Origin: Microbacterium sp. Root61
GTDB lineage: Bacteria; Actinomycetota; Actinomycetes; Actinomycetales; Microbacteriaceae
Length of the DNA stretch: 64,000 nucleotides
Direction of reading: 5' to 3'
NCBI RefSeq assembly: GCF_001427525.1
Contig: NZ_LMGU01000001.1
Span: forward strand, 3,107,713-3,171,712
The position numbers were made by a program, and so were the translations under genes. Position 1 is the first letter of the stretch; each line of letters starts with the position of its first letter. This document shows positions 1 through 64,000 of this stretch, in pieces. The notes under the pieces are model-generated. The model made no database searches, was not told the origin of the DNA, and was given only the letters and a program-made list of their open reading frames with translations.

Positions 1-1
1 C

Positions 2-568
2 GGGCCCCGCGTCGACCCGCCCCTGGAGCCGCCGCTCGCGAATCAAGTGTGGGCGGCTGGTCCCCCCTCCGCGGCGGCGGACCTCGTCGAGGTGCTCGAT
101 GTGTCGGTCGAGACGCCGATGGATGCCGCATCCGCCGTCACCGCAGGACTCGTGGCCGCCTGGTGGGCGTGCGCGATCGGCGGCGCGCTGCTGGCCGGGG
201 TCGCGCTGGTCGCGCTTCTGACCGCCCTGACCGGGCAGCGTGCCGGCGAAGTGCTGGTGCTGCGCGCGGTCGGCGTCGCGCCGCGTCGACAGGCCCGGAT
301 GCGCACGGTCGAGGCATCCGTCGTCGTGATCCTCGCCGCCGCGCTCGGCACCGTCGGAGGGTTCGTGCTGTCGTGGCTCGTCATCCCCGGCCTCGCCGAG
401 GCGGCCGTCCCCGGAACCGACGTCGAGGCCACGTTCGCCGTCGACCCGTGGCCGATCCTCGCCGCCGTGGTGGTCATCGGCGTCGCACTCGTCGCGTTCT
501 CCATCGGCGGCTCGACTGCTGTGCGTCGGCAGGGCGCGTCGACCCGCCTTGAGGAGGCCGCGCCGTGA
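2..568 (+). CDS. FtsX-like ABC permease, C-terminal part (5' end outside window)
   Basis: The reading frame is open from the first bases of the window, so this is the 3' end of a longer gene; the in-frame GTG at 47 is probably internal. The visible protein has three hydrophobic segments (roughly residues 30-55, 95-120 and 140-160 counted from that GTG), separated by a short basic loop rich in Arg. This is the C-terminal membrane arrangement of an FtsX/MacB permease domain. Its stop overlaps the GTG start of the next permease by 4 bp, and two ATPase genes follow, so it is the first visible member of a MacB/LolCDE-type exporter operon. The substrate cannot be told from sequence. Confidence 0.8.
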   Translation, partial: GPRVDPPLEPPLANQVWAAGPPSAAADLVEVLDVSVETPMDAASAVTAGLVAAWWACAIGGALLAGVALVALLTALTGQRAGEVLVLRAVGVAPRRQARMRTVEASVVVILAAALGTVGGFVLSWLVIPGLAEAAVPGTDVEATFAVDPWPILAAVVVIGVALVAFSIGGSTAVRRQGASTRLEEAAP

Positions 569-3321
569 GCCGGACCTCGACCGCGGGCCTGATCGGCCGC
601 CACCTGCGCACCGCACCGGGAGCGCCGATCGCGGTCGCGCTTCTCGTGTTCGTGCTGACCGCGATCACGGTGTTCGGTCCGCTCGCGCTCACCGCGCTCA
701 GCGATGCGTCGCTGCGGTACCGTCTGGAGTCGGTCAGTCCGGTCGCTCGCGACGTCGATTCCTCCGTCGCGGCGCCGCCGACGGTCGGCCCCGGCGATGA
801 GGCGCTGACCGACCTCCCGCCGGGCACCGAGAACAGATGGGGAGCCTGGGACGCCGATCTCGAGCAGGTGCGCCGAGACACCCGCGCACCGACGTCGGGC
901 GCGCTGGAGAGAGCCCAGTACTTCACCCGCTTCGGCATCATCAAAGGTGCCGTGGCCTCTACGTATGTCGCGACCGACCCGCGGTTCGCGTCGCGGATCC
1001 GGATCGACACCGGACGCCTGCCGGAGGCCGGCCTCACCGAGGGGGAGTGGCAGGAAGGAATCCGGGCCGCCGTCGAGGAGGGAGCCGACCTGCCGCCGGT
1101 GGAGATCGTGCTCTCCACCGCCTCCGCGGAGGCCGCGGAGTGGCCGCTCGGTGAGACGCGAGTCGTCGCGGGAGAAGCGGCGTGGCCGTATCCGCTCCCT
1201 CTGACGCTCGTGGGTACGTTCGACGCGGTCGACGAGGGCGATACGTACTGGCAACACGCGACCGGCATCCTGACACCGGCGGTCGCGTTCGACGCCTTCA
1301 GTCAGCCCTTCCTCAAGCCCACGGCCTTCGCGGCGCCGGGTGCCCGCCTCGCGGTGTCCAGCAATATGCTCACCACCGTCTGGTATCCGTTCCAGGCCCA
1401 TGCGGTCACAGCCGATACCGCGCCGGACATCCTCGCCGGTCTCCGACGACTCACCGGTACAACCCAGAACATCGGCGCCGACGCCGGGTTCGGCGCCGTC
1501 GTCCCGCTCGGCTTCCGAACCGACGCGATCGCTGCCCTCGAGACCGGCATCGGCGAGGGCCGCTCCCTCACCGCCATCCTCGCGATGCTGGCGGCCGGCC
1601 CGCTCGGCGTCGCAATCGCGGTGCTGGTGCTCGGCTGCCGCATGATGCTCGAACGCCGCCGCCCGGCGCTGCGGCTGCTGTCGGCACGCGGCGCCACGGG
1701 CGGGCAGCAACGCGGACTGCTCGGGCTCGAGGGGCTTCTGGTCGGGGTGATCCCCGCCGCGCTCGGTGCCGCGATCGCATTCGTCGTCTCGGCCGCCGTT
1801 CTCCCGGGCGAGGTGGCAGGCCCCATCCAGGCGCCGGCGCTGCTCATCGCGCCGATCCTGCTCGCACTCCTCCCGGCAGTCGCGCTCGCGGCATCCGCTC
1901 TGTCGGTGCGCAGCGGCGAGCGGATCGATGATCCGACCCACAGTGGCGGGTGGCGGGTCGTGATCGAGCTCGCCGTCGTCGGACTCGCGGTGCTGGCGAC
2001 CGCGCTGCTGATCGTGCGGGGCGTCGGGCGCCCCGAAGAGCCGTTCGACCCGCTCGTGGTCGTCGCCCCGCTGCTGCTGGCACTCGTCGTCTGCATCCTG
2101 ACCCTGCGCGTGTACCCCGTGCTGCTGCGGTGGCTGCTGGCGCGGGAGCGCCGCGGCACCGGGTTCGTCGGCTTCCTCGGTGCCGCCCGTGCGCTGCGCG
2201 ACCCGGCGACCGGGCTCGCACCGGTGCTCGCCCTCGTCGTCGGCGTGTCGGTCGCGGTGTCCGCCGGCGTGCTGCTCTCGACCGTGCAGTCCGGCGCGAC
2301 CGCCGCCGCCCGCGCGGCCGTCGGCGCGGATCTGCAGCTGAGCGCCTCGCGGTTCGACGAGGGCGCTGTCGACGAAGTCGCCGGCATCGACGGCGTCGAG
2401 GCGGTCGCGGCGGTCGGTGCACTGTCGTCCGCCGAGGTGAGCGTGGATGAGAATCGCAAGCTCGCCCCGCTCTACCTCGTCGACCGTGCCACCCTCGACG
2501 AAGTGCAGGCGGGGCATCCGCCGCTCGTCCCGTCCGACGTCGATCTCGGCGACGGCACGGGCGCGATCCCGATCCTGTTCTCCGCGCGCGCCGACACCGT
2601 GATCGAGCCGGACACCGGCGAGCTGGAGCTCGAGCGAACCCCCGCGACCATCGCCGGAGTGATCGACGAGCAGGCGCCGTTCTCGTCGACGGCATCGTGG
2701 CTGCTCATCGACGACGCCTACGCGCCGGAAGTCAACGACACGCCCCCGCCGGTGGTGAGCCTCTTGGTCAGGCTTGCGCCGGGGACGGATGCTGCGACCG
2801 TCGCCGCGGAGGCGACCGCGCTGCTCGGACCCGGGGTGCGCTGGTCCAGCCCCGAGACGGTGCTGGAGACCGTCGAGGGCGGACCCGCCGCGGCCGGGCT
2901 GCGGGTCGCGCTGATCGCGTGCATCGCCGTCGCGGCTGCGCTCAGCGCGATCGCCGTCGTGATGACACTGGTGCTCGGCACGCGGGCGCGGCGCCGCATC
3001 CTCGCCCTCCTCGAGACCCTCGGCGCTCCGCCGCGTGTCGGCGGCGCGCTGGTCGCATGGGAGCTGTGGCCGGTCTGCGCGACCGCACTGGTGGCCGGTG
3101 CCGCGTTCGGCGCGGCCCTGCCGCTCCTCCTGCTGCGTGTCGTGGACCTCCAGCCGTTCACCGGCGGCATCGCGCAGCCCGCCTACGTGGCCGATCCGCT
3201 CGTACTGACCGTCGCCATCGGCGGGTTCCTGCTGGCGACCGCCGTCTTCACCCTCATCGCCCTCGCGATCTCCCGGCGCGCCCGCGCCGCGGCGATCCTC
3301 CGTACCGTGGAGGAGTCATGA
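565..3321 (+). CDS. FtsX-like ABC transporter permease, large
   Basis: A 918-residue membrane protein. One N-terminal membrane segment (about residues 25-48) is followed by a large extracellular domain (about 50-320). A cluster of hydrophobic helices lies at about 330-575, then a second extracellular domain (about 580-770), and three final helices end in a basic tail. This double FtsX-domain plan fits MacB-like exporters that pass force from cytoplasmic ATPases to an extracellular domain. The GTG start overlaps the previous stop (GTGA) and the gene ends in ATGA overlapping the first ATPase, so all four genes should be co-translated. Lipid, peptide or drug export are all possible. Confidence 0.85.
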   Translation: MSRTSTAGLIGRHLRTAPGAPIAVALLVFVLTAITVFGPLALTALSDASLRYRLESVSPVARDVDSSVAAPPTVGPGDEALTDLPPGTENRWGAWDADLEQVRRDTRAPTSGALERAQYFTRFGIIKGAVASTYVATDPRFASRIRIDTGRLPEAGLTEGEWQEGIRAAVEEGADLPPVEIVLSTASAEAAEWPLGETRVVAGEAAWPYPLPLTLVGTFDAVDEGDTYWQHATGILTPAVAFDAFSQPFLKPTAFAAPGARLAVSSNMLTTVWYPFQAHAVTADTAPDILAGLRRLTGTTQNIGADAGFGAVVPLGFRTDAIAALETGIGEGRSLTAILAMLAAGPLGVAIAVLVLGCRMMLERRRPALRLLSARGATGGQQRGLLGLEGLLVGVIPAALGAAIAFVVSAAVLPGEVAGPIQAPALLIAPILLALLPAVALAASALSVRSGERIDDPTHSGGWRVVIELAVVGLAVLATALLIVRGVGRPEEPFDPLVVVAPLLLALVVCILTLRVYPVLLRWLLARERRGTGFVGFLGAARALRDPATGLAPVLALVVGVSVAVSAGVLLSTVQSGATAAARAAVGADLQLSASRFDEGAVDEVAGIDGVEAVAAVGALSSAEVSVDENRKLAPLYLVDRATLDEVQAGHPPLVPSDVDLGDGTGAIPILFSARADTVIEPDTGELELERTPATIAGVIDEQAPFSSTASWLLIDDAYAPEVNDTPPPVVSLLVRLAPGTDAATVAAEATALLGPGVRWSSPETVLETVEGGPAAAGLRVALIACIAVAAALSAIAVVMTLVLGTRARRRILALLETLGAPPRVGGALVAWELWPVCATALVAGAAFGAALPLLLLRVVDLQPFTGGIAQPAYVADPLVLTVAIGGFLLATAVFTLIALAISRRARAAAILRTVEES

Positions 3322-4289
3322 CCACTCCCACCGTCACTCCGGCATCGACCGTCGAGCCCGACATCCTGTGCACGGACCTCGTCCGCATCTTCACGACGCA
3401 AGGCGTCGAGGTCCAAGCACTGCAGGGGTTGAACCTCCGGGTGGAGCGCGGCGAACTCGTCGCCGTGGTCGGGGCCTCCGGCTCCGGCAAGTCCACGCTC
3501 TTGTCGATCCTGTCCAGCCTCGACGTCCCCACCGCCGGTGTCGCCCGCGTCGCCGGGCGCGACCTCCTCACAATGACCGCCCGCGAGCGGGTGATCTTCC
3601 GCCGCGAGGCCGTCGGGTTCGTCTTCCAGCAGACTTCGCGCAACCTGCTGCCGTATCTCACGGCGGCCGAGAACGTGGCTGCGGCCCTTGCCATCACCGG
3701 TCGGCCGAAGGGGCACAAGGAGCGCGCCGACCGGGTCGCAGGACTCCTGGACCTGCTCGAGGTGTCGCATTGCGCGGAACGCCGCCCCACCGAGATGTCG
3801 GGCGGGGAGCAGCAGCGCGCCGCGATCGCGGTGAGCATCGCCAACAGCCCGCGCGTGCTGCTGGCAGATGAGCCGACCGGTGAGCTGGACGACACCACCA
3901 GCGCTCACGTTCTCGAGGCGATGCGCTCGGTCAACCGCGAACTCGGTGTGACGACCCTCATCGTGACGCACGACCCCTCCGTGTCGGAGCACGTGGCCCG
4001 TACCGTGCAGATCCGCGACGGGCGCACCTCCACCGAGGTGCTGCGCTCCACGCGCGTCGACGAGCACGGCGCCGAGGAGCACGTCGCCGAGGAGTACGCG
4101 GTGCTCGACCGCGTCGGCCGGCTGCAGCTGCCCGACGACTTCGTGCAGGCGCTCGACCTGCGCGAGCGCGTGCGCCTGGCACTGGAGCCCGACCACGTCG
4201 GCGTCTTCCCCGGTCAGCGGAAGGTCCCCGCGGCATCCGACGTTGAGGGATCCTCAGACGACACGTCCACCCCCGAGGAGACCCCATGA
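3318..4289 (+). CDS. ABC transporter ATP-binding protein (LolD/MacB type) with C-terminal extension
   Basis: A 323-residue ATPase. Walker A GASGSGKST lies near residues 53-60, the signature reads MSGGEQQRAA and Walker B VLLADEPTGELD, so it looks catalytically complete. The start at 3318 is chosen because it overlaps the permease stop (ATGA) and directly precedes the nucleotide-binding domain. After the ATPase domain comes an unusual tail of about 90 residues. Part of it (VGRLQLPDDFVQALDLRERV) resembles a short AbrB-like swapped-hairpin module; the last 25 residues are acidic and Ser/Thr-rich. It overlaps the second ATPase by 4 bp, suggesting a heterodimeric ATPase pair energising the two FtsX permeases. 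Confidence 0.9.
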   Translation: MTTPTVTPASTVEPDILCTDLVRIFTTQGVEVQALQGLNLRVERGELVAVVGASGSGKSTLLSILSSLDVPTAGVARVAGRDLLTMTARERVIFRREAVGFVFQQTSRNLLPYLTAAENVAAALAITGRPKGHKERADRVAGLLDLLEVSHCAERRPTEMSGGEQQRAAIAVSIANSPRVLLADEPTGELDDTTSAHVLEAMRSVNRELGVTTLIVTHDPSVSEHVARTVQIRDGRTSTEVLRSTRVDEHGAEEHVAEEYAVLDRVGRLQLPDDFVQALDLRERVRLALEPDHVGVFPGQRKVPAASDVEGSSDDTSTPEETP

Positions 4290-5107
4290 CCACGGCACTG
4301 CGCGCAGAGAAGCTGACCCGCACCTTCGAGTCCGCTTCCGGCGAGGTGCACGCCTGCGCCGACATCGACCTCGAGCTGCACCCCGGGGAGCTGCTCGTCG
4401 TCCGCGGCGCGTCCGGCGCCGGGAAGACGACGCTGCTCAACCTGCTCGGGGTGCTCGACAGCCCGACCTCCGGCACCGTCTGGATCGGCGACGTCGACAC
4501 CACGACGCTCGGCGAGGACGCACTGGCCGAGCTGCGCCGCGAGAACCTCGGCTTCATCTTCCAGTCGTTCGGCCTCATCCCGGTGCTGTCGGCGGCCGAA
4601 AACGTCGAACTGCCCCTGCGCATCGCCAAGACCGACCCGGCCGAGCGGGCCGAGCGCGTCGCCGCGGCGCTCGAACTCGTCGGACTGGGCGACCACGCGG
4701 CGCAGCGCCCCGCCGAGCTCTCCGGCGGTCAGCAGCAGCGCGTCGGCATCGCCAGGGCGATCGTCACCCGTCCCCGCATCCTCATCGCCGACGAGCCGAC
4801 CGGCCAGCTCGACTCGCGCACGGCCGCGACGATCATGGACCTGCTCAGCGACCTCGCCCACACCCAGGGCTTGGCCGCGATCGTGTCGACCCACGACCCG
4901 CTCCTGGTGGCCCGCGCCGACCGCGTCATCGAACTGCACGATGGGCGCATCACGCGTGTGAGCGAACGGGATGCCGCGACGGCCGTCGATGACCCGATCG
5001 ACCCGGAAGACCCGGTCGCCCCGACCGGCACCGCGGATGCGGGGGCCCGTGACGGGCATCCGCTCACCCGTGCGGAGGCGCGGGCGCTGCGCGACCGCGA
5101 GAGCTGA
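4286..5107 (+). CDS. ABC transporter ATP-binding protein (LolD/MacB type)
   Basis: A 273-residue ATPase with Walker A GASGAGKTT, signature LSGGQQQRVGIAR, Walker B ILIADEPTGQLD and a following STHD switch histidine, so it should be active. The ATG overlaps the stop of the upstream ATPase. The family usually stops near 230 residues; here about 40 extra residues (Asp/Pro-rich, ending in a basic RAEARALRD stretch) follow. It is the last gene of the exporter operon and faces hemA; a short dyad at the stop codon probably terminates both. Confidence 0.9.
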   Translation: MTTALRAEKLTRTFESASGEVHACADIDLELHPGELLVVRGASGAGKTTLLNLLGVLDSPTSGTVWIGDVDTTTLGEDALAELRRENLGFIFQSFGLIPVLSAAENVELPLRIAKTDPAERAERVAAALELVGLGDHAAQRPAELSGGQQQRVGIARAIVTRPRILIADEPTGQLDSRTAATIMDLLSDLAHTQGLAAIVSTHDPLLVARADRVIELHDGRITRVSERDAATAVDDPIDPEDPVAPTGTADAGARDGHPLTRAEARALRDRES

Positions 5108-5119
5108 GCCCGGCTCAGC
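5103..5119. terminator. Bidirectional terminator between ABC operon and hemA
   Basis: A tight inverted repeat GCTGAGCC-C-GGCTCAGC spans the stop codons of two convergent genes. There is no T-run, as is common in high-GC actinobacteria. Function is inferred from position. Confidence 0.45.
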
Positions 5120-6449
5120 CGGCGAGTTCGTCGTCCGCGGCGGCGGACGCGGGCTCGGCGAGCTCGATGCCGAACAGCGCGGTCAGCGCCGCGGTGTACT
5201 CGTCGGCCCGGCCGATGCGGGCGAACTCGTGGGCCCGAGCGGTCGGGGTGTGCAGCAGCACGCCCACCAGGTGGCGGAGGGACTGCTCTGTGCTGCCGTC
5301 GTCGCCGCGGGCCTTCGCACGGGCGATCTCCGCTTCGAGCAGGCCGAACACGTGGGTGCGCAGCGCCACGACGGCGGGCTCCACGGCGCGGCTCTCGCCC
5401 ACGACCGCGAACCGGTGCGCGGCGTCCTTCACAACGGCGCGCGCGGCATCCGTCGCCTGCAGCTCCTCCAGCGGCGCGTGCAGGCGGATGGTCTCGAGGT
5501 CGAGCAAGTCGATGCCGTCGATCCCGACCACATCCGGGTCCACGTTGCGCGGCAGGCCGAGGTCGATGATCAGCCGCCGGGTCGTCGTGACCGGCGGCGC
5601 AGGCTGCACGGGGCAGCCGAAGGCCACGGTCGGCGCGCCCTGGCCTGCGCCGCCCTCGGTGAGGGTGCGGGCCGAGAGCACCGGCGTCTCCGCGGTGGTG
5701 CAGGTCACGATCAGCTCCGCGCGGGCGGCGACCTGCGCGTATGCGTCGGCCGCGACCGAGCGGATCCCGTGCTTCGCGGCGAACCGCTCGCCGCGTCCGG
5801 ACGGCGAATAGACGCTGATGTCGGCCGCGCCGTGGTCGCGCAGCGCCGCCAGCGTCGCCGCCGCGTACGAGCCGGTGCCGACCAGCAGCACGGGCAGTGC
5901 CGACCAGTCCGCGATGCGGCTGTCGGCGAGGTCGAGTGCGAGCCGCACCAGCGAGCGACCGGCCCGGCCCAGAGCCGTGGAGTTCTTCACACCGCGCTGC
6001 GTCTCGGATGCGCGCTGGAACAGGCGCTCGAGCTCGCGGGACGTCGTGCCCTTCTCCCGGGCATCCGCCAGGGCGCGCCGCACCTGACCGGCGATCTCGC
6101 CCTCTCCGACGACGACGGATTCGAGCCCCGAGGCCACAGCGAACAGGTGCTCGGCGACCGGGCGTCCCTCGATGACCCGGTACGAGCCCTCGAATTCGGC
6201 GGGTGTCACGCCGGTGGCGGCCTCGATGGCCAACAGCGTCGCCTCGACCCCGACCGCGCCTGCGGCGGTGACCGGCTCGTCCATCTCGACGTACGCCTCG
6301 AAGCGGTTGCAGGTGGCCACCACGACGGCTCCCTGCACGCAGTCGTCATGCGCCGAGATGAGCGGCGCGATCGCGGTGGTGTGCACGCTGAGGCGCTCGA
6401 GGAGCTCGAAGGAGGCCGTCTTGTGGCTCGCTGTCACGCACATCAGCAC
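5115..6449 (-). CDS. hemA: Glutamyl-tRNA reductase
   Basis: Catalyses NADPH-dependent reduction of glutamyl-tRNA(Glu) to glutamate-1-semialdehyde, the first committed step of C5 heme synthesis. The N-terminus carries the family motif TASHKTASFELLERLS, followed by the catalytic Cys in VVATCNRFEAY, a Rossmann region with GTGSYAAATLAAL and the C-terminal dimerisation helices. About 444 residues, normal for the family. GTG at 6449 is preferred because a TACCAT -10-like box lies 6 nt upstream (leaderless pattern); an in-frame GTG at 6455 and ATG at 6443 are alternatives. It is divergent from the hemE operon, which contains the other heme genes including hemL, the next enzyme. Confidence 0.95.
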   Translation of the reverse strand: MLMCVTASHKTASFELLERLSVHTTAIAPLISAHDDCVQGAVVVATCNRFEAYVEMDEPVTAAGAVGVEATLLAIEAATGVTPAEFEGSYRVIEGRPVAEHLFAVASGLESVVVGEGEIAGQVRRALADAREKGTTSRELERLFQRASETQRGVKNSTALGRAGRSLVRLALDLADSRIADWSALPVLLVGTGSYAAATLAALRDHGAADISVYSPSGRGERFAAKHGIRSVAADAYAQVAARAELIVTCTTAETPVLSARTLTEGGAGQGAPTVAFGCPVQPAPPVTTTRRLIIDLGLPRNVDPDVVGIDGIDLLDLETIRLHAPLEELQATDAARAVVKDAAHRFAVVGESRAVEPAVVALRTHVFGLLEAEIARAKARGDDGSTEQSLRHLVGVLLHTPTARAHEFARIGRADEYTAALTALFGIELAEPASAAADDELAG

Positions 6450-6522
6450 TGTCACATGGTAACCCGAGGCGGCTGACCGCTTCCCATCGGTGACGCACAG
6501 CGTCGGGTGCGAGGATGGACGA

Positions 6523-7572
6523 ATGCCTGGTCCCGCCGATTCCCTGTTGGTTCGCGCACTGCGCGGTGAGCGCCTCGACCGCCCGCCGGTGTGGTTCATG
6601 CGGCAGGCGGGACGCTCCCTGCCCGAGTACCGCGATCTGCGCGTCGGTACGCGCATGCTCGATGCCTGCCTGGAACCGTCGCTGGCCGCCGAGATCACCC
6701 TGCAGCCGGTGCGCCGGCACGGCGTGGACGCCGCGATCTTCTTCAGCGACATCGTCGTGCCGCTGCGCCTGGCCGGGGTCGAGGTCGAGATCCAGCCCGG
6801 ACGCGGCCCCGTGTTCGCCGAGCCGGTGCGAACCGCCGATGACGTGCGGCGCATCACCGCGATCTCCCCGGACGCCGTCGCCCAGGCCGCCGGCCCGATC
6901 CGGGAGGCCGCCGCGCTCGTCGTGGCGGAGCTCGCGGCATCCGGCACCCCGCTGATCGGCTTCGCCGGCGCCCCGTTCACCCTTGCGGCCTACCTCATCG
7001 AGGGCGGGCCGTCCAAGGAGCACCTGCGCGCCCGTGCCATGATGCACGCCGACCCGGAGTCGTGGCACCGGCTCGCGGGCTGGCTCGCGGCCGTGTCGGC
7101 GGCGTTCCTCGCAGCGCAGGTCGAGGGCGGGGCATCCGCCGTGCAGCTCTTCGACTCGTGGGCCGGGTCGCTCTCGCCCGCCGACTACCGCGCGTTCGTC
7201 GCACCGCACTCGCTCTCGGCGCTGGAGCCGATGCTCGGCTCGGTGCCGACGATCCACTTCGGTGTCGGAACCGGCCCGATCCTCGCCGATATGCGGCTCG
7301 GCGGACGGGTGGATGCCGTGGGCGTGGACTGGCGGATGCCGCTGGATGAGGCGGCCGCCTTGCTCGGCGACGCCACGACCGTGCAGGGCAACATCGACCC
7401 GGCGCTGCTGCAGGCGCCGTGGCCCGTGCTGGAAGCGCACGTCCTCGACGTCATCGAGCGGGGACGGTCGGCCCGCGCCCACATCCTCAACCTCGGGCAC
7501 GGCGTGCCGCCGGAGACGGACCCCGCGGTCCTGACCCGCATCGTCGCGCTCGCGCACGGGGAGACGGCATGA
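6523..7572 (+). CDS. hemE: Uroporphyrinogen III decarboxylase
   Basis: Removes four carboxyl groups from uroporphyrinogen III to give coproporphyrinogen III. The 349-residue protein has the diagnostic N-terminal PPVWFMRQAGRSLPEYR motif (catalytic Arg region), FSDIVVPLRLAGVEVE, GFAGAPFTLAAYLIEGGPS and a C-terminal LNLGHGVPPETDP. ATG 6523 is chosen over the upstream in-frame GTG 6490 because GAGGATGG lies just upstream and the conserved domain begins immediately. It is the first gene of a long heme operon and overlaps hemY by ATGA. Confidence 0.95.
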   Translation: MPGPADSLLVRALRGERLDRPPVWFMRQAGRSLPEYRDLRVGTRMLDACLEPSLAAEITLQPVRRHGVDAAIFFSDIVVPLRLAGVEVEIQPGRGPVFAEPVRTADDVRRITAISPDAVAQAAGPIREAAALVVAELAASGTPLIGFAGAPFTLAAYLIEGGPSKEHLRARAMMHADPESWHRLAGWLAAVSAAFLAAQVEGGASAVQLFDSWAGSLSPADYRAFVAPHSLSALEPMLGSVPTIHFGVGTGPILADMRLGGRVDAVGVDWRMPLDEAAALLGDATTVQGNIDPALLQAPWPVLEAHVLDVIERGRSARAHILNLGHGVPPETDPAVLTRIVALAHGETA

Positions 7573-9041
7573 CCGACGGTGTCGAGGAGCTCGCCGCGCA
7601 CGCCCGCGATACGCACATCGTGGTCGTCGGCGGCGGAGTCGCCGGGCTCGTCGCGGCACTGGAGTGCGCCAAAGTCGGGATGCAGGTCACGGTGGTCGAG
7701 GCATCCGACAGCTTCGGCGGCGCGGTGCGCTCTGCCGAGGTGGCCGGCATCACGGTCGACGCCGGAGCCGAGAGCTACGCGACCCGCGGGGGTACCGTCC
7801 GCGCGCTGATCGACGAGCTCGGACTCGGCGATGCCGTGGTCCGGCCGGCGGCCGGTCGCGCGTGGGTCGCCGGCATCCCAGGTGTCGGCGCCGCGCCACT
7901 GCCGGCCGGCAGCGTGCTCGGCATCCCGGACAATCCGTGGGGCGACGACGTGCGACGCATCATCGGCTGGCGCGGCGTCTGGCGCGCCTACCTCGACCGC
8001 CTCCGTCCGCCGCTGACGATCGGTCACGAGCGCAGCCTCGGCGCCCTGGTGCGCACCCGCATGGGGGAGCGCGTGCTCGACCGGCTCGTCGCCCCCGTCA
8101 CGACCGGCGTCTACTCGGCGCGTCCCGACGACATCGACGTGGACTTCGCCGCGCCCGGCCTCAACTCGGCGCTCACCCGCACCGGCTCGCTGGCCGGTGC
8201 CGTCGCCCAGCTGACCGGCGCGCGCACCGGCGCTCCGGGCGCGGCCGTCGAGGGACTCGCCGGCGGGATGTCGCGGCTCGTCGCGGCGCTCACCGAGCGG
8301 TTGATCGCCCTCGATGCCGAGCTGCTCTCCTCGACAGAGGCCCGGGCCGTCGCCGCGCGCGACGGCGGCGGCTGGGCGGTGTCGATCCACGCGGAGGACG
8401 ATCCGCGCGTAGAACTCCGCGCCGACGCCGTCATCGTCGCGACACCGGAAGCCATCGCGCGCGCACTGCTGTCGCCGAGCGTGCCGGAACTCTCCGGCGA
8501 TGCGGGCGAGGCGCCCATGGTCGAGATCGTGACCCTCGTGCTGGAGTCCCGTGCCCTCGATGCCGCGCCGCGCGGGACCGGAGTGCTCACCGTGCCCGGC
8601 TCCTTCTCCGCGAAGGCCCTGACTCACTCGACCGCCAAGTGGGACTGGGTCGCCCGAGCCGCGGATGGCCTGCACGTCGTCCGGGTGTCGTTCGGGGCGC
8701 AGGGCGAAGAGCCTGCGACCGCGCGGCTGGACGACGCGGATGCCGCAGCGCTGGCTCTGGCCGAGGCATCCGCTCTGCTGGGTGTGCCGCTGCAGCCCGG
8801 CGATCTGCGCGGCGCGCACCGTGAGCGGTTCACACAGTCGCAGCCGGCGTCGGTCATCGGCCGCGCGGCCGCCAGTGCTGCCGCGCGGACGACCGTGCAT
8901 CGCCGGCCGGGACTCGCGGTGGTCGGCGCCTGGGTCGCCGGAACCGGCCTCGCCCAGGTGGTGCCGGACGCCGTGAACGAGGCGGAACTGGTGCGCCGCA
9001 CCACGCTGTTCGGTGCTCCACCGGCCGACAGCACGCTCTGA
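7569..9041 (+). CDS. hemY: Coproporphyrinogen III / protoporphyrinogen oxidase (HemY/CgoX type)
   Basis: An FAD-dependent oxidase of 490 residues. The dinucleotide-binding motif VVVGGGVAGLVAALE lies at about residues 18-32, followed by the family's FGGAVRS and the DAGAESYATR region. C-terminal HRRPGLAVVGAWVAGTGLAQ is the second FAD contact. In actinobacteria this enzyme usually oxidises coproporphyrinogen III to coproporphyrin III (CgoX), the substrate of the coproporphyrin-dependent route; a ChdC gene in the same operon supports that reading. ATG overlaps the hemE stop. The ferrochelatase of the pathway is not in the window. Confidence 0.93.
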   Translation: MTDGVEELAAHARDTHIVVVGGGVAGLVAALECAKVGMQVTVVEASDSFGGAVRSAEVAGITVDAGAESYATRGGTVRALIDELGLGDAVVRPAAGRAWVAGIPGVGAAPLPAGSVLGIPDNPWGDDVRRIIGWRGVWRAYLDRLRPPLTIGHERSLGALVRTRMGERVLDRLVAPVTTGVYSARPDDIDVDFAAPGLNSALTRTGSLAGAVAQLTGARTGAPGAAVEGLAGGMSRLVAALTERLIALDAELLSSTEARAVAARDGGGWAVSIHAEDDPRVELRADAVIVATPEAIARALLSPSVPELSGDAGEAPMVEIVTLVLESRALDAAPRGTGVLTVPGSFSAKALTHSTAKWDWVARAADGLHVVRVSFGAQGEEPATARLDDADAAALALAEASALLGVPLQPGDLRGAHRERFTQSQPASVIGRAAASAAARTTVHRRPGLAVVGAWVAGTGLAQVVPDAVNEAELVRRTTLFGAPPADSTL

Positions 9042-9073
9042 ACCGTCTGACGGCGCCGAGACCGGAAGGACTG

Positions 9074-9103
9074 ATGCCGGAATCGGCATACAGGACTACC
9101 CTG
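9074..9103 (+). promoter_or_regulatory. Possible internal promoter and small dyad upstream of the envelope-protein trio
   Basis: ATGCCG-GAAT-CGGCAT forms a 6-bp dyad (9074-9089) after hemY, and TACCCT (9098-9103) resembles the local TANNNT -10 boxes. This 101-bp gap is the largest within the first part of the heme operon, so partial termination plus re-initiation is plausible. Weak evidence. Confidence 0.3.
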
Positions 9104-9142
9104 GGACCAGACCATCCGTCTCATCCAGCGTGAGGAGACCCC

Positions 9143-9538
9143 ATGAGGGGCAAAGCAGGACTCGTCATCGGCCTCGGAGTCGGCTACGTGCTCGGTACTC
9201 GTGCCGGTCGCGAACGCTACGAGCAGATCAAGACGCAGTGGCTCAAGGTGTGGAACCTCGATCCCGTGCAGGCGCAGGTCAGCAAGGTCAAGGACTTCGC
9301 CAAGACCAGCGCCATGGCGCTGCCGAACGCGCTGTGGGACGGTGCCGTCAAGGTCACCAAGGCGGCCACGTCCTCGCGCGGCACCGCGGGCCAGAAGCTG
9401 GACGCCGCGATCGACGCCGGCAAGGACTCGATCGACGAGGTCGCGAACGCGGCAGACACCACTGTGTCGGCCGTCAAGAAGGCTGCGGACAAGGCGATCG
9501 ACGACATCGCCGACACCGCCGGCCGCAACGGGGCCTGA
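9143..9538 (+). CDS. YtxH-like small envelope/stress protein
   Basis: A 131-residue protein with a glycine-rich N-terminal hydrophobic segment (GKAGLVIGLGVGYVLGTRAG) followed by RERYEQI, the hallmark of YtxH-like proteins in actinobacteria. The rest is a long Ala/Lys/Asp-rich amphipathic helix, probably coiled coil. A good GAGGAG ribosome site precedes the ATG. It starts a run of three small genes (YtxH-like, holin-X-like, DUF3618) inserted in the heme operon. Function unknown; membrane stress or envelope organisation is the usual guess. Confidence 0.75.
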   Translation: MRGKAGLVIGLGVGYVLGTRAGRERYEQIKTQWLKVWNLDPVQAQVSKVKDFAKTSAMALPNALWDGAVKVTKAATSSRGTAGQKLDAAIDAGKDSIDEVANAADTTVSAVKKAADKAIDDIADTAGRNGA

Positions 9539-9539
9539 C

Positions 9540-9947
9540 GTGTCCAGCCCCCGTGGCTTCCGCGATCGCGCGGATGACAGCCTGTTCACTCTGATCGGCG
9601 AAGTCCCCGAGCTCGTCCGCAACCTCGTCATCGCCGAGGTCAACTCGGCCAAGGCCTGGGTTCGTCGCACCGCCAAGGACGCCGGAGTCGGCGCGGGTTG
9701 GATCGTCGGCGCGCTGTTCGTGCTGTTCTGGACGGTCCCGGCGCTCGGCACCTTCGTCATCGCCGGTCTGTCCTCGTGGTGGCCGGTGTGGCTGTCGGCG
9801 CTGGTCGTGTTCCTCTTCATGCTCGTGCTCACAGCCGTCCTCGCCCTTCTCGGCGTCATGCGGTTCCGCAAGGTAGCGAAGGACGAGAACCCCGCCCAAT
9901 CCATCGCCCGAGACGTGAAGGAGGTGCGCGATGAGCTTGAGCTCTAG
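9540..9947 (+). CDS. Actinobacterial holin-X-like membrane protein
   Basis: A 135-residue protein: a charged N-terminal helix with LIGEVPELVRNLVIAEVNSAK, then two strong membrane helices (about 55-80 and 85-110) and a charged tail. This matches the family often labelled phage holin 3_6 / Actinobacterial Holin-X, which is chromosomal and not a lysis gene here. GTG start at 9540 is 1 bp after the YtxH-like stop, and the 3' end overlaps the DUF3618 gene by 17 bp, so the three genes are coupled. Physiological role unknown. Confidence 0.75.
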   Translation: MSSPRGFRDRADDSLFTLIGEVPELVRNLVIAEVNSAKAWVRRTAKDAGVGAGWIVGALFVLFWTVPALGTFVIAGLSSWWPVWLSALVVFLFMLVLTAVLALLGVMRFRKVAKDENPAQSIARDVKEVRDELEL

Positions 9948-10215
9948 CTCGCCCGTACCCGTGCCGCGCACCGCCGTCCCCCTCGGGATCACCGACCCCG
10001 TCGAGAAGGCTCGTGCCGAGCTGAAGGCGACCCTCGCCGCCATCGAGGTCAAGGGGAACCTCCCCCGGCGCGTGGCCAACTCCACCGAGCGCAACGTCGC
10101 CAAGGCGCGTGCGTTCTCGCGACAGAGCCCCGCGGCTGCCGCGGCTGCCGTGGTCGTCGGTGCTGCCGCGATCGGACTCCTGGTGTGGGGAGCGGTGCGC
10201 GCCTACACGCGCTGA
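9931..10215 (+). CDS. DUF3618 family membrane protein
   Basis: A 94-residue protein containing the DUF3618 core EKARAELKATLAAIEVKGN followed by a linker and one C-terminal membrane helix (AAAAAAVVVGAAAIGLLVWG). The ATG overlaps the upstream gene by 17 bp and an AAGGAG-like site lies inside that gene. DUF3618 genes commonly sit beside holin-X and YtxH-like genes in actinobacteria, as here. Function not established; the set may form one small membrane complex. Confidence 0.75.
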   Translation: MSLSSSSPVPVPRTAVPLGITDPVEKARAELKATLAAIEVKGNLPRRVANSTERNVAKARAFSRQSPAAAAAAVVVGAAAIGLLVWGAVRAYTR

Positions 10216-10272
10216 TCGGGCCGCCGTCCGGGTCCGTTTGCCGCCTGCGCGCCGCAGGGGGAGACTGGAGAC

Positions 10273-10950
10273 ATGGCTCCCGATACCGACCCTGCTCCCG
10301 CCGCGTTCACTCTGTGGGCGGTGCTGCGCCGCGATCCGCAGCATCCCGTCACCGAACCGGACGAGACCGAGCTCGCTTCGATCACGGCACTGATCGAAGA
10401 AGGCGGCGTCACCGTGCGCGGCTTCTACGACGTGAGCGGTCTGCGGGCGGATGCGGATCTCATGATCTGGCTGCACGGTCCGAACCCCGACGAGCTGCAG
10501 CGCGACCTGCGCCGGCTCCGTCGCACCGAACTGCTGCGGCACCTGCTGCCGGTGTGGAACGCGATGGGCGTGCACCGCGACGCCGAGTTCAATCGCGCGC
10601 ACGTCCCCGGCTTCCTGCGCGGGGTTCCGGCGCGGGAGTGGCTGTGCGTCTACCCGTTCGTGCGCAGCTACGAGTGGTACCTCCTTCCCGAGGAGGACCG
10701 CCGCCGCATGCTCGCCGAGCACGGCCGCCGCGGCGCCGCGTTCGAGACCGTCACCGCCAACACGGTGGCATCGTTCGCGCTCGGCGACTACGAGTGGATC
10801 CTTCCGCTGGAAGCCGATGACCTCGGCGACCTCGTAGACCTGATGCGCGACCTGCGTTACACCGACGCGCGCCGCCACGTGCGCGAGGAGGTCCCGTTCT
10901 ACACCGGCCGCCGCCTCGAGCTGCACGAGATCCCCGAGGTGCTCCAGTGA
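10273..10950 (+). CDS. chdC: Coproheme decarboxylase (HemQ)
   Basis: Catalyses the last step of the coproporphyrin-dependent pathway: peroxide-driven decarboxylation of Fe-coproporphyrin III to heme b. The 225-residue chlorite-dismutase-fold protein has YPFVRSYEWYLLPEEDRRRML with the expected catalytic tyrosine near Y136, and LAEHGRRG with a candidate proximal haem histidine near H150. A GGAGAC ribosome site precedes the ATG. Presence with hemY, and absence of hemN/hemF-type genes nearby, supports the monoderm route to heme. Confidence 0.93.
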   Translation: MAPDTDPAPAAFTLWAVLRRDPQHPVTEPDETELASITALIEEGGVTVRGFYDVSGLRADADLMIWLHGPNPDELQRDLRRLRRTELLRHLLPVWNAMGVHRDAEFNRAHVPGFLRGVPAREWLCVYPFVRSYEWYLLPEEDRRRMLAEHGRRGAAFETVTANTVASFALGDYEWILPLEADDLGDLVDLMRDLRYTDARRHVREEVPFYTGRRLELHEIPEVLQ

Positions 10951-10987
10951 CGACCTCGCGACGGGACTCCCGGCCCCCGGTGCGGCG

Positions 10988-11986
10988 ATGACGAGCGCGC
11001 TCCGCCTGGGCACGCGTCGCAGCGCGTTGGCAATGGCGCAGTCCGGCCATGTCGCGGATGCTCTGGCTGCGGCATCCGGACGTCCTGTCGAGCTCGTCCC
11101 GATCGTCTCCGAGGGCGACGTGTCGCGTGCCTCCCTCGCCTCGCTCGGCGGCACCGGCGTGTTCGCGACGCGGCTGCGGGAGGCGCTGCTGGCGGGGGAG
11201 TGCGACCTGCTGGTGCACTCGCTCAAGGACCTGCCCACGGCGCAGCCGCCCGGACTGGTGATCGCCGCGACCCCGACTCGTGAGGACGCCCGCGACGTGC
11301 TCGTCACGCGCGACGGGACGCCGATCGATGCTCTGCCGGAGGGTGCCCTCGTCGGCACCGGCTCTCCGCGCCGGGCGGCACAGCTGCGCCGCCGCAACCC
11401 GCGGGTCGTCGTGCAGGATCTGCGCGGCAACGTCGACTCGCGGCTGGGGCGCGTGCGGGACGGCGAGCTGGATGCCGTCATCCTCGCGGCCGCCGGACTC
11501 GCGCGGCTCGGCGTCGCCCACGACGACTTGCGGTTCGAGTCGCTGGAGCTGGCGGCCTGGCCGACCGCGCCGGGACAGGGCGCGCTGGCGGTGGAGATCC
11601 GCGAGGATGCCCCGGCCGAGCTCGCCGCAGCCGTCGCCCTGCTGGACGACGAGCCGACCCGGGTGGCGATCACGGCCGAGCGCACGGTCCTGACGGTCCT
11701 GGAGGCCGGATGCCATGCACCGGTCGGCGCCCACGCAGAGGTGATCGGAGAGGAACTTCACCTGCAGGCGGTCGTCTACACCCTGGACGGTCTGCACCGC
11801 ATCGCAGCGGACAGGACGTTCGCTCTCGGCCCGGGGTATGCTCGGGAACCAGGCAGCAGCAATGGCGCGAATGCTGCCGATGGCGCGAACCCGATCGCGC
11901 GTGCTGCGCGCGCCGGGTCCGATGTCGCCCGTCGGCTGCTCGAACGTGGGGCGGCCGACATCGTGCCACGAGAGTCGACCCCATGA
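10988..11986 (+). CDS. hemC: Porphobilinogen deaminase (hydroxymethylbilane synthase)
   Basis: Polymerises four porphobilinogen units into hydroxymethylbilane. Conserved blocks: LGTRRSALAMAQS at the N-terminus, the catalytic Asp in HSLKDLPT, GTGSPRRAAQLRRRNP, DLRGNVDSRL, and the dipyrromethane-attachment Cys in EAGCHAPVGAHAEV (Cys242). It has 332 residues. A low-complexity SNGANAADGAN insertion lies before the last helix and looks like a recent small expansion. Its stop overlaps the hemD ATG. Confidence 0.95.
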   Translation: MTSALRLGTRRSALAMAQSGHVADALAAASGRPVELVPIVSEGDVSRASLASLGGTGVFATRLREALLAGECDLLVHSLKDLPTAQPPGLVIAATPTREDARDVLVTRDGTPIDALPEGALVGTGSPRRAAQLRRRNPRVVVQDLRGNVDSRLGRVRDGELDAVILAAAGLARLGVAHDDLRFESLELAAWPTAPGQGALAVEIREDAPAELAAAVALLDDEPTRVAITAERTVLTVLEAGCHAPVGAHAEVIGEELHLQAVVYTLDGLHRIAADRTFALGPGYAREPGSSNGANAADGANPIARAARAGSDVARRLLERGAADIVPRESTP

Positions 11987-12783
11987 ACACAGCACCCCAC
12001 AACGCAGTACCCAAGCCCCTCGCCGGCTGGCGCGTCCTCGTGCCACGCGGTGGACCATGGGGCGACGGTGTCGCGGCCACGCTGCGCTCGCAAGGAGCCG
12101 TGCCGGTCGTGGCCCCGCTCATCAACTTCGCGCCGACGAACGATCAGGCCTCCCTCGAGCAGGCACTCGCCGACCTCGCGGCCGGCGCGTTCCAGTGGCT
12201 CACCGTGACCAGCGCGACCACCGCCGACGTGCTCTACGCGTATCGCGCGGTGGTGCCGCCGACGACCCGTGTCGCCGCCGTGGGCGAGACGACCGCCGCC
12301 GCGCTGCAGTCGATGGGCTACCGCGTCGACCTCATCCCCGAGCGCGACAACTCCGCGGCCGGCATGGCCGAGCAGCTGATCGCCCTCGAACCGGAGCCCC
12401 GCGACATCCTGACCCTGCGCAGTGAGATCGCCAAGCCGGTGCTGACGCGCATGATGATCGACGCCGGCCATCGGGTGCGCAGCGTCGTCGCGTACCGGAC
12501 GGTGGGGGTGCCGGTCACCGAGAAGATCGCGCACGACGTGAACTCGGGGCGCATCAACGCCATCCTGGTGACGAGCGGATCCGTCGCCGAGCAGGTGCAC
12601 GAGCAGTTCCCCGACATCCCGGAATCCACCGTGATCGCTGCGATCGGACCCCGCACCGCCAAGGATGCGCGCCGTGCGGGTCTCAGCGTGGACGTCGTCG
12701 CCGAGCGACAGACCGTGGACGCGCTCATCCACGCGGTCTCGAGCTTCTCGCTGCCGCACGCGTCGGACGAGTTCTCGGTCTGA
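11983..12783 (+). CDS. hemD: Uroporphyrinogen III synthase
   Basis: Cyclises hydroxymethylbilane with inversion of ring D. The 266-residue sequence is weakly conserved, as expected for HemD, but retains [10 protein letters not shown] at the N-terminus, [11 protein letters not shown] and [17 protein letters not shown] in the two domains, and [21 protein letters not shown] near the end. ATG overlaps hemC (ATGA). Position between hemC and hemB supports the assignment. Confidence 0.9.
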
Positions 12784-12791
12784 GGTCCACG

Positions 12792-13769
12792 GTGAGCTTC
12801 CCGACCCATCGACCGCGGCGCCTGCGGCAGAGTCCCGCCGTGCGTCGCCTCGTCCGAGAGACGCGCCTGGATCCGGCGCAGCTGATCCTTCCCGCGTTCG
12901 TGCGGGAGGGCATCGCCGAGCCCGTCGAGATCTCCTCGATGCCCGGCGTCCAGCAGCACACCCTCGATTCGCTGCGTCGATCGGCGACGGATGCCGCGGC
13001 CGCCGGCATCGGCGGCATCATGCTGTTCGGCGTGCCCGCCGTGCGCGATGCGCGCGGGTCGGGCGCGGACGATCCCCGCGGCATCCTGAACGTCGCGACG
13101 GAGGCGCTCGTCGCCGAGGTGGGCGACGCGCTCGTCGTGCAGACCGACCTGTGTCTGGACGAATTCACCGACCACGGACACTGCGGAGTGCTCGCCGCGG
13201 ACGGCAGCGTCGACAACGACGCGACCCTGGAGCGGTACGCCGCGATGGGGCTCGCGCAGGCGCGCGCGGGGTCGCCGATGCTCGGGCTCTCCGGAATGAT
13301 GGACGGGCAGGTCGCGCATGTGCGCGCCGCGCTCGACGCCGAGGGCTTCACCGACACCCTGCTGCTGGCGTATTCGGCGAAGTACGCAGGCGCCTTCTAC
13401 GGACCGTTCCGCGAGGCCGTCGACTCTCAGCTGCAGGGCGATCGCCGCACCTATCAGCTCGACCCGGCCAATGCGCGCGAAGGCGTGCGGGAGGCCGTGC
13501 TCGATGTCGAGGAGGGCGCCGACGTCGTGATGGTCAAGCCCGCTCTGCCGTATCTCGACGTGCTCGCCGAGGTCCGCGCGACCGTGGATGTGCCCGTCTG
13601 GGCGTACCAGGTGTCGGGTGAGTTCGCGATGATCGAGGCCGCGGCCGCCAACGGCTGGATCGATCGTCGCGGCGCCGTGCTCGAGTCGCTCCTGTCCATC
13701 CGCCGTGCCGGCGCCGACGCGGTGCTGACCTACTTCGCACTCGAGGCTGCCGCCTGGCTCCGCGAGTAG
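12792..13769 (+). CDS. hemB: Delta-aminolevulinic acid dehydratase (porphobilinogen synthase)
   Basis: Condenses two aminolevulinate molecules into porphobilinogen. It has 325 residues with both Schiff-base lysine blocks ([17 protein letters not shown] and [12 protein letters not shown]). The metal site reads [14 protein letters not shown]: two of the three cysteines of the classical zinc site remain (C121 and C131) and the middle one is Asp, a hybrid state. Starts with GTG 9 bp after hemD. Confidence 0.95.
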
Positions 13770-13782
13770 CCCCACCCCGTTA

Positions 13783-13844
13783 CGCGAGCTCACAAGAACT
13801 GCTCGCTCAGACGGGGCTCAGCGAGCCATTTCTGTGAGCTCGCG
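13783..13844. repeat. Composite inverted repeat between hemB and hemL
   Basis: A perfect 12-bp dyad CGCGAGCTCACA / TGTGAGCTCGCG (13783-13794 and 13833-13844) encloses a second 7-bp dyad GCTCGCT / AGCGAGC (13801-13807 and 13820-13826). It occupies almost the whole gap and ends about 12 bp before the hemL ribosome site. It could be a partial terminator, an RNA-stability hairpin or an operator. Confidence 0.6.
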
Positions 13845-13867
13845 AAAACGATGTGCAGAGGAAACGC

Positions 13868-15193
13868 ATGACTGACCGCAATGATGAGCTGTTCGCCCGC
13901 GCCCGGGCCATCACCCCGGGCGGGGTCAACTCGCCCGTGCGCGCCTACGGTTCGGTCGGCGGCACGCCGCGGTTCGTCGCATCCGCGCGGGGTCCGTACA
14001 TCACGGATGCCGCGGGGCGCGAGTACGTCGACCTCGTCGCGTCGTGGGGTCCGGCGCTGCTCGGGCACGCGCAGCCGGAGGTCGTGGCGGCCGTGCAGGC
14101 CGCGGCATCCCGCGGTCTCTCCTTCGGGGCCCCGACCGGCGCCGAGGTCGAGCTCGCCGACCTGATCGCGGACCGAGTCGCCGTCGGCGACCAGCGTCCG
14201 GTCGAGCGGGTGCGACTCGTCTCGACCGGCACCGAGGCGACGATGACCGCGATCCGCCTCGCCCGCGGCTACACCGGCCGCGACCTGCTCGTGAAGTTCG
14301 CCGGGCACTACCACGGTCACTCCGACGGGCTGCTGGCTGCGGCCGGCTCCGGTGTCGCGACCCTCGCCCTGCCCGGTTCGGCAGGGGTGCCCGCACCGAT
14401 CGCCGCGCAGACGCTCGTCGTGCCCTACAACGACCTTGACGCCCTGCGCGAGGTGTTCGCGGTGCACGGCGACCGCATCGCCGCGATCATCGTCGAGGCC
14501 GCCGCCGCCAACATGGGCGTGGTCGCGCCCCTCCCCGGATTCAACGCCGCACTCGCCGACCTGGCGCACGCGCACGGCGCTCTCCTCATCCTCGACGAGG
14601 TGCTCACCGGGTTCCGCGTGCACCCTGCCGGCTTCTGGGGGCTGCAGCAGTCGCAGGGCGAGACGTACACACCCGACCTGTTCACGTTCGGCAAGGTCGT
14701 CGGCGGAGGGATGCCGCTGGCGGCCCTCGGCGGTCGTGCCGAGGTCATGGAACAGCTGGCACCGACCGGTCCGGTGTACCAGGCAGGCACACTGTCGGGC
14801 AATCCGCTCTCGGTCGCGGCCGGCATCGCCACGCTGCAGCTCGCAACACCCGAGGTGTATGCGCGAGTGGATGCTGCGGCATCCGTCGTCGCATCCGCGC
14901 TGTCGTCGGCCCTGACCAAGGCGGGCGTCGTGCACGCGGTGCCCCGCGCGGGCTCGCTGTTCGGCGTGGTGTTCGCCGCGGACGCGCCGCGCTCGTACGC
15001 GGAGGCGCTCGCGCAGGAGTCGTTCCGCTACGCCCCCTTCTTCCACGCGATGCTCGACGCCGGGGTGTCGCTGCCGCCGAGCGTGTTCGAGGCGTGGTTC
15101 CTCACCGCCGCCCACGACGAGGATGCCCTCGCCCGCGTGGTCGCCGCCCTCCCCGCAGCCGCCCGCGCCGCGGCTGCTGCCTCGGCGGCCTGA
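13868..15193 (+). CDS. hemL: Glutamate-1-semialdehyde 2,1-aminomutase
   Basis: PLP enzyme converting glutamate-1-semialdehyde to 5-aminolevulinate. The 441-residue protein has NSPVRAYG near the N-terminus, the PLP-contact region [33 protein letters not shown], and the Schiff-base lysine in [12 protein letters not shown] (Lys276). ATG 13868 is chosen because AGAGGAA lies just upstream. It closes the heme operon, so hemA (divergent) and hemL, which act in sequence, flank it. Confidence 0.95.
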
Positions 15194-15316
15194 CGCCCTT
15201 CTCCCGCGCGGGACCCTTTGCCGCACCGCGCGGCGCGCTCGCACGCGCCCCCGCCGTCGCGTGCGGGGCAGGTTTCACGAAGAGGCCCCGGGACCGACCC
15301 ACCCCTGCGGCGCAAC

Positions 15317-15322
15317 TAGCCT
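15317..15322 (+). promoter_or_regulatory. Promoter -10 box of cofD
   Basis: TAGCCT ends 6 nt before the cofD ATG, predicting a transcript that begins at or next to the start codon. The preceding gap from hemL holds no gene and no strong hairpin. Confidence 0.5.
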
Positions 15323-15328
15323 GGAGGC

Positions 15329-16300
15329 ATGACTGAATCCCCCCGCATCGTGGTGCTGGCCGGAGGCGTGGGCGGGTCCAAGTTCACGCTCGGCGTGCGC
15401 GAGGCGCTCGTCCGGCGCGGCGCACCCGAGGCCACCGTCGTGGTCAACACCGGCGACGACCTCTGGCTGAGCGGGGTCCGACTCCAGCCCGACATCGACT
15501 CGATCGTCTACGCCCTGGCCGGCGTCAACGACGTCGTCCGCGGCTGGGGTCGCGCGGGAGACACCGAGCGCGTCAACCACGAGCTGCAGGCGTGGGGCGC
15601 GGGCTGGCCGTGGTTCACGCTCGGCGACCTCGATCTCGGCACGCACCTCGCCCGCACGGGGTGGCTCCGCGACGGACTGACGCCCACGCAGGTGCTTGAG
15701 CGGATGTCGCGGCGCTGGCCCCTCGGCGCCCACCTGCTGCCCATGACCGATGCGGAGGTCGACACGATCGTGCACGTCCGCGACGGTGCGGCGATGCACT
15801 TCCAGGAGTGGTGGACGCGGCACCGTGCGACCCTCGAGCCGACCGCCTTCGAGAACCCCGGCATCGCCGCCGCCCAGCCCGCGCCCGGCGTCGTCGAGGC
15901 CATCGCCGCCGCCGACGTCGTGCTGCTCGCTCCGTCGAACCCCGTCGTCTCGATCGGGCCGATCCTCGCCGTGCCCGGCATCCGGGAAGCCCTCGCGACC
16001 ACGAGCGCGACCGTCGTCGGCGTCTCACCGATCATCGGCGGCCGGGTCGTGCGTGGCATGGCCGACGTCTGCCTGACCGCGATCGGCGTGGAAACCTCGG
16101 CCGCCGCCGTCGCCGGTCACTACGGCGCGCGCCGCGACGGCGGGCTGCTCGACGCCTGGCTCCTCGCCGAGGAGGACGCGGCGCTCGCCCCCGCGGTCGA
16201 AGGACGCGGCATCCGCTCGGTCGTCTGCCCTCTCTGGATGACGGATGCTGCGGCCACCGCGGCGATCGTCGAACACGCGCTCGCCGCGGCCGACGCATAG
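15329..16300 (+). CDS. cofD: 2-phospho-L-lactate transferase (FbiA/CofD)
   Basis: Transfers the phospholactyl (or phosphoenolpyruvyl) group from the GDP-activated donor to Fo, giving F420-0. The 323-residue protein starts with the family's VVLAGGVGGSKFTLGVREAL, followed by VNTGDDLWLSGVRLQPDIDSIVY, WFTLGDLDLGTHLARTGWL and PSNPVVSIGPIL. Its partner CofC, which makes the activated donor, lies about 1.5 kb away on the opposite strand together with FbiC and an F420-dependent dehydrogenase. The gene ends overlapping the GTG of the next gene. Confidence 0.93.
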   Translation: MTESPRIVVLAGGVGGSKFTLGVREALVRRGAPEATVVVNTGDDLWLSGVRLQPDIDSIVYALAGVNDVVRGWGRAGDTERVNHELQAWGAGWPWFTLGDLDLGTHLARTGWLRDGLTPTQVLERMSRRWPLGAHLLPMTDAEVDTIVHVRDGAAMHFQEWWTRHRATLEPTAFENPGIAAAQPAPGVVEAIAAADVVLLAPSNPVVSIGPILAVPGIREALATTSATVVGVSPIIGGRVVRGMADVCLTAIGVETSAAAVAGHYGARRDGGLLDAWLLAEEDAALAPAVEGRGIRSVVCPLWMTDAAATAAIVEHALAAADA

Positions 16301-17040
16301 TGCCCGATCTCTCGACCTTCGCGTGGGTGCTGCTGGCCTTCGCCGCATTCGTCGTCGGCATCTCCAAGACGGGGCTGCCCGGCGGGAACACGATCGCGGT
16401 CGCGATCTTCGCGGCGATCCTGCCGGCGAAGGAGTCGACCGGCACCCTGCTCCTCCTCCTGCTCGTCGCGGACGTGTTCGCCGTCGTCTCCTACCGGCGC
16501 CACACCAACTGGCCCGCGCTGCTGCGCCTCGCTCCGGCGGTCATCGTCGGGCTCGCGCTCGGTGTCGCCTTCCTGGCGGTCGCCGACGACGCCTGGGTGA
16601 AGCGCTTCATCGGCGTCATCCTGATCGCGGTGATCGCGATCACGCTGTTCCGGCGCCGGGTGCAGAGCCAGGTCGCCGACGCCGGTCCGCACCGCATCGC
16701 TGCGGTCACCTACGGCACGCTGGGCGGATTCACGACGATGGTGGCAAATGCGGCCGGTCCGGTGATGTCGATGTACTTCCTGGCGTCGCGCTTCTCCGTG
16801 AAGGAGTTCCTCGGCACGGCCGCATGGTTCTACGCCCTCGTGAATCTGACCAAGCTGCCGTTCTCCATCGGACTCGGTCTCGTCACGGCACCGGGGGTGC
16901 TCCTGGACCTGGTGCTCATCCCCGCGGTCGTCGTCGGTGCGCTGCTCGGGCGCCGACTCGCGGATCGGATGAAGCAGCAGGTCTTCGAGCGCCTCGTCAT
17001 CGCACTCACGATCATCGGTGCGGTGTACCTGCTGCTCTGA
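16300..17040 (+). CDS. TSUP family (TauE/SafE) permease
   Basis: A 246-residue integral membrane protein with about eight hydrophobic helices and the two half-repeats typical of TSUP transporters (GISKTGLPGGNTIAVAI in the first, GGFTTMVANAAGPVMSMYFL in the second). These families move sulfite, organosulfonates, sulfoacetate or similar anions. GTG shares one base with the cofD stop codon TAG, so it is translationally linked to an F420 gene; a functional tie is not obvious. Confidence 0.85.
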   Translation: MPDLSTFAWVLLAFAAFVVGISKTGLPGGNTIAVAIFAAILPAKESTGTLLLLLLVADVFAVVSYRRHTNWPALLRLAPAVIVGLALGVAFLAVADDAWVKRFIGVILIAVIAITLFRRRVQSQVADAGPHRIAAVTYGTLGGFTTMVANAAGPVMSMYFLASRFSVKEFLGTAAWFYALVNLTKLPFSIGLGLVTAPGVLLDLVLIPAVVVGALLGRRLADRMKQQVFERLVIALTIIGAVYLLL

Positions 17041-17042
17041 GA

Positions 17043-17092
17043 GATGACCGTTGTGAACGCAGGCTCGGCGTTCACAACTCTTCCAGGTCATC
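17043..17092. terminator. Hairpin terminator in convergent gap; remainder of gap empty
   Basis: GATGACC and GTTGTGAACGC pair with GCGTTCACAAC and GGTCATC to form an 11-bp perfect inner stem (loop of 7 nt) extended by a 7-bp outer stem. It lies directly after the TSUP stop. Bases 17093-17244, up to the cofC stop on the other strand, show no gene, repeat or promoter I can support. Confidence 0.65.
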
Positions 17093-17244
17093 GGTCAGCG
17101 GGGAGCGACGGCGCGGATTTCCGCGGCGGGCCCCTGTCAAGGCGCGCGGCGAAGAGGAGTTACGAACCGCGGTGCGCTGGTGGACTGGCGATAGGTCGCA
17201 CCGCACCGGCGCGCCGGCGATCTGGGGCGGTGCCGAGCGACGCC

Positions 17245-17868
17245 CTAGGCGAGCGCGCGTCCGCCAAGGAGCGCCGCGGTGCGCGGACCGACGCCCAGGG
17301 CCGCCGCGGCCGTCAGCTGGGCGACGGTGTCGACGTCGCGACGCAGGGTCGAGGCATCCGGGATCTCCAGCGCCACGCAGCCCCGCGCGAGGTGCTGCGC
17401 GAACGATTCCGCGCCGAAGGCCGTTTCCCAGGTGACCCCCGCTCGCGCGGTGACGAGCGTCGAGCCGGTGCCCTCGGCATCCGCGACGACGGCACGGTGG
17501 ACGGATGCCGCGGACTCCAGCGCGGCGGACAGATCACCCGGGCGCAGCGCGGGGAGGTCGCCCAGGAGCGCCGCCCGCGGCACGTCGACCCCGACCGAGG
17601 CCGCTCCCGTCGCGATCGCGGCGTTCAGCCCGCGCGTCGGGCCCTCGGGAACCACGCGCACCCCCGCCATCGCCTGAGCGGCTTCGGTCACGCCCGCGTC
17701 GTCCGTCACGACGACCACCGTGGCCACGGCGGCGGCCGCCTCGATGGTGTCGAGCGCGATCGCACGCGCGAGCGCTTCCCGGTCGACGCCGACTCCGGCC
17801 AGTCGGGACTTGCCGATCGCCGACGGTTTGACCGGGACGATCACGGTCCAGCCGTCGGGCCCGCTCAC
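17245..17868 (-). CDS. cofC: 2-phospho-L-lactate guanylyltransferase (CofC/FbiD)
   Basis: Activates phospholactate or phosphoenolpyruvate with GTP for CofD. The 207-residue nucleotidyltransferase has the motif VIVPVKPSAIGKSRLAG at the N-terminus, VVVVTDD, PEGPTRGLNAAI, LLGDLPAL and a metal/nucleotide region ADAEGTGSTLVTA. GTG overlaps the fgd stop (GTGA). It is the last gene of the minus-strand F420 operon and faces the cofD/TSUP pair. Confidence 0.92.
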   Translation of the reverse strand: MSGPDGWTVIVPVKPSAIGKSRLAGVGVDREALARAIALDTIEAAAAVATVVVVTDDAGVTEAAQAMAGVRVVPEGPTRGLNAAIATGAASVGVDVPRAALLGDLPALRPGDLSAALESAASVHRAVVADAEGTGSTLVTARAGVTWETAFGAESFAQHLARGCVALEIPDASTLRRDVDTVAQLTAAAALGVGPRTAALLGGRALA

Positions 17869-18884
17869 ACTCCGAACCGTGCGCGCAGGCGCGGCAGGAT
17901 CTCGGCGCCGTACGTGCGCAGGAACTCGGCCTGATCGTGACCGGGGTCGTGGAACACGAGGTGGCGGAAACCGAGCTCTACGTAGGCCGCGATGCGCTCG
18001 ACGTGCTCGTCGGGGTCGGTCGAGACGATGAAGCGCGACGCGGCACGTTCGATCGGCAGTTCGGCAGCCCGTCGCTGCATCTCGATCGGGTCGTGGACGC
18101 CCATCTTCTCCTCGGCCGACAGCGCCAACGGCGCCCAGAACCGGGTCTTCTCCAGAGCGACCTCGCGGTCGGGGTGGTACGAGACCTTGACCTCCATGAG
18201 GGTGTCCACGGCGTCGGCGGGACGGCCGGCCTTCGCGAGACCATCCGCCAGCGCGGGCAGCAGCGTCTCGGTGTACAGCGCCGGGTCCTTGCCGCTCGTC
18301 GTGATGTAGCCGTCCGCGATCCGGCCCGCGAGTCGGGTCGCTGCCGGACCGGACGCGCCGATGTAGATCGGGACCTTCTGATCGGCGGGCGGCCGGTCGT
18401 AGATCGTGGCGTCCTTGACCGAGTAGTAGGTCCCGTCGAACGTGACGCGGTCCTGCTCCCACAACTTTTCGATCAGGATGATGGCTTCCTTCAACCGCTG
18501 GAAGCGCTCCGGGCCATCCGGCCAGTCCAGCCCCAGCGTGACCTCGTTGAGCGCCTCACCCGTGCCGACGCCGAGGATCATGCGCCCCGGATACATCACG
18601 CCGAGGGTGGCGAACGCCTGCGCGATCACGGCCGGGTGGTACCGGAAGGTCGGGGTCAGCACGGAGGTGCCGAGCAGCACGCGCTCGGTGCGGGCGCCGA
18701 GCGCGCCGAGCCAGGGGAGGGCGGCCGGCGCGTGACCGCCGTCGTGCATCCACGGCTGGAAGTGGTCGGAGAGGAAGACCGAGTCGAAGCCCATCTCCTC
18801 GGCCAGCACACCGAACTCGACCAGCTCGGTGGGTCCGAACTGCTCCGCGGAGGCCTTGTACCCGAACCGCAGGGGAACCGTCAT
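17865..18884 (-). CDS. fgd: F420-dependent glucose-6-phosphate dehydrogenase
   Basis: Oxidises glucose-6-phosphate to 6-phosphogluconolactone while reducing F420. The 339-residue luciferase-like TIM barrel keeps the FGD signatures: FGYKASAEQFGPTELVE, SDHFQPW with the catalytic His (His41) and Trp45, GTSVLTPTFRYHPAVIAQAF, and GVGTGEALNE with the catalytic Glu (Glu110). The C-terminal HLVFHDPGHDQ also matches. An AGAGGAGAAG ribosome site precedes ATG, which overlaps the upstream stop (ATGA). It supplies F420H2 and is coupled to fbiC and cofC. Confidence 0.93.
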   Translation of the reverse strand: MTVPLRFGYKASAEQFGPTELVEFGVLAEEMGFDSVFLSDHFQPWMHDGGHAPAALPWLGALGARTERVLLGTSVLTPTFRYHPAVIAQAFATLGVMYPGRMILGVGTGEALNEVTLGLDWPDGPERFQRLKEAIILIEKLWEQDRVTFDGTYYSVKDATIYDRPPADQKVPIYIGASGPAATRLAGRIADGYITTSGKDPALYTETLLPALADGLAKAGRPADAVDTLMEVKVSYHPDREVALEKTRFWAPLALSAEEKMGVHDPIEMQRRAAELPIERAASRFIVSTDPDEHVERIAAYVELGFRHLVFHDPGHDQAEFLRTYGAEILPRLRARFGV

Positions 18885-20392
18885 GACTCTTCTCCTCTCG
18901 CGGGCCGCGCGTCCGCGCCGCTCGCCGTGATGCTTTCCAGTTCGAACTCCGTGCCGCCGGTGCGCGCCAGCCGCGAGCGGAACGCGTCGACGGTTCCGGG
19001 CCACAGCAGGGTGAGGCGGCCGGAGCGTTCGTCGACGTACCAGTTGCGGCATCCGCCCGTGATCCAGGGGGTGGATGCGGCGGCCCGCGCGATCTCGTCG
19101 GTATAGGTCCGCTCGGCCTCGGGATGCACGCGCAGCACGCCGTCGGCGAGGGTCTCGCGCAGGGCCAGGGCGCGCACGGCGTAGGCCGCCTGCTCCTCGA
19201 CCATCAGCACGGACGAGTTGTGGCCGAGCGACGCGTTGGGGCCGTTCAGCACGAACATGTTCGGGAACCCGCCGACGACAGTGGAGGCGAAGGAGGTCAT
19301 GCCCTCGGACCAGTGCTCGTCGAGGGTGATGCCGTCCTCGCCGCGGACGAGCGCCGCATAGGGCTGCCGGGTGGACGCGAAGCCGGTCGCGAGCACGAGC
19401 ACGTCCACCTCGTGGCGCGCGCCGCTCTCGGCGACGAGCGTCGAGCCCTCGACCGACGCGAGCGCAGACGCCTCCAGCGTCACCGCGCCCGAGCCGATCG
19501 CGGGGTAGAACGCGTCCGACAGCAGCACCCGCTTGCACCCGAACGCGTAGTCGGGGGTGAGTGAGGCCCGCAGTGCGGGGTCGCCGACCTGGGAGTGCAG
19601 GTGCGCGAGTGCGATGTCGCGGGCTGCGACGGATGCCGCGGCATCCCCCGATCGTGAGGCGAAGCGCGCCTCGCCCTCGGCGTACAGCTCGGCGCGGAGT
19701 CGATCGAGGGATTCCGGATGCGCGGCGAAGTCGGCGCGCTCGGCGTCGCTGTACGCGCGGGCGTCGCGGGGCACGATCCATGCCGGGGTGCGCTGGAAGA
19801 GTGTCACCCGTGCGGCGCGGGACGCCAGCTCCGGCACGAGCTGGATCGCGCTGGCGCCGGTGCCGACCACGGCGACCCTGGCGTGGGCGAGGTCGACGGA
19901 GTGATCCCAGCGGGCCGAGTGGAACAGCGGGCCGGGGAAGCTCTCCAGCCCCGGCACGTCCGGGACATCGGGCTCGGTCAGTCGGCCGCAGGCCAGGACC
20001 AGGGCCTCGGCCTCGATAGTCTCGGGGGCGTCGCCGCCGGTCTCGATGCGCCACACGTCGTCATCCCAGACGGCAGCGAGCATCGGGGCGCGCAGGCGGA
20101 GCCGGTCGCCGAGCTGCTCGAGATCGACGACGTCCTCGAGGTAGCCGCGGATCTCGTCGCCGCGCGCATACACGCCCGACCAGGCCGGGTTGGGGTGTGC
20201 GGCGAAACCGTACAGGTGCGAGGGCACGTCGCACGCGACGCCCGGATAGGTGTTCTCGCGCCAGGTGCCGCCGACGGATGCCGCGCGCTCCAGGATCGCG
20301 AACGACTCGCGCCCGGCCCGCCGCAGCGCCATCGCCATGCCGATGCCGGCGAACCCGGCGCCGACGATCGCGACCTCCACGCGCACTGTCAT
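18881..20392 (-). CDS. Flavin-containing Baeyer-Villiger-type monooxygenase
   Basis: A 503-residue FAD/NADPH monooxygenase. GAGFAG near residues 11-16 and VVGTGASA near 176-183 are the two dinucleotide motifs. FPGPLFHSARWD (152-163) fits the Baeyer-Villiger fingerprint FxGxxxHxxxW. Other family blocks are GGTWRENTYPGVACDVPSHLY and a late DVLVLATGF. It sits between fbiC and fgd with ATGA overlaps on both sides, so it belongs to the F420 operon although FAD/NADPH enzymes of this family do not need F420. Substrate unknown (ketones, steroids or terpenoids are typical). Confidence 0.88.
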   Translation of the reverse strand: MTVRVEVAIVGAGFAGIGMAMALRRAGRESFAILERAASVGGTWRENTYPGVACDVPSHLYGFAAHPNPAWSGVYARGDEIRGYLEDVVDLEQLGDRLRLRAPMLAAVWDDDVWRIETGGDAPETIEAEALVLACGRLTEPDVPDVPGLESFPGPLFHSARWDHSVDLAHARVAVVGTGASAIQLVPELASRAARVTLFQRTPAWIVPRDARAYSDAERADFAAHPESLDRLRAELYAEGEARFASRSGDAAASVAARDIALAHLHSQVGDPALRASLTPDYAFGCKRVLLSDAFYPAIGSGAVTLEASALASVEGSTLVAESGARHEVDVLVLATGFASTRQPYAALVRGEDGITLDEHWSEGMTSFASTVVGGFPNMFVLNGPNASLGHNSSVLMVEEQAAYAVRALALRETLADGVLRVHPEAERTYTDEIARAAASTPWITGGCRNWYVDERSGRLTLLWPGTVDAFRSRLARTGGTEFELESITASGADARPARGEES

Positions 20393-22776
20393 CGCGTGCC
20401 CGTCGGCTCGCGGTAGTCCGTCGTGCGCACCCGGAACGGCCGGAACAGGCGCGCGGCGATGCGTGCGGCATCCGCCACCGGCAGTTCGAGGCCCTGCTCG
20501 ATGCCCGTGTCCGGACGCACGCGTCCGTCCAGCAGCGTCCCGCCGAGGTCGTCGCCGCCGGCGCGGAGGAGGACGGCGGCGGTCTCGCGGCCGACGCGCG
20601 TCCACGGGATCTGGACGTGCGGGATGCTGCCGGACAGCAGCAGTCGGGATACTGCGACCATCGCCCGGTGCTCGTCGAGGGCGGATCTGCCGGTGACCAG
20701 GGGAGTGCCGTGTCCGGGGAGCGGGATGGGCACGAATTCGGTGAATCCGCCTGTCTCGGCCTGGATCCCGCGGAGTCGGTGCAGGTGGGCGATGCGCTCG
20801 GCGGCGGTCTCGACATGCCCGTAGAACAAGACGGACGTCGAGTTCAACCCGGCGCGGTGTGCGGCGGTGATGCCCTCGACCCAGCGGTCGATCTCGAGGT
20901 CGCCGGGGGCGATCAGGCCCCGGACGCGTTCGCTGAGCACCTTCACCCCGGTGCCCGGGACTGTGTTCACTCCGGCGCTCGTCAGTGCGGCCAGGGCTCC
21001 CGTGAGTCCGAGGCCGCCGCGCTCGGCGAGATCCCACACGTCTTGCGGACGGTAGGCGTGGATGTGCAGGCCCGGCGACGCCGTCCGGATGGCGCGGACG
21101 ATCTCGAGGTACGCCTCCGGAGCCTCGGACGGCTCGAGGCGTCCCTGCACGCACAGCTCGGTGGCGCCCAGGTCCCACGCGTCGGCCGCGATGGCGCCGA
21201 CCTCGTCGAGTGTGAATGTGCCCGGCTCGGAGGTGGCGGCGGAGCGGAACCCGGTGGAGGTCAGGTTGCGGTTGATGACCAGGCTCACGGCCTCGCCCAC
21301 GGTGTAGCGGCGCACATCGTCGGCGGTCGCGGCGAGGTGGTCGAGGTCGTCGCCGGTGGCCTCGAGCAGTGCGATCCATTCGGCGTCGTCGAGGCTCAGC
21401 GGATCGGAGGCGGCCCGCGCCGCGACCCCTCGCACGTCCCCCGCGCGAGACGTGGCGAAAGTGCCTGCCGCGGCGCGGGGTGGAACCGTTTGCCGCGTCT
21501 CGCGCAACGGGGTGGGGAGTGTCAGCGGGGCGGCGAGGCCTGTCGCGGGGTCGGCCAGCGCGACCACCGCCGGCAGGAGGTCGGGGTCGATCCACGCGGC
21601 GGCATCGTGCAGGTACTCGGGGTGGGCGGTCAGGCGCTCGCGCAGGATGAAGCCGAGTTCGGCCGTCATGGCCGCGAGGTCGTCGACGTGCGGCCATGGC
21701 CGCTCCGGGTTGACGTGGTCGGCCGTGAGCGGCGAAACGCCGCCCCAGTCGTCGGCGCCGGCCGCGATCAGCAGCGCGAACTCCGCCGGATCGGACAGAT
21801 TCGGCGGCACCTGGATGCGCATGTGCGGACCCATGACCACGCGCGCCACGGCGACGGCGGCGACGTGCTCGAAGACCGAGGCATCCGGTGCCGACTGCAT
21901 CGCGGTGCGGGGCTTCGCGCGGAAGTTCTGCACGATCACCTCCTGCACGTGACCGCGTCCGCCGCGGACATGCCGCTCGTTCGAGTCTCGGAGGGCGATG
22001 AGCGATTCGGCGCGGTCGCGCAGGGTCTCGCCGATGCCCACGAGGATTCCAGTGGTGAACGGGATGCCGGCACGCCCGGCATCCTCGATCACGGCCAGCC
22101 GCAGGTCGGGGTCCTTGTCGGGCGAGCCGAAGTGCACCTGTCCGGGCTCCTCGAACAGGCGACGCGAGGTGGTCTCGAGCATCATGCCCATCGACGGAGC
22201 GGTGGGCCGCAGCATCCGCAGCTCGTCGTACGCCATTACCCCGGGGTTCAGGTGCACGAGCATCCCGGTCTCGGCGGTGATCAGGCGCGCGATGTGGCCG
22301 ACGTAGTCCAGCGTCGAGGCGAAGCCGTGCTCGTCGAGCCAGGCGCGCGCCTCGGGCCAGCGGTCCTCGGGGCGGTCGCCGAGCGTGAGCAGCGCCTCCT
22401 TGCAGCCCAGCGCGGCGCCCTGCCGCACGACCGACAGCACCTGCTCCGGCGACATGTACGCGGGCTTGTGCATCTTCAGCAACTGGGCCGGGGTATCCAC
22501 GAACACGCAGTAGTGGCAGCGGTCGCGGCACAGGGTGGTCAGCGGCACGAACACCTTGCGCGAGTACGTGATCACACCGGGACGCCCGGATGCCTCGAGC
22601 CCGGCATCGCGGAGTGCTCCGGCGATGCGCAGGAGCTCGTCGAGGTCTTCTCCCCGGGCGTGCAGCAGCGCTTCGGCGTCGTCGACGTCGAGTCGCTCGC
22701 CGCGGGCGGCTCGCGCGAGCCCCGCTGCGATCGAGCGGTGGTCGGCAGCCGCGACGGGCGAATCCACGGTGGTCAT
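20389..22776 (-). CDS. fbiC: FbiC-type Fo synthase fusion (CofG-CofH) with CofH half lacking its iron-sulfur cysteines
   Basis: FbiC fuses two radical-SAM domains, CofG and CofH, which together build Fo, the deazaflavin precursor of F420. The CofG half (about 65-420) is intact: TTLCRDRCHYCVF gives CX3CX2C at Cys83, Cys87 and Cys90. The CofH half (about 480-795) keeps the fold markers VINRN, HIHAYRP, GTGVKVL, FYGHVETAAERIAHL, TGGFTEFVPIPL and LGGTLLDG. Where CX3CX2C should follow VINRN, residues 502-523 read NRNLTSTGFRSAATSEPGTF, with no Cys. The frame is continuous, so this is not a frameshift. Length is 795 residues, shorter than the ~850 typical of FbiC. First gene of the operon. Confidence 0.88.
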   Translation of the reverse strand: MTTVDSPVAAADHRSIAAGLARAARGERLDVDDAEALLHARGEDLDELLRIAGALRDAGLEASGRPGVITYSRKVFVPLTTLCRDRCHYCVFVDTPAQLLKMHKPAYMSPEQVLSVVRQGAALGCKEALLTLGDRPEDRWPEARAWLDEHGFASTLDYVGHIARLITAETGMLVHLNPGVMAYDELRMLRPTAPSMGMMLETTSRRLFEEPGQVHFGSPDKDPDLRLAVIEDAGRAGIPFTTGILVGIGETLRDRAESLIALRDSNERHVRGGRGHVQEVIVQNFRAKPRTAMQSAPDASVFEHVAAVAVARVVMGPHMRIQVPPNLSDPAEFALLIAAGADDWGGVSPLTADHVNPERPWPHVDDLAAMTAELGFILRERLTAHPEYLHDAAAWIDPDLLPAVVALADPATGLAAPLTLPTPLRETRQTVPPRAAAGTFATSRAGDVRGVAARAASDPLSLDDAEWIALLEATGDDLDHLAATADDVRRYTVGEAVSLVINRNLTSTGFRSAATSEPGTFTLDEVGAIAADAWDLGATELCVQGRLEPSEAPEAYLEIVRAIRTASPGLHIHAYRPQDVWDLAERGGLGLTGALAALTSAGVNTVPGTGVKVLSERVRGLIAPGDLEIDRWVEGITAAHRAGLNSTSVLFYGHVETAAERIAHLHRLRGIQAETGGFTEFVPIPLPGHGTPLVTGRSALDEHRAMVAVSRLLLSGSIPHVQIPWTRVGRETAAVLLRAGGDDLGGTLLDGRVRPDTGIEQGLELPVADAARIAARLFRPFRVRTTDYREPTGTR

Positions 22777-22880
22777 CGATTCAGTCTCTCACCGCTGACA
22801 GCACCCGGTCCCGTCGGATCGTTGCGGGTCCGTAAGCAAACGTCCAGCGGGGGTGACCGTCGCGCTGGCAGACTAGGAGC

Positions 22881-23336
22881 ATGGTGACCTTGCTGCTGGA
22901 CTCGACGCAGCTCGAAGTCGTGCTCTCGCGAGTCGAGCGCACCCTTGCATTCCGAAAAGGGAATGTGGTGATCGAGAGATCGGCGATCGCCAAGGTCCAG
23001 CTCACGGATGACGGATGGACCTGGCTGCGCGGGGTGCCGAGCCCCGGCACCCATGTGCGCGGAGCCGTCGCCATGGGCACGTGGAAGTCCACCGGTGCGA
23101 ACGACTTCGTCCTCATCCGCCGTCATCGTCCGGGCGTCGTCATCGACCTCGATGGGCACGACGAGTTCGAGCGGATCATTCTGACCACGCGTCACGGCCT
23201 CGCCCTCGTGCAGGCGCTGCGGCTGGATGTGCAGGACGAAGCCGCGGATGTCGTCGAGCTCGCCGCCGAGGCCGAACCCGAGCCGAAGCCGAAGAAGCCG
23301 CGCACCCGCGCCGCGAAGCCGGCCACCGCTTCCTGA
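22881..23336 (+). CDS. Conserved hypothetical protein, small beta-rich domain with basic tail
   Basis: A 151-residue soluble protein I cannot place with confidence. Residues 1-110 look like a small beta domain (LLLDSTQLEVVLSRVERTL, then KGNVVIERSAIAKVQL and VVIDLDGHDEFERIIL), reminiscent of bacterial PH-like domains. The last 30 residues are Glu/Pro/Lys/Ala repeats ending in a basic tail. It diverges from fbiC across about 100 bp and is a single-gene unit followed by a convergent ABC operon. Confidence 0.7.
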   Translation: MVTLLLDSTQLEVVLSRVERTLAFRKGNVVIERSAIAKVQLTDDGWTWLRGVPSPGTHVRGAVAMGTWKSTGANDFVLIRRHRPGVVIDLDGHDEFERIILTTRHGLALVQALRLDVQDEAADVVELAAEAEPEPKPKKPRTRAAKPATAS

Positions 23337-23363
23337 GCCGAGCGCCCGCCCGCCCCCCCCGAT

Positions 23364-23382
23364 CCCGGGCGAGATACCCGGG
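23364..23382. terminator. Possible short terminator hairpin
   Basis: CCCGGG-CGAGATA-CCCGGG lies between two convergent genes, after a run of eight or more C residues. Stem only 6 bp; weak support. Confidence 0.3.
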
Positions 23383-23391
23383 GCGAGCCCG

Positions 23392-24216
23392 TCAGCTGAC
23401 GTCGCGGCGCCAGCTGAAGAGGTAGCCGAGGAAGATGAGCACCGCGGCGTAGCCGAGCAGGACGAGGCCGCCCGCCCACCACTCCAGCGGATCACCGGTC
23501 GATGCGCCGGTGCCCGCCGACATGCTGAGCACGCTGGCACCCACCAGGGCGTCGCCCGCGGCGCCCGGGAGGAACTTCGTCGCGTCGGACAGTCCTTCGA
23601 CGAAGGATGCCGCGACCCGGCCGATCGGCTCCAGGAACTGTGTGAACACCAGCACTCCGACGATGGCGCCGACCTGGTTGCGCACCAGCGCACCGACACC
23701 GATGCCGACCAGCACCCACAGCACGAACGCGATCACCATGCGCCCGATGAGTGCCCAGGTGTCGCCGGAAGAGAACCCGGTGTCCAGCCCGAATCCGGCG
23801 AGGAAGCCGGCCGAGGGCGCGACCGATGCGACGATGCCGACGACGGCGTAGAGGACGCCCAGCAGGATGCCGATGAGGACCTTCGCGATGAGCACGGTGC
23901 TGCGGCGCGGTGTCGCGAGGAAGGTCGGGGTCAGCGTCTTGTGACGGAACTCCGTCGTCACCATGAGCGTGCCGATGAGCACCGGGAAGACGTAGCCCAC
24001 CGACGTCGCCGAACTGTAGAGCAGGGAGGGCAGCATGTCGGCCGGAATCTGGGGGCCGTTGCCCGGCAGAGAGCCGGTGGATGCGGCCGAGAACACGAAT
24101 CCGAGCGCAGTGGCGGTGAATGCGACGTAGACGAACAGGACGATCGCGAGGATCCACCACATCGCCGTCGAGAACTGCTTGGTGGCCTCCGAGCGGCTGG
24201 CGTTGATGAGGCTCAT
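23392..24216 (-). CDS. ABC-2 type transporter permease
   Basis: A 274-residue membrane protein with six hydrophobic segments in the ABC-2 layout: a first helix at about 20-40, a loop of about 25 residues, then VGYVFPVLIGTLMVTTEFRHKTLTPTFL. The EFRHKT coupling-helix motif is characteristic of this family. The remaining helices end in a short basic tail. The ATG overlaps the stop of the upstream ATPase. Together they form a two-component exporter, often involved in drug, peptide or lipid export. Confidence 0.88.
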   Translation of the reverse strand: MSLINASRSEATKQFSTAMWWILAIVLFVYVAFTATALGFVFSAASTGSLPGNGPQIPADMLPSLLYSSATSVGYVFPVLIGTLMVTTEFRHKTLTPTFLATPRRSTVLIAKVLIGILLGVLYAVVGIVASVAPSAGFLAGFGLDTGFSSGDTWALIGRMVIAFVLWVLVGIGVGALVRNQVGAIVGVLVFTQFLEPIGRVAASFVEGLSDATKFLPGAAGDALVGASVLSMSAGTGASTGDPLEWWAGGLVLLGYAAVLIFLGYLFSWRRDVS

Positions 24217-26090
24217 CGCTGCTCACCCTCCTCGTGGTCGTCGGCTTCCGGCCCAGGCTCGTCGCTCGAGGGCTCGGCCGGGTCAGCTCCGGGGTCATCG
24301 TCTTCCGGCGAATGGTCTTCGGATGCTTCGGATGCTTCGGATGCTTCGGATTCCGGTTCCGCGGAGCCCTCGGCGTCAACCGTCGCAGGGGCTTCGGGGG
24401 TGCTGTCGTCGTCGGTGCTCTCGACGGCCTCAGCCGCGTCATCCGTCGACGTCTCGACGTCGGCATCTGCTTCGGTGTCGACCTCGACCTCGACCTCGAC
24501 CGCGTCGGCAACGGGCTCGACGGGAGCCTCGATGTCCGCTTCGTCCACGCCCGCCTCGGCATCCACCTCAGCCTCGGCATCCGCGTCCGCAACACTCGAC
24601 GCCTCGCCCTCGGCTGTCCCGGGGATCGCGTTGCCCTCGTCGTCGAACGAGTGGAAGAAGCGATCGGCCTCGACATCCGCCTCGGTCTTGACGTAGTCCT
24701 CCCACGGGCGGTCCGACACGGTGCCCTCGGGAGCGTCCGCGTCGGGCTCGTCGTCGAGGGCGTCGGTCAGGTCGTCGTCGATGTCGGCAAGCGCGTCCAC
24801 ATCCACGTCGGCGTCCACGGCCGGTTCGTCATCGACGGTCGCCGCGACCGCTGCGACCTCGGCGGGGATGATGTCGATCACGCCCGTGCTCGCGACGGCG
24901 AACGACGCCTCCGCGGACGGATGCCGCTCCTCGGGTGCCGCCGCGGGCTCCTCCGGCTCGAAGGCCTGCGCGAGTGCCGCGGCACCGAGTCCGGCGGCTG
25001 CGCCCGCGGCGACGGCGCCACCGGGGGTGCCGAGCGTCTCGGCGTCGAAGGTCGCCGCCAGCGCGGACGCCTCGAGCTCGTCACCGTCCTCGACAACCTC
25101 GTCACCGGGGACCACGTCGTCCATCGCCTCCACGGCACCGGCCACCGCGGCGATGTAGGCGGCATCCGGCACTCCACCGCTCGCGCTGGGGTGCACGCGC
25201 ACGCCGTTGACCAGATCCAGGAAGACCTCTTCGAGCGCCGGTCCGCGACGCTGCAGCGCGGAGAGGGGCACACCGGATGCCGCAGCGATCAGGCCGACGG
25301 AGACCGGCTCGGCCCCGCGCACGGTGAGCCCGGAGCGGAGGACCTCGAACGGCACCTCGGCGTCGCTGAGAGCCGCCGAGAGGGCGGCGCGGTCGGGGGA
25401 GTCGACGATCGTCGTGTACTCGGACGGGTCGGTCAGCTGGTCGAGGCCGCCCTGGAACACGAGACGGCCCTGCGCGATGATCAGCAGCGCGTCGACGGTC
25501 TGCTGCACCTCGGACAGGAGGTGCGAGGAGACGAGCACGGTGCGGCCCTGACGTGCGAACTCGCGCAGGAAGCCGCGCAGCCACTTGATGCCCTCGGGGT
25601 CGAGACCGTTGGACGGCTCGTCGAGCACGAGCACGCCCGGGTCGCCGAGGAGCGCGTAGGCGAGGCCGAGGCGCTGCCGCATGCCCAGCGAGAAGCCGCC
25701 GACCTTGCGGCCGGCAGCGTCGGCGAGCCCGACCAGACCGAGCGTCTCATCGACCCGAGAGAGGGGCAGGCCCGCGGCCTGCGCGTACACCTTGAGGTGG
25801 TTGGCCGCGGTGCGTCCGGGATGGAAGCTGGACGCCTCGAGCACGGCGCCGACGGTCTGCAGCGGGTGCGCGAGCCGAGCGTAGGGGAGGCCGCCGATGG
25901 TCGCGGTGCCGGCGTCGGCCCGGATCAGGCCGAGCAGCGCGCGCAGCGTCGTGGTCTTGCCGGCGCCGTTGGGACCGAGGAATCCGGTGACCACACCGGG
26001 TTCGACCTGGGCCGTGAAGCCGGAGACCGCGGCGATGGAGCCGAAGTGTTTTGTGAGTCCCGAGAATTCCAGCATCTGTCCTTCGGGCAT
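24213..26090 (-). CDS. ABC transporter ATPase with a ~300-residue acidic C-terminal extension
   Basis: Residues 5-300 are a standard ABC-2 ATPase: Walker A GPNGAGKTT near 39-47, signature FSLGMRQRLG, Walker B VLVLDEPSNGLD, SSH switch. A typical member ends near residue 310. Here about 315 more residues follow, extremely rich in Asp, Glu, Ala and Val, almost free of Lys/Arg, with internal repeats (EVEVEV; SEASEASEASE) and one Ala/Gly stretch (AVAAGAAAGLGAAALAQAF) that could be a weak helix. The C-terminus ends EEGEQR. It is probably disordered. ATG 26090 has GAGGAGAGGG upstream; ATG 26075 is an alternative. Confidence 0.88.
   Translation of the reverse strand: MPEGQMLEFSGLTKHFGSIAAVSGFTAQVEPGVVTGFLGPNGAGKTTTLRALLGLIRADAGTATIGGLPYARLAHPLQTVGAVLEASSFHPGRTAANHLKVYAQAAGLPLSRVDETLGLVGLADAAGRKVGGFSLGMRQRLGLAYALLGDPGVLVLDEPSNGLDPEGIKWLRGFLREFARQGRTVLVSSHLLSEVQQTVDALLIIAQGRLVFQGGLDQLTDPSEYTTIVDSPDRAALSAALSDAEVPFEVLRSGLTVRGAEPVSVGLIAAASGVPLSALQRRGPALEEVFLDLVNGVRVHPSASGGVPDAAYIAAVAGAVEAMDDVVPGDEVVEDGDELEASALAATFDAETLGTPGGAVAAGAAAGLGAAALAQAFEPEEPAAAPEERHPSAEASFAVASTGVIDIIPAEVAAVAATVDDEPAVDADVDVDALADIDDDLTDALDDEPDADAPEGTVSDRPWEDYVKTEADVEADRFFHSFDDEGNAIPGTAEGEASSVADADAEAEVDAEAGVDEADIEAPVEPVADAVEVEVEVDTEADADVETSTDDAAEAVESTDDDSTPEAPATVDAEGSAEPESEASEASEASEDHSPEDDDPGADPAEPSSDEPGPEADDHEEGEQR
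24321..24347. repeat. Triplicated 9-nt tandem repeat
   Basis: GGATGCTTC occurs three times in perfect tandem inside the acidic tail of the ABC ATPase and encodes Ser-Glu-Ala units on the minus strand. A candidate for length variation between strains. Confidence 0.75.
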
Positions 26091-26215
26091 GCCGAACCCT
26101 CTCCTCGTCGCGAGTTGTTTCCCTTATCTTTGCGGAAAGTACGGCGCGGATGTGAAAAGTCGTCTCTCCGCGCGCCGCGGGCGACGGTCGAGCGCACTCC
26201 GGCCGACCCCGGCGG

Positions 26216-26221
26216 TAACGT
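26216..26221 (+). promoter_or_regulatory. Promoter -10 box of the hydrolase gene
   Basis: TAACGT lies 7 nt before the GTG at 26229, the leaderless spacing seen at other genes in the window. The gap to the divergent ABC ATPase is about 138 bp. Confidence 0.4.
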
Positions 26222-26228
26222 TGCTCGT

Positions 26229-27299
26229 GTGACGGATGAGACCGGAAATGCAGAGCCGCGAGTCCTGGCCCGAGCGCGCGGCGGCCTCGGCCATCTGACG
26301 CTCAATCGCCCCCGCGCCATCAACGCGCTCGACCTCGACATGGTCGACGGGCTCGCCCAGGCGCTGGACGCGTGGGACGGCGACACCGACGTCGACATCG
26401 TGCTGCTGGACGGCGCGGGCGAGCGCGGCCTGTGCGCCGGCGGCGACGTGCGGGGACTGTACGACCAGATCTCGGCGGGGCGCCCCGAAGACACCGGCAT
26501 CTTCTTCCGGGCCGAATACGCGCTCAACGCCCGCATCGCGGAGTACCGCAAGCCGATCGTGGTCATCGCCGACGGCATCACGATGGGCGGCGGCATCGGC
26601 CTGGCCGGGCACGCGGCGATCCGCATCGTGACCGAGCGCTCGCGCCTGGCCATGCCCGAGACCCGCATCGGGTTCACCCCCGACGTGGGCGGCTCCTGGC
26701 TGCTCGCGCGCGCCCCCGGACGGCTCGGCGAGTACCTCGGGCTCACCGGCGCCGCAATGGACGCCGCGGACGCGATCTACACGGGCTTCGCCGACCACCT
26801 CGTGCCTTCGGCGAACCTCGAGGGCCTACGCGACGCGCTGGAGACGCGGGCCGACCCGTCCAGCCCGACCGAGCTCGTGCTGTTGTTCGACGAGACGGCC
26901 GGGCCGTCGCGGCTCGAAGCGGCCCAGGTCTGGATCGACGACGCCTTCGCCGCCGACACCGTCGCCGAGATCGTTCGGCGCCTGCGCGCACGCCCCGAAG
27001 CCGAGGCGATCGCGACCGCCGACCTTCTCGAGGAGCTGTCCCCGATCGGTCTGGCCGTCACCCTCGAAGCAGTCCGCCGTGCCCGCGCACTGCCCGACCT
27101 GCGTGCGGCGCTCGCCGAGGAGTACCGCCTGGTGCTGTGGTTCGCCCACACGCAGCCCGACCTCGTCGAGGGCATCCGCGCCCAGCTGGTCGACAAGGAC
27201 CGCTCCCCGCGCTGGGTCCCGGCGACCATCACGGAACTGCCGACGGATGCCGCGGCATCCGCTTTCGCCTACGAACCCGTCGTCGCGCTCTGGGGGTGA
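26229..27299 (+). CDS. Enoyl-CoA hydratase/isomerase family, 3-hydroxyisobutyryl-CoA hydrolase-like
   Basis: A 356-residue crotonase-fold protein. The length and the extra C-terminal domain fit 3-hydroxyisobutyryl-CoA hydrolase (valine breakdown), not the ~260-residue hydratases. Signatures: LTLNRPRAINALDLDMVDGL, GAGERGLCAGGDVRGLYD (oxyanion-hole glycines), TMGGGIGLAGHAAIRIVTE and MPETRIGFTPDVGGSWLLAR with catalytic Glu and Asp. GTG 26229 is selected by the upstream -10 box and domain start. It is followed 7 bp later by a membrane-protein gene. Confidence 0.85.
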   Translation: MTDETGNAEPRVLARARGGLGHLTLNRPRAINALDLDMVDGLAQALDAWDGDTDVDIVLLDGAGERGLCAGGDVRGLYDQISAGRPEDTGIFFRAEYALNARIAEYRKPIVVIADGITMGGGIGLAGHAAIRIVTERSRLAMPETRIGFTPDVGGSWLLARAPGRLGEYLGLTGAAMDAADAIYTGFADHLVPSANLEGLRDALETRADPSSPTELVLLFDETAGPSRLEAAQVWIDDAFAADTVAEIVRRLRARPEAEAIATADLLEELSPIGLAVTLEAVRRARALPDLRAALAEEYRLVLWFAHTQPDLVEGIRAQLVDKDRSPRWVPATITELPTDAAASAFAYEPVVALWG

Positions 27300-27306
27300 G
27301 GTCGAG

Positions 27307-28143
27307 GTGTCCGAGCAGGAGGATCCGCCACGTCGCCGCGCGTATTCGGTGGGTGTCGCGCTCGACTGGTTCTTCTTCGTCTTCGCCGGACTCGCGGCGA
27401 TCTGGCTCGCGTACCTGAGCTTCACCGAGACGTTCAAGCTCGGCTGGTGGGGGATCCTGGTCGCGATCGTCTTCTGGGTGCTGCTGGCCTACCTCGTGCT
27501 GCCGCGCCTGCACCGCATCCTGACCACGATCTACGTGCCGGACTACTTCATCGGCCGCACCCGCACCAGCGACGGGCTCCTGGGCGACCCGGTGAACCTC
27601 GGGTTCATGGGGTCGGGAGAGCAGATCGAGGCGGCGTTGCAGACCGCCGGCTGGACCAAGGCCGACCCGGTGACGCTCGGCTCGTCGTGGCGCATCGTCA
27701 CGTCGACGCTGACGCGGCGCAGCTATGACGAGGCGCCGGTCAGCCCGCTGTTCCTGTTCGGCCACCCGCAGGACTTCGCATACCAGCAGGAGGTCGACGG
27801 CAACCCGGCCCAACGCCACCACGTGCGGTTCTGGAAGTGCCCCGACGGCTGGCTGCTGCCGGGCGGACGGCGCGTGGACTGGCTGGCCGCCGGCACGTTC
27901 GACACGGCGGTCGGGCTCTCCCTGTTCACCCTGCAGATCACGCACCGCATCGACGCGAACACCGACATCGAGCGCGACCACATCGTGACGACCCTCCGCG
28001 GCGCGGACGACCGCGTGCAGGTCGACGTCATCGAGGACTTCGCGACCGGCTACCACGCGCGCAACGGCGGAGGAGACAGCATCCACACCGACGGCGACCT
28101 GCCCATCGTGGACGTCCGCCGTGTGGAGGTGAGTGTGGCATGA
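27307..28143 (+). CDS. Membrane protein with LssY-like C-terminal domain
   Basis: A 278-residue protein. Two N-terminal membrane helices (about 17-36 and 45-62) are followed by a soluble domain whose pattern (GDPVNLGFMGSGEQIEAALQTAGW, then SPLFLFGHPQDFAYQQ) matches the LssY C-terminal domain of DedA/LssY-type proteins, here without the DedA part. A GGTGAGG-type site precedes GTG 27307. It overlaps the next membrane protein gene (ATGA). Function unknown. Confidence 0.7.
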   Translation: MSEQEDPPRRRAYSVGVALDWFFFVFAGLAAIWLAYLSFTETFKLGWWGILVAIVFWVLLAYLVLPRLHRILTTIYVPDYFIGRTRTSDGLLGDPVNLGFMGSGEQIEAALQTAGWTKADPVTLGSSWRIVTSTLTRRSYDEAPVSPLFLFGHPQDFAYQQEVDGNPAQRHHVRFWKCPDGWLLPGGRRVDWLAAGTFDTAVGLSLFTLQITHRIDANTDIERDHIVTTLRGADDRVQVDVIEDFATGYHARNGGGDSIHTDGDLPIVDVRRVEVSVA

Positions 28144-28652
28144 GCGAACCGCAGAAGCGCCCGGCGTTCGAGCCGCCGACCCGGCTGATGAAGCCGATGG
28201 CGTACGACCCCGCCATGCGGCGTCCGATCTCGACCGTCGCCGGCGCCGTGCTCGTGCTGCTGCGCGTGCTGGCGGGTGCGGTGTGGCTCATCGAGCTCGC
28301 GGCGCACTGGGGTTCGTACGCGGCTGAGATCGACGGGGCGCTCGAAGGGGTGGAGTTCTCGCCCGGGTTCGTCGACGGCACCCTCGCCGTCTTCGTCGGC
28401 ATCAGCATCCTCGTGCTGCTGGTGGACGCGTCCCTGGCGGTGCTGATCATCCGCGGCGTGAACTGGGCGCGCGTCGTCGTCATGATCTTCTCGGTCATCT
28501 CGATCACGTCCTCGTTCGTCGGGTGGTGGGTGCAGGGCCAGGAGATCGAACTGCGCGGAAGCCTGTTGTCGCTCGCCCTCGACATCCTCGTGCTGCTGGC
28601 GCTGTCCAGCCGCAGCGCCGCCGCCTACGCGCGCCGCAACGAGCGGCGCTGA
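28140..28652 (+). CDS. Small four-helix membrane protein
   Basis: A 170-residue integral membrane protein with hydrophobic segments at about 30-55, 80-102, 105-128 and 140-158, a Pro-rich cytoplasmic N-terminus and an Arg-rich C-terminal end. I do not recognise a family. ATG overlaps the LssY-like gene, so the pair is co-translated and may act together. Confidence 0.7.
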   Translation: MSEPQKRPAFEPPTRLMKPMAYDPAMRRPISTVAGAVLVLLRVLAGAVWLIELAAHWGSYAAEIDGALEGVEFSPGFVDGTLAVFVGISILVLLVDASLAVLIIRGVNWARVVVMIFSVISITSSFVGWWVQGQEIELRGSLLSLALDILVLLALSSRSAAAYARRNERR

Positions 28653-28686
28653 GCGTCGGCTGAGCGCCACCGCCCCTCTGGGGCGT

Positions 28687-28692
28687 TAGCCT
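28687..28692 (+). promoter_or_regulatory. Promoter -10 box of the J-domain gene
   Basis: TAGCCT is followed by a small dyad GATCCG-CTCGCA-CGGATC (28695-28712) and the GGGGGGAG ribosome site of the GTG start at 28725. The dyad abuts the ribosome site and might tune translation. Confidence 0.4.
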
Positions 28693-28724
28693 GAGATCCG
28701 CTCGCACGGATCGGGGGGAGAAAC

Positions 28725-29651
28725 GTGTTCGACAGCCCACTGTCCGCGTCGGCCTACGAGGTGCTCGGAGTCCTGCCCGCCGTCGATGAGGAGGCGCTGC
28801 GCAAGGCGTATCGTCTGCGGCTGCGCCAGACGCATCCCGACACCGGTGGCGATGCGGCCGTCTTCATTCAGGTGCAGCGCGCGTGGGAGCTCGTCGGCAC
28901 GCCCGACGCCCGCGCCGCCTACGACCGCGGGCACGGCTTCGCGGATGCCCCGGCGCCGGAGTGGTCGGGATGGCGTGCGCCTGCCGCGCAGAACGACACC
29001 CGTCCCCGTGCCCGTTCCCACGGGCAGCCGGGCGGCTGGCGGCGCGAGCGCTACCTCACGCTGATCCGGGAGTGGGCGGGGCGCGGTGTGACGCTCGCCG
29101 ACCCGTACGACCCCGCCCTGGTGCGGTCGGCGCCGCACGGCATCCGGCGGCTGCTGGCCGACGCGCTCGCCGAGGAGGCCACGGCCCGCATCGTCGGCGA
29201 CCTGGGCATGGGCTACACGGTGTGGCACGACGTGGCGGCCGGCGGGAGGGATGCCGACCCCGAGGCGAAGCTCGACCACATCGTGCTCGGCCCGAGCGGG
29301 CTCTACGGAGTGTTGTCGGAGGACTTCGGCGGGCCGGTGCGCGTGCGCCGCGGCGACCTGATCGGCGACGGCGTGGACGGCTCGCCGGTCGGGACGCTGC
29401 TGGCACGGATGCGGGTGATGGCCCGGGCGGCCGGGGTGCGCTTCAGCGGTGCGATCGTGGTGCTGCCTGACGAGGACGTACTGAGCGTGATCGACGAGAT
29501 CGGGAAGGTCCGCGGCATCCCCGTCGCCATCGTGGCCCGCAGCGCGCTGTCGACGGTGCTGCGTCGAGGGATCACCGGCTCGCGCTCGATGGGCGGCAAC
29601 GAGGTCTTCGATGTGCGCACCCGCCTGCAGCAGACCGCGCGATTCGTCTGA
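28725..29651 (+). CDS. J-domain protein with NERD-like nuclease-related domain
   Basis: Residues 8-70 are a J-domain with the essential HPD tripeptide at 37-39 (QTHPDTGG), which would stimulate DnaK ATPase. A Pro/Arg linker follows, then about 200 residues with AKLDHIVLGPSGLYGV, resembling the core of NERD domains (usually IDHVVVGPxGVF). The Glu/Lys catalytic pair typical of active nucleases is not clear. The combination of J-domain and NERD-like domain is unusual. GTG start with a strong GGGGGGAG site. Confidence 0.75.
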   Translation: MFDSPLSASAYEVLGVLPAVDEEALRKAYRLRLRQTHPDTGGDAAVFIQVQRAWELVGTPDARAAYDRGHGFADAPAPEWSGWRAPAAQNDTRPRARSHGQPGGWRRERYLTLIREWAGRGVTLADPYDPALVRSAPHGIRRLLADALAEEATARIVGDLGMGYTVWHDVAAGGRDADPEAKLDHIVLGPSGLYGVLSEDFGGPVRVRRGDLIGDGVDGSPVGTLLARMRVMARAAGVRFSGAIVVLPDEDVLSVIDEIGKVRGIPVAIVARSALSTVLRRGITGSRSMGGNEVFDVRTRLQQTARFV

Positions 29652-29682
29652 CCCGGTCGCCCCGAGGCGGGCTGACGCGGCG

Positions 29683-31203
29683 TCAGCCGTTGAGGCCGAA
29701 GAGGTCCAGCGGGTGCGTGAGCCGCCACCAGGGCGACGGGCCGTCGATGTCGTCGGAGAGCCGCAGATCGACGGTCGTCGAGTCCAACGGTCCGCGCACC
29801 GACAGTGAGCCGACCGTGTCGCCGGCCTTCCGGCTGTCGTCCAGGGCGTAGGTCGTGGTGACTTCGCCCACGCCACCGTTCCAGAGGATCACGTCGGCAT
29901 CCGCCGCGGTGAGCACGTTCGCCTTCGCACCCCACAGCGTCTTGACTGTTCCGGCGAGAGTGTCAGCCGTCACCGAAGGGCGCAGCTGCAGCTCCTGCTC
30001 GAGCTGGGCGTACAGCGCGCGCGAGGCCTCGACACGGGTCGCGTCGTCGGGCTGGCCGAGCACGGAGGCGTAGAGGCGCACGGCGGTGTCGCCGACCGTG
30101 ATGGTCTTGGCGGAGAGGAGGTTGTACCGATCCAGCGACCCGGTCTTGATGCCGAGCACGCCGGGGTCGACGAGCAGCCCATTGGTGTTCTCGACGAGCC
30201 CCGCGCCGGGCAGCTCGACGGACTGCTTGGCGACGATCTCGGCGATCACCGGGTTGGCGAGGGCCCGCTCGGCGAGCGGGATCAGCGCCTCCGGGCTCGC
30301 GACGTTGCCCATCTCGATGCCGGACGGATCCACGATCGTCACCCCGGGCACGCCGTGCGTCTCCAGCCAGCTCTGCGCCGCACTGGCGAAGACCCGGTCG
30401 TTGGGCCAGAGGTTGCCGGCGAGCCGGTCGGCATAGTTGTTGGCCGAGCCGATCAGCATGCCCTCCAGCAGCTGGTATTGGGTCAGCGTGCCGCCCACCG
30501 GCACGTCCAGTGCGGACTCGCCGTTGGCCCGGTAACTCCAGTACCGCGTGCGGTCGGCGCCGGTGAAGGCGTACTCCGGCCCCTGCTCGCCGAGCGCGAG
30601 CGGCATCCGGTCGAGCACCAGCAGCGCGGTGACGACCTTGGTGATGCTGGCGATCGTGTCGGCGTCGGTCGTGGACGCGGTGACGCCGTCGATGCCGGCG
30701 ACCTCGACGGCGGCGCTTCCCACGGCCGGCCATGCCGGAGTCGTCACGGGTGCGGCCACAGGCTGCACCGCGACCGCGGTGATCTCGGGTGCGACCGAGT
30801 GCAGCGGCCAGAGGAGCGTCGTGGCCGAGTAGCCGCCCAGCAGCAGCGCGATGATCCCGACGGGGACGAGCACGCCGGGGCGCCACGGCGAGCGGCGGGG
30901 CGCGTCGGAGAGCAGATCGGCCGTGACGGGCACATACGGCGCGGTGCTGTTCTCGAGCGCGGGAGTCGCGCGGGTGAGCGAGAGGACGGATGCCTCATCC
31001 ACCCAGCCGAAGGCCACGCGCGGCGCGGCCGGGGCCTTCTTCGGCGGGCGTCCGCCGGACAGGTCGGAGGCGGGCGGCAGCGGTGCAGGGGGCAGTGCGT
31101 CGGATTCGACGGTGAGCACACCTGACGGGATACCGGAGGCCCCGGCATCCGTCTGCTGTCGCAGCATACGTCGCGAAGGCGCGGGGGCGTCGTCGTGGGT
31201 CAC
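29683..31203 (-). CDS. D-alanyl-D-alanine carboxypeptidase (peptidase family S11)
   Basis: A 506-residue penicillin-binding protein that trims the terminal D-Ala of peptidoglycan stem peptides. A long cytoplasmic N-terminus (about 1-108) rich in Pro/Ala precedes a single membrane helix (110-132). The outside domain carries SxxK (SITK, Ser186-Lys189), SxN (SAN, 253-255) and KTG (353-355). Start is GTG 31203; a TAACTT box about 7-12 nt upstream suggests a leaderless mRNA. The gene is divergent from the riboswitch-controlled transporter, with only about 40 bp between the two promoters. Confidence 0.9.
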   Translation of the reverse strand: MTHDDAPAPSRRMLRQQTDAGASGIPSGVLTVESDALPPAPLPPASDLSGGRPPKKAPAAPRVAFGWVDEASVLSLTRATPALENSTAPYVPVTADLLSDAPRRSPWRPGVLVPVGIIALLLGGYSATTLLWPLHSVAPEITAVAVQPVAAPVTTPAWPAVGSAAVEVAGIDGVTASTTDADTIASITKVVTALLVLDRMPLALGEQGPEYAFTGADRTRYWSYRANGESALDVPVGGTLTQYQLLEGMLIGSANNYADRLAGNLWPNDRVFASAAQSWLETHGVPGVTIVDPSGIEMGNVASPEALIPLAERALANPVIAEIVAKQSVELPGAGLVENTNGLLVDPGVLGIKTGSLDRYNLLSAKTITVGDTAVRLYASVLGQPDDATRVEASRALYAQLEQELQLRPSVTADTLAGTVKTLWGAKANVLTAADADVILWNGGVGEVTTTYALDDSRKAGDTVGSLSVRGPLDSTTVDLRLSDDIDGPSPWWRLTHPLDLFGLNG

Positions 31204-31233
31204 CTGCCTAAGTTACCCCGCCGAAGGTCGCGC

Positions 31234-31239
31234 TATACT
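31234..31239 (+). promoter_or_regulatory. Promoter -10 box of the ykoEDC operon
   Basis: TATACT, about 10 nt upstream of the TPP riboswitch; the -35 is weak (AGTTAC, 31211-31216, 17 nt spacing). Confidence 0.55.
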
Positions 31240-31248
31240 CAACGGCAC

Positions 31249-31340
31249 AACCACGGGAGTCCGGTGAGCCGGGCTGAGAGGAAGCGAACCACGCTTCGAC
31301 CGTCGAACCTGATCTGGATCATGCCAGCGCAGGGAGGAGT
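31249..31340 (+). promoter_or_regulatory. TPP (thi-box) riboswitch
   Basis: All conserved thi-box blocks are present in order: ACGGGAGTCC with GGTGAGCCGGGCTGAGAGG (P2/P3 core with CTGAGA), a variable hairpin GAAGCGAACCACGCTTC (P3a), then CGAACCTGATCTGGATCATGCCAGCGCAGGGAGG (ACCTGATCTGG, P4/P5 and closing P1 strand). The last block, GGGAGGAG, is also the ribosome site of ykoE, so bound thiamine pyrophosphate should block translation initiation directly. Confidence 0.95.
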
Positions 31341-31344
31341 CAGA

Positions 31345-31995
31345 ATGAGTGTTTCCACGCCCACGTCCGCTTCGAAGGATGAGCTTTCCGCACGCCGCGG
31401 ATGGGGGTCGATCGTCTGGCGGTGGCGGGTCGTCGACATCGTCGTGGCCAGCGTCATCGGAGTCGCGTCCGGGCTGATCTTCCTCCTCTGGAACATCGGC
31501 TACCTCGGCCCGAAGGCGATCCTCGAGCCCCTCCTGCCCGGCCTGCAGGGCCTGCTGGACGGACCCTGGCTGTTCGCCGGAGTGCTCGGCGCACTGATCA
31601 TCCGCAAGCCGGGTGCCGCCATCTACACCGAGGTGCTCGCCGCGGTCGTCTCGGCGCTCATCGGCAACCAGTGGGGCGGCTTCCTCACGCTCGAGGCGGG
31701 CTTCATCCAGGGCCTCGGCGCGGAGGCCATCTTCCTGCTCTTCTTCTACCGCCGCTGGAGCCTGCCGGTCGCGATCCTCGCCGGTGCCGGGGCCGCCTTG
31801 GCCGGTGGCATCAACAACCTGCTGCTCTGGTACGCGGGCGCCGACGTCACGTTCACCGTGGTCTACCTCGCCAGCACCGTCGTGTCCGGCGCGGTCATCG
31901 CGGGAGGACTCTCGTGGGTCCTGGCACGGGGCATCGCCGCGACCGGGGCACTCAACCGCTTCGCGTCGGGGCAAGAGGTCCAGGCGCGCGTGTAG
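31345..31995 (+). CDS. ykoE: ECF transporter substrate-binding component for thiamine/HMP precursor
   Basis: A 216-residue membrane protein of the YkoE family with about six helices (VVDIVVASVIGVASGLIFLLW; WLFAGVLGALIIRKPGAAIYTEVLAA; WGGFLTLEAGFIQGLGAEAIFLLF). The IRKPGAA and EAGFIQGLGAE stretches are typical of YkoE, the S component that recognises hydroxymethylpyrimidine or thiamine. The TPP riboswitch immediately upstream confirms the vitamin B1 role. ATG 31345 is fixed by the GGGAGGAG site. ATPase and T component follow. Confidence 0.92.
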   Translation: MSVSTPTSASKDELSARRGWGSIVWRWRVVDIVVASVIGVASGLIFLLWNIGYLGPKAILEPLLPGLQGLLDGPWLFAGVLGALIIRKPGAAIYTEVLAAVVSALIGNQWGGFLTLEAGFIQGLGAEAIFLLFFYRRWSLPVAILAGAGAALAGGINNLLLWYAGADVTFTVVYLASTVVSGAVIAGGLSWVLARGIAATGALNRFASGQEVQARV

Positions 31996-31997
31996 TC

Positions 31998-33449
31998 GTG
32001 GCCGCTCTCACCCCGGCGTCCGTCGAGGCGCGCGATTGGGGCTGGCGCCACTCGGGCCGACATGCCTGGGCGGTGCAGGATGCCTCGTTCCGCATCGACC
32101 CCGGAGAACGGGTGCTGCTGCTCGGCGCCTCGGGCTCCGGCAAGACGACGCTGCTGCACGGCCTGGCCGGGGTGCTCGGCGGCGACGAGGAGGGCGAGTC
32201 CGAGGGCGCGCTGCTGATCGACGGCGTCCCCGCCGCACGGGCGCGGGGGCGCGCGGGACTCGTGCTACAGGATCCCGACTCGCAGGTGATCCTGGCGCGC
32301 GTGGGCGACGACGTCGCGTTCGGATGCGAGAACCTCGGCATCCCGCGCGGGGAGATCTGGCCGCGGGTCGAGGCGGCGCTGGACGCCGTGGGGCTGGACG
32401 TGCCGCTGGACCGCCCGACCAAGGCGCTCTCCGGCGGACAGAAGCAGCGCCTCGCGCTGGCCGGCGTCGTCGCCATGCGCCCGGGACTGCTGCTGTTGGA
32501 CGAGCCGACGGCCAATCTCGACCCGGCCGGGGTCGAGGAGGTGCGCGAGGCGGTCAGACGTGTGCTGGATGCGACCGGTTCGACGCTGGTCGTGGTCGAG
32601 CATCGCGTGCAGGTGTGGCTGCCGCTCGTGGACCGGGTAATCGTGCTCGGGCAGGGCGGTGTGGTGGCCGACGGCTCGCCCGCGGCGGTGCTCGGTGCCC
32701 GGGGCGCGGAGCTCGCCGCGGCGGGGGTCTGGGTTCCCGGGCTGCCGCCGGCGCACCCGGCTCCACCCGCGGGTCGTCCGGGCGAGGTGCTGCTGCGCGC
32801 CGATGACGTCTCGGTCGGGCGCGTGCGGGGGGTGGCCGTGGCAGCCGGACTCTCGCTGGAGGTGCCGGCGGGTGCGGTCACGGCGATCACGGGTCCGAAC
32901 GGCGCGGGCAAATCGACGCTCGGCCTCACCCTGGCCGGGCTGCTCCCGCCCGTGCGCGGAAAGGTCGCCGCGGCGGCGAACCTCGCCGACGGCATCGCGG
33001 CCGCGCCGATCGACTGGACGTCGCGCCAGCTGCTGTCCCGCATCGGCATGGTCTTCCAGGAGCCCGAGCACCAGCTGCTGGAGACGACCGTCCGGGCCGA
33101 GCTGGAGGTCGGGCCGCGCGCGCTGGGGCTGGCCCCCGACGAGATGGACGCCCGGGTCGATGACCTCCTCGAGCGGCTGCGCCTGGCGCCGCTCGCCCGG
33201 GCGAACCCGTACACGCTGTCCGGCGGCGAGAAGCGGCGGCTCACGGTCGCGGCGGCGCTGGCCAGCCGGCCGCGCGTGCTGGTGCTGGACGAGCCGACGT
33301 TCGGTCAGGATGCCCGCACGTGGGCGGAGCTCGTGGCGATCCTCGCCGAGCTGCGCGACGCGGGGTCGGCCATTGTGACGATCACGCATGACGAAGAGGT
33401 GGTGCGCGCCCTGCATGCGCGCACCTTCGCACTGGACGGTGCGTCATGA
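31998..33449 (+). CDS. ykoD: ECF transporter duplicated ATPase (YkoD)
   Basis: A 483-residue protein made of two ABC ATPase domains in tandem. Domain 1 (about 10-235): Walker A GASGSGKTT, signature LSGGQKQRLALA, Walker B LLLDEPTANLD. Domain 2 (about 260-480): GPNGAGKST, LSGGEKRRLTVA, VLVLDEPTFGQD. Both ATP sites look intact. It energises YkoE with the T component encoded next. GTG starts 2 bp after the ykoE stop; the 3' end overlaps ykoC (ATGA). Confidence 0.92.
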   Translation: MAALTPASVEARDWGWRHSGRHAWAVQDASFRIDPGERVLLLGASGSGKTTLLHGLAGVLGGDEEGESEGALLIDGVPAARARGRAGLVLQDPDSQVILARVGDDVAFGCENLGIPRGEIWPRVEAALDAVGLDVPLDRPTKALSGGQKQRLALAGVVAMRPGLLLLDEPTANLDPAGVEEVREAVRRVLDATGSTLVVVEHRVQVWLPLVDRVIVLGQGGVVADGSPAAVLGARGAELAAAGVWVPGLPPAHPAPPAGRPGEVLLRADDVSVGRVRGVAVAAGLSLEVPAGAVTAITGPNGAGKSTLGLTLAGLLPPVRGKVAAAANLADGIAAAPIDWTSRQLLSRIGMVFQEPEHQLLETTVRAELEVGPRALGLAPDEMDARVDDLLERLRLAPLARANPYTLSGGEKRRLTVAAALASRPRVLVLDEPTFGQDARTWAELVAILAELRDAGSAIVTITHDEEVVRALHARTFALDGAS

Positions 33450-34237
33450 CACTTCTGGAGACCCGCGCGCGGACGGGAGCGATCGCCCGCATCAATCCGG
33501 TCGCCAAGCTGGGGGCATCCGCTCTCATCGCGATCCCGCTGATCCTGACCCTCGACTGGGTCTCGGCCGCGACAGCTCTGCTGCTGGAGGCTCTGCTGCT
33601 GCCGTTCGCGGGGCTCGGCTGGCGCGAGTTCTGGACGCGCACCTGGCCCGTGTGGCTGGCCGCGCCGCTGACGGCGCTCACGATCGCGCTGTACGGCGAG
33701 GCGTCGGGGCAGGTCTACGTCGACTGGTTCGTGGTGCGCGTCAGCGAGGGCTCGCTCGAGCTTGCACTCGCGACGTTCTTCCGCGTCCTCGCGATCGCGC
33801 TGCCCTCGGTGGTGCTGTTCGTGACGGTCGATCCGACCGACCTGGCCGACGGCCTGGGGCAGGTGCTCCGGCTGCCCTCGCGCTTCGTCATGGGGGCTCT
33901 GGCCGGCCTGCGCATGATCGGGCTGTTCCTGGACGACTGGCGCGCTATGGAGCTCGCGCGCCGTGCGCGGGGGGTGGCGGATGCCGGCCGCCTGCGTCGC
34001 TTCCTCGGGATGGCGTTCGCGCTGCTCGTGCTCTCGATCCGGCGCGGCTCGAAGCTCGCGACCGCGATGGAGGCGCGCGGCTTCGGTGCGGACGGCGAGC
34101 GGACGTGGGCGCGCGAGTCGCGGTTCGGCGCACGCGAGTGGGCGTTGATGGGCATCGGCCTCGCGATCTCGCTCATCGCCGTGACGGCCGCGGTCCTCGC
34201 CGGCACGTGGAACTTCGTTCTCGGCCCCTCGGCCTGA
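33446..34237 (+). CDS. ykoC: ECF transporter T component (CbiQ/YkoC family)
   Basis: A 263-residue membrane protein with five to six helices and the CbiQ-family coupling motif: MELARRARGVAD and AMEARGFG correspond to the two Ala-Arg-Gly motifs that grip the ATPases. RINPVAKLGASAL at the N-terminus is also typical. It completes the ykoE-D-C thiamine/HMP uptake operon under the TPP riboswitch. Only 22 bp separate it from the convergent SRPBCC gene. Confidence 0.9.
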   Translation: MTLLETRARTGAIARINPVAKLGASALIAIPLILTLDWVSAATALLLEALLLPFAGLGWREFWTRTWPVWLAAPLTALTIALYGEASGQVYVDWFVVRVSEGSLELALATFFRVLAIALPSVVLFVTVDPTDLADGLGQVLRLPSRFVMGALAGLRMIGLFLDDWRAMELARRARGVADAGRLRRFLGMAFALLVLSIRRGSKLATAMEARGFGADGERTWARESRFGAREWALMGIGLAISLIAVTAAVLAGTWNFVLGPSA

Positions 34238-34259
34238 CCCGGGCGTTGGCGTACCGAGC

Positions 34260-34757
34260 TCAGGGTGCGAGTGCCTGATAGGCGTCCTTGAGGGCGGGGT
34301 AGTAGTCGTCCCACGCGACCGTGGCGACATCCTTGCCGTCGTGCGCGGCGACGAGCCGGTCGAGGTAGTACTCCCAGCCCGGACCGATCGAGCCGACGTC
34401 CTCGCCGGGGTTGAGGCGCTGCCCGAAGGTCAAGGTCGTGCCGGCGGCGTCCTCGTGCAACTCGAACCACAGATGCCATGCCCCGGCGCCCATCGACGTG
34501 TCGCCGGCGAATCGCCGTGGCGGATCGCACTCGAGGATCGCGTACTGCTCGGCCGTGGCATCCGCCGACTCGGCCGTCATGAAGAAGTCGACCGTGCCGC
34601 TCGCGGGGTCGCCCTCCCAGCGCCCGATCCAGCGCTCGAGCCGGTCGGACACGGTCAGTTCGCGCCAGATCTCCGCCGCCGACGCGGCGAAGTGGCGGGT
34701 GAGGATGAGGTTCGGCCGCCCGTCGATGCGGGTCACGGTTCCGCGGATCTGCGTCAT
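34260..34757 (-). CDS. SRPBCC/AHSA1 domain protein
   Basis: A 165-residue START-like (AHSA1) protein: ILTRHFAASAAEIWRELTVSDRLERWIG at the N-terminus is the family hallmark, with RFAGDTSMGAGAWHLWFELHE in the sheet and a C-terminal helix GPGWEYYLDRLVAAH that closes the ligand cavity. ATG overlaps the stop of the upstream phosphotransferase-like gene, so the two are co-translated. Ligand unknown. Confidence 0.85.
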   Translation of the reverse strand: MTQIRGTVTRIDGRPNLILTRHFAASAAEIWRELTVSDRLERWIGRWEGDPASGTVDFFMTAESADATAEQYAILECDPPRRFAGDTSMGAGAWHLWFELHEDAAGTTLTFGQRLNPGEDVGSIGPGWEYYLDRLVAAHDGKDVATVAWDDYYPALKDAYQALAP

Positions 34758-35479
34758 GTCGCGTCCCAGAGCTCTCGGTAGTATTCGAGGCGCTCGCGGT
34801 CGGGCTCGACCCCGTAGGCCTCGATGAGCGTGTCATCCCACCCAGGGCCATAGTTCCACTCCGTCGACATCGCCGCCACCGCGATGTCCGCCCAGCGATC
34901 CGCGACCCCGAGGGCGCCGAGGTCGACGTGGCCGCTCCAGCGTCCGTCGTCGCCGACGAGTGTGTTGGGGCAGCAGGCGTCGCCGTGGCAGACGACGAGC
35001 AGGTCGATCGGCGGCGGTGTGATGAGCGAGGCGGGGACTCGGATGCCGCGACTCGCGGCATTCGTGATGCGGCTGGGTACATCCCACCGGAAGTGGCAGC
35101 GACCCACCGGGAGCGCGTCGTGCAGGGCGCGGAGCCCTTCGCCGACGGCGCGGACCGCGGTCGCCGCATCCGCCCGCCAGCGGCGCGCCACCGCGCTCTC
35201 GCCCTCGAGCGCCGCCGTCACGAGGAACTCCGTCGTTCCGTCGGCCCCGTGCGCGAGCACCCGGGGCACAGGGGTGTACGCACCCGCCCACGCCATCCGC
35301 TCCGCCTCGGCGGCGAAGCTCGACTCCGCGTTGCGCGGACCCCACTTGATGTAGCGCCCGTCATCGGTGCGGAAGGTCAGGCCGCCGATGCCGTTCACCC
35401 AGACCGGGGTCAGTTCTGCGCCCTCCGCAAGGGCGCGCACCTGGATCGGCACCTCGACCGAGTCGGTGGGGATCGACAT
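34754..35479 (-). CDS. Aminoglycoside 3'-phosphotransferase-like kinase
   Basis: A 241-residue protein with the APH kinase fold. The catalytic loop reads VCHGDACCPNTL (HGDxxxxN) and the metal-binding segment HVDLGALGVADRWADIAVA matches the APH(3') pattern SGxxDxGRxGVADRxxDLA. A YIKWG segment near residue 43 would hold the ATP lysine. The family contains resistance enzymes and housekeeping small-molecule kinases, so actual aminoglycoside resistance is unproven. A TAGGCA box 1-6 nt upstream of ATG suggests a near-leaderless transcript. Confidence 0.8.
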   Translation of the reverse strand: MSIPTDSVEVPIQVRALAEGAELTPVWVNGIGGLTFRTDDGRYIKWGPRNAESSFAAEAERMAWAGAYTPVPRVLAHGADGTTEFLVTAALEGESAVARRWRADAATAVRAVGEGLRALHDALPVGRCHFRWDVPSRITNAASRGIRVPASLITPPPIDLLVVCHGDACCPNTLVGDDGRWSGHVDLGALGVADRWADIAVAAMSTEWNYGPGWDDTLIEAYGVEPDRERLEYYRELWDAT

Positions 35480-35577
35480 CTGCCTATTGTCGCCCCGACG
35501 CCGCCGATTCGGACGGGTTGGCCCGGTTTTCGCCCCGGCGCCCTCGGCGCACCCCGGCGCGACGACCCGCCAGCCAC

Positions 35578-35922
35578 TCAGCCCAAGAGGGCCTCGCGCA
35601 GGAGGAGGGCATGGTTGCGATCGGGGTCGTGCACGCCGTACAGCAGCGTGACGACGTCATGCCCGGCGATCGCAGCCCGCAGGTCGGCGATGGCGGGGTT
35701 GCCCGCGACCTCGGCGCGGTACGCCTCGGCGAACTCCGCCCAGTCCAGGCCGTCGTGGTGGTAGGCCTTACGCAGCTCGGTGGAGGGCGCGGCGTCCTTC
35801 GCCCACAGGTCCACAGCGGCGCGCTCCTTGGTGAGCCCGCGCGGCCAGAGGCGATCGACCAGTACGCGCCATCCGTCGTCGGGGGTCGCAGGTTCGTAGA
35901 CCCGCTTCACTCGCAGCTCCAT
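35578..35922 (-). CDS. DUF488 family protein
   Basis: A 114-residue protein with the full DUF488 (YeaO-type) signature: VKRVYEPATPDDGWRVLVDRLWPRGLTKE, then DLWAKDAAPSTELRKAYHHD and VTLLYGVHDPDRNHALLL. No catalytic function is established for the family. ATG 35922 begins exactly at the conserved domain. It is upstream of the phosphotransferase gene on the same strand, with a 98-bp gap that shows no strong hairpin. Confidence 0.85.
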   Translation of the reverse strand: MELRVKRVYEPATPDDGWRVLVDRLWPRGLTKERAAVDLWAKDAAPSTELRKAYHHDGLDWAEFAEAYRAEVAGNPAIADLRAAIAGHDVVTLLYGVHDPDRNHALLLREALLG

Positions 35923-36013
35923 GGGGACAGTCAACACCCGAGCGGCGGGACTAGCCTGGACGCGGCGGCATCCCCGTTCTCGGATGGAACTGAGTGCCGC
36001 GTAAGCTGACACA

Positions 36014-36029
36014 GGATGTCGCGACATCC
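36014..36029. promoter_or_regulatory. 16-bp palindromic operator upstream of SDR/ECH/SDR operon
   Basis: GGATGTCGCGACATCC is a perfect palindrome placed just after a TAAGCT box (36002-36007) and 24 bp before the SDR start codon. A repressor bound here would cover the transcription start. No regulator gene is adjacent. Confidence 0.55.
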
Positions 36030-36052
36030 GCGGTCTGTTCGAAGGAGAGCAC

Positions 36053-36817
36053 ATGGAAATCACCGGAACCAGCGCCCTGGTCACGGGCGGCGCGAGCGGT
36101 CTCGGCCTGGCCACCGCCCGTCGCCTCGCGGCTGCAGGAGCGGTCGTCACGATCATCGACCTGCCCTCGTCGGCGGGCGCGGACATCGCCGCCGAGCTCG
36201 GCGGATCGTTCGCCCCGGCCGATGTCACCGATCCGGCGCAGGTCGCCGCGGCCGTCGAGATCGCCGCCCAGGCGGGTCCGCTGCGGGTCGTCGTCAACTG
36301 CGCGGGGATCGCCCCGCCGGCCAAGGTGCTCGACCGCGAGGGCAACCCGGCGCCGCTCGCCGACTTCGAGCGCGTCGTGCGGGTCAACCTCGTCGGCACC
36401 TACAACGTCATCTCCCAGGCCTCCGCCGCAATGGCACGCACCGACGCGGATGCCGCGACCGGCGACCGGGGCGTCATCGTCAACACGGCCAGCGTGGCGG
36501 CGTTCGACGGGCAGATCGGTCAGCCCGCCTACTCCGCGAGCAAGGGCGGCGTGCACGCGATGACGCTGCCGATCGCCCGCGAGCTCGCCCGCTACGGCAT
36601 CCGCGTGCTCACCATCGCGCCCGGCATCATGGAGACCCCGATGCTCAAGGGCCTGCCGCAGGCCGCGCAGGACTCCCTGGGTCAGCAGGTGCCCTACCCG
36701 TCGCGTCTCGGCCGCCCCGACGAATACGCTCAGCTCGTGATGAGCATCGTCGAGAACGGCTACCTGAACGGCGAGACCATCCGTCTCGACGGCGCGATCC
36801 GCATGGCACCGAGGTAA
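36053..36817 (+). CDS. SDR dehydrogenase, 3-hydroxyacyl-CoA dehydrogenase type II-like
   Basis: A 254-residue short-chain dehydrogenase. Cofactor motif TGGASGLG (11-18) followed by IIDLP with an Asp that favours NAD; NCAGIAPP; catalytic Ser in VNTASVAAFDGQIGQ and YSASKG with Tyr-x-x-x-Lys; then APGIMETPML. The pattern matches type II 3-hydroxyacyl-CoA dehydrogenases (HSD17B10-like). A GAAGGAGA site precedes ATG. First gene of a three-gene acyl-CoA or ring-cleavage style operon with an enoyl-CoA hydratase and a second SDR. Confidence 0.88.
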   Translation: MEITGTSALVTGGASGLGLATARRLAAAGAVVTIIDLPSSAGADIAAELGGSFAPADVTDPAQVAAAVEIAAQAGPLRVVVNCAGIAPPAKVLDREGNPAPLADFERVVRVNLVGTYNVISQASAAMARTDADAATGDRGVIVNTASVAAFDGQIGQPAYSASKGGVHAMTLPIARELARYGIRVLTIAPGIMETPMLKGLPQAAQDSLGQQVPYPSRLGRPDEYAQLVMSIVENGYLNGETIRLDGAIRMAPR

Positions 36818-36825
36818 GGAGCACG

Positions 36826-37617
36826 ATGAGCGATTCTCTGCTGTACACCGTCGAGGACGGCCTGGCCCGCATCATCCTGAACCGTCCCGCGCGCCTCAAC
36901 GCGTTCGACGACGAGCTGGCGGAGGCGTGGGATGCCGCGACCGCCGACGCGGTCGACCGCGACGACGTCGGGGCGATCCTGGTCGGCGCATCCGGACGCC
37001 ACTTCTGTGCCGGCGGTGACGTCATGGCGATGGCCATGAGCGGGATGCACGGCTCGGACATCACGCGGCTGGCCGGCGTCATCAACCGCGGCATCACCGC
37101 GCTCACCGGTTCGGCCAAGCCCGTCGTCGCCTCGGCGCAGGGCACCACAGCCGGCGGTGGCCTGGGCATCCTGCTCGCCACCGACTACGCGGTGGTCGGG
37201 GAGAGCTCGCGGCTCGGCAGCCTGTACGCGAACATCGGGCTCACCCCGGACCTGTCCGTCTCCGCACAGCTGGCGCGCGCCGTCGGCGAGCGGCGGGCGC
37301 TGCAGCTCGTGCTGCAGGATCGGATGCTGTCCGCCGAGGAAGCCCTCGAGTGGGGCCTGATCGCCGAGGTCGTCGCCGACGACCAGGTGGAGGCTCGCGC
37401 CGAGGCAATCGCGCGATTCTGGCTGGACGGAGCCTTCGCGGCCTACGGCCAGGCCAAGCGGCTCGTCCGCGACGGCTCGCGCTCGGAGTTCGCCCACCAG
37501 ATCGACGCCGAGGCGCAATCGATCGGGACGTTCCTGGACACCCCCGAAGCACAGGCCCGGATCGCCGCGTTCGCCGCCGCATCGACCCGCCGTTCCGCCG
37601 AGAAGGAGACCCGATGA
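36826..37617 (+). CDS. Enoyl-CoA hydratase/isomerase
   Basis: A 263-residue crotonase-family enzyme: IILNRPARLNAFDDELAEAW, ASGRHFCAGGDVMAMAMSG (oxyanion hole) and VASAQGTTAGGGLGILLATDYAVV are conserved. The two catalytic Glu positions of hydratases appear changed: LGSLYANIGLTPDLS carries Asp and Asn where hydratases have Glu, so isomerase or thioesterase-like activity is possible. An AAGGAG site precedes ATG; the stop overlaps the next SDR (ATGA). Confidence 0.87.
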   Translation: MSDSLLYTVEDGLARIILNRPARLNAFDDELAEAWDAATADAVDRDDVGAILVGASGRHFCAGGDVMAMAMSGMHGSDITRLAGVINRGITALTGSAKPVVASAQGTTAGGGLGILLATDYAVVGESSRLGSLYANIGLTPDLSVSAQLARAVGERRALQLVLQDRMLSAEEALEWGLIAEVVADDQVEARAEAIARFWLDGAFAAYGQAKRLVRDGSRSEFAHQIDAEAQSIGTFLDTPEAQARIAAFAAASTRRSAEKETR

Positions 37618-38453
37618 CCGACAAGCCGCTCTCCGGCAAGACCATCCTGATGTCCGGCGGCAGCCGCGGCATCGGACTGGCGATCGCCCTGCGCGCCGCC
37701 GCGGACGGCGCGAACATCGCGCTGCTCGCCAAGACCGACACCCCGCATCCGCATCTCGCCGGCACCGTTCACTCGGCGGCCGAGGAGATCCGGGCGGCCG
37801 GCGGCAACGCCCTGCCGATCGTCGGCGACGTGCGCAACGACGACGACATCACCGAGGCCGTACTCAAGACCCAGGGCGAGTTCGGCGGCATCGACATCGT
37901 CGTGAACAATGCGTCGGTCATCGACCTGTCCGGCTCACTCGACCTCGGAGCCAAGAAGTACGACCTGATGCAGGACGTCAACGTGCGCGGCACGTTCATG
38001 CTCTCGCGCGCGGCCGTGCCGATCCTCCGGGAGAGCGCGAACCCGCACATCCTGTCGCTGTCGCCGCCGCTGAACCTCAACCCGAAGTGGTTCGGGGCGC
38101 ACACCGGCTACACGCTGGCCAAGTACGGCATGACGATGGCGACGCTCGGCATCGCCGCGGAGTTCGCGAAGGACGGCATCGCCGCCAATACGCTGTGGCC
38201 GCGCACGACGATCGCCACGGCCGCGGTGCAGTTCGTCCTCGGCGGCGATCAGCTCATGAAGGTGAGCCGTACGCCGGAGATCTACGCCGATGCCGCGTAC
38301 CAGGTGCTCATCCAGCCCGCCCGCGACTACTCGGGGCAGACCCTGATCGTCGAGGACGTGCTGGAGGCCGCGGGAGTGACCGACTTCTCCGGCTACGCCG
38401 CGGTGCCGGGTACACCCGACGAGCGGATGTACCCGGACATCTTCCTCGACTGA
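37614..38453 (+). CDS. SDR dehydrogenase, HSDL2-like
   Basis: A 279-residue short-chain dehydrogenase of the hydroxysteroid dehydrogenase-like 2 subgroup: SGGSRGIGLAIALRAAADGANIALLAKT, NNASVIDLSGS, a catalytic region HILSLSPPLNLNP and YTLAKYG (Tyr-x-x-x-Lys). In this subgroup SPP replaces the usual SSxxG. WPRTTIATAAVQF also fits. It is coupled to the hydratase gene by ATGA. The likely role is oxidation or reduction of a CoA-linked or lipid substrate in the same pathway. Confidence 0.87.
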   Translation: MTDKPLSGKTILMSGGSRGIGLAIALRAAADGANIALLAKTDTPHPHLAGTVHSAAEEIRAAGGNALPIVGDVRNDDDITEAVLKTQGEFGGIDIVVNNASVIDLSGSLDLGAKKYDLMQDVNVRGTFMLSRAAVPILRESANPHILSLSPPLNLNPKWFGAHTGYTLAKYGMTMATLGIAAEFAKDGIAANTLWPRTTIATAAVQFVLGGDQLMKVSRTPEIYADAAYQVLIQPARDYSGQTLIVEDVLEAAGVTDFSGYAAVPGTPDERMYPDIFLD

Positions 38454-38456
38454 CGC

Positions 38457-38503
38457 CGCGCGACTCAGGGGCTCGTGAGGATCACGAGCCCCTGAGTCGC
38501 GCG
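38457..38503. terminator. 22-bp perfect hairpin, bidirectional terminator overlapping helR 3' end
   Basis: Two 22-bp arms (38457-38478 and 38482-38503) are exact reverse complements around a GGA loop. The left arm contains the helR stop codon and the right arm encodes its last residues (ending GLVILTSP). It sits between convergent genes and should terminate both. Confidence 0.8.
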
Positions 38504-40612
38504 CGTCATCGCGACGTAGCGGTCGACCGCGCCCTCGATGCCGGTGCCGAATCCGTCCGGGTCCACGAGCACGACGAGGTCGAACTCGAGACCCTTCGCG
38601 AGCTCCGGCGTCAGCGATCGCACGCGCGGCGTGCTCGCGAACGCAGGGGCGCCGATCACGCACGCGACGCCCTCGTCGTGCGTGTCGAGCCAGCCGTCGA
38701 GGATCGACTGGAGCCGCGTGATCGAGTCGCGGAGCACCGGGATGCCGCTGCTGCGGACGGATGTCGGCACGTTCGCGTCCGGCAGCACCGCACGGATGAC
38801 GGGCTCGGCCTCCGCCATCACCTCCGTGGGCGTTCGGTAGTTGATCGTCAGGCCGGCCACGGTGACGTGCGTGACCCCCGCCTGCTCCAGCCGCTCCTCC
38901 CAGGACTGCGCGAACCCGTGCCGGGCCTGAGCGCGGTCGCCGACGATCGTGAAGCTGCGCGACGGGCAGCGCAGCAGCAGCATCTGCCACTCGGCATCCG
39001 TCAGCTCCTGCGCCTCATCCACGACGATGTGCGCGAACGGGCCGGCCAGCTCATCGGGATCGGTGCGCGGGAGTGAGGCCTCGTCGACCAGAGTGTTCTG
39101 GAAGTCCTGGCCGCGCAGCATCGACATGACCGCCATCTCCGAGTCGTCCGCCGCGATGAGGTCCTCGACCACCCTCTCGCGCACCTCCTGCTCGGCGGCG
39201 AGCTGTGCTTCCCGTCGACGACGCCGTCGGGAAGCCCCCGGATCCCCGACCCGCTGTCGGGCCGCGTCAAGCAGCGGGAGATCCGAGACGGTCCAGGGAG
39301 CGGCATCCGATCGCTGCAGCGCCGCCACCTCATCGGGTGCGAGCCACGGGGCGCAGCGGCGCAGATACGCCGGCACCGACCACAGATCACTCACGACCTG
39401 GGCGGGATCCAGCAGTGGCCATGCCTTGTTCACGGTGCGCATCAGGTCGTCGTTCTGCAGCAGCGAGCGGCGCAGGAGGGCGGGCGGGACATCGGAGTCG
39501 TGCAGGTCCACGAGGATCGCCAGCAGCGCCTCGACGACGTCATCGCGGGCATCGTTGTGGGTCGCTCCCGGTTCGGCCGCATCGAACGCCTCGGCCCAGT
39601 CGTCGGGCGTGAGCACGACCTCCGCCCACGGGGTCGCCACCACCATCCTCCGGGTGGGCGGCTCCTCGTAGAGCGCGACGGCGGGCTCGATGGCGGTCAC
39701 CATCGCCCCCGTGGACTTGAGCTGCGCCACCCGTGCGTCGGGTTCGACCACCGCCGCGGCCCCCTCCGGCACGAGATCGCGCAGTGTGCATGTCTCCACG
39801 CCCTCTTCGCCGAGCCCGGGCAGCACGTCGGCGACGTAGTCGAGGTAGGGCTGGTGCGGACCGACGAACAGCACGCCGCCGCGGCTGCGGGCCAGCCGTG
39901 GGTCGGCGTAGAGCAGGTACGCGGTGCGGTGCAGTGCGACGACGGTCTTGCCCGTGCCGGGACCGCCGTCCACGACGAGGGCGCCGCGCGACCCGGCGCG
40001 GATGATCGCGTCCTGGTCGGCCTGGATCGTCGCGAGCACATCGCGCATCCGGCTGGACCTGCTGCCGCCCAGGCTCGCGATGAACGCGGACTGGTCGTCG
40101 AGGGCCGCACGCCCCACCAGGGCGTCGGGCGCGAACACCTCGTCCCAGTAGTCGGTGATCCGACCGTGCATCCAGCGGTAGCGGCGACGGCTGGTCAGGC
40201 CCATCGGGTTGGCGTGGGTGGCTCCGAAGAACGGCTCGGCCGCGGGGGAGCGCCAGTCCATCAGCAGCTGCCGTCCGGCGGAGTCGGTGAGGCCGAGGCG
40301 CCCGATGTACAGCGGTTCGGAGTCGTCGTCGCGCACGATGTGGCCGAGGCAGAGGTCGATGCCGAAGCGGCGCAGGGTGTTCACCCGGGCGGTCAGGCGG
40401 TGGATCTCGAGATCCCGATCCAGAGCGGCCTGACCGCTGCCGCCCTGCTCGAGACGCGCGGTGTCCAGCCGCCGGGTCAGGTCGGCGATCGATTCGTCGA
40501 GGGTGGCGGCGATGGCCGCGAAATGCTGTTCGTCGCCGCCGATCAGGGTGGGATCCGCCTTGGCGGCGAGGTGAGGGGAAAGGTCGAACACGGTGTCTGT
40601 CAGGGGTTTCAT
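38465..40612 (-). CDS. helR: RNA polymerase-recycling helicase-like ATPase (HelR/HelD)
   Basis: A 715-residue UvrD/Rep-like superfamily 1 ATPase of the actinobacterial HelD/HelR type. The N-terminal region contains a coiled-coil-like stretch (about 30-82) that in HelD enters the RNA polymerase secondary channel. It is followed by GRLGLTDSAGRQLLMDWRSP and Walker A GGPGTGKT (216-223). Later motifs: FAHIVVDEAQELTDAEWQML (Walker B), GDRAQ, TINYRTPTEVM and a final VAMTRATQGL. HelR proteins eject rifamycins from, and recycle, stalled RNA polymerase. The rifamycin-associated element 77 bp upstream supports HelR over housekeeping HelD. Confidence 0.88.
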   Translation of the reverse strand: MKPLTDTVFDLSPHLAAKADPTLIGGDEQHFAAIAATLDESIADLTRRLDTARLEQGGSGQAALDRDLEIHRLTARVNTLRRFGIDLCLGHIVRDDDSEPLYIGRLGLTDSAGRQLLMDWRSPAAEPFFGATHANPMGLTSRRRYRWMHGRITDYWDEVFAPDALVGRAALDDQSAFIASLGGSRSSRMRDVLATIQADQDAIIRAGSRGALVVDGGPGTGKTVVALHRTAYLLYADPRLARSRGGVLFVGPHQPYLDYVADVLPGLGEEGVETCTLRDLVPEGAAAVVEPDARVAQLKSTGAMVTAIEPAVALYEEPPTRRMVVATPWAEVVLTPDDWAEAFDAAEPGATHNDARDDVVEALLAILVDLHDSDVPPALLRRSLLQNDDLMRTVNKAWPLLDPAQVVSDLWSVPAYLRRCAPWLAPDEVAALQRSDAAPWTVSDLPLLDAARQRVGDPGASRRRRRREAQLAAEQEVRERVVEDLIAADDSEMAVMSMLRGQDFQNTLVDEASLPRTDPDELAGPFAHIVVDEAQELTDAEWQMLLLRCPSRSFTIVGDRAQARHGFAQSWEERLEQAGVTHVTVAGLTINYRTPTEVMAEAEPVIRAVLPDANVPTSVRSSGIPVLRDSITRLQSILDGWLDTHDEGVACVIGAPAFASTPRVRSLTPELAKGLEFDLVVLVDPDGFGTGIEGAVDRYVAMTRATQGLVILTSP

Positions 40613-40686
40613 GGCAATGATTCCGATCTCGCACGTGCACGCCGCAGGTGGATTCGCGGCGCGCAGCCGACCAGTATGCGCCGTCA

Positions 40687-40710
40687 GGGGGGCCTTGCGG
40701 CAAGCCCCCC
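40687..40710 (-). promoter_or_regulatory. Rifamycin-associated element (RAE) upstream of helR
   Basis: The core at 40689-40708 reads GGGGCTTGCCGCAAGGCCCC on the helR strand. It differs from the RAE consensus as I recall it (GGGGCTTGCGGCAAGGCCCC) only at the central base. The flanking G/C runs extend the palindrome to 24 bp. RAEs mark rifamycin-inducible genes in actinobacteria. A CATTAT -10-like box (40731-40726) places the element at or just after the transcription start. Confidence 0.85.
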
Positions 40711-40802
40711 ATCGCGGGGGATAATGGAGGAGGAAGGACGCTTCGCCTCTGCGTGCGACGCTCTTCCTCTCCGCAGCCACTCGGGTGGCGGCATCCGTCG
40801 GA

Positions 40803-40832
40803 TTGACTCGTGCGGTCGTGGCCGCCTATGGT
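40803..40832 (+). promoter_or_regulatory. Sigma-A type promoter of the corA leader
   Basis: TTGACT (40803-40808), an 18-nt spacer and TATGGT (40827-40832). It is the best -35/-10 pair in the window and predicts a leader of about 205 nt before corA. Confidence 0.6.
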
Positions 40833-40880
40833 GACTGAGGCCGTACCGGCCGTGGACGAACAGGAAGGCAGGTGAGCGCG

Positions 40881-40946
40881 ATGTCGAGTCATAGTTGCCG
40901 CGCCACCGTTTCGTCTTCGCTGGTCGGCTCTTCTTCTCTTCGCTGA
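40881..40946 (+). CDS. Possible 21-residue leader peptide upstream of corA
   Basis: ATG TCG AGT CAT AGT TGC opens a 22-codon frame ending TGA at 40944, with GGAAGG 10-15 nt upstream. The peptide is serine-rich (8 Ser of 21) with His4 and Cys6. The sequence CGCCACCG inside it can pair with CGGTGGCG downstream, so its translation could alter leader folding. Whether it is translated is unknown. Confidence 0.4.
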   Translation: MSSHSCRATVSSSLVGSSSLR

Positions 40947-41046
40947 TCTCCGCAAGCAAGCGGTGGCGTGACGCATGCGTGGCATGCGCAGTCTCCGCGG
41001 CATCCGCTCTGCGATGCCGCTTGCAGAACATGAGTGATCGAGGTGA

Positions 41047-42066
41047 ATGATGATGGCACTGGTCGATAACGCCGTGTACGTGGACGGACTCCGTACGGCT
41101 GACCCCGCAGATGTGACGGACACGTGCGAGGTGGTCCGCGACCGTGGGGGAATGGCCTGGATCGGTCTCTATCGGCCGGGCGCCGACGAGATCCGGGAGA
41201 TCGCGGAGGAGTTCTCGCTGCATCCGCTCGCCGTCGATGACGCGCTCGCCGGGCATCAGCGCGCCAAGCTCGAGCGCTACGGCGACACTCTGTTCGTCGT
41301 GCTGCGTCCGGCCCGCTATCTCGACGACGTCGAGCGGGTCGAATTCGGCGAGCTGCACCTGTTCGTCGGCCCGGACTTCGTCGTGTCGATCCGCCACGCG
41401 GAGTCGCCGAACATCGCGCGGGTTCGGCGGCGTCTCGAGGGTGAGCCGGAACTGCTCGCGCTCGGCCCCGAGGCCGTGCTGTACGCCATCCTCGACGAGG
41501 TCGTCGACGACTATGGACCGGTCATCGCCGGCCTCGAGAACGACATCGATGAGATCGAGGACCAGCTGTTCGCCGAGGAGGGCGTCTCGCGTCGGATCTA
41601 CGAGCTCTCCCGCGAGGTCATCGACTTCCAGCGGGCATCCCAGCCTCTCGTCGGGATGCTCGAGGCGCTGCTGCGCGGGTCGGAGAAGTACCAGGTCGAC
41701 CTCGAGCTGCAGCGCTACCTCCGTGACGTCCTCGACCACACGTTGCGCATCGTCGAGCGGGCCGGGGCCTTCCGCGCGATCCTCGAGAACGCGCTGACGG
41801 TGGAGGCGACGCTCGTCGCGCAGCGGCAGAACGACGAGATGCGACGCATGACCGAGCTCAATCTCGCGCAGAACGAGGAGATCAAGAAGATCTCGTCGTG
41901 GGCGGCCATCCTGTTCGCGCCGACGCTGATCGGAACGATCTACGGCATGAACTTCGACCACATGCCCGAGCTGCACTGGACGTGGGGCTACCCGTTCTCG
42001 CTGGCGCTCATGGTGGGGATGGGCGCGGCGCTCTACGGAGTGTTCAAGTACCGGAAGTGGCTGTAG
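41047..42066 (+). CDS. corA: CorA-family Mg2+/Co2+ transporter
   Basis: A 339-residue CorA/MIT-superfamily channel. A large cytoplasmic domain (1-275) with the long coiled helices (IDEIEDQLF, RRMTELNLAQNEEIKKISSWA) leads into two membrane helices; the selectivity motif YGMN sits at 299-302 between them (YGMNFDHMPEL), and the protein ends in a basic KYRKWL. Three consecutive ATGs (41047, 41050, 41053) follow GAGGTG; spacing favours the second or third. A long structured leader precedes it. Confidence 0.92.
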   Translation: MMMALVDNAVYVDGLRTADPADVTDTCEVVRDRGGMAWIGLYRPGADEIREIAEEFSLHPLAVDDALAGHQRAKLERYGDTLFVVLRPARYLDDVERVEFGELHLFVGPDFVVSIRHAESPNIARVRRRLEGEPELLALGPEAVLYAILDEVVDDYGPVIAGLENDIDEIEDQLFAEEGVSRRIYELSREVIDFQRASQPLVGMLEALLRGSEKYQVDLELQRYLRDVLDHTLRIVERAGAFRAILENALTVEATLVAQRQNDEMRRMTELNLAQNEEIKKISSWAAILFAPTLIGTIYGMNFDHMPELHWTWGYPFSLALMVGMGAALYGVFKYRKWL

Positions 42067-42075
42067 GACGCGAGC

Positions 42076-42840
42076 TCAGCCGACGCGCCCGTCGAGGACG
42101 TCGACGGGCTTGACCGCCACGCCTCCCGTCATCCGGAGCAGGATCGTCGAGGTCAGCACCCCGGCGGCGAGGATGCCGGCCAGCACCACCAGTTGGAACT
42201 GGCCGGCCTCCAGCGGCGACGCCCCGGCGAAGACCGCGCCCACGAACGCGCCGGGCAGCACCACGATGCCGGTCGTGCGGGTCTGATCCACTGACGGCAG
42301 GAGCGCGGTGTGGGTCGCTCGGCGGGCGAGGGTCCGGGTGGCCTCCCAGGGCGTCGCCCCGAGGGCGAGCCATCCCTCCACCTCGTCCCACTGTCCGCGG
42401 AGCGAGGCGCCGTAGATCCGCTGCGACAGGATGGCGACGGTCATCGTGTTGCCGATCACGATCCCGCCGACCGCCAGCGCGTAGCGCGGGGTCAGAGCGA
42501 GCGCACCGGTCCCGAACACGACCGTCATGACCACGAGCGGACCCACGGTCATCGCGAGGGCGAGCGGGCCGACGCGGCGCCACGGCGCACCCGCGCGTCG
42601 GGCGGCGGTGAAGACGGCCGCGGCGAGCATCACGACCAGCCCGATGCCGACCCACAGCGGGCTCTGAATGATGCCGGTGAGCACCAGGCTGAGGGCCGCC
42701 AGCTGCAGCACCGCGCGGGCCAGCGCGGAGGCGACCGACCACACCCCCGGCACCTTCATCGTGCGCAGGCCGATGGTGGCGATCGCGGCGAGCAGGGCGA
42801 CCGCGATCAGGGTCACCCACCACGCCGGCACGCCGTCCAT
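42076..42840 (-). CDS. fetB: FetB/YbbM-like permease (UPF0014)
   Basis: A 254-residue membrane protein with about seven helices and the UPF0014 signatures: LARAVLQLAALSLVLTGI, VGGIVIGNTMTVAILSQRIY, LALGATPWEATRTLARRATHTALLPSVDQTRTTGIVVLPGAFVGAVFAGASPLEA (the most conserved block of the family). The E. coli homologue works with ATPase FetA in iron export. No ATPase gene adjoins it here, so it would need a partner elsewhere. It is convergent with corA, 9 bp apart. Confidence 0.85.
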   Translation of the reverse strand: MDGVPAWWVTLIAVALLAAIATIGLRTMKVPGVWSVASALARAVLQLAALSLVLTGIIQSPLWVGIGLVVMLAAAVFTAARRAGAPWRRVGPLALAMTVGPLVVMTVVFGTGALALTPRYALAVGGIVIGNTMTVAILSQRIYGASLRGQWDEVEGWLALGATPWEATRTLARRATHTALLPSVDQTRTTGIVVLPGAFVGAVFAGASPLEAGQFQLVVLAGILAAGVLTSTILLRMTGGVAVKPVDVLDGRVG

Positions 42841-42918
42841 GGACAGACTGTAGGTCCGCGAGCCCTGCGTCGGCACCCCTCTCGGCCGCGCGACCCCTGC
42901 CGCGGCATTCGACCGCGA

Positions 42919-42932
42919 TCTGGTATCCCAGA
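42919..42932. promoter_or_regulatory. Candidate GntR-type operator upstream of M20/hutF pair
   Basis: TCTGG-TATC-CCAGA is a short dyad of the TGGTATNCCA type used by many GntR-family repressors. It lies 56 bp upstream of the first gene of the histidine-catabolism pair. Confidence 0.4.
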
Positions 42933-42987
42933 CACCGACCGCGCGGGGGCGCTGGATCCCGGGCGAGCCCTGCAGTGGAATGAGCGT

Positions 42988-44160
42988 GTGAGCATGCTGA
43001 CCGACCTGGCCGACCTCGAGACCGTCGGTGCCGACACGATCCGCGGCGGCTTCTCGCGGCACCTGTGGCAGCCCGCCGACCTCGAGATGCGCGAGTGGTT
43101 CACCGCCCGCGCGGCCGCGCTCGGGCTGGATGTCGAGCACGACCGCAACGGCAACATCTGGGCCTGGTGGGGCGCCCCGCAGGACGGCGCGGTCGTCACC
43201 GGCAGCCATCTCGACAGCGTGCCCGGCGGCGGCGCGTTCGACGGTCCGCTCGGTGTGGTCAGCGCACTGGAGGCCGTGTCGAAGCTGAAGCAGGCCGGAT
43301 TCCGTCCGACCCGATCGCTCGCCGTCGTCGCGTTCGCCGAGGAGGAGGGGTCGCGCTTCGGCGTCGCCTGTCTCGGCTCCGGGCTCATGGCCGGCACGCT
43401 CGACCCCGACCGCGTGCGGAGCCTGCGCGATGCCGACGGCACCACGTTCGCCGAGGCCGCCGCCCGCGTCGGGTTCTCCACCGACCACCTCGGCCACGAT
43501 CCCGAGGCGCTGGCGCGCATCGGCGTCTTCGTCGAACTCCACATCGAGCAGGGTCGTGGGCTGATCGAGCTCGGCAGCCCGACGGCGGTCGCCTCCAGCA
43601 TCCTGGCCCACGGGCGTTGGACCCTGACCTTCCGCGGGCAGGGCAACCATGCCGGCGCCACGCTCATGGCCGACCGCGACGACCCCATGGTCACCGCGGC
43701 GCGCGCTGTGCTGGAGATCCGCGAGGCCGCCTGGCGCTCCGACGGCTCCCGCGCAACGGTCGGGCGCATCCAGGCGGTGCCCGGCGGCACCAACGTGATC
43801 GCCTCCTCGGTCACGCTGACCCTCGACGCCCGTGCCGAGTCCGACACCCAGACGCGCGAGCTCGTGGCCGACATCGCCCACCGCGTGGGCGCGACCGAGT
43901 TCGTCGAGGACTCCTGGACGCCCCGCGTCGACTTCGACCCCGCCCTCGCGGCCCGGCTGGCGACCGCCCTGGGGGATGTCCCGCTCCTGCCGACCGGGGC
44001 TGGACACGACGCGGGCATCCTCTCCAGCCTCGTCCCGACGGCCATGGTCTTCGTGCGCAACCCGACCGGGATCTCGCACGCCCCCGAGGAGTCGGCCGAG
44101 CTCGCCGACTGCCTCGCCGGCATCGACGCGCTCGAGACGGTGCTGCGGGAGCTGCTGTGA
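42988..44160 (+). CDS. M20 family amidohydrolase (allantoate amidohydrolase/carbamoylase-like)
   Basis: A 390-residue dinuclear-metal hydrolase. Metal and catalytic blocks: GSHLDSVPGGGAFDGPLGV (His, Asp), AEEEGSRFG (Glu-Glu), VELHIEQG, a dimerisation domain with GQGNHAGAT, and a late His in GISHAPEES. This matches allantoate amidohydrolases and N-carbamoyl-amino-acid hydrolases. It overlaps hutF by 4 bp, and HutF makes N-formylglutamate, so a likely role is hydrolysis of N-formylglutamate to glutamate and formate in place of HutG. GTG 42988 is chosen over ATG 42994 on ribosome-site spacing; both are possible. Confidence 0.85.
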   Translation: MSMLTDLADLETVGADTIRGGFSRHLWQPADLEMREWFTARAAALGLDVEHDRNGNIWAWWGAPQDGAVVTGSHLDSVPGGGAFDGPLGVVSALEAVSKLKQAGFRPTRSLAVVAFAEEEGSRFGVACLGSGLMAGTLDPDRVRSLRDADGTTFAEAAARVGFSTDHLGHDPEALARIGVFVELHIEQGRGLIELGSPTAVASSILAHGRWTLTFRGQGNHAGATLMADRDDPMVTAARAVLEIREAAWRSDGSRATVGRIQAVPGGTNVIASSVTLTLDARAESDTQTRELVADIAHRVGATEFVEDSWTPRVDFDPALAARLATALGDVPLLPTGAGHDAGILSSLVPTAMVFVRNPTGISHAPEESAELADCLAGIDALETVLRELL

Positions 44161-45455
44161 GCATCTGGTGCGCGCAGCTGATCGGTGACGACGGGATGCT
44201 GCGCCACCGCGTCCGCCTCACCATCGACGCCGACGGATCCGTGGCCTCGCTGCACGAGGGTGTCGATCCGGCCGACGGCGACCTGCGACTGGGCGCTGTG
44301 CTGCCCGGTGCCGCCAACGCCCACTCGCACGCCTTCCATCGCGCCCTGCGCGGGCGCACGCACGCCGACGGTGGCGACTTCTGGCAGTGGCGCGACAAGA
44401 TGTACGACGTCGCCGGCGCGCTGACTCCGGAGACCTACTACGACCTCGCCCGCTCCGTCTTCGCCGAGATGCTCGTGGCCGGGTTCACCGCGGTCGGCGA
44501 GTTCCACTACGTTCACCACCGCCCCGACGGACGCCCGTATCCGTTCGAGATGGAGCAGGCGGTGCATGCGGCGGCGGCGGACACCGGCATCCGTCTGCGC
44601 CTGCTGGACACGGCGTATCTGCAGGGCGGGATCGGTCTCGAGCTGTCTGCGGCGCAGCGGCGCTTCGGCGACGGAACGGCGGAGGGGTATCTGGAACGCT
44701 GGCATGCGCTGCGCGAGCGGATGCCGTCACTCGGCGCCGCGATCCACTCGGTGCGGGCGGTGCCCCCGGAGCAGATCGAGACGATCGTCGCGGGGCTGCC
44801 GGTCGACGTGCCGCTGCATATCCATGTGTCCGAGCAGCCGCGCGAGAACGTCGATGCGCTCGCCGCCTACGGGCGTACGCCCACGCGCGTGCTCGCTGAC
44901 GCGGGCGCGCTGTCGGCCAGGTCGAGTGCGGTGCACGCTACTCACCTCACCGACGACGACATCCGTCTGCTCGGCGCGGCGGCAGCCTCGATCGTGATGT
45001 GCCCGACGACGGAGGCGGACCTCGGAGACGGCATCGGTCCGGCGCGACGCCTGCGGGATGCCGGTGCGGTGCTCGCCCTCGGATCGGACCAGAACGCGGT
45101 CATCGACCCGTTCCTGGAGATGCGCGGCCTCGAGATGCACGAGAGGCTCGCGTCCCAGCGCCGCGGCAGGTTCAGCCCGCAGGAGCTGGTGCAGGCCGGC
45201 ACGGCCGGTGGTTATCGATCGCTGGGATGGGCCGGGCCGCCGCTGCAGCCCGGTGGCCCGTGCGACCTCATCGAGGTAGACCTCGACTCGGTGCGCACGA
45301 TCGGGTCGGACCCCCGTCAGGTGCCGCTGACCGCCACGGCGTCGGATGTGACGCGCGTCGTCGTCGGTGGGCGGGTCGTCGCCGAGAACGGCCGGCTCGC
45401 GAACGGTGATGACCCGGCGGCTCTGCTGCGCACCGCGCTTGCGGCAGTCGGCTGA
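44157..45455 (+). CDS. hutF: Formimidoylglutamate deiminase
   Basis: Converts N-formimino-L-glutamate to N-formyl-L-glutamate and ammonia in histidine breakdown. The 432-residue amidohydrolase-superfamily enzyme carries NAHSHAFHRALRGRTH (metal histidines 56 and 58), GGDFWQWRDKMY, which is specific to HutF, GEFHYVHH, HIHVSEQPREN (metal His), HATHLTDDD and LGSDQNAVIDPFLEMR with the catalytic Asp. GTG overlaps the M20 gene. hutH, hutU and hutI are not in the window. Confidence 0.93.
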   Translation: MSIWCAQLIGDDGMLRHRVRLTIDADGSVASLHEGVDPADGDLRLGAVLPGAANAHSHAFHRALRGRTHADGGDFWQWRDKMYDVAGALTPETYYDLARSVFAEMLVAGFTAVGEFHYVHHRPDGRPYPFEMEQAVHAAAADTGIRLRLLDTAYLQGGIGLELSAAQRRFGDGTAEGYLERWHALRERMPSLGAAIHSVRAVPPEQIETIVAGLPVDVPLHIHVSEQPRENVDALAAYGRTPTRVLADAGALSARSSAVHATHLTDDDIRLLGAAAASIVMCPTTEADLGDGIGPARRLRDAGAVLALGSDQNAVIDPFLEMRGLEMHERLASQRRGRFSPQELVQAGTAGGYRSLGWAGPPLQPGGPCDLIEVDLDSVRTIGSDPRQVPLTATASDVTRVVVGGRVVAENGRLANGDDPAALLRTALAAVG

Positions 45456-45562
45456 CGGGCGTTCCGCGGGCCGGCGCGAAATGGCCGATCGGTCAGCCTG
45501 AGTTCGCGCACGGCGGGCGCGGGACCTCAGCCCGCACCCGCTGAGTCCGCGGTACGGGTTGG

Positions 45563-47008
45563 TTACAGGGCGCTCTCCGGCAGCGACACGTGCTCCTCGG
45601 GAATCGTTCGCGGTCGGGGGATGAATGCGGCGACTGCCGCGCAGACGGCAGCGGCCACGAGTCCGAACACCAGGGCGAGGTGGAAGCCGGTCGCGCTCGG
45701 CACCGAGACGCCGCCGATGGTGACCGCCGATTGGGCGAGGATGGCGGCGATGATCGCGGCGGCGAAGCTCGTGCCGAGAGCGCGCATGAGGGTGTTGAGC
45801 CCGTTCGCGGCGCCCGTCTCGGTCGACGGCACGGCCCCCATGATGAGAGCGGGCATCGCAGCGTAGCCGAGTCCGATGCCGACGCCGATGACGAGATTGA
45901 TGAGGAGCACGTGAGTGACCTCGAGGTCGACGAAGACGGCGACGCAGTAGGCGGCGGCGATGATGATCGCTCCCGCGACGAGAAGGGGCTTCGGTCCGGA
46001 TCGACGCTGGAGGCGACCTGCCACGGGCGACATCGCGAGCATCGCGAGTCCGGAAGGCATGAGGACGAAGCTCGCGCTCAGTAGCGAGAGTCCGAGGCCA
46101 CCCGTCTCGGTGGGGAGCACGAGCAACTGCGGGAAGACGATGCTCGAGGAGAACAGGGCGAATCCCATGGCGATCGAGGCGAGGTTGGTCATCAGCACCG
46201 GTCCGCGCGCGCTCACGCGCAGATCGACGAGCGGGTTGTTCCGCCGCAGCTGGTACACGCCCCACACGAGCAGGACGACGATTCCGCCGATCAGGCTGAT
46301 GAGCGTGGGCGCGGAGAGCCAACCCCAGTCGTTTCCGCGCGAGACGCCCAATAGCACCCCGACGAGTCCCACGGCGAGACCCATGGCACCCAGGAAGTCG
46401 AACGCGCCGCCCGTGCGCAGCGTGCTGGGCGGGACGATCCAGATGTAGAGCAGAATGCTGACGACACCGATGCCCGCCGCGACCCAGAACAGCACGTGCC
46501 AGTCGTAGTTCTCGGTGATGAACGCGCTGATGGGCAGCCCGATCGCCCCGCCCACGCCGAGAGTGGCACTCACCAGCGCGATCGCGGATCCGAGCCGGTC
46601 CTTGTGGAGCACGTCGCGCAGGATCGAGATGCCCAGCGGGATGACTCCCATGCCGGTGCCCTGCAGTCCGCGTCCCACGATGAGCGGGCCGACCGACGTG
46701 GACAGGGCAGCGATTACGGATCCGGCTACGAGGAGACTGAGAAGTACCAGAGCGATGCGCCGCTTGCCGTACATGTCGCCGAGCTTCCCCGAGATCGGGG
46801 TGCAGATCGCCGAGACGAGCAGGGTGATCGTGATCACCCACGCGGTCTCTTCACGGGCCGCCCCGAGCAAATCGGGAAGCTCCGCCTGGATGGGGATCAG
46901 GATCGTCTGCATGAAAGACGCCCCCATGCCGGCGAAGGCGAGCACGGCGATCACTGCTCCGGGGCGCGGCTGTTTCGTCAGCTTCGATCTGTTCGTGTCA
47001 GGTGTCAT
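45563..47008 (-). CDS. MFS multidrug exporter (DHA2 family)
   Basis: A 481-residue major facilitator with about 14 membrane segments. Motif A appears as GKLGDMYGKRRIAL and motif C-like GRGLQGTGMGVIPLG follows, with a drug:H+ antiporter-2 layout. A GAGGAA site precedes ATG 47008. It is divergent from a TetR regulator across 87 bp that contains overlapping promoters and a shared inverted repeat, the classic arrangement of a substrate-induced efflux pump. Confidence 0.9.
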   Translation of the reverse strand: MTPDTNRSKLTKQPRPGAVIAVLAFAGMGASFMQTILIPIQAELPDLLGAAREETAWVITITLLVSAICTPISGKLGDMYGKRRIALVLLSLLVAGSVIAALSTSVGPLIVGRGLQGTGMGVIPLGISILRDVLHKDRLGSAIALVSATLGVGGAIGLPISAFITENYDWHVLFWVAAGIGVVSILLYIWIVPPSTLRTGGAFDFLGAMGLAVGLVGVLLGVSRGNDWGWLSAPTLISLIGGIVVLLVWGVYQLRRNNPLVDLRVSARGPVLMTNLASIAMGFALFSSSIVFPQLLVLPTETGGLGLSLLSASFVLMPSGLAMLAMSPVAGRLQRRSGPKPLLVAGAIIIAAAYCVAVFVDLEVTHVLLINLVIGVGIGLGYAAMPALIMGAVPSTETGAANGLNTLMRALGTSFAAAIIAAILAQSAVTIGGVSVPSATGFHLALVFGLVAAAVCAAVAAFIPRPRTIPEEHVSLPESAL

Positions 47009-47064
47009 ATGTGGTTCCTCGGAGTGTCGCGCATTGCTTGGAGCAGAGTATCGAAGATGCGACT

Positions 47065-47084
47065 CAGTCTCATATTCTAGACTG
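47065..47084. promoter_or_regulatory. TetR operator overlapping divergent promoters
   Basis: CAGTCT-CATATTCT-AGACTG is a perfect 6-bp dyad with an 8-nt spacer. The spacer region holds TATTCT (47073-47078), a -10 for the TetR gene, and on the other strand TAGAAT, a -10 for the exporter. Binding would silence both. Confidence 0.6.
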
Positions 47085-47095
47085 GCGGAGTGACC

Positions 47096-47659
47096 ATGGA
47101 TGTTCGGGGCCGAGCCCGTGAGGCGTTCCGAGCCGAATTGGCGGAGGCCGTGCTCGCCGTCTTCGCCGAGCACGGGTTCCACAACGTGACCGTGGAACAG
47201 GCGGCGCATGCCGTCGGGATCTCGCGAGCGACGTTCTTCCGTCACCTCGGGACCAAAGAGGACGCCGTCATCCTCGCGGTCGAGTTCTCGAGCATCGACT
47301 ACGCGGAGGTGATCCGCGCGCTTCCTTCGGGTGATCCGCGGTCTGGTTGGGCGCTCGTGCGGGTTGCCGTGGAGCCCACGGTCCTGCGGGTCGAGGATGA
47401 TCCCGCACGTCAGCTTTCTCGACTGGAAGTCATCAACGCCGAGCCGAGCCTCCGCGCCAAGCTCGCCGAGTCGCGCCTCGAAAAGGTCGAGAGGCTGGGC
47501 AAGGCGATCGGTGAGCGAATGGATGACGCCCTCGGCGCCCGGGTGCTCGCCGCCACGGGGATGGCGGCCTTCGACCTGAGCTGGAGCGAATGGATCGCCG
47601 ATCCGGCCACTTCATTCCGCGATGTGGTCGACAGGATCTTCGGTCGACTCGGCGCCTGA
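47096..47659 (+). CDS. TetR family transcriptional regulator
   Basis: A 187-residue repressor. Residues 8-60 form the TetR helix-turn-helix domain: FRAELAEAVLAVFAEHGFHNVTVEQAAHAVGISRATFFRHLGTKEDAVI, with the recognition helix at SRATFFRHLGTKE. The ligand-binding C-terminal half is variable. ATG 47096 is preferred to the in-frame GTG 47090 since TATTCT at 47073-47078 gives a very short leader. It most likely represses the divergent MFS exporter and itself. Confidence 0.9.
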   Translation: MDVRGRAREAFRAELAEAVLAVFAEHGFHNVTVEQAAHAVGISRATFFRHLGTKEDAVILAVEFSSIDYAEVIRALPSGDPRSGWALVRVAVEPTVLRVEDDPARQLSRLEVINAEPSLRAKLAESRLEKVERLGKAIGERMDDALGARVLAATGMAAFDLSWSEWIADPATSFRDVVDRIFGRLGA

Positions 47660-47983
47660 CTCCCCTCCCGGCCCGGTGGAGAGGCGAAAGGATGAAATCC
47701 GCGGATGAAACGCGGGTCGCTGATCGGCGATCTCCGGAGCTAGATCACAGCATCCCTGAAATGCATCGCTGGCCCATCTCACGACCGAGATCACGCGGAA
47801 CTCCGGGCTGCCACCGCGGACCGAGGGCCCGTGTCGGAGGGGGTCTGAGGGGTGCGCGCGATGCGCCGCGGAGGCTGCGTCCTCATCACTAGCGTCGGAA
47901 CCCTGTGTTTGGGGGGACATCGCCCGCGCGCCGGCCATGCCGCGTGCTGTGGTTCGCGGGCGTGTCCGATAGGGGGGACGCTC
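47660..47983 (+). promoter_or_regulatory. Upstream region of the surface-protein gene with leader hairpin
   Basis: This 324-bp gap holds no gene I can support. Its 3' part contains a long imperfect stem: GGACA-T-CGCCCGCG (47915-47928) pairs with CGCGGGCG-TGTCC (47955-47967) with one bulged base. The stem ends 3 bp before the AGGGGGGAC ribosome site at 47971. A TAGCGT box at 47890 would give a leader of about 85 nt. A hairpin touching the ribosome site could regulate translation. Confidence 0.45.
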
Positions 47984-50900
47984 ATGCTGAAGTTCGGGAC
48001 GCTCTACCGCGCTGTTGCAGCGGTGACGGGGGCCACGCTCGTGGCCGCGATGGTGACCGCGGGCGCGTTGCCGGCACCTGCTGTTGAGGTGCCGCAGTCG
48101 ACGCTCGCTGTCTCGAAGTCCGACAACCTGGGCGGGCAGACCCTGAAGCCCGGGGCGGACTTCGTCTACGAACTGACGGCGTCGTGCTCGAACATCGAAG
48201 TCGACTGCACCGATGTCGTGCTCACCGATGTGCTGCCTGAAGGCATCGACATCACGGCCCTGCCGCAGTCGACGCCCGACCGCACCGTGGAGTTCGTCGA
48301 AGCGACCCGCACGCTGACGATCTCGTTCCACAAGAAGACAGACAATCCGGCCGGTGTCGGCCTGCCCGCCGGAAGCCAGGAGGTCTTCGAGGTCGCCGGG
48401 CGTCTGCCGGCGAACACCCCGATGCTCTCGGGCGACAAGATCACCAACGTCGCCGAGCTCTCCGGCAGCAACGCTGCGACCGTGACCGACGACGACATCA
48501 TCGTCGTCGAGGTCCCCAAGGCGGTCACGCCGATCGCGACCAAGAGCTGGACCGAGGGCACGAGCGTCGCCGGCACGAACAACGTGGTCGAGGTGAAGCT
48601 CGGCGTCCGCAACGGCTCATCGTCGAGCGCCGCCGTCACGACCTTGAGTGTCGTCGACGACACCGCCGCCACGTACGAGCACTTCGACGCCACGTCGGTC
48701 AGCGTCACCACCTTCCCGAAGGGCGCGAACAAGGCCGTGCTGCAGGCGAAGATCGGCGGCAACTGGATGTCGGTGTCCACGCTGAGCGCTGCGGGCACGT
48801 TCCCCGGTGCACCGGGCGTCGATCTGGCCTTCGCCACCGGCATCCGCATCGACTTCACGGATGTCGATGACAAGATCCTGCCGTACGACGCCGATGGCGG
48901 CGCTGCCACCCTCACGCTCGAGCTGCGCGACACCCTTCGCTCCACCGGCGCCCCGATCGCACCGACCGCGAAGATCCCGGTCGACAACTGTGCGGTCCCG
49001 GTGGCTGCGGAAGCCACCGGTGCGCCCGTGCAGGGTGCCGCGGCCTGTTCGGTGCACCAGATCCTGCCCGACACGCTCGTGCTCGAGTCCAAGAAGAGCT
49101 TCTTCGCCGACCGCGACGGCAACTTCACGAGGAACACCGGCGAATACGCCGTGATCGGGGAGCACTCCCCGGTCAGCGCGACCGTCTCCGTGCAGAACAA
49201 GTCGCCGTTCCCGGTCAGCGAGCTGACGATCACCGAGCCCGACACGACCGTGGCCGGTCAGGAATTCTCCTTCGTCGACGTGAGCAAGATCCGCCTGACC
49301 TTCCCCGTCGGATCCTCCAACGCGCAAGTGACCTATACGTTCGCGAACGGCGAGGTACGCACCGTCGACTACGACCCGCGAGCCGGTGGAACAGACCTCG
49401 CCATCGCCGACCTCCAGGTCAGCAGTGCGCTGACCAAGGTGTCGGTCAAGTACACGGGCAACGGAGCGGCGATCATCGAGGGTGCGACCGCGGGACTCGG
49501 TGTTCACGGCACGCTCAACGACAAGGTCACCGACGCGGATCTCCCCGGCGGCACCAGTCCCGGCGTCTTCAACTGCGCCGCGACCGCCGGCTCGGCGGGA
49601 CGCACCGACGGCACCGGCGTCGCCGTCGGCCAGGCGTGCGCGACACTGCCCGTGGAAAGCCCGCGACAGACCACCGGCGGCACGAAGACGGTGTCGCAGA
49701 ACAGCATCCCCGAGGGCCAGCCGATCGTCTTCACCCTGAAGGTCGTCAACAACGGCAACCTCGACCTGGTCACCCCGTCGATCACCGATCCGCGCGTCAA
49801 CGCGGTGGATGCCCCCGTCTCGGCCGGCAACCCGTTCGCGAGCCTGCGCCTGGTCTCGGCCGGCATCACCCGGCAGGGCAGTCCCGATGCCGACATCCAG
49901 GTGTACGACCCGACCGCCGCGAAGTGGGTGCCGTACGCTGCGGGCAACGCTGCGCTGCTGGAGCGTGCCACCGGTGTCCGCGCGGTCGCGCAGGGCAGCC
50001 TCGCGCCGACGCAGGGCTTCACCCTGACCCTCGTCACCGAGCGCCGCGCCGGCATTCCGGATGATGCGGTCATCGCCAACTGCTTCGTGACGTCGTCGTC
50101 GACGGCCGGCTATGTGCCGGGCGATCCGTCCTGCTCGCCGGAGATCGTGACCGGCCCGCAGTCCGCCGACGTGAACCTGAACAAGATGATCTCTCCGGGT
50201 CTCCTCCCGGTGTTCGTTCCCGGGCTCCCGGCACAGAAGGCGGATGTCTCGCTGATGGTGTCCAATACGGGCAACCTGAGTGCGAAGCGGCTGCAGATCA
50301 CCGACGCCGACGCGGACTTCTTCGACGCCGTCGACTTCATCAAGGTCGCCAAGGTCACCTTCCCGGCCGGTGCGAACCGCGTGACCTTCGACTACCTCGT
50401 GGGCTCGACGTGGCACACCACCGGGCCACTTGCCTCGGCAGGCTCGTACCCGCTTCCCTCGGGAGTCGACGCGGACGAGGTGGTCGGCATCCGTGCCACC
50501 TTCTCGAGCACGTCCTCCGCCAACGACGGCTACGTGATCACCCCGTGCGCCATCGGCAACGACGCGTGCAAGGGCGTGATCTCGTACACGATCAGCCCGC
50601 GCGAGGCGCTGCGCAAGAGCGGCGACGTCGCGAAGCTCGGCGTTCTGACCAACACGGCGACCGCCGGGTACGAGACGCGCCTGCAGGCGCCGGGCACCCT
50701 GGCCGAGATCGCCGAGGTCGATGCGACCCTCGAACTCGTCACGGGTACCACTCAGCTCGACGTCGACAAGACGCCCGACACCACTCTGACCCCCGGTGCG
50801 AAGACGAGCTTCTTCCTCAAGGTCACCAACACCGGCACCGGCAACATCCCGGGCCTGACGGTGCGCGACCTGATCCCGGCCGGGATGGCGTTCGTCGAGG

Positions 50901-53716
50901 ACTTCGCCGGTGACACGGTCGGCGGCGTCGTTCAGCCCTACAAGATCGTGGACGCGACGATCCCGTCCGGAGCCAAGGCGATCCCCGTGCCGGAGTTCAC
51001 GGTCGCCCGCGACGGCGAGCGGGTCAGCGGGCTCAGCTGGGACTTCGGCTCCGACTGGCTGTTCGCCCCCGGCGCGCGGTTCACGATCGAGATCCAGGTC
51101 GCCCTCGAACCCGGCGTCACGGCCGGGCAGAAGCTGACCAACACGATGGCTGCCGGTTCCACCGTGGTTCCGCCCACACAGTTCACGTGCAAGCGGCCGG
51201 GCAGCACCTCCACCGACGGACCGTTCGGTCCCGGCGTGGTGTGCACCGACACGGCGCAATTGTCCGTCAGCGCCGGAGCGGCCTTCGACACCCGCAAGTG
51301 GGTCGCCGGAACGCCGGAGCTCGGCTGGTACAACGCCACCACCAAGGAGAACATCCCGACGGGCGACGTCTCCTGCCCCGTCATGGTGCGCGGTGGCGTG
51401 AGCTACACGGCGACCCCGTGCATCGCCCTCGTCCACCCGGGTGAGAACTTCTCCTACGTGCTGCGCACGATCAACGCCGGTACCGAGGACGCGTCGCGCG
51501 TCGTCATCGCCGACCGTTTCCCCGTGCACGGCGACACCGCGATCCTGTCCGACCAGAAGCGCGGCACCGAGTGGAACAGCGCGCCGACCCTCATCGGCGT
51601 TCCGGCGGTCGACGTGCCCGGCACGGCCACCGTCACCACCGGGTTCAGCCACGGCAAGACCCTGTGCACGGCGGACCTCGACATGCGCACGCCGGCCGTC
51701 TGCGACGTGGACGACTGGACAGCGGATGCCGCGGGAGCCAGCGGATTCCAGACCTCGGTCGATTTCCCCCAGGGCGCACGCCTCAAGCCCGGCCAGGGCT
51801 TCGACATCGCGTTCCAGATGGCGAGCCCCGCCGACGTGAAGCGGGTCTCGGATCCCACTATCGCGTGGAACTCGATCGCGCGCGGTGCCGAGACGATCCG
51901 CAGCAACGGGACCGTGCGGCCGCTCGCGCCGCTCGAGCCGATCAAGGTCGGCGTCGGACTCAGTTTCGGAGCGTTCCAGGTCACCAAGACGATCACGAGC
52001 AACCCCGGCGGCCTCCCGCTCGACGGCCTCGAGTACGGCTTCGCGTACTCCTGCAGCATGGACGTCAACGGCACCATCGAGGTCGTCCGCGACGGGACCG
52101 GCGCAGTCGCGGTCGGCACGCCGACGACCGTGTCCGGCATCCCCTCCAACGCCGTCTGCGACGTGTGGGAGACGGATGCGCACGGGGCTGTGGCATCCCA
52201 CCCGGAAGCCGATCCGATCACGCTCGACCCGATCGTCGCGCACTTCGGCACCGGCGAGCCCGACCCCGCGTCGGTGCGGACCGCCGCGCTGACGAACGAC
52301 TTCCCGCTGGCCTCCGTGCCCGTGACCAAGGTCGTCGACGGCGGCGCGGCCGACTTCGCCGACGGCCCGTACACGGTCGAGCTGTCCTGCACGTTCGAGG
52401 GCACGCCGGTCACCGGGTCGCCGTTCACGGTGACGCTGACCGAACCCGGCACGAAGAACGTCCAGGTTCCGGTCGGCAGCACGTGCTCCGCCCGGGAGAC
52501 CGCCCAGGGCAGCGCGACCCATGTGGTCGTCAGCCCGGCGCAGCTTCAGGTCGGCGCCGCGAGTACCGGATTCACCGTGACCAACACGTTCGTCGCGGGA
52601 TCGCTCGTCATCGGCAAGGAACTCGTCGGAACCGGTGCGAACCTGGCCACCGGAACAGAGTTCGACTTCTCGGTGAGCTGCTCGTTCGACGGCCGTGACG
52701 ATGTCTACACCGGTTCGGTGACGCTCACCGCCGACGGCACGTCGACGCTGCGGTCGGACCCGATCACCCCGTTGCCGATCGGCGCGGAGTGCCTCGTGAC
52801 CGAGACGGACAACGGTGGGGCCGACGCCACGCCCGCACCCGTGCAGGTCGTGATCACCGAGAACGCCGACGCGAACACGGTCGTCGCCGGCTTCACGAAC
52901 GCGTTCTCGGCCGGTTCTCTGGAGGTCGCCAAGGTCCTCGACGGCCCCGCGGCGGGCGAGGACTACGCGACCGACGCCGAGTACGAGCTGCTCGTGACGT
53001 GCCAGCGCCCGGACGCGGATGATGAGCTGACCACCGTCTTCGGTGGAACCGTTGTGGTCCGCGCCGGTGACACGATTCCGGTGCTGCACCCGGTCTCCGG
53101 CGAGCCGGTGCTGCTGCCGGTCGGCACGCACTGCTTCGCAGAGGAGACCGGCACCGGCCTCGCGACCTCCTGGGAGATCGATCACGACAGCTACGACACC
53201 GCGACGATCGTGACGGCGGGTGACCCGGACGAGATCCAGGCCCTCACCATCACGGCGACGAACACCTTCGAGTACGGCGAGGTCGTCGTCGACAAGAGGA
53301 TCGGCACGAACCCGGATTCTCTCGCGCTGGATGCGACCGAATTCCCGGTGGCGTACCGCTGCGAGATCCCGAACGACGAGACCGGATGGCTCGTCGAGGG
53401 CACCGGCGTCATCTCGGTCAACGGGGCGCTCCGCCTCGAGCAGCTCGCGCACACCGCGCGCTGCCTCGTGTGGGAGACCGAGACCGGCGGAGCCCGCTCG
53501 AGCCACACGGCCGACAATCCGCTCGAGCTGGTGGTCGACACGACCGACGCGGAGATCGCGCAGGGGGAGATCGTCAACGACTTCGCCGCGGGTGTCCGCC
53601 CGGACCTCCCGGCCACAGGCGGATCGCTGCCGTGGCTGGTGCTGGGTGCCGCAGGCGTGCTGTTGCTCGCCGGTGCGCTGGTGCTCTACCTCGGTCGCCG
53701 GACACGTCGCAGCTAG
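47984..53716 (+). CDS. Giant cell-wall-anchored surface protein with DUF11-like and DUF5979 repeats
   Basis: A 1,910-residue secreted protein. The signal peptide (about 1-32, LYRAVAAVTGATLVAAMVTAGALPAPA) is followed by about 1,290 residues of beta-sandwich repeats of the DUF11 (conserved repeat) type, seen as recurring tracts such as FFLKVTNTGTGNIPGLTVRD. From about 1328 come five DUF5979-type domains, each opening with GSLxVxK and containing a C..ETD-like closure, candidates for isopeptide cross-links. The C-terminus has the sorting motif LPATG near 1875, a membrane helix and RRTRRS. It is probably displayed on the wall by a sortase encoded elsewhere. Adhesion is the likely role. ATG 47984 follows a strong AGGGGGGAC site. 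Confidence 0.88.
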   Translation: MLKFGTLYRAVAAVTGATLVAAMVTAGALPAPAVEVPQSTLAVSKSDNLGGQTLKPGADFVYELTASCSNIEVDCTDVVLTDVLPEGIDITALPQSTPDRTVEFVEATRTLTISFHKKTDNPAGVGLPAGSQEVFEVAGRLPANTPMLSGDKITNVAELSGSNAATVTDDDIIVVEVPKAVTPIATKSWTEGTSVAGTNNVVEVKLGVRNGSSSSAAVTTLSVVDDTAATYEHFDATSVSVTTFPKGANKAVLQAKIGGNWMSVSTLSAAGTFPGAPGVDLAFATGIRIDFTDVDDKILPYDADGGAATLTLELRDTLRSTGAPIAPTAKIPVDNCAVPVAAEATGAPVQGAAACSVHQILPDTLVLESKKSFFADRDGNFTRNTGEYAVIGEHSPVSATVSVQNKSPFPVSELTITEPDTTVAGQEFSFVDVSKIRLTFPVGSSNAQVTYTFANGEVRTVDYDPRAGGTDLAIADLQVSSALTKVSVKYTGNGAAIIEGATAGLGVHGTLNDKVTDADLPGGTSPGVFNCAATAGSAGRTDGTGVAVGQACATLPVESPRQTTGGTKTVSQNSIPEGQPIVFTLKVVNNGNLDLVTPSITDPRVNAVDAPVSAGNPFASLRLVSAGITRQGSPDADIQVYDPTAAKWVPYAAGNAALLERATGVRAVAQGSLAPTQGFTLTLVTERRAGIPDDAVIANCFVTSSSTAGYVPGDPSCSPEIVTGPQSADVNLNKMISPGLLPVFVPGLPAQKADVSLMVSNTGNLSAKRLQITDADADFFDAVDFIKVAKVTFPAGANRVTFDYLVGSTWHTTGPLASAGSYPLPSGVDADEVVGIRATFSSTSSANDGYVITPCAIGNDACKGVISYTISPREALRKSGDVAKLGVLTNTATAGYETRLQAPGTLAEIAEVDATLELVTGTTQLDVDKTPDTTLTPGAKTSFFLKVTNTGTGNIPGLTVRDLIPAGMAFVEDFAGDTVGGVVQPYKIVDATIPSGAKAIPVPEFTVARDGERVSGLSWDFGSDWLFAPGARFTIEIQVALEPGVTAGQKLTNTMAAGSTVVPPTQFTCKRPGSTSTDGPFGPGVVCTDTAQLSVSAGAAFDTRKWVAGTPELGWYNATTKENIPTGDVSCPVMVRGGVSYTATPCIALVHPGENFSYVLRTINAGTEDASRVVIADRFPVHGDTAILSDQKRGTEWNSAPTLIGVPAVDVPGTATVTTGFSHGKTLCTADLDMRTPAVCDVDDWTADAAGASGFQTSVDFPQGARLKPGQGFDIAFQMASPADVKRVSDPTIAWNSIARGAETIRSNGTVRPLAPLEPIKVGVGLSFGAFQVTKTITSNPGGLPLDGLEYGFAYSCSMDVNGTIEVVRDGTGAVAVGTPTTVSGIPSNAVCDVWETDAHGAVASHPEADPITLDPIVAHFGTGEPDPASVRTAALTNDFPLASVPVTKVVDGGAADFADGPYTVELSCTFEGTPVTGSPFTVTLTEPGTKNVQVPVGSTCSARETAQGSATHVVVSPAQLQVGAASTGFTVTNTFVAGSLVIGKELVGTGANLATGTEFDFSVSCSFDGRDDVYTGSVTLTADGTSTLRSDPITPLPIGAECLVTETDNGGADATPAPVQVVITENADANTVVAGFTNAFSAGSLEVAKVLDGPAAGEDYATDAEYELLVTCQRPDADDELTTVFGGTVVVRAGDTIPVLHPVSGEPVLLPVGTHCFAEETGTGLATSWEIDHDSYDTATIVTAGDPDEIQALTITATNTFEYGEVVVDKRIGTNPDSLALDATEFPVAYRCEIPNDETGWLVEGTGVISVNGALRLEQLAHTARCLVWETETGGARSSHTADNPLELVVDTTDAEIAQGEIVNDFAAGVRPDLPATGGSLPWLVLGAAGVLLLAGALVLYLGRRTRRS

Positions 53717-53726
53717 TTGCGGAATG

Positions 53727-53760
53727 CGGGGTGAGCGTCGGATCTCCGACGCTCACCCCG
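53727..53760. terminator. 16-bp stem terminator after the surface protein gene
   Basis: CGGGGTGAGCGTCGGA and its exact reverse complement are separated by only TC. It starts 11 bp after the stop codon. No T-run. Confidence 0.75.
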
Positions 53761-53783
53761 ACCGGTCGCCTCGGCGGGTGGGC

Positions 53784-53789
53784 TAGCCT
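53784..53789 (+). promoter_or_regulatory. Promoter -10 box of the LuxR-type regulator
   Basis: TAGCCT lies 74 bp before the GTG start. The leader contains a GCAGGG/CCCTGC dyad (about 53801-53838) and a GGGGGG ribosome site. Confidence 0.4.
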
Positions 53790-53863
53790 GGGGATGCCGA
53801 GCAGGGGGCCGCATTCGCGGGGGCCGATGCCACCCTGCGGCGCTGTGACCGGGGGGTTTCGTC

Positions 53864-56437
53864 GTGAGTGATACCACCGCGCCGCCTGGAGCGTCGGCGC
53901 GAGGCACGACGTCACCGCGGGTGATGGCGCACCTGATCCCGCGTCCGCGCCTCGAACAGGTGCTCGACCGGGGCGCGCCCGTGACCGTGCTGCGCGGGGC
54001 GAGCGGCAGCGGCAAGACCTCGCTGCTGACCCAGTGGGCCGCACGTCAGCCGGCGCCGGTGTGGATCCGCGTGGTCGGCTCCACGGCATCCCGGCCGGCG
54101 TTCTGGCGAGCGGTGTTCCTGCGCCTGGCCGAGGAGCCGTACCTTGAGCCCGCGGCGATCGAGGCGCTGGAGACCGTGCGAGCGGCGCTGGAGGAGTCCG
54201 GCGATGTGCGGTCGCTGCTGAGGGATGCCGTCGAACGCCTCACCCTGCCGCTCATCCTGATCGTCGATGACGGTGAGCGGATCGCGGATGCCGCCGTCTT
54301 CGACGACCTCGCGGCGATGGCCGCGGCATCCGCTCATCTGCGCATCGTGGTCGCTTCGCGCGTGCGGACCCGACTCGAATCGGCCCCCGTCCGCGTGCGG
54401 GTGGACGTCGCGGTCATCACGCCGGCGGTGCTGCGCTTCACAGAGTCCGAGACCGAGGCGGCGACCGTCACCGCGGGACTCTCGCGCACGGGGGCGCGCG
54501 AGATCCACCGCGGCGCCGGGGGCTCGCCCATGCTGACCCGGGCGATCCTGCTCGCGCTGGTGGAGGCAGCCGCCGCGCCCGGGGCGGAGCGCGACCCGCA
54601 CGTCATCGCGCTCCATCTGCTCGACGAGCTCGTCACCGAGAGCGGCCTGCCGGAGGCGGTGCGGGAGTGGGCGGTGCGCGTATCGGTCGTCGACGAGCTG
54701 ACCCCCGCGCTGGCGGAGCTGCTGGTCCCCGGCGGCGACCACTCCGCATCCTTCGACCGCCTCGAACTCGCCGGGTTCGGGGTGTGGAACGAATCCGGCA
54801 CCCGATTCCAGCTGACCACGGCCGTGCGCGAGGTCTTCCGCGCTCGCCTGGCGGACACCCCGGAGCTCGGGCGGGCGCTCCGCGTCGTCGCCGCCCGGTG
54901 GGCGCTGGCCGAAGGAGACGCGCTGGCCGCGCTGGAGAGCGCGCTGGAGGCCGACGACCTCGCGCTGGCGAGCTCGGTGGCGCTGCAGCACTGGCCGGAC
55001 CTCGTGGCGCTGCACCACAGTCGCGTCATCGCTCTGGTGACCGCCGTCCCGATGACCGAGCTGCGGCGGTGGCCGCTGCTGAGCATGCTCGTCGCCCTCG
55101 CTTACCACTCGACCGGCGTCAATCGGGTCCGCGCGGCGCAGTTCTTCACGCTCTCGGTCGAGGGCTCCCGCGCACAGCGCGACGGCGCGGCGCCCTCCGA
55201 GCAGATGCTGCTGTCGGCGCTCGAGAACGCGGCGCTGCGGGTGACCGGCCGTGTCGACGCGGCCGTGCGCGCGGCGGATCGCTCGGAAGACCTCTACTCG
55301 ACGCTGGCGACGGATACTGCATTCGACGATCTGCGCCGCACGGTCGTGCTGGCGCGCAAGCACAACGCGGTCACGTTCGGCGTCGCCGGACGCACGGAGA
55401 AGGCGCTCGAGGTGCTGGCCTCCATCGATGCGACGGGGATGCCGCAGGTCTCGGTACTGACGGTCGCCGCCGCGATCCGGGCACAGTCGGGCGAGCTCGA
55501 CCATGCGCGGTCGCTGCTTGCGGACGCGCGCACGATCCCGTGGCCGACGGGGTGGACCGAGAGCTACAACGCGGCGCAGTACCGCGTCGCGCGGGCGGTG
55601 CTGGCGATGGAGGAGTTCGAGTTCGCGGCGGCCGACGCGCACCTCGCCGCGCTCGACGCGCACTACGACAACATCGAGCACTGGCCCACGATCGTGCGAT
55701 TGCGCACGGGCATCGATCTGGCTGTCGGCGAGGCGGAGCGGGCGGAGCGACGGCTGCACGAGGCCACGCCGCGGCGTGCTCTGATCGGCCGACACGAGCG
55801 GGCCGAACTGGATGCCGTGCAGGGCGACGTGCTGGCGATGCTCGGCCGAGGCCGCGCCGCCGACAGGCTGCTCACCGCCCACGGGCGCACGCCCGTGACC
55901 CTGCTGGCGCGCGCCCGCGTCGCGCTCGTCGCGGATGATCCGCACGCCGCCCTCGGCCTGCTGCGCACCCTCGATCGCCCCGGTCGATTGTCGCCGCGGC
56001 TCCGCGCCCAGCTGTACCTGGGGCGGGCCGCCGCTGCGACACGACTCGGGCTCGGGACTCCCGCGCAACGGGACTCGGATGCCGCTGTCCAGCTCCTGCT
56101 GGCGACCGGAATGCGCCTCCCGCTGCTGTCGCTGCCGCCCGCCGACCGGGACGTCATGATCGCGCGCATCGTGGCACAGGCGCCGGCATTCTCCTGGCCG
56201 GCGGACCTGACCGTCGCACCGGTGGGAGATGTCACTAGCGACGGCGGCGGATTGACCGAGCGTGAGCTCGTGGTGCTGCGCGCCGCCTCGGGGGGAGAAC
56301 CGCTCAGCGCGGTCAGCGAGCGGCTCCACGTCTCGCTGCACACGGTCAAGAGCCAGCTGGGCAGCGTCTATCGCAAGCTCGGCGTGAGGTCCCGCCGGGA
56401 GGCCATCGCCGAGGCGGTCGCGCGCGAGCTGCTCTGA
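53864..56437 (+). CDS. LuxR family regulator, MalT/LAL type
   Basis: An 857-residue STAND-type regulator. An N-terminal ATPase domain has Walker A RGASGSGKTSLL (about 44-55) and a Walker B-like LILIVDDGERIAD; a long alpha-helical (TPR/MalT-like) middle follows. The C-terminal LuxR helix-turn-helix reads GGLTERELVVLRAASGGEPLSAVSERLHVSLHTVKSQLGSVYRKLGVRSRREAI. GTG start with GGGGGG upstream. It directly follows the giant surface protein, from which it is separated by a strong terminator; control of that gene is plausible but inferred from position only. Confidence 0.9.
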   Translation: MSDTTAPPGASARGTTSPRVMAHLIPRPRLEQVLDRGAPVTVLRGASGSGKTSLLTQWAARQPAPVWIRVVGSTASRPAFWRAVFLRLAEEPYLEPAAIEALETVRAALEESGDVRSLLRDAVERLTLPLILIVDDGERIADAAVFDDLAAMAAASAHLRIVVASRVRTRLESAPVRVRVDVAVITPAVLRFTESETEAATVTAGLSRTGAREIHRGAGGSPMLTRAILLALVEAAAAPGAERDPHVIALHLLDELVTESGLPEAVREWAVRVSVVDELTPALAELLVPGGDHSASFDRLELAGFGVWNESGTRFQLTTAVREVFRARLADTPELGRALRVVAARWALAEGDALAALESALEADDLALASSVALQHWPDLVALHHSRVIALVTAVPMTELRRWPLLSMLVALAYHSTGVNRVRAAQFFTLSVEGSRAQRDGAAPSEQMLLSALENAALRVTGRVDAAVRAADRSEDLYSTLATDTAFDDLRRTVVLARKHNAVTFGVAGRTEKALEVLASIDATGMPQVSVLTVAAAIRAQSGELDHARSLLADARTIPWPTGWTESYNAAQYRVARAVLAMEEFEFAAADAHLAALDAHYDNIEHWPTIVRLRTGIDLAVGEAERAERRLHEATPRRALIGRHERAELDAVQGDVLAMLGRGRAADRLLTAHGRTPVTLLARARVALVADDPHAALGLLRTLDRPGRLSPRLRAQLYLGRAAAATRLGLGTPAQRDSDAAVQLLLATGMRLPLLSLPPADRDVMIARIVAQAPAFSWPADLTVAPVGDVTSDGGGLTERELVVLRAASGGEPLSAVSERLHVSLHTVKSQLGSVYRKLGVRSRREAIAEAVARELL

Positions 56438-56444
56438 CCCGGAC

Positions 56445-56831
56445 TCAGTCCTGCGGGAGCAGCCGGATGGTCGCCGTCGCCGAAAGCGCGTCGGTGACGG
56501 GATCCACGACCGGTGCTCCGTAGCGGTCGTACTTCGCGTGATAGGCGGCGTCGAGTGCCGCGTGGGTGGCCGCATCCTGCGCGTCGATCACCTCGAACGC
56601 GACGTCCCGCTCGATGCCCCCGGCGCTGATGCGGCCTTCGCCGCTCGCGATCGCGCGACGGAACCACGGGTTCGTGCCGCCGTGCGCGGAGCGGACGTAG
56701 ACGTCGTCGCCCACCCGCACCACCCAGATCGTGATGAAAGGCCGCAACGTGCCGTCGGGGCGGCGCGATGCGATCTCGAGCTCTTCGGCGCGGCCGATGC
56801 GGTCGAGGTCCTGCGGGGTCCATTCGGTCAT
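56445..56831 (-). CDS. DUF2255 family protein
   Basis: A 128-residue protein matching DUF2255: WTPQDLDRIGRAEELEIASRRPDGTLRPFITIWVVRVGDDVYVRS, then GTNPWFRRA. The fold resembles flavin/F420-binding split-barrel proteins of the nitroreductase/PNPOx class, so F420 or FMN binding is conceivable. It is divergent from a MmyB-type regulator and probably its target; an inverted repeat lies between them. Confidence 0.85.
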   Translation of the reverse strand: MTEWTPQDLDRIGRAEELEIASRRPDGTLRPFITIWVVRVGDDVYVRSAHGGTNPWFRRAIASGEGRISAGGIERDVAFEVIDAQDAATHAALDAAYHAKYDRYGAPVVDPVTDALSATATIRLLPQD

Positions 56832-56865
56832 GCCACGACACTACGGACCGGCGCGCCCGGCGACC

Positions 56866-56882
56866 AGGTACCGGCAGTACCT
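56866..56882. promoter_or_regulatory. Operator between DUF2255 gene and MmyB-type regulator
   Basis: AGGTAC-CGGCA-GTACCT is a perfect dyad midway in the 85-bp divergent gap; a further CC/GG symmetry extends it. A probable site for the adjacent XRE/MmyB protein. Confidence 0.6.
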
Positions 56883-56916
56883 CCCTGGCCCGCGGCGCGG
56901 GGCGTACGGTCGAAGC

Positions 56917-57798
56917 ATGGACAACTCGAGCGAGGTGCGCGACTTCCTCTCCACCCGTCGCGCGCGCATCACCCCCGACCGGGCCGGGCTGCCGGCCTAC
57001 GGCGGGAACCGCCGTGTCGCCGGTCTCCGCCGTGAAGAGGTGGCGCTGCTGGCCGGCGTCAGCGTCGACTACTACACGCGCCTCGAACGCGGCAATCTGA
57101 GCGGAGTGTCCGAGTCCGTGCTGGACGGACTCGCGCGGGCGCTGCAGCTGGATGATGCCGAGACGGCGCACCTGTTCGACCTCGCCCGTGAAGCCAACGC
57201 CTCACCGGTCGCGCGTCGACGGCCGAAGCGTGCCGACGGGCTTCGTCCCAGCATCCTGCGCCTGCTCAACGCCATGACGGATGCGCCGGCGCTCGTGCGC
57301 AACAACTACTTCGACTACGTCGGCGCCAACCCGCTCGGGCGGGCGCTGTACGCCCCGACCTTCTCGGATCCGCACCCGAACAGTGCGCGATTCGCGTTCC
57401 TGAACCCGGCCGCGCAGGAGTTCTACCCCGATTGGGACCGGGTCACGCAGGAGCTCGCCGCGACGCTGCGCGGAGAAGCGGGCCGCAACCCCTACGACAA
57501 GCGCCTCACCGACCTCGTCGGCGAGCTGTCCACGCGCAGCGAGCGGTTCCGGACGCTGTGGGCGGCGCACAACGTCCGCTACCACCGCACCGGCGTCAAA
57601 CGCCTCCACCATCCGATCGTGGGTGACCTCGAGCTGACATACGAGGCCTTCGACCTGCCCGCCGATCCGGGGCTCGCGCTCTCGACCTATACCGCCGAAC
57701 CCGGCTCCGCCTCGGAGGACGCCCTCCGTCTGCTGGCCAGCTGGGTCGCGAGCCAGGCGCCCGTTCCCGACCCCGCCCCGCAGCCGGCGGGCGACTGA
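56917..57798 (+). CDS. XRE family regulator with MmyB-like ligand-binding domain
   Basis: A 293-residue regulator. Residues 5-85 hold the helix-turn-helix (FLSTRRARITPDRAGLP, then GLRREEVALLAGVSVDYYTRLERG). Residues about 110-270 are the MmyB-like PAS-type domain (ALVRNNYFDYVGANPLGRALY, RTLWAAHNVRYHRTGVKRLHHP), which in related proteins binds fatty acids. Such regulators usually control a neighbouring oxidoreductase; here the divergent DUF2255 gene is the candidate. ATG 56917 is the domain start. The stop is 1 bp from that of the convergent flavoprotein gene. Confidence 0.9.
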   Translation: MDNSSEVRDFLSTRRARITPDRAGLPAYGGNRRVAGLRREEVALLAGVSVDYYTRLERGNLSGVSESVLDGLARALQLDDAETAHLFDLAREANASPVARRRPKRADGLRPSILRLLNAMTDAPALVRNNYFDYVGANPLGRALYAPTFSDPHPNSARFAFLNPAAQEFYPDWDRVTQELAATLRGEAGRNPYDKRLTDLVGELSTRSERFRTLWAAHNVRYHRTGVKRLHHPIVGDLELTYEAFDLPADPGLALSTYTAEPGSASEDALRLLASWVASQAPVPDPAPQPAGD

Positions 57799-57799
57799 C

Positions 57800-59422
57800 T
57801 CAGCCGGCCAGAGCGCGGTGGACGGATGCCACGGCGCTGGAGCCTTCGCCCACGGCAGCGGCGACACGTTTCATCGACCCGCGCCGGACATCGCCGGCGG
57901 CGAAGACGCGCGGGGTGGAGGTCTCGAACGGCAGCGGCTCGCGTCCGAGCGCCTGCCATTGGTCGAGCGTCTGCACAGCGACATCGGTGCCCGTGCGCAG
58001 GAAGCCCTCCTCGTCGCGATCGAGCGACGCCAGCCACGTGGTCGCGGGTTCGGCGCCGATGAAGCAGAACAACCCTCGGGCGTCGACCTCGCCGACGCTG
58101 TCGATCCGCACACGCTCGAGCGCGCTGCCGCCCTCGAGTCCCACGACGCGCGACCCGGTGTGCACTTCGACCCGCGGATCCTCATGAAGCCGATCGACCA
58201 GGTACGACGACATCCTCCCGCCGAGATCATCGCCGCGGACCACAAGCCGCACCGGGCAGCCGTTGGCCGCGAGATACAGCGCCGCCTGCCCGGCGGAGTT
58301 CGCACCGCCGACCACCACGACCGGCGACTCGCGCACCTGTCGGAGCTCGAGCTGGGTTGCGGCGTAGTAGATGCCGGCACGCTCGAATTCCGTCCAGCGA
58401 TCCAGGTCGAGTCTCCGATAGGCCGCGCCGGCGGTCACGATCGCGGTGCGGGTGCGAATGAGGCGACCATCGCTGAGCGTGACGTCCAACTCGCGGCCCA
58501 CCGGGGTCAGGGCGACCGCCTCGCACGGGGCGTACACGCGCACGCCGAACTTGAGCGCCTGCAGCGACGCCTGGCCGATGAGGTCGCTGCCGCTGACGCC
58601 GAAGGGAAAGCCGAGGAAATTCTCGATGCGGGATGTCGCGGCTGCCTGTCCACCCGGAGCCACGGCGTCCAGCAGTACGGTGCTCAGCCCTTCCGAGGCG
58701 CCGTAGATGGCGGCGGCGAGCCCCGCGGGCCCTCCGCCGATCACGACCAGATCGACGACTTCATCGGCGTGCGCCTGATAGCTGAGGCCGAGACGCTCGG
58801 CCACGAGCCCGGGAGTCGCCCGGAGCAGCGGCTCCCCTTGGATGAACGCGACGGGCAGGTCGTCCTGGGTGATGCCGTGCCCGGACAGCGTGCCGAGGTC
58901 GCCGGAGTTCATTTCGACAGCGGTGTGCACCAGGTCGAGTCGTTCGGCGAATCGCCGTAACGCGAGGAACTGACTGGAGGAGGCAGGACCGACGAACTTG
59001 AGGGTGTAGGCGGCCGGACCGTGGCGCAGGCTCTCGCGGCGCGCCCACAGTGCACGCAGGATCACATCGCACAGTTCGTCGTCCTCGGACATCAAGCGCC
59101 GCAGCTCCTGCCGTGTGACGCGGAGCATGCGCCCCGCTTCCGTCACGCGCGCCGAGAGGAAGGCGCCCTGCCCGTTGAGGAGACCGAGCTCGCCGACGAA
59201 CGACCGCGGACCCATGTGCGCGAGCACGGCTTCGTCGAACCATCCCAGCGAGTCGCGGACGACCTCGACCGCACCGGTCTCGATCAGGATCAGGTCGTAG
59301 TCGGCATCCCCGGAGCGGAACACGTAGTCGCCGACCGCGACATCCTGCGGCGTGCCGAACGCGGTGAGCCGCGTCCACTGCGCGTCCGTGAGGAGGGGCA
59401 TCTGCACCAGATCTGCCGTCAT
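57800..59422 (-). CDS. cNMP-binding domain fused to thioredoxin-reductase-like FAD oxidoreductase, CxxC absent
   Basis: A 540-residue fusion. Residues 8-130 are a cyclic-nucleotide-binding fold (GDYVFRSGDADYDLILIETGAVEVV, RSFVGELGLLNGQGAFLSARV). About 135-205 is a linker domain resembling a thioredoxin-like fold. Residues 222-540 are a thioredoxin-reductase-like core with VVIGGGPAGLAAAIYGAS for FAD and VVVVGGANSAGQAAL for NAD(P)H, ending in AAGDVRRGSMKRVAAAVGEGS. Where TrxR has the redox CxxC, the sequence reads YYAATQLELRQVRESP with no Cys, so it cannot act as a classical disulfide reductase. Confidence 0.88.
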   Translation of the reverse strand: MTADLVQMPLLTDAQWTRLTAFGTPQDVAVGDYVFRSGDADYDLILIETGAVEVVRDSLGWFDEAVLAHMGPRSFVGELGLLNGQGAFLSARVTEAGRMLRVTRQELRRLMSEDDELCDVILRALWARRESLRHGPAAYTLKFVGPASSSQFLALRRFAERLDLVHTAVEMNSGDLGTLSGHGITQDDLPVAFIQGEPLLRATPGLVAERLGLSYQAHADEVVDLVVIGGGPAGLAAAIYGASEGLSTVLLDAVAPGGQAAATSRIENFLGFPFGVSGSDLIGQASLQALKFGVRVYAPCEAVALTPVGRELDVTLSDGRLIRTRTAIVTAGAAYRRLDLDRWTEFERAGIYYAATQLELRQVRESPVVVVGGANSAGQAALYLAANGCPVRLVVRGDDLGGRMSSYLVDRLHEDPRVEVHTGSRVVGLEGGSALERVRIDSVGEVDARGLFCFIGAEPATTWLASLDRDEEGFLRTGTDVAVQTLDQWQALGREPLPFETSTPRVFAAGDVRRGSMKRVAAAVGEGSSAVASVHRALAG

Positions 59423-59428
59423 GATCCG

Positions 59429-59434
59429 AGGCTA
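59429..59434 (-). promoter_or_regulatory. Promoter -10 box of the flavoprotein gene
   Basis: On the minus strand TAGCCT ends 6 nt before the ATG at 59422, predicting a leaderless transcript. Confidence 0.45.
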
Positions 59435-59495
59435 GTCACGCACGGTCGCGGGGTCGATGGGGGTGGCCGGCGCGACGATGGCGTTCGACGCCCGA

Positions 59496-59606
59496 TAGAC
59501 TGGAACCCTGCTCGACCACGTCGGTCGAGGTGGTCGCACGCCCCGCGCGTGGCGATCCGAGGCTCGAAACCTCCGGCATCCGTCAAAAGAACCCGGAGGT
59601 TTCTTC
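59496..59606 (+). promoter_or_regulatory. Promoter and RBS-sequestering leader of the EmrB-type exporter
   Basis: A TAGACT -10 box (59496-59501) is followed by a leader of about 100 nt. At its 5' end CTCGACC (59511-59517) can pair with GGTCGAG (59523-59529), or CGACCAC with GTGGTCG (59513-59519 / 59530-59536), two mutually exclusive hairpins. At its 3' end GAAACCTCCGG (59566-59576) pairs perfectly with CCGGAGGTTTC (59593-59603), burying the GGAGG ribosome site 7 nt before the ATG. This looks like a translational switch. Confidence 0.65.
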
Positions 59607-61040
59607 ATGTCTACAGCCATGTCTTCCCGCACTCGCTGGTGGGCCCTGTTCGTCCTCTCGCTGACCCAACTGGTGGTCGTGCTCGACGGCACGATCGTCA
59701 ACATCGCACTGCCGCAGGCGCAGGCCGACCTCGGCCTCACCGACGGCCAGCGGCAATGGGTCATCACGGCCTACGCGCTCGCGTTCGGCGCGCTCCTGCT
59801 CCTCGGCGGCCGGATCGCGGACTACTGGGGTCGCAAGCGCACGTTCATGGTCGGGATGATCGGGTTCGGTCTCGCGTCCGTCTACGGCGGGCTCGCGCAG
59901 AACGGTATCGAGCTCATCATCGCGCGCGGTCTGCAGGGCGCGTTCGCCGCGATGCTCGCACCCGCGGCGCTCGCACTGCTCACGGTCACCTTCCCGTCCG
60001 GTCGGGACCGCAACACGGCGTTCGCCGTCTTCGGCACCATCGCCGGTGCGGGCGCTGCAGTCGGCCTGCTGCTCGGCGGCGTGCTCACCGAGTTCGCCGA
60101 CTGGAGGTGGTGCCTGCTCGTCAACGTCTTCTTCGTGATCGTCGGTGTTATCGGCGCGCTCCTGTTCCTCACCGAGAGCAAGGCGGAGGGCGACAACAAG
60201 TACGACCTCGTCGGCGCGGTCGTCGTGATCCTCGGCCTGGGGTCGCTGGTCTACGGGTTCAGCCTCGCCGAAGCAGGATGGGGTCGGCTCGACACCGTCG
60301 GCTTCCTGGTCCTGGGAGTGATCCTTCTGGCGCTGTTCGTCTGGATCGAGTCCCGCGTCGCCCAGCCTCTGCTGCCCCTCCGGATCGTCGCCGACAAGGT
60401 GCGCGGTGGAGCCTTCCTGATCCAGGCCGTCGCCGGCAGCGTGATGATCGGCGCGACGCTGTACCTCACGCTGCATCTGCAGATCGTGATGCAGATGTCG
60501 GCGCTCATGTCGGGACTCGCGAGCCTCCCGCTGACCGCTGCCATCATGATCGTCGCTCCGTTCGCGACGAAGCTGCTGCCCCGGATCGGGCCGCGCCCGC
60601 TGCTGATCGCGGGCCCGCTCTTCGTCTCGGTCGCCTTGCTCTACCTGAGCCGCATCACCGCCGATGGCTCTTACGCCGTTCAGGTGCTGCCCGGTCTGAT
60701 CGTGATGGGCGTCGGCATGGCGATGATCTTCGTCCCGCTGCAGAACCTCGCCCTCGCCGGTGTCGCCCCGCACGACGCGGGTGCGGCATCCGCCACCGCC
60801 AACTCGGCGATGCAGATCGGCGGCTCGATCGGACTCTCGGTGTTCACGGCGGTGTACATCTCCGCGGTGGGCGAGGCCTCACCGACAGACCTCGCCGCAC
60901 TCGCGGACGGCTACGGCGCCACCTTCGTCGTCGCCGCGATCGGCATGGTCGTCGCCTCCGGTATCGCGATCGGTCTCATCCGCGGCGACAAGTCGGTGCT
61001 GCTGCCCGACAGCTCGCAGCCGGTGCTCGCGCACGCCTGA
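59607..61040 (+). CDS. MFS multidrug exporter (EmrB/QacA, DHA2 family)
   Basis: A 477-residue protein with about 14 membrane helices. Family motifs: LTQLVVVLDGTIVNIALPQAQ (motif D1), LLLGGRIADYWGRKRTF (motif A), ARGLQGAFAAMLAPAALALL and GTIAGAGAAVGLLLGGVLTEFADWRWCLLVN (motif C and the WRW block). This is the proton-coupled EmrB/QacA class that exports drugs or dyes. The start codon is defined by the GGAGG site inside a hairpin. It is divergent from the cNMP/TrxR-like gene. Confidence 0.92.
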   Translation: MSTAMSSRTRWWALFVLSLTQLVVVLDGTIVNIALPQAQADLGLTDGQRQWVITAYALAFGALLLLGGRIADYWGRKRTFMVGMIGFGLASVYGGLAQNGIELIIARGLQGAFAAMLAPAALALLTVTFPSGRDRNTAFAVFGTIAGAGAAVGLLLGGVLTEFADWRWCLLVNVFFVIVGVIGALLFLTESKAEGDNKYDLVGAVVVILGLGSLVYGFSLAEAGWGRLDTVGFLVLGVILLALFVWIESRVAQPLLPLRIVADKVRGGAFLIQAVAGSVMIGATLYLTLHLQIVMQMSALMSGLASLPLTAAIMIVAPFATKLLPRIGPRPLLIAGPLFVSVALLYLSRITADGSYAVQVLPGLIVMGVGMAMIFVPLQNLALAGVAPHDAGAASATANSAMQIGGSIGLSVFTAVYISAVGEASPTDLAALADGYGATFVVAAIGMVVASGIAIGLIRGDKSVLLPDSSQPVLAHA

Positions 61041-61076
61041 TTCCGTCTCCGGCGCCCGACCGCCGGGGCCCGGCGC

Positions 61077-62015
61077 TCAGCCGTTGCGCGAGCGCCGGGC
61101 ATCGGCGCGGATGGCGCTGAAATCGCCCGGCGACCCGTGCACCGCCCGCTGGACGGTGTCGAAGATCCAGTCCAGTGCAGCCACGTGCTGGGTCGTCGCG
61201 CGCTTGAACAGCGAGACCTCGACGCCCGCGACCGCGAACGGCAGGTCGCGGACGGCGAGCGGCCAGGACGTCGCCCACGCCGAGGCGATGGTGTCGGGCA
61301 CCGTCGCGATGAGGTCCGTCGTGCCGGCCAGGAGCGGCGGCAGCGACGCGAAGTGGGTGACTGTCACCGGGGCATCGATCGTCACGCCCAGCCGCGCCAG
61401 GGCAGCCTGCAGGTTCGGGCGTCCGGAGTCGCCGCTGACGGTGACGTGGGATGCCGCGACATACGATGCGAGGTCGATCCCCTTGGCCGCCAGGGGGTGG
61501 CGCTCCGACATCAGTACGGCGTAGCCCTGGGACTTCAGCTTGACGCTCTCGAACTCGCCCGCGACCGGGGACGAGGTGACGGCGAGGTCGATCGTGCCCT
61601 TCGCGAGCCACTCCGGCAGGGCGCGCGTGTCGAGCGGGACGGCCTCGATCCGAACGTGCGGTGCGACCCGCCGCACGGCCTGCAGCAGCTCCGGGAAGTA
61701 GCCCACCTCACCGAGCTCGGACAGTGCGATGCGGAAGTGCCGATCGGATGCCGCGGGGTCGAACCCGTGCACCGAGCCGATGGTGCGATCGATCTTCTGC
61801 AGGGCATCGCGGAACGCGGGGAACAGGCTCTCGGCGAGGGGAGTGGGCACCATGAGCCGCCCGGACCGCTCGAACAGCGGATCGTCGAACGCCTGCCGCA
61901 GCCGGGCGACCGCCTGGCTCGTCGCCGGCTGCGTGACGTAGAGCCGCGCGGCGGCCGCGGTGAGGCTGCGCGTCTCGTACACGGCCACGAACGTGCGCAG
62001 CAGGTTGAGGTCCAT
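61077..62015 (-). CDS. LysR family transcriptional regulator
   Basis: A 312-residue LysR-type regulator. Residues 1-60 form the winged helix-turn-helix (MDLNLLRTFVAVYETRSLTAAAARLYVTQPATSQAVARLRQAFDDPLFER); the rest is the periplasmic-binding-like effector domain (HFRIALSELGEVGYFPELL, GTIDLAVTSSPVAGEFES). It is divergent from a LigM-like demethylase gene, with a T-N11-A operator between, so it probably activates that gene in response to an aromatic or C1-related effector. Confidence 0.92.
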   Translation of the reverse strand: MDLNLLRTFVAVYETRSLTAAAARLYVTQPATSQAVARLRQAFDDPLFERSGRLMVPTPLAESLFPAFRDALQKIDRTIGSVHGFDPAASDRHFRIALSELGEVGYFPELLQAVRRVAPHVRIEAVPLDTRALPEWLAKGTIDLAVTSSPVAGEFESVKLKSQGYAVLMSERHPLAAKGIDLASYVAASHVTVSGDSGRPNLQAALARLGVTIDAPVTVTHFASLPPLLAGTTDLIATVPDTIASAWATSWPLAVRDLPFAVAGVEVSLFKRATTQHVAALDWIFDTVQRAVHGSPGDFSAIRADARRSRNG

Positions 62016-62056
62016 CCGATTCCGCCTTCGGTCGGCTTAGCGCGCGTGTGCGAACT

Positions 62057-62071
62057 ATAAGCAGCAATTAT
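62057..62071. promoter_or_regulatory. LysR-type operator (T-N11-A dyad)
   Basis: ATAA-GCAGCAA-TTAT contains the canonical T-N11-A spacing (T62058, A62070). It overlaps TATAGT on the minus strand (62059-62054), the likely -10 of the LysR gene, so the regulator should also repress itself. Confidence 0.65.
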
Positions 62072-62093
62072 GCCGGAGGCTCTTGCGGATACG

Positions 62094-62099
62094 TAGCCT
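62094..62099 (+). promoter_or_regulatory. Promoter -10 box of the LigM-like gene
   Basis: TAGCCT is 23 bp downstream of the LysR dyad, a suitable position for activation, and about 50 bp before the ATG. A perfect palindrome GGATGCCGCGGCATCC (62117-62132) lies in the leader. Confidence 0.45.
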
Positions 62100-62149
62100 G
62101 GGATCGAGATGATCGCGGATGCCGCGGCATCCTGAACGAAGGAGTTCCC

Positions 62150-63502
62150 ATGACCGAGTCCCTCGCCGCCGCGATCGAGCGCGTCGGCAGTGCCGTGCAG
62201 CTGCTGCGCAACGCACCCGCCCTCCCGACCGTCTTCCCGGTGACGCCGGAGTTCAGCAACTGGCGCTCCGAGCAGCAGTCCTGGCGCAGCTCGGTCGCGC
62301 TGCTGGACCAGTCGCACCACATGACAGACCTGTTCCTCACCGGACCGGACGCCCTCAAGCTGCTCAGCGACGTGGGCGTGAACAGCTTCGCGAACTTCCA
62401 GGTCGACAACGCCAAGCAGTTCATCGCGGTCAACTCCGACGGCTACCTGATCGGCGACGCGATCCTCTTCTACCTCGCCGAGGAGTCCTTCGACCTCGTC
62501 GGCCACCCCATGGTGATCGACTGGGTGCAGTTCCACCTCGAGACCGGCGACTACGACGCGACGTTCGAGCGCGACGGCAACTCGATCGTGCGCGCCGGCG
62601 ACCCGAAGCTGTACCGCTACGAGCTGCAGGGCCCGAACGCCCTCGCGCTCATGGAGAAGGTCACGGGGGCACCCGTGCCACCGACGAAGTTCTTCCACAT
62701 GGCGACGTTCACCATCGACGGACTCACCGTCCGCTCGCTCCGCCACGGCATGGCCGGTCAGCCCGGCTTCGAGCTGTTCGGACCGTGGGCCGAGGGGGAG
62801 CGCGTCCGCAGCGCCCTGATCGCGGCGGGCGCCGACCTCGATCTGGTGCTGGTGGGCTCGAAGGCCTACTCGTCCGCCAACCTCGAGTCGGCGTGGGTGC
62901 CGTCGCCGCTGCCGGCGATCTTCACCGGCGAGGGCTCGGATGCCTACCGCGAGTGGCTGCCCGTCGCGCGGGCCGGCTCGCTCGCCGGCAGCCTGCACTC
63001 CGACGACATCACCGACTACTACGTCACCCCGTACGACATCGGCTACGGCCGCAGCGTCGCATTCGACCACGACTTCATCGGCCGTGAGGCCCTCGAGCGC
63101 CACGCGGCCGCGCAGGACCGCACGAAGGTCACGCTGGTGTGGAACGCGGATGACGTGGCCAGCGCCATCGAATCGCTCATGCAGCCGGGCCTCCCGGCCA
63201 AGTACATCGACTTCCCGAAGGCCCGTTACGGGCTCTACCAGGTCGACCGCGTGCTGATCGACGGCGCGGACGTCGGCATCTCGCACGACGCGGGCTACAT
63301 CACCAACGAGCAGGCGTTCGTGTCGCTCGCGAGCATCGCCACCGCCCACGCCGCACCCGGCACGGCGGTCGAGGTCATCTGGGGCGAGGAGCCCAACTCC
63401 AACAAGCCGGCCGTGGAACGCCACCGCCAGGTGCGCATCCGTGCCACGGTCGAGCCGGCGCCGTACTCGCGCTTCGCCCGGGAGAACTACCGCACCACCT
63501 GA
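62150..63502 (+). CDS. GcvT-like, LigM/DesA-type tetrahydrofolate-dependent O-demethylase
   Basis: A 450-residue GcvT-fold protein. The N-terminus (EFSNWRSEQQSWRSSVALLDQSHHMTDLFLTGPDALKLL) and GQPGFELFGPW correspond to the folate-binding core; VTPYDIGYGRSVAFDHDFIGREALE is the typical GcvT second block. Length and sequence style fit LigM/DesA-type aryl O-demethylases, which move methyl from vanillate or syringate to tetrahydrofolate, better than glycine-cleavage GcvT (about 370 residues). AAGGAG lies 6 nt before ATG. LysR is upstream and an SLC13-type transporter follows at 34 bp. Confidence 0.8.
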   Translation: MTESLAAAIERVGSAVQLLRNAPALPTVFPVTPEFSNWRSEQQSWRSSVALLDQSHHMTDLFLTGPDALKLLSDVGVNSFANFQVDNAKQFIAVNSDGYLIGDAILFYLAEESFDLVGHPMVIDWVQFHLETGDYDATFERDGNSIVRAGDPKLYRYELQGPNALALMEKVTGAPVPPTKFFHMATFTIDGLTVRSLRHGMAGQPGFELFGPWAEGERVRSALIAAGADLDLVLVGSKAYSSANLESAWVPSPLPAIFTGEGSDAYREWLPVARAGSLAGSLHSDDITDYYVTPYDIGYGRSVAFDHDFIGREALERHAAAQDRTKVTLVWNADDVASAIESLMQPGLPAKYIDFPKARYGLYQVDRVLIDGADVGISHDAGYITNEQAFVSLASIATAHAAPGTAVEVIWGEEPNSNKPAVERHRQVRIRATVEPAPYSRFARENYRTT

Positions 63503-63522
63503 TCCGCACCCGCGGGTGTCGT

Positions 63523-63528
63523 TACGCT
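63523..63528 (+). promoter_or_regulatory. Promoter -10 box of the transporter gene
   Basis: TACGCT lies 7 nt before GTG 63536, again the leaderless spacing, and supports that start. Confidence 0.4.
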
Positions 63529-63535
63529 GGGCCGC

Positions 63536-64000
63536 GTGGACCCCATCGTGAGCACGCTCGTCATCCTGGTGCTCGCCATCGCCGCGTTCCTGAGCAATCG
63601 CATTCCGCTCGGGATCGTGGCGATCGGCGTCTCACTCGCGCTGTTCTTCACCGGGGTGCTCACGCTCCCCGAGGCGCTCGCGGGCTTCGGGGACCCGACG
63701 GTGCTGTTCATCGCGGCCCTGTTCGTGGTCAGCGAGTCGCTCGACTCCACCGGCGTGACCGCCTGGGCCGGGCAGAAGGTGATCGGTCGCGCGGGCACGG
63801 GACGCAAGACGCTGCTGGTCGTGATCAGCCTGATGGTGGCGCTGGCGACCGCGCTGATCAGCATCAACGGCGCGGTCGCCGCGCTGCTCCCGCTGGTGGT
63901 GGTGGTGGCCGCACGGGCCGGCATCCCATCGTCCCAACTGCTGATGCCGCTCGCGTTCGCCGCGCACGCCGGCTCGCTGCTCCTGCTCACGGGCACGCCG
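63536..64000 (+). CDS. SLC13/DASS-type anion transporter, N-terminal part (3' end outside window)
   Basis: The frame runs off the window after 155 codons. The visible part has about five hydrophobic helices (TLVILVLAIAAFLSNRIPLGIVAIGVSLALFFTGVLTLPEALAGFGDPTV in the first two) followed by ISINGAVAALLPLVVVVAARAG and HAGSLLLLTGTP. These correspond to the SNG/SNT-like sodium and substrate clamshell motif of the divalent-anion/Na+ symporter family. GTG 63536 is chosen by the upstream -10 box; GTG 63548 is an alternative. Probably takes up an organic acid for the neighbouring demethylase. Confidence 0.8.
   Translation, partial: MDPIVSTLVILVLAIAAFLSNRIPLGIVAIGVSLALFFTGVLTLPEALAGFGDPTVLFIAALFVVSESLDSTGVTAWAGQKVIGRAGTGRKTLLVVISLMVALATALISINGAVAALLPLVVVVAARAGIPSSQLLMPLAFAAHAGSLLLLTGTP

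What the first reader, a model, noticed from the sequence alone, without database searches (positions are those of the whole stretch)
21208..21273. FbiC whose CofH half has lost every radical-SAM cysteine
Fo synthase needs two radical-SAM centres. Here the CofG half keeps CX3CX2C (Cys83/87/90). In the CofH half, the segment after VINRN that should contain CX3CX2C reads LTSTGFRSAATSEPGTF, with no Cys in any position. I re-derived the codons from the minus strand: the frame is continuous, flanking CofH blocks are recognisable, and neither alternative frame supplies cysteines. About 290 further CofH codons stay open, so the domain persists without its cluster. Either a separate CofH exists elsewhere, the half has become structural, or Fo synthesis is lost while fgd, cofC and cofD remain. 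That is an unusual state for an F420 operon.
Basis: partly seen in the sequence, partly recalled or inferred. Interest (0 to 1): 0.82.

Follow-up and report, generated by a model that had tools for sequence, protein, structure and literature searches.

The report
Cluster-less CofH paired with a monooxygenase
Many aerobic actinobacteria appear to make the F420 cofactor with a form of the enzyme CofH that has lost its iron-sulphur site, and in every locus examined this form comes with an oxygen-using monooxygenase gene, which suggests that an oxygen-based step has replaced a radical step so far described as universal.

Summary
The window's FbiC (20389-22776, minus) keeps the CofG cluster motif. 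Its CofH half has no cluster cysteines, and 120 of 120 listed homologues share this. The Cys-less CofH is an old, conserved subfamily found in many actinomycete genera, fused to CofG or as a stand-alone gene.

The unexpected part is the partner. A Baeyer-Villiger-type flavin monooxygenase gene lies downstream on the same strand in 84 of 84 Cys-less loci and 0 of 48 canonical loci, and in 80 of 80 named loci (overlapping set). CofD and CofE are present in 56 of 56 Cys-less-only genomes tested. CofH and monooxygenase diverge together (r = 0.90, 79 loci).

Best reading: the pair replaces the radical-SAM CofH reaction with an O2-dependent route, and CofG finishes FO. The pairing is shown; the chemistry is inferred. 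Against a simple replacement, five of five Nocardia genomes tested carry both a canonical FbiC and the pair. Nine paper searches listed nothing that describes this; a 2021 review calls the two-radical-SAM mechanism universal in all studied producers (passages).

The parts
20389..22776 (-). fbiC, 795 aa: CofG half (residues 1 to about 424, 21505-22776) fused to a Cys-less CofH half (about 425-795, 20389-21504)
22507..22533 (-). Intact CX3CX2C of the CofG half (LCRDRCHYC, residues 82-90, Cys83/87/90)
21208..21273 (-). Eroded cluster loop of the CofH half (NRNLTSTGFRSAATSEPGTFTL, residues 502-523); NRN kept, all three cluster Cys absent
21049..21051 (-). Arg576, Arg in 84 of 84 Cys-less CofH, Ser in 48 of 48 canonical CofH; two residues after a strand of the model
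20809..20811 (-). Glu656, Glu in 84 of 84 Cys-less CofH, Asp in 48 of 48 canonical CofH; four residues after a strand of the model
18881..20392 (-). Class B flavin monooxygenase with Baeyer-Villiger-type motifs (503 aa); its start overlaps the fbiC stop by 4 bp (ATGA); proposed partner of the Cys-less CofH
17865..18884 (-). fgd, F420-dependent glucose-6-phosphate dehydrogenase (TIGR03554 460.6 bits, cut-off 420); 4 bp overlap with the monooxygenase gene
17245..17868 (-). cofC (TIGR03552 123.1 bits, cut-off 105); 4 bp overlap with fgd if the GTG start chosen here is right
15329..16300 (+). cofD (TIGR01819 305.8 bits, cut-off 257.45)

Best explanation
The Cys-less CofH half and the monooxygenase encoded next to it together replace the radical-SAM CofH reaction of FO synthesis; the intact radical-SAM CofG half then closes the ring. 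Shown: the cluster and one glycine of the canonical QGG motif are gone, much of the rest of the barrel is conserved, the monooxygenase gene accompanies it in every locus read, and the other F420 genes are kept. Inferred: the barrel still binds 5-amino-6-ribitylaminouracil and an aromatic donor, while the flavin monooxygenase uses NADPH and O2 to make a 4-hydroxybenzyl electrophile from a tyrosine-derived ketone or aldehyde. In my preferred version, Baeyer-Villiger oxidation of 4-hydroxyphenylpyruvate or 4-hydroxyphenylacetaldehyde gives a 4-hydroxybenzyl ester, which expels its acid to form a p-quinone methide. C5 of the uracil attacks this inside the CofH barrel and gives the normal CofG substrate. 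I put about 0.65-0.7 on replacement of the CofH step by the pair and about 0.3 on this particular chemistry.
For: Cluster loss is lineage-wide: 120 of 120 listed FbiC homologues and 120 of 120 listed homologues of a stand-alone CofH (of 746). Monooxygenase downstream, same strand: 84 of 84 Cys-less and 0 of 48 canonical loci; 80 of 80 named loci. In 67 of the 84 the distance from the CofH stop to the monooxygenase homology is 350 bp or less, in 17 it is up to 910 bp, room for one gene. In Kineococcus (named through) and a second family the CofH is a stand-alone gene next to the monooxygenase while cofG is a separate gene; in G155 cofG is on another contig. CofG keeps CX3CX2C in 81 of 81 Cys-less loci that show a CofG. 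CofD 56 of 56 and strong CofE 56 of 56 in Cys-less-only genomes, against 3 of 18 and 4 of 18 where no CofH hit was found. 24 of 29 named genomes have no CofH over the cut-off. Best partner-profile score 680-801 bits in 11 of 11 Cys-less genomes, at most 578.5 in 27 others (six of the 11 contributed to the profile). Divergence of CofH and monooxygenase correlates at 0.90, CofH-CofG 0.83, CofG-monooxygenase 0.81. CofH dN/dS 0.11-0.29. Tree of 68 rows: Cys-less on one side of one branch, SH-aLRT 100. 46 CofH columns are conserved at 95% or more with the same residue in both forms; Arg576 and Glu656 are new invariants. The predicted fold matches MqnE, TM 0.79.
Against: Five of 29 named genomes, the five Nocardia, also have a canonical CofH, so there the pair is not a replacement and might make something else. 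No FO or F420 measurement was found here for an organism that has only the Cys-less form. Baeyer-Villiger activity and substrate are untested, and class B flavoenzymes also do N- and S-oxidation (recalled). Conservation of substrate-binding residues is inferred; no CofH structure came up in the PDB searches. The CofH half has a higher dN/dS than CofG in 8 of 9 pairs. Two canonical genomes hold fairly close relatives of the monooxygenase (578.5 and 555.5 bits), and one Cys-less genome holds a second one at 590 bits.
Confidence: 0.65

Rival explanations
1. The Cys-less CofH and the monooxygenase form a unit, but make a different product (a modified deazaflavin or an unrelated aromatic conjugate) rather than the standard CofG substrate.
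For: In five of five Nocardia genomes tested the pair coexists with a canonical CofH, so there it is not needed for FO. One Actinoplanes genome (G1026) has, besides the locus read, a second CofH-type hit below the cut-off, whose sequence I did not read.
Against: In 24 of 29 named genomes and in 366 of 366 genus genomes searched no CofH over the cut-off was found, yet CofD and CofE are kept in 56 of 56 Cys-less-only genomes tested and the window has CofC and Fgd. Ordinary F420 enzymes such as Fgd presumably need ordinary F420.
Confidence: 0.17
2. The CofH half is only a scaffold; an unlinked, unrecognised enzyme or the CofG centre makes the intermediate, and the monooxygenase is a functionally unrelated neighbour.
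For: The cluster and the second glycine of QGG are gone, so the half should not do radical-SAM chemistry by itself.
Against: The monooxygenase gene is present in 84 of 84 and 80 of 80 loci and in 0 of 48 canonical loci. Stand-alone CofH is kept without a fused CofG. The two proteins co-diverge (r 0.90).
Confidence: 0.11
3. FO synthesis is lost and these bacteria scavenge FO or a precursor; FbiC is in slow decay.
For: G315, G006 and G016 have cofD and cofE but no cofG or cofH over the cut-offs, so scavenging may exist in relatives.
Against: dN/dS of CofH 0.11-0.29 and of CofG 0.04-0.21. The split between forms is a single branch, not repeated recent loss. A scavenger of FO would not need CofG, yet CofG keeps its motif in 81 of 81 loci that show it.
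Confidence: 0.07

Closest known systems
CofH / C-terminal half of FbiC (radical-SAM; TIGR03551)
   Same: Same barrel, CofH_C domain, NRN, TExC-Q-G and PGT segments; same place in the F420 gene set; 46 columns conserved at 95% or more in both forms.
   Different: No CX3CX2C, second Gly of QGG lost, cluster loop replaced by a variable loop, Ser to Arg576 and Asp to Glu656; below the family cut-off; accompanied by a monooxygenase gene in every locus read.
Type I Baeyer-Villiger monooxygenases (phenylacetone, steroid and cyclohexanone monooxygenase)
   Same: Both BVMO motifs (motifs recalled) and a GCKR segment aligned to GAKR of steroid monooxygenase; 327 bits to 4ap3 with the profile.
   Different: Members tied to Cys-less CofH score 680-801 bits to the partner profile, the best in 27 other genomes at most 578.5; 503 aa; substrate unknown.
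MqnE, aminofutalosine synthase (PDB 6xi9, 6xig)
   Same: Nearest solved fold to the CofH half, TM 0.79.
   Different: MqnE is a radical-SAM enzyme of the menaquinone pathway (recalled); the window's CofH half has no cluster motif.
ThiH versus ThiO and HemN versus HemF (recalled, no call)
   Same: Known cases where an O2-using enzyme stands in for a radical-SAM enzyme in cofactor synthesis.
   Different: There the stand-in is unrelated to the radical-SAM enzyme; here the old barrel is kept and joined by an oxygenase.

Membership tests
Radical-SAM CofH (TIGR03551) | CX3CX2C cluster motif | tested here: not met
   No Cys in the segment in the window; none in 120 of 120 listed homologues and no CX3CX2C in 120 of 120 listed homologues of a stand-alone CofH
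Radical-SAM CofH (TIGR03551) | Score above the curated cut-off | tested here: not met
   317 bits against 374.1; 0 of 366 genus genomes above it
Radical-SAM CofH (TIGR03551) | CofH_C domain PF19288 and the CofH/MqnE fold | tested here: met
   33.8 bits against 27; fold match to 6xig, TM 0.79
Radical-SAM CofH (TIGR03551) | SAM cleavage and 4-hydroxybenzyl transfer from tyrosine | not testable with these tools
   Needs an assay
FbiC (NF006687) | Two radical-SAM centres; score above cut-off | tested here: not met
   One cluster motif only; 925.7 bits against 1018
Radical-SAM CofG (TIGR03550) | CX3CX2C and score above cut-off | tested here: met
   LCRDRCHYC; 454.8 bits against 213.35
Type I Baeyer-Villiger monooxygenase | FxGxxxHxxxW[PD] and GGxWxxxxxPGxxxD motifs (recalled) | tested here: met
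   FPGPLFHSARWD and GGTWRENTYPGVACD; key columns invariant or at 90% or more in 66 sequences
Type I Baeyer-Villiger monooxygenase | NADPH- and O2-dependent ester formation | not testable with these tools
   Needs an assay
F420 biosynthesis gene set | CofC, CofD and CofE in the genome | tested here: met
   CofC and CofD in the window; CofE at G000:C1:1996067-1996660, 178.9 bits

The most novel reading that the evidence does not exclude
A second way to make FO exists: an O2-dependent flavin monooxygenase supplies the 4-hydroxybenzyl group and a radical-SAM barrel that has lost its cluster, but kept its substrate pocket, serves as the coupling enzyme. A radical-SAM fold would thereby have been re-purposed for polar chemistry, and one of the two radical steps of F420 synthesis would be dispensable in aerobes.
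Probability: 0.6. Interest if true: 0.9.

Novelty: new variant of a known kind. Interest (0 to 1): 0.85.

Why it matters
A 2021 review states that in all studied F420 producers FO is made by a universal mechanism with two SAM-radical domain enzymes (PMC8498797, passages seen). If the reading is right, that is not universal, and genes now named 'FO synthase' or 'CofG' in many genomes are mis-described. It would add a case of an oxygenase taking over a radical-SAM step, with the unusual twist that the old barrel is kept. An oxygen-tolerant CofH step could help make FO and F420 in aerobic production hosts. The prediction is directly testable with two genes.

Tried and rejected
Rejected: sequencing error or recent mutation; a second CofH in the own genome; decay in one strain; cysteines moved elsewhere in the CofH half (only Cys542 is there, a position conserved at 95% or more in canonical CofH too); any-monooxygenase coincidence.

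Led nowhere or limited: the first family search, with the window's CofH half as a single protein, found only 10 of 299 genomes and was replaced by the TIGR03551 profile, 72 of 299. Model coordinates were not in the Python box, so the pocket was not measured. Of the papers listed in nine searches I read passages of one, PMC8498797; the others I saw only as titles and abstract starts. I did not establish whether any strain with proven F420 has only the Cys-less form. The predicted monooxygenase model was not searched against structures. Intermediate CofH scores in the phylum survey and one fragment of 344.5 bits in the order survey (G674) were not read for cysteines.

Rows dropped and limits of the counts: 18 duplicate loci were removed from 150 to give 84 Cys-less and 48 canonical. 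Loci L010-L019 were read only for the motif. The 80 named loci overlap in part with the 84, and they are the best 80 of 222 relatives found with a Cys-less query, so they test linkage, not frequency. Of the 48 canonical loci, 42 were read only with about 1.5 kb flanks and six also with longer flanks, so a monooxygenase further away would be missed there. The tree uses 68 rows thinned from the sets. Thirty of the 80 named loci were sent; one (L172) was not held.

Full report
What is there. The minus-strand gene at 20389-22776 encodes a 795-aa CofG-CofH fusion. The CofG half passes its curated model and keeps CX3CX2C; the CofH half does not pass (317 against 374.1 bits). fbiC, the monooxygenase gene, fgd and cofC overlap by 4 bp at each junction (coordinates), and cofD lies on the other strand. 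CofE is elsewhere in the genome. The radical-SAM profile gives 8 matches in the genome, two of them the FbiC halves, and only one CofH_C match was found.

Not a local accident. The 120 best homologues listed all lack the cysteines; those with organism names are Microbacterium. Profile searches give two separated score groups. In 299 genomes of the family, 18 score 511-527 bits and the other CofH-like hits 332 or less. In 366 genomes of the genus none is over the cut-off. In 396 genomes of the order 32 are over it, the next being a 344.5-bit fragment and then 303 or less. In 396 genomes of the phylum 187 are over it, so the canonical form is the common one there. Two genera of the family hold both forms, and one more genus seems to, by score alone. 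A tree of 68 sequences puts all 52 Cys-less rows on one side of one branch, SH-aLRT 100. Columns filled in under 30% of rows were dropped, which should remove the cluster columns, as only 16 rows are canonical. This fits one old event followed by spread, vertical or horizontal.

The partner. Comparing neighbourhoods showed a gene downstream of the Cys-less FbiC that encodes a class B flavin monooxygenase with both type I Baeyer-Villiger motifs. After removing duplicates, 84 of 84 Cys-less loci have it on the same strand and 0 of 48 canonical loci do. The distance runs from an overlap of a few bases, 4 bp in the window, to 910 bp; in 17 of 84 it exceeds 350 bp. In other families the fusion is split: a stand-alone Cys-less CofH gene is next to the monooxygenase, while an intact cofG stands apart. 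In G155 cofG is on another contig. A scan of named genomes found 222 relatives, of which the best 80 were kept; all 80 are Cys-less and all 80 have the monooxygenase downstream on the same strand. They include Actinoplanes, Kineococcus, Nocardia, Actinomycetospora, Pseudonocardia, Promicromonospora, Gordonia, Nocardioides, Arthrobacter, Rathayibacter and Agreia. At genome level the best match to the partner profile is 680-801 bits in 11 of 11 Cys-less genomes, six of which contributed to the profile, and at most 578.5 bits in 27 others.

Is the pathway alive? In 80 chosen genomes CofD is over the cut-off in 56 of 56 Cys-less-only, 6 of 6 canonical and 3 of 18 without a CofH hit. CofE matches with E under 1e-20 are in 56, 6 and 4 of these; 8 more of the 18 have only weak matches near 1e-11. 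Selection on CofH is purifying, dN/dS 0.11-0.29, though weaker than on CofG in 8 of 9 pairs. CofH and monooxygenase identities correlate at 0.90 over 79 loci, with 0 of 999 permutations as high; CofH-CofG is 0.83 and CofG-monooxygenase 0.81. Shared descent accounts for much of all three figures.

What changed in the protein. Forty-six CofH columns carry the same residue at 95% or more in both forms. Lost or freed are the three cysteines, their loop and the second glycine of QGG. New invariants are Arg576 (Ser in canonical) and Glu656 (Asp in canonical). In the model (pLDDT 93.8) both follow strands, which would put them at the mouth of the barrel; this last step is inference. The nearest solved fold is MqnE.

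Mechanism. CofH normally makes a p-hydroxybenzyl radical from tyrosine that adds to ribityldiaminouracil (PMC8498797, passages). I propose that the monooxygenase makes an electrophilic 4-hydroxybenzyl donor and that the old pocket directs its transfer. Baeyer-Villiger oxidation of a 4-hydroxyphenylacetyl compound would place oxygen next to the benzylic carbon, and the ester would readily give a p-quinone methide (general chemical knowledge). An alpha/beta hydrolase gene lies between CofH and monooxygenase in a number of non-Microbacterium loci: 5 of 7 proteins from the gap gave Pfam matches. That would fit an ester intermediate, but the Microbacterium loci read have no room for it, and the nucleophile serine is replaced in 3 of 14 distinct sequences with a recognisable elbow. 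So it cannot be essential.

Against. Five of five Nocardia genomes tested carry both systems. No biochemical data were found. The named set was chosen by similarity to Cys-less sequences, so its 80 of 80 says nothing about how common the form is; it tests only the linkage.

Print status. Nine searches of the open library listed no paper whose title or abstract start describes this. Subscription papers and preprints were not searched.

Noticed in passing
G315, G006, G016 (no window coordinates): Genomes with cofD and cofE but no cofG or cofH over the cut-offs; possible FO scavengers.
   Followed up: partly
L084:10614-11549, L090:10808-11929, L096:8130-9155, L118:11018-11995 and others: An alpha/beta hydrolase gene sits between Cys-less CofH and the monooxygenase in a number of non-Microbacterium loci; in 3 of 14 distinct sequences with a recognisable nucleophile elbow Ser is replaced by Gly or Ala.
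   Followed up: partly
L174, L185, L186, L194, L199 (Nocardia): All five Nocardia genomes that were searched have a canonical CofH as well as the Cys-less CofH and monooxygenase pair.
   Followed up: partly
L114:9857-11089 and L249: In G155 the fusion is split: Cys-less CofH with the monooxygenase on one contig, cofG on another.
   Followed up: yes
Public records: Source names call Cys-less proteins 'FO synthase' or 'CofG', and some carry a precomputed radical-SAM domain although the cluster motif is absent.
   Followed up: no
G000:C1:2174157-2175593: A second class B monooxygenase in the same genome, 383.6 bits to the partner profile.
   Followed up: no
L192: One Cys-less locus with the monooxygenase lies in a record titled Acidobacteriaceae bacterium BOG_194; not checked whether the label is right.
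   Followed up: no
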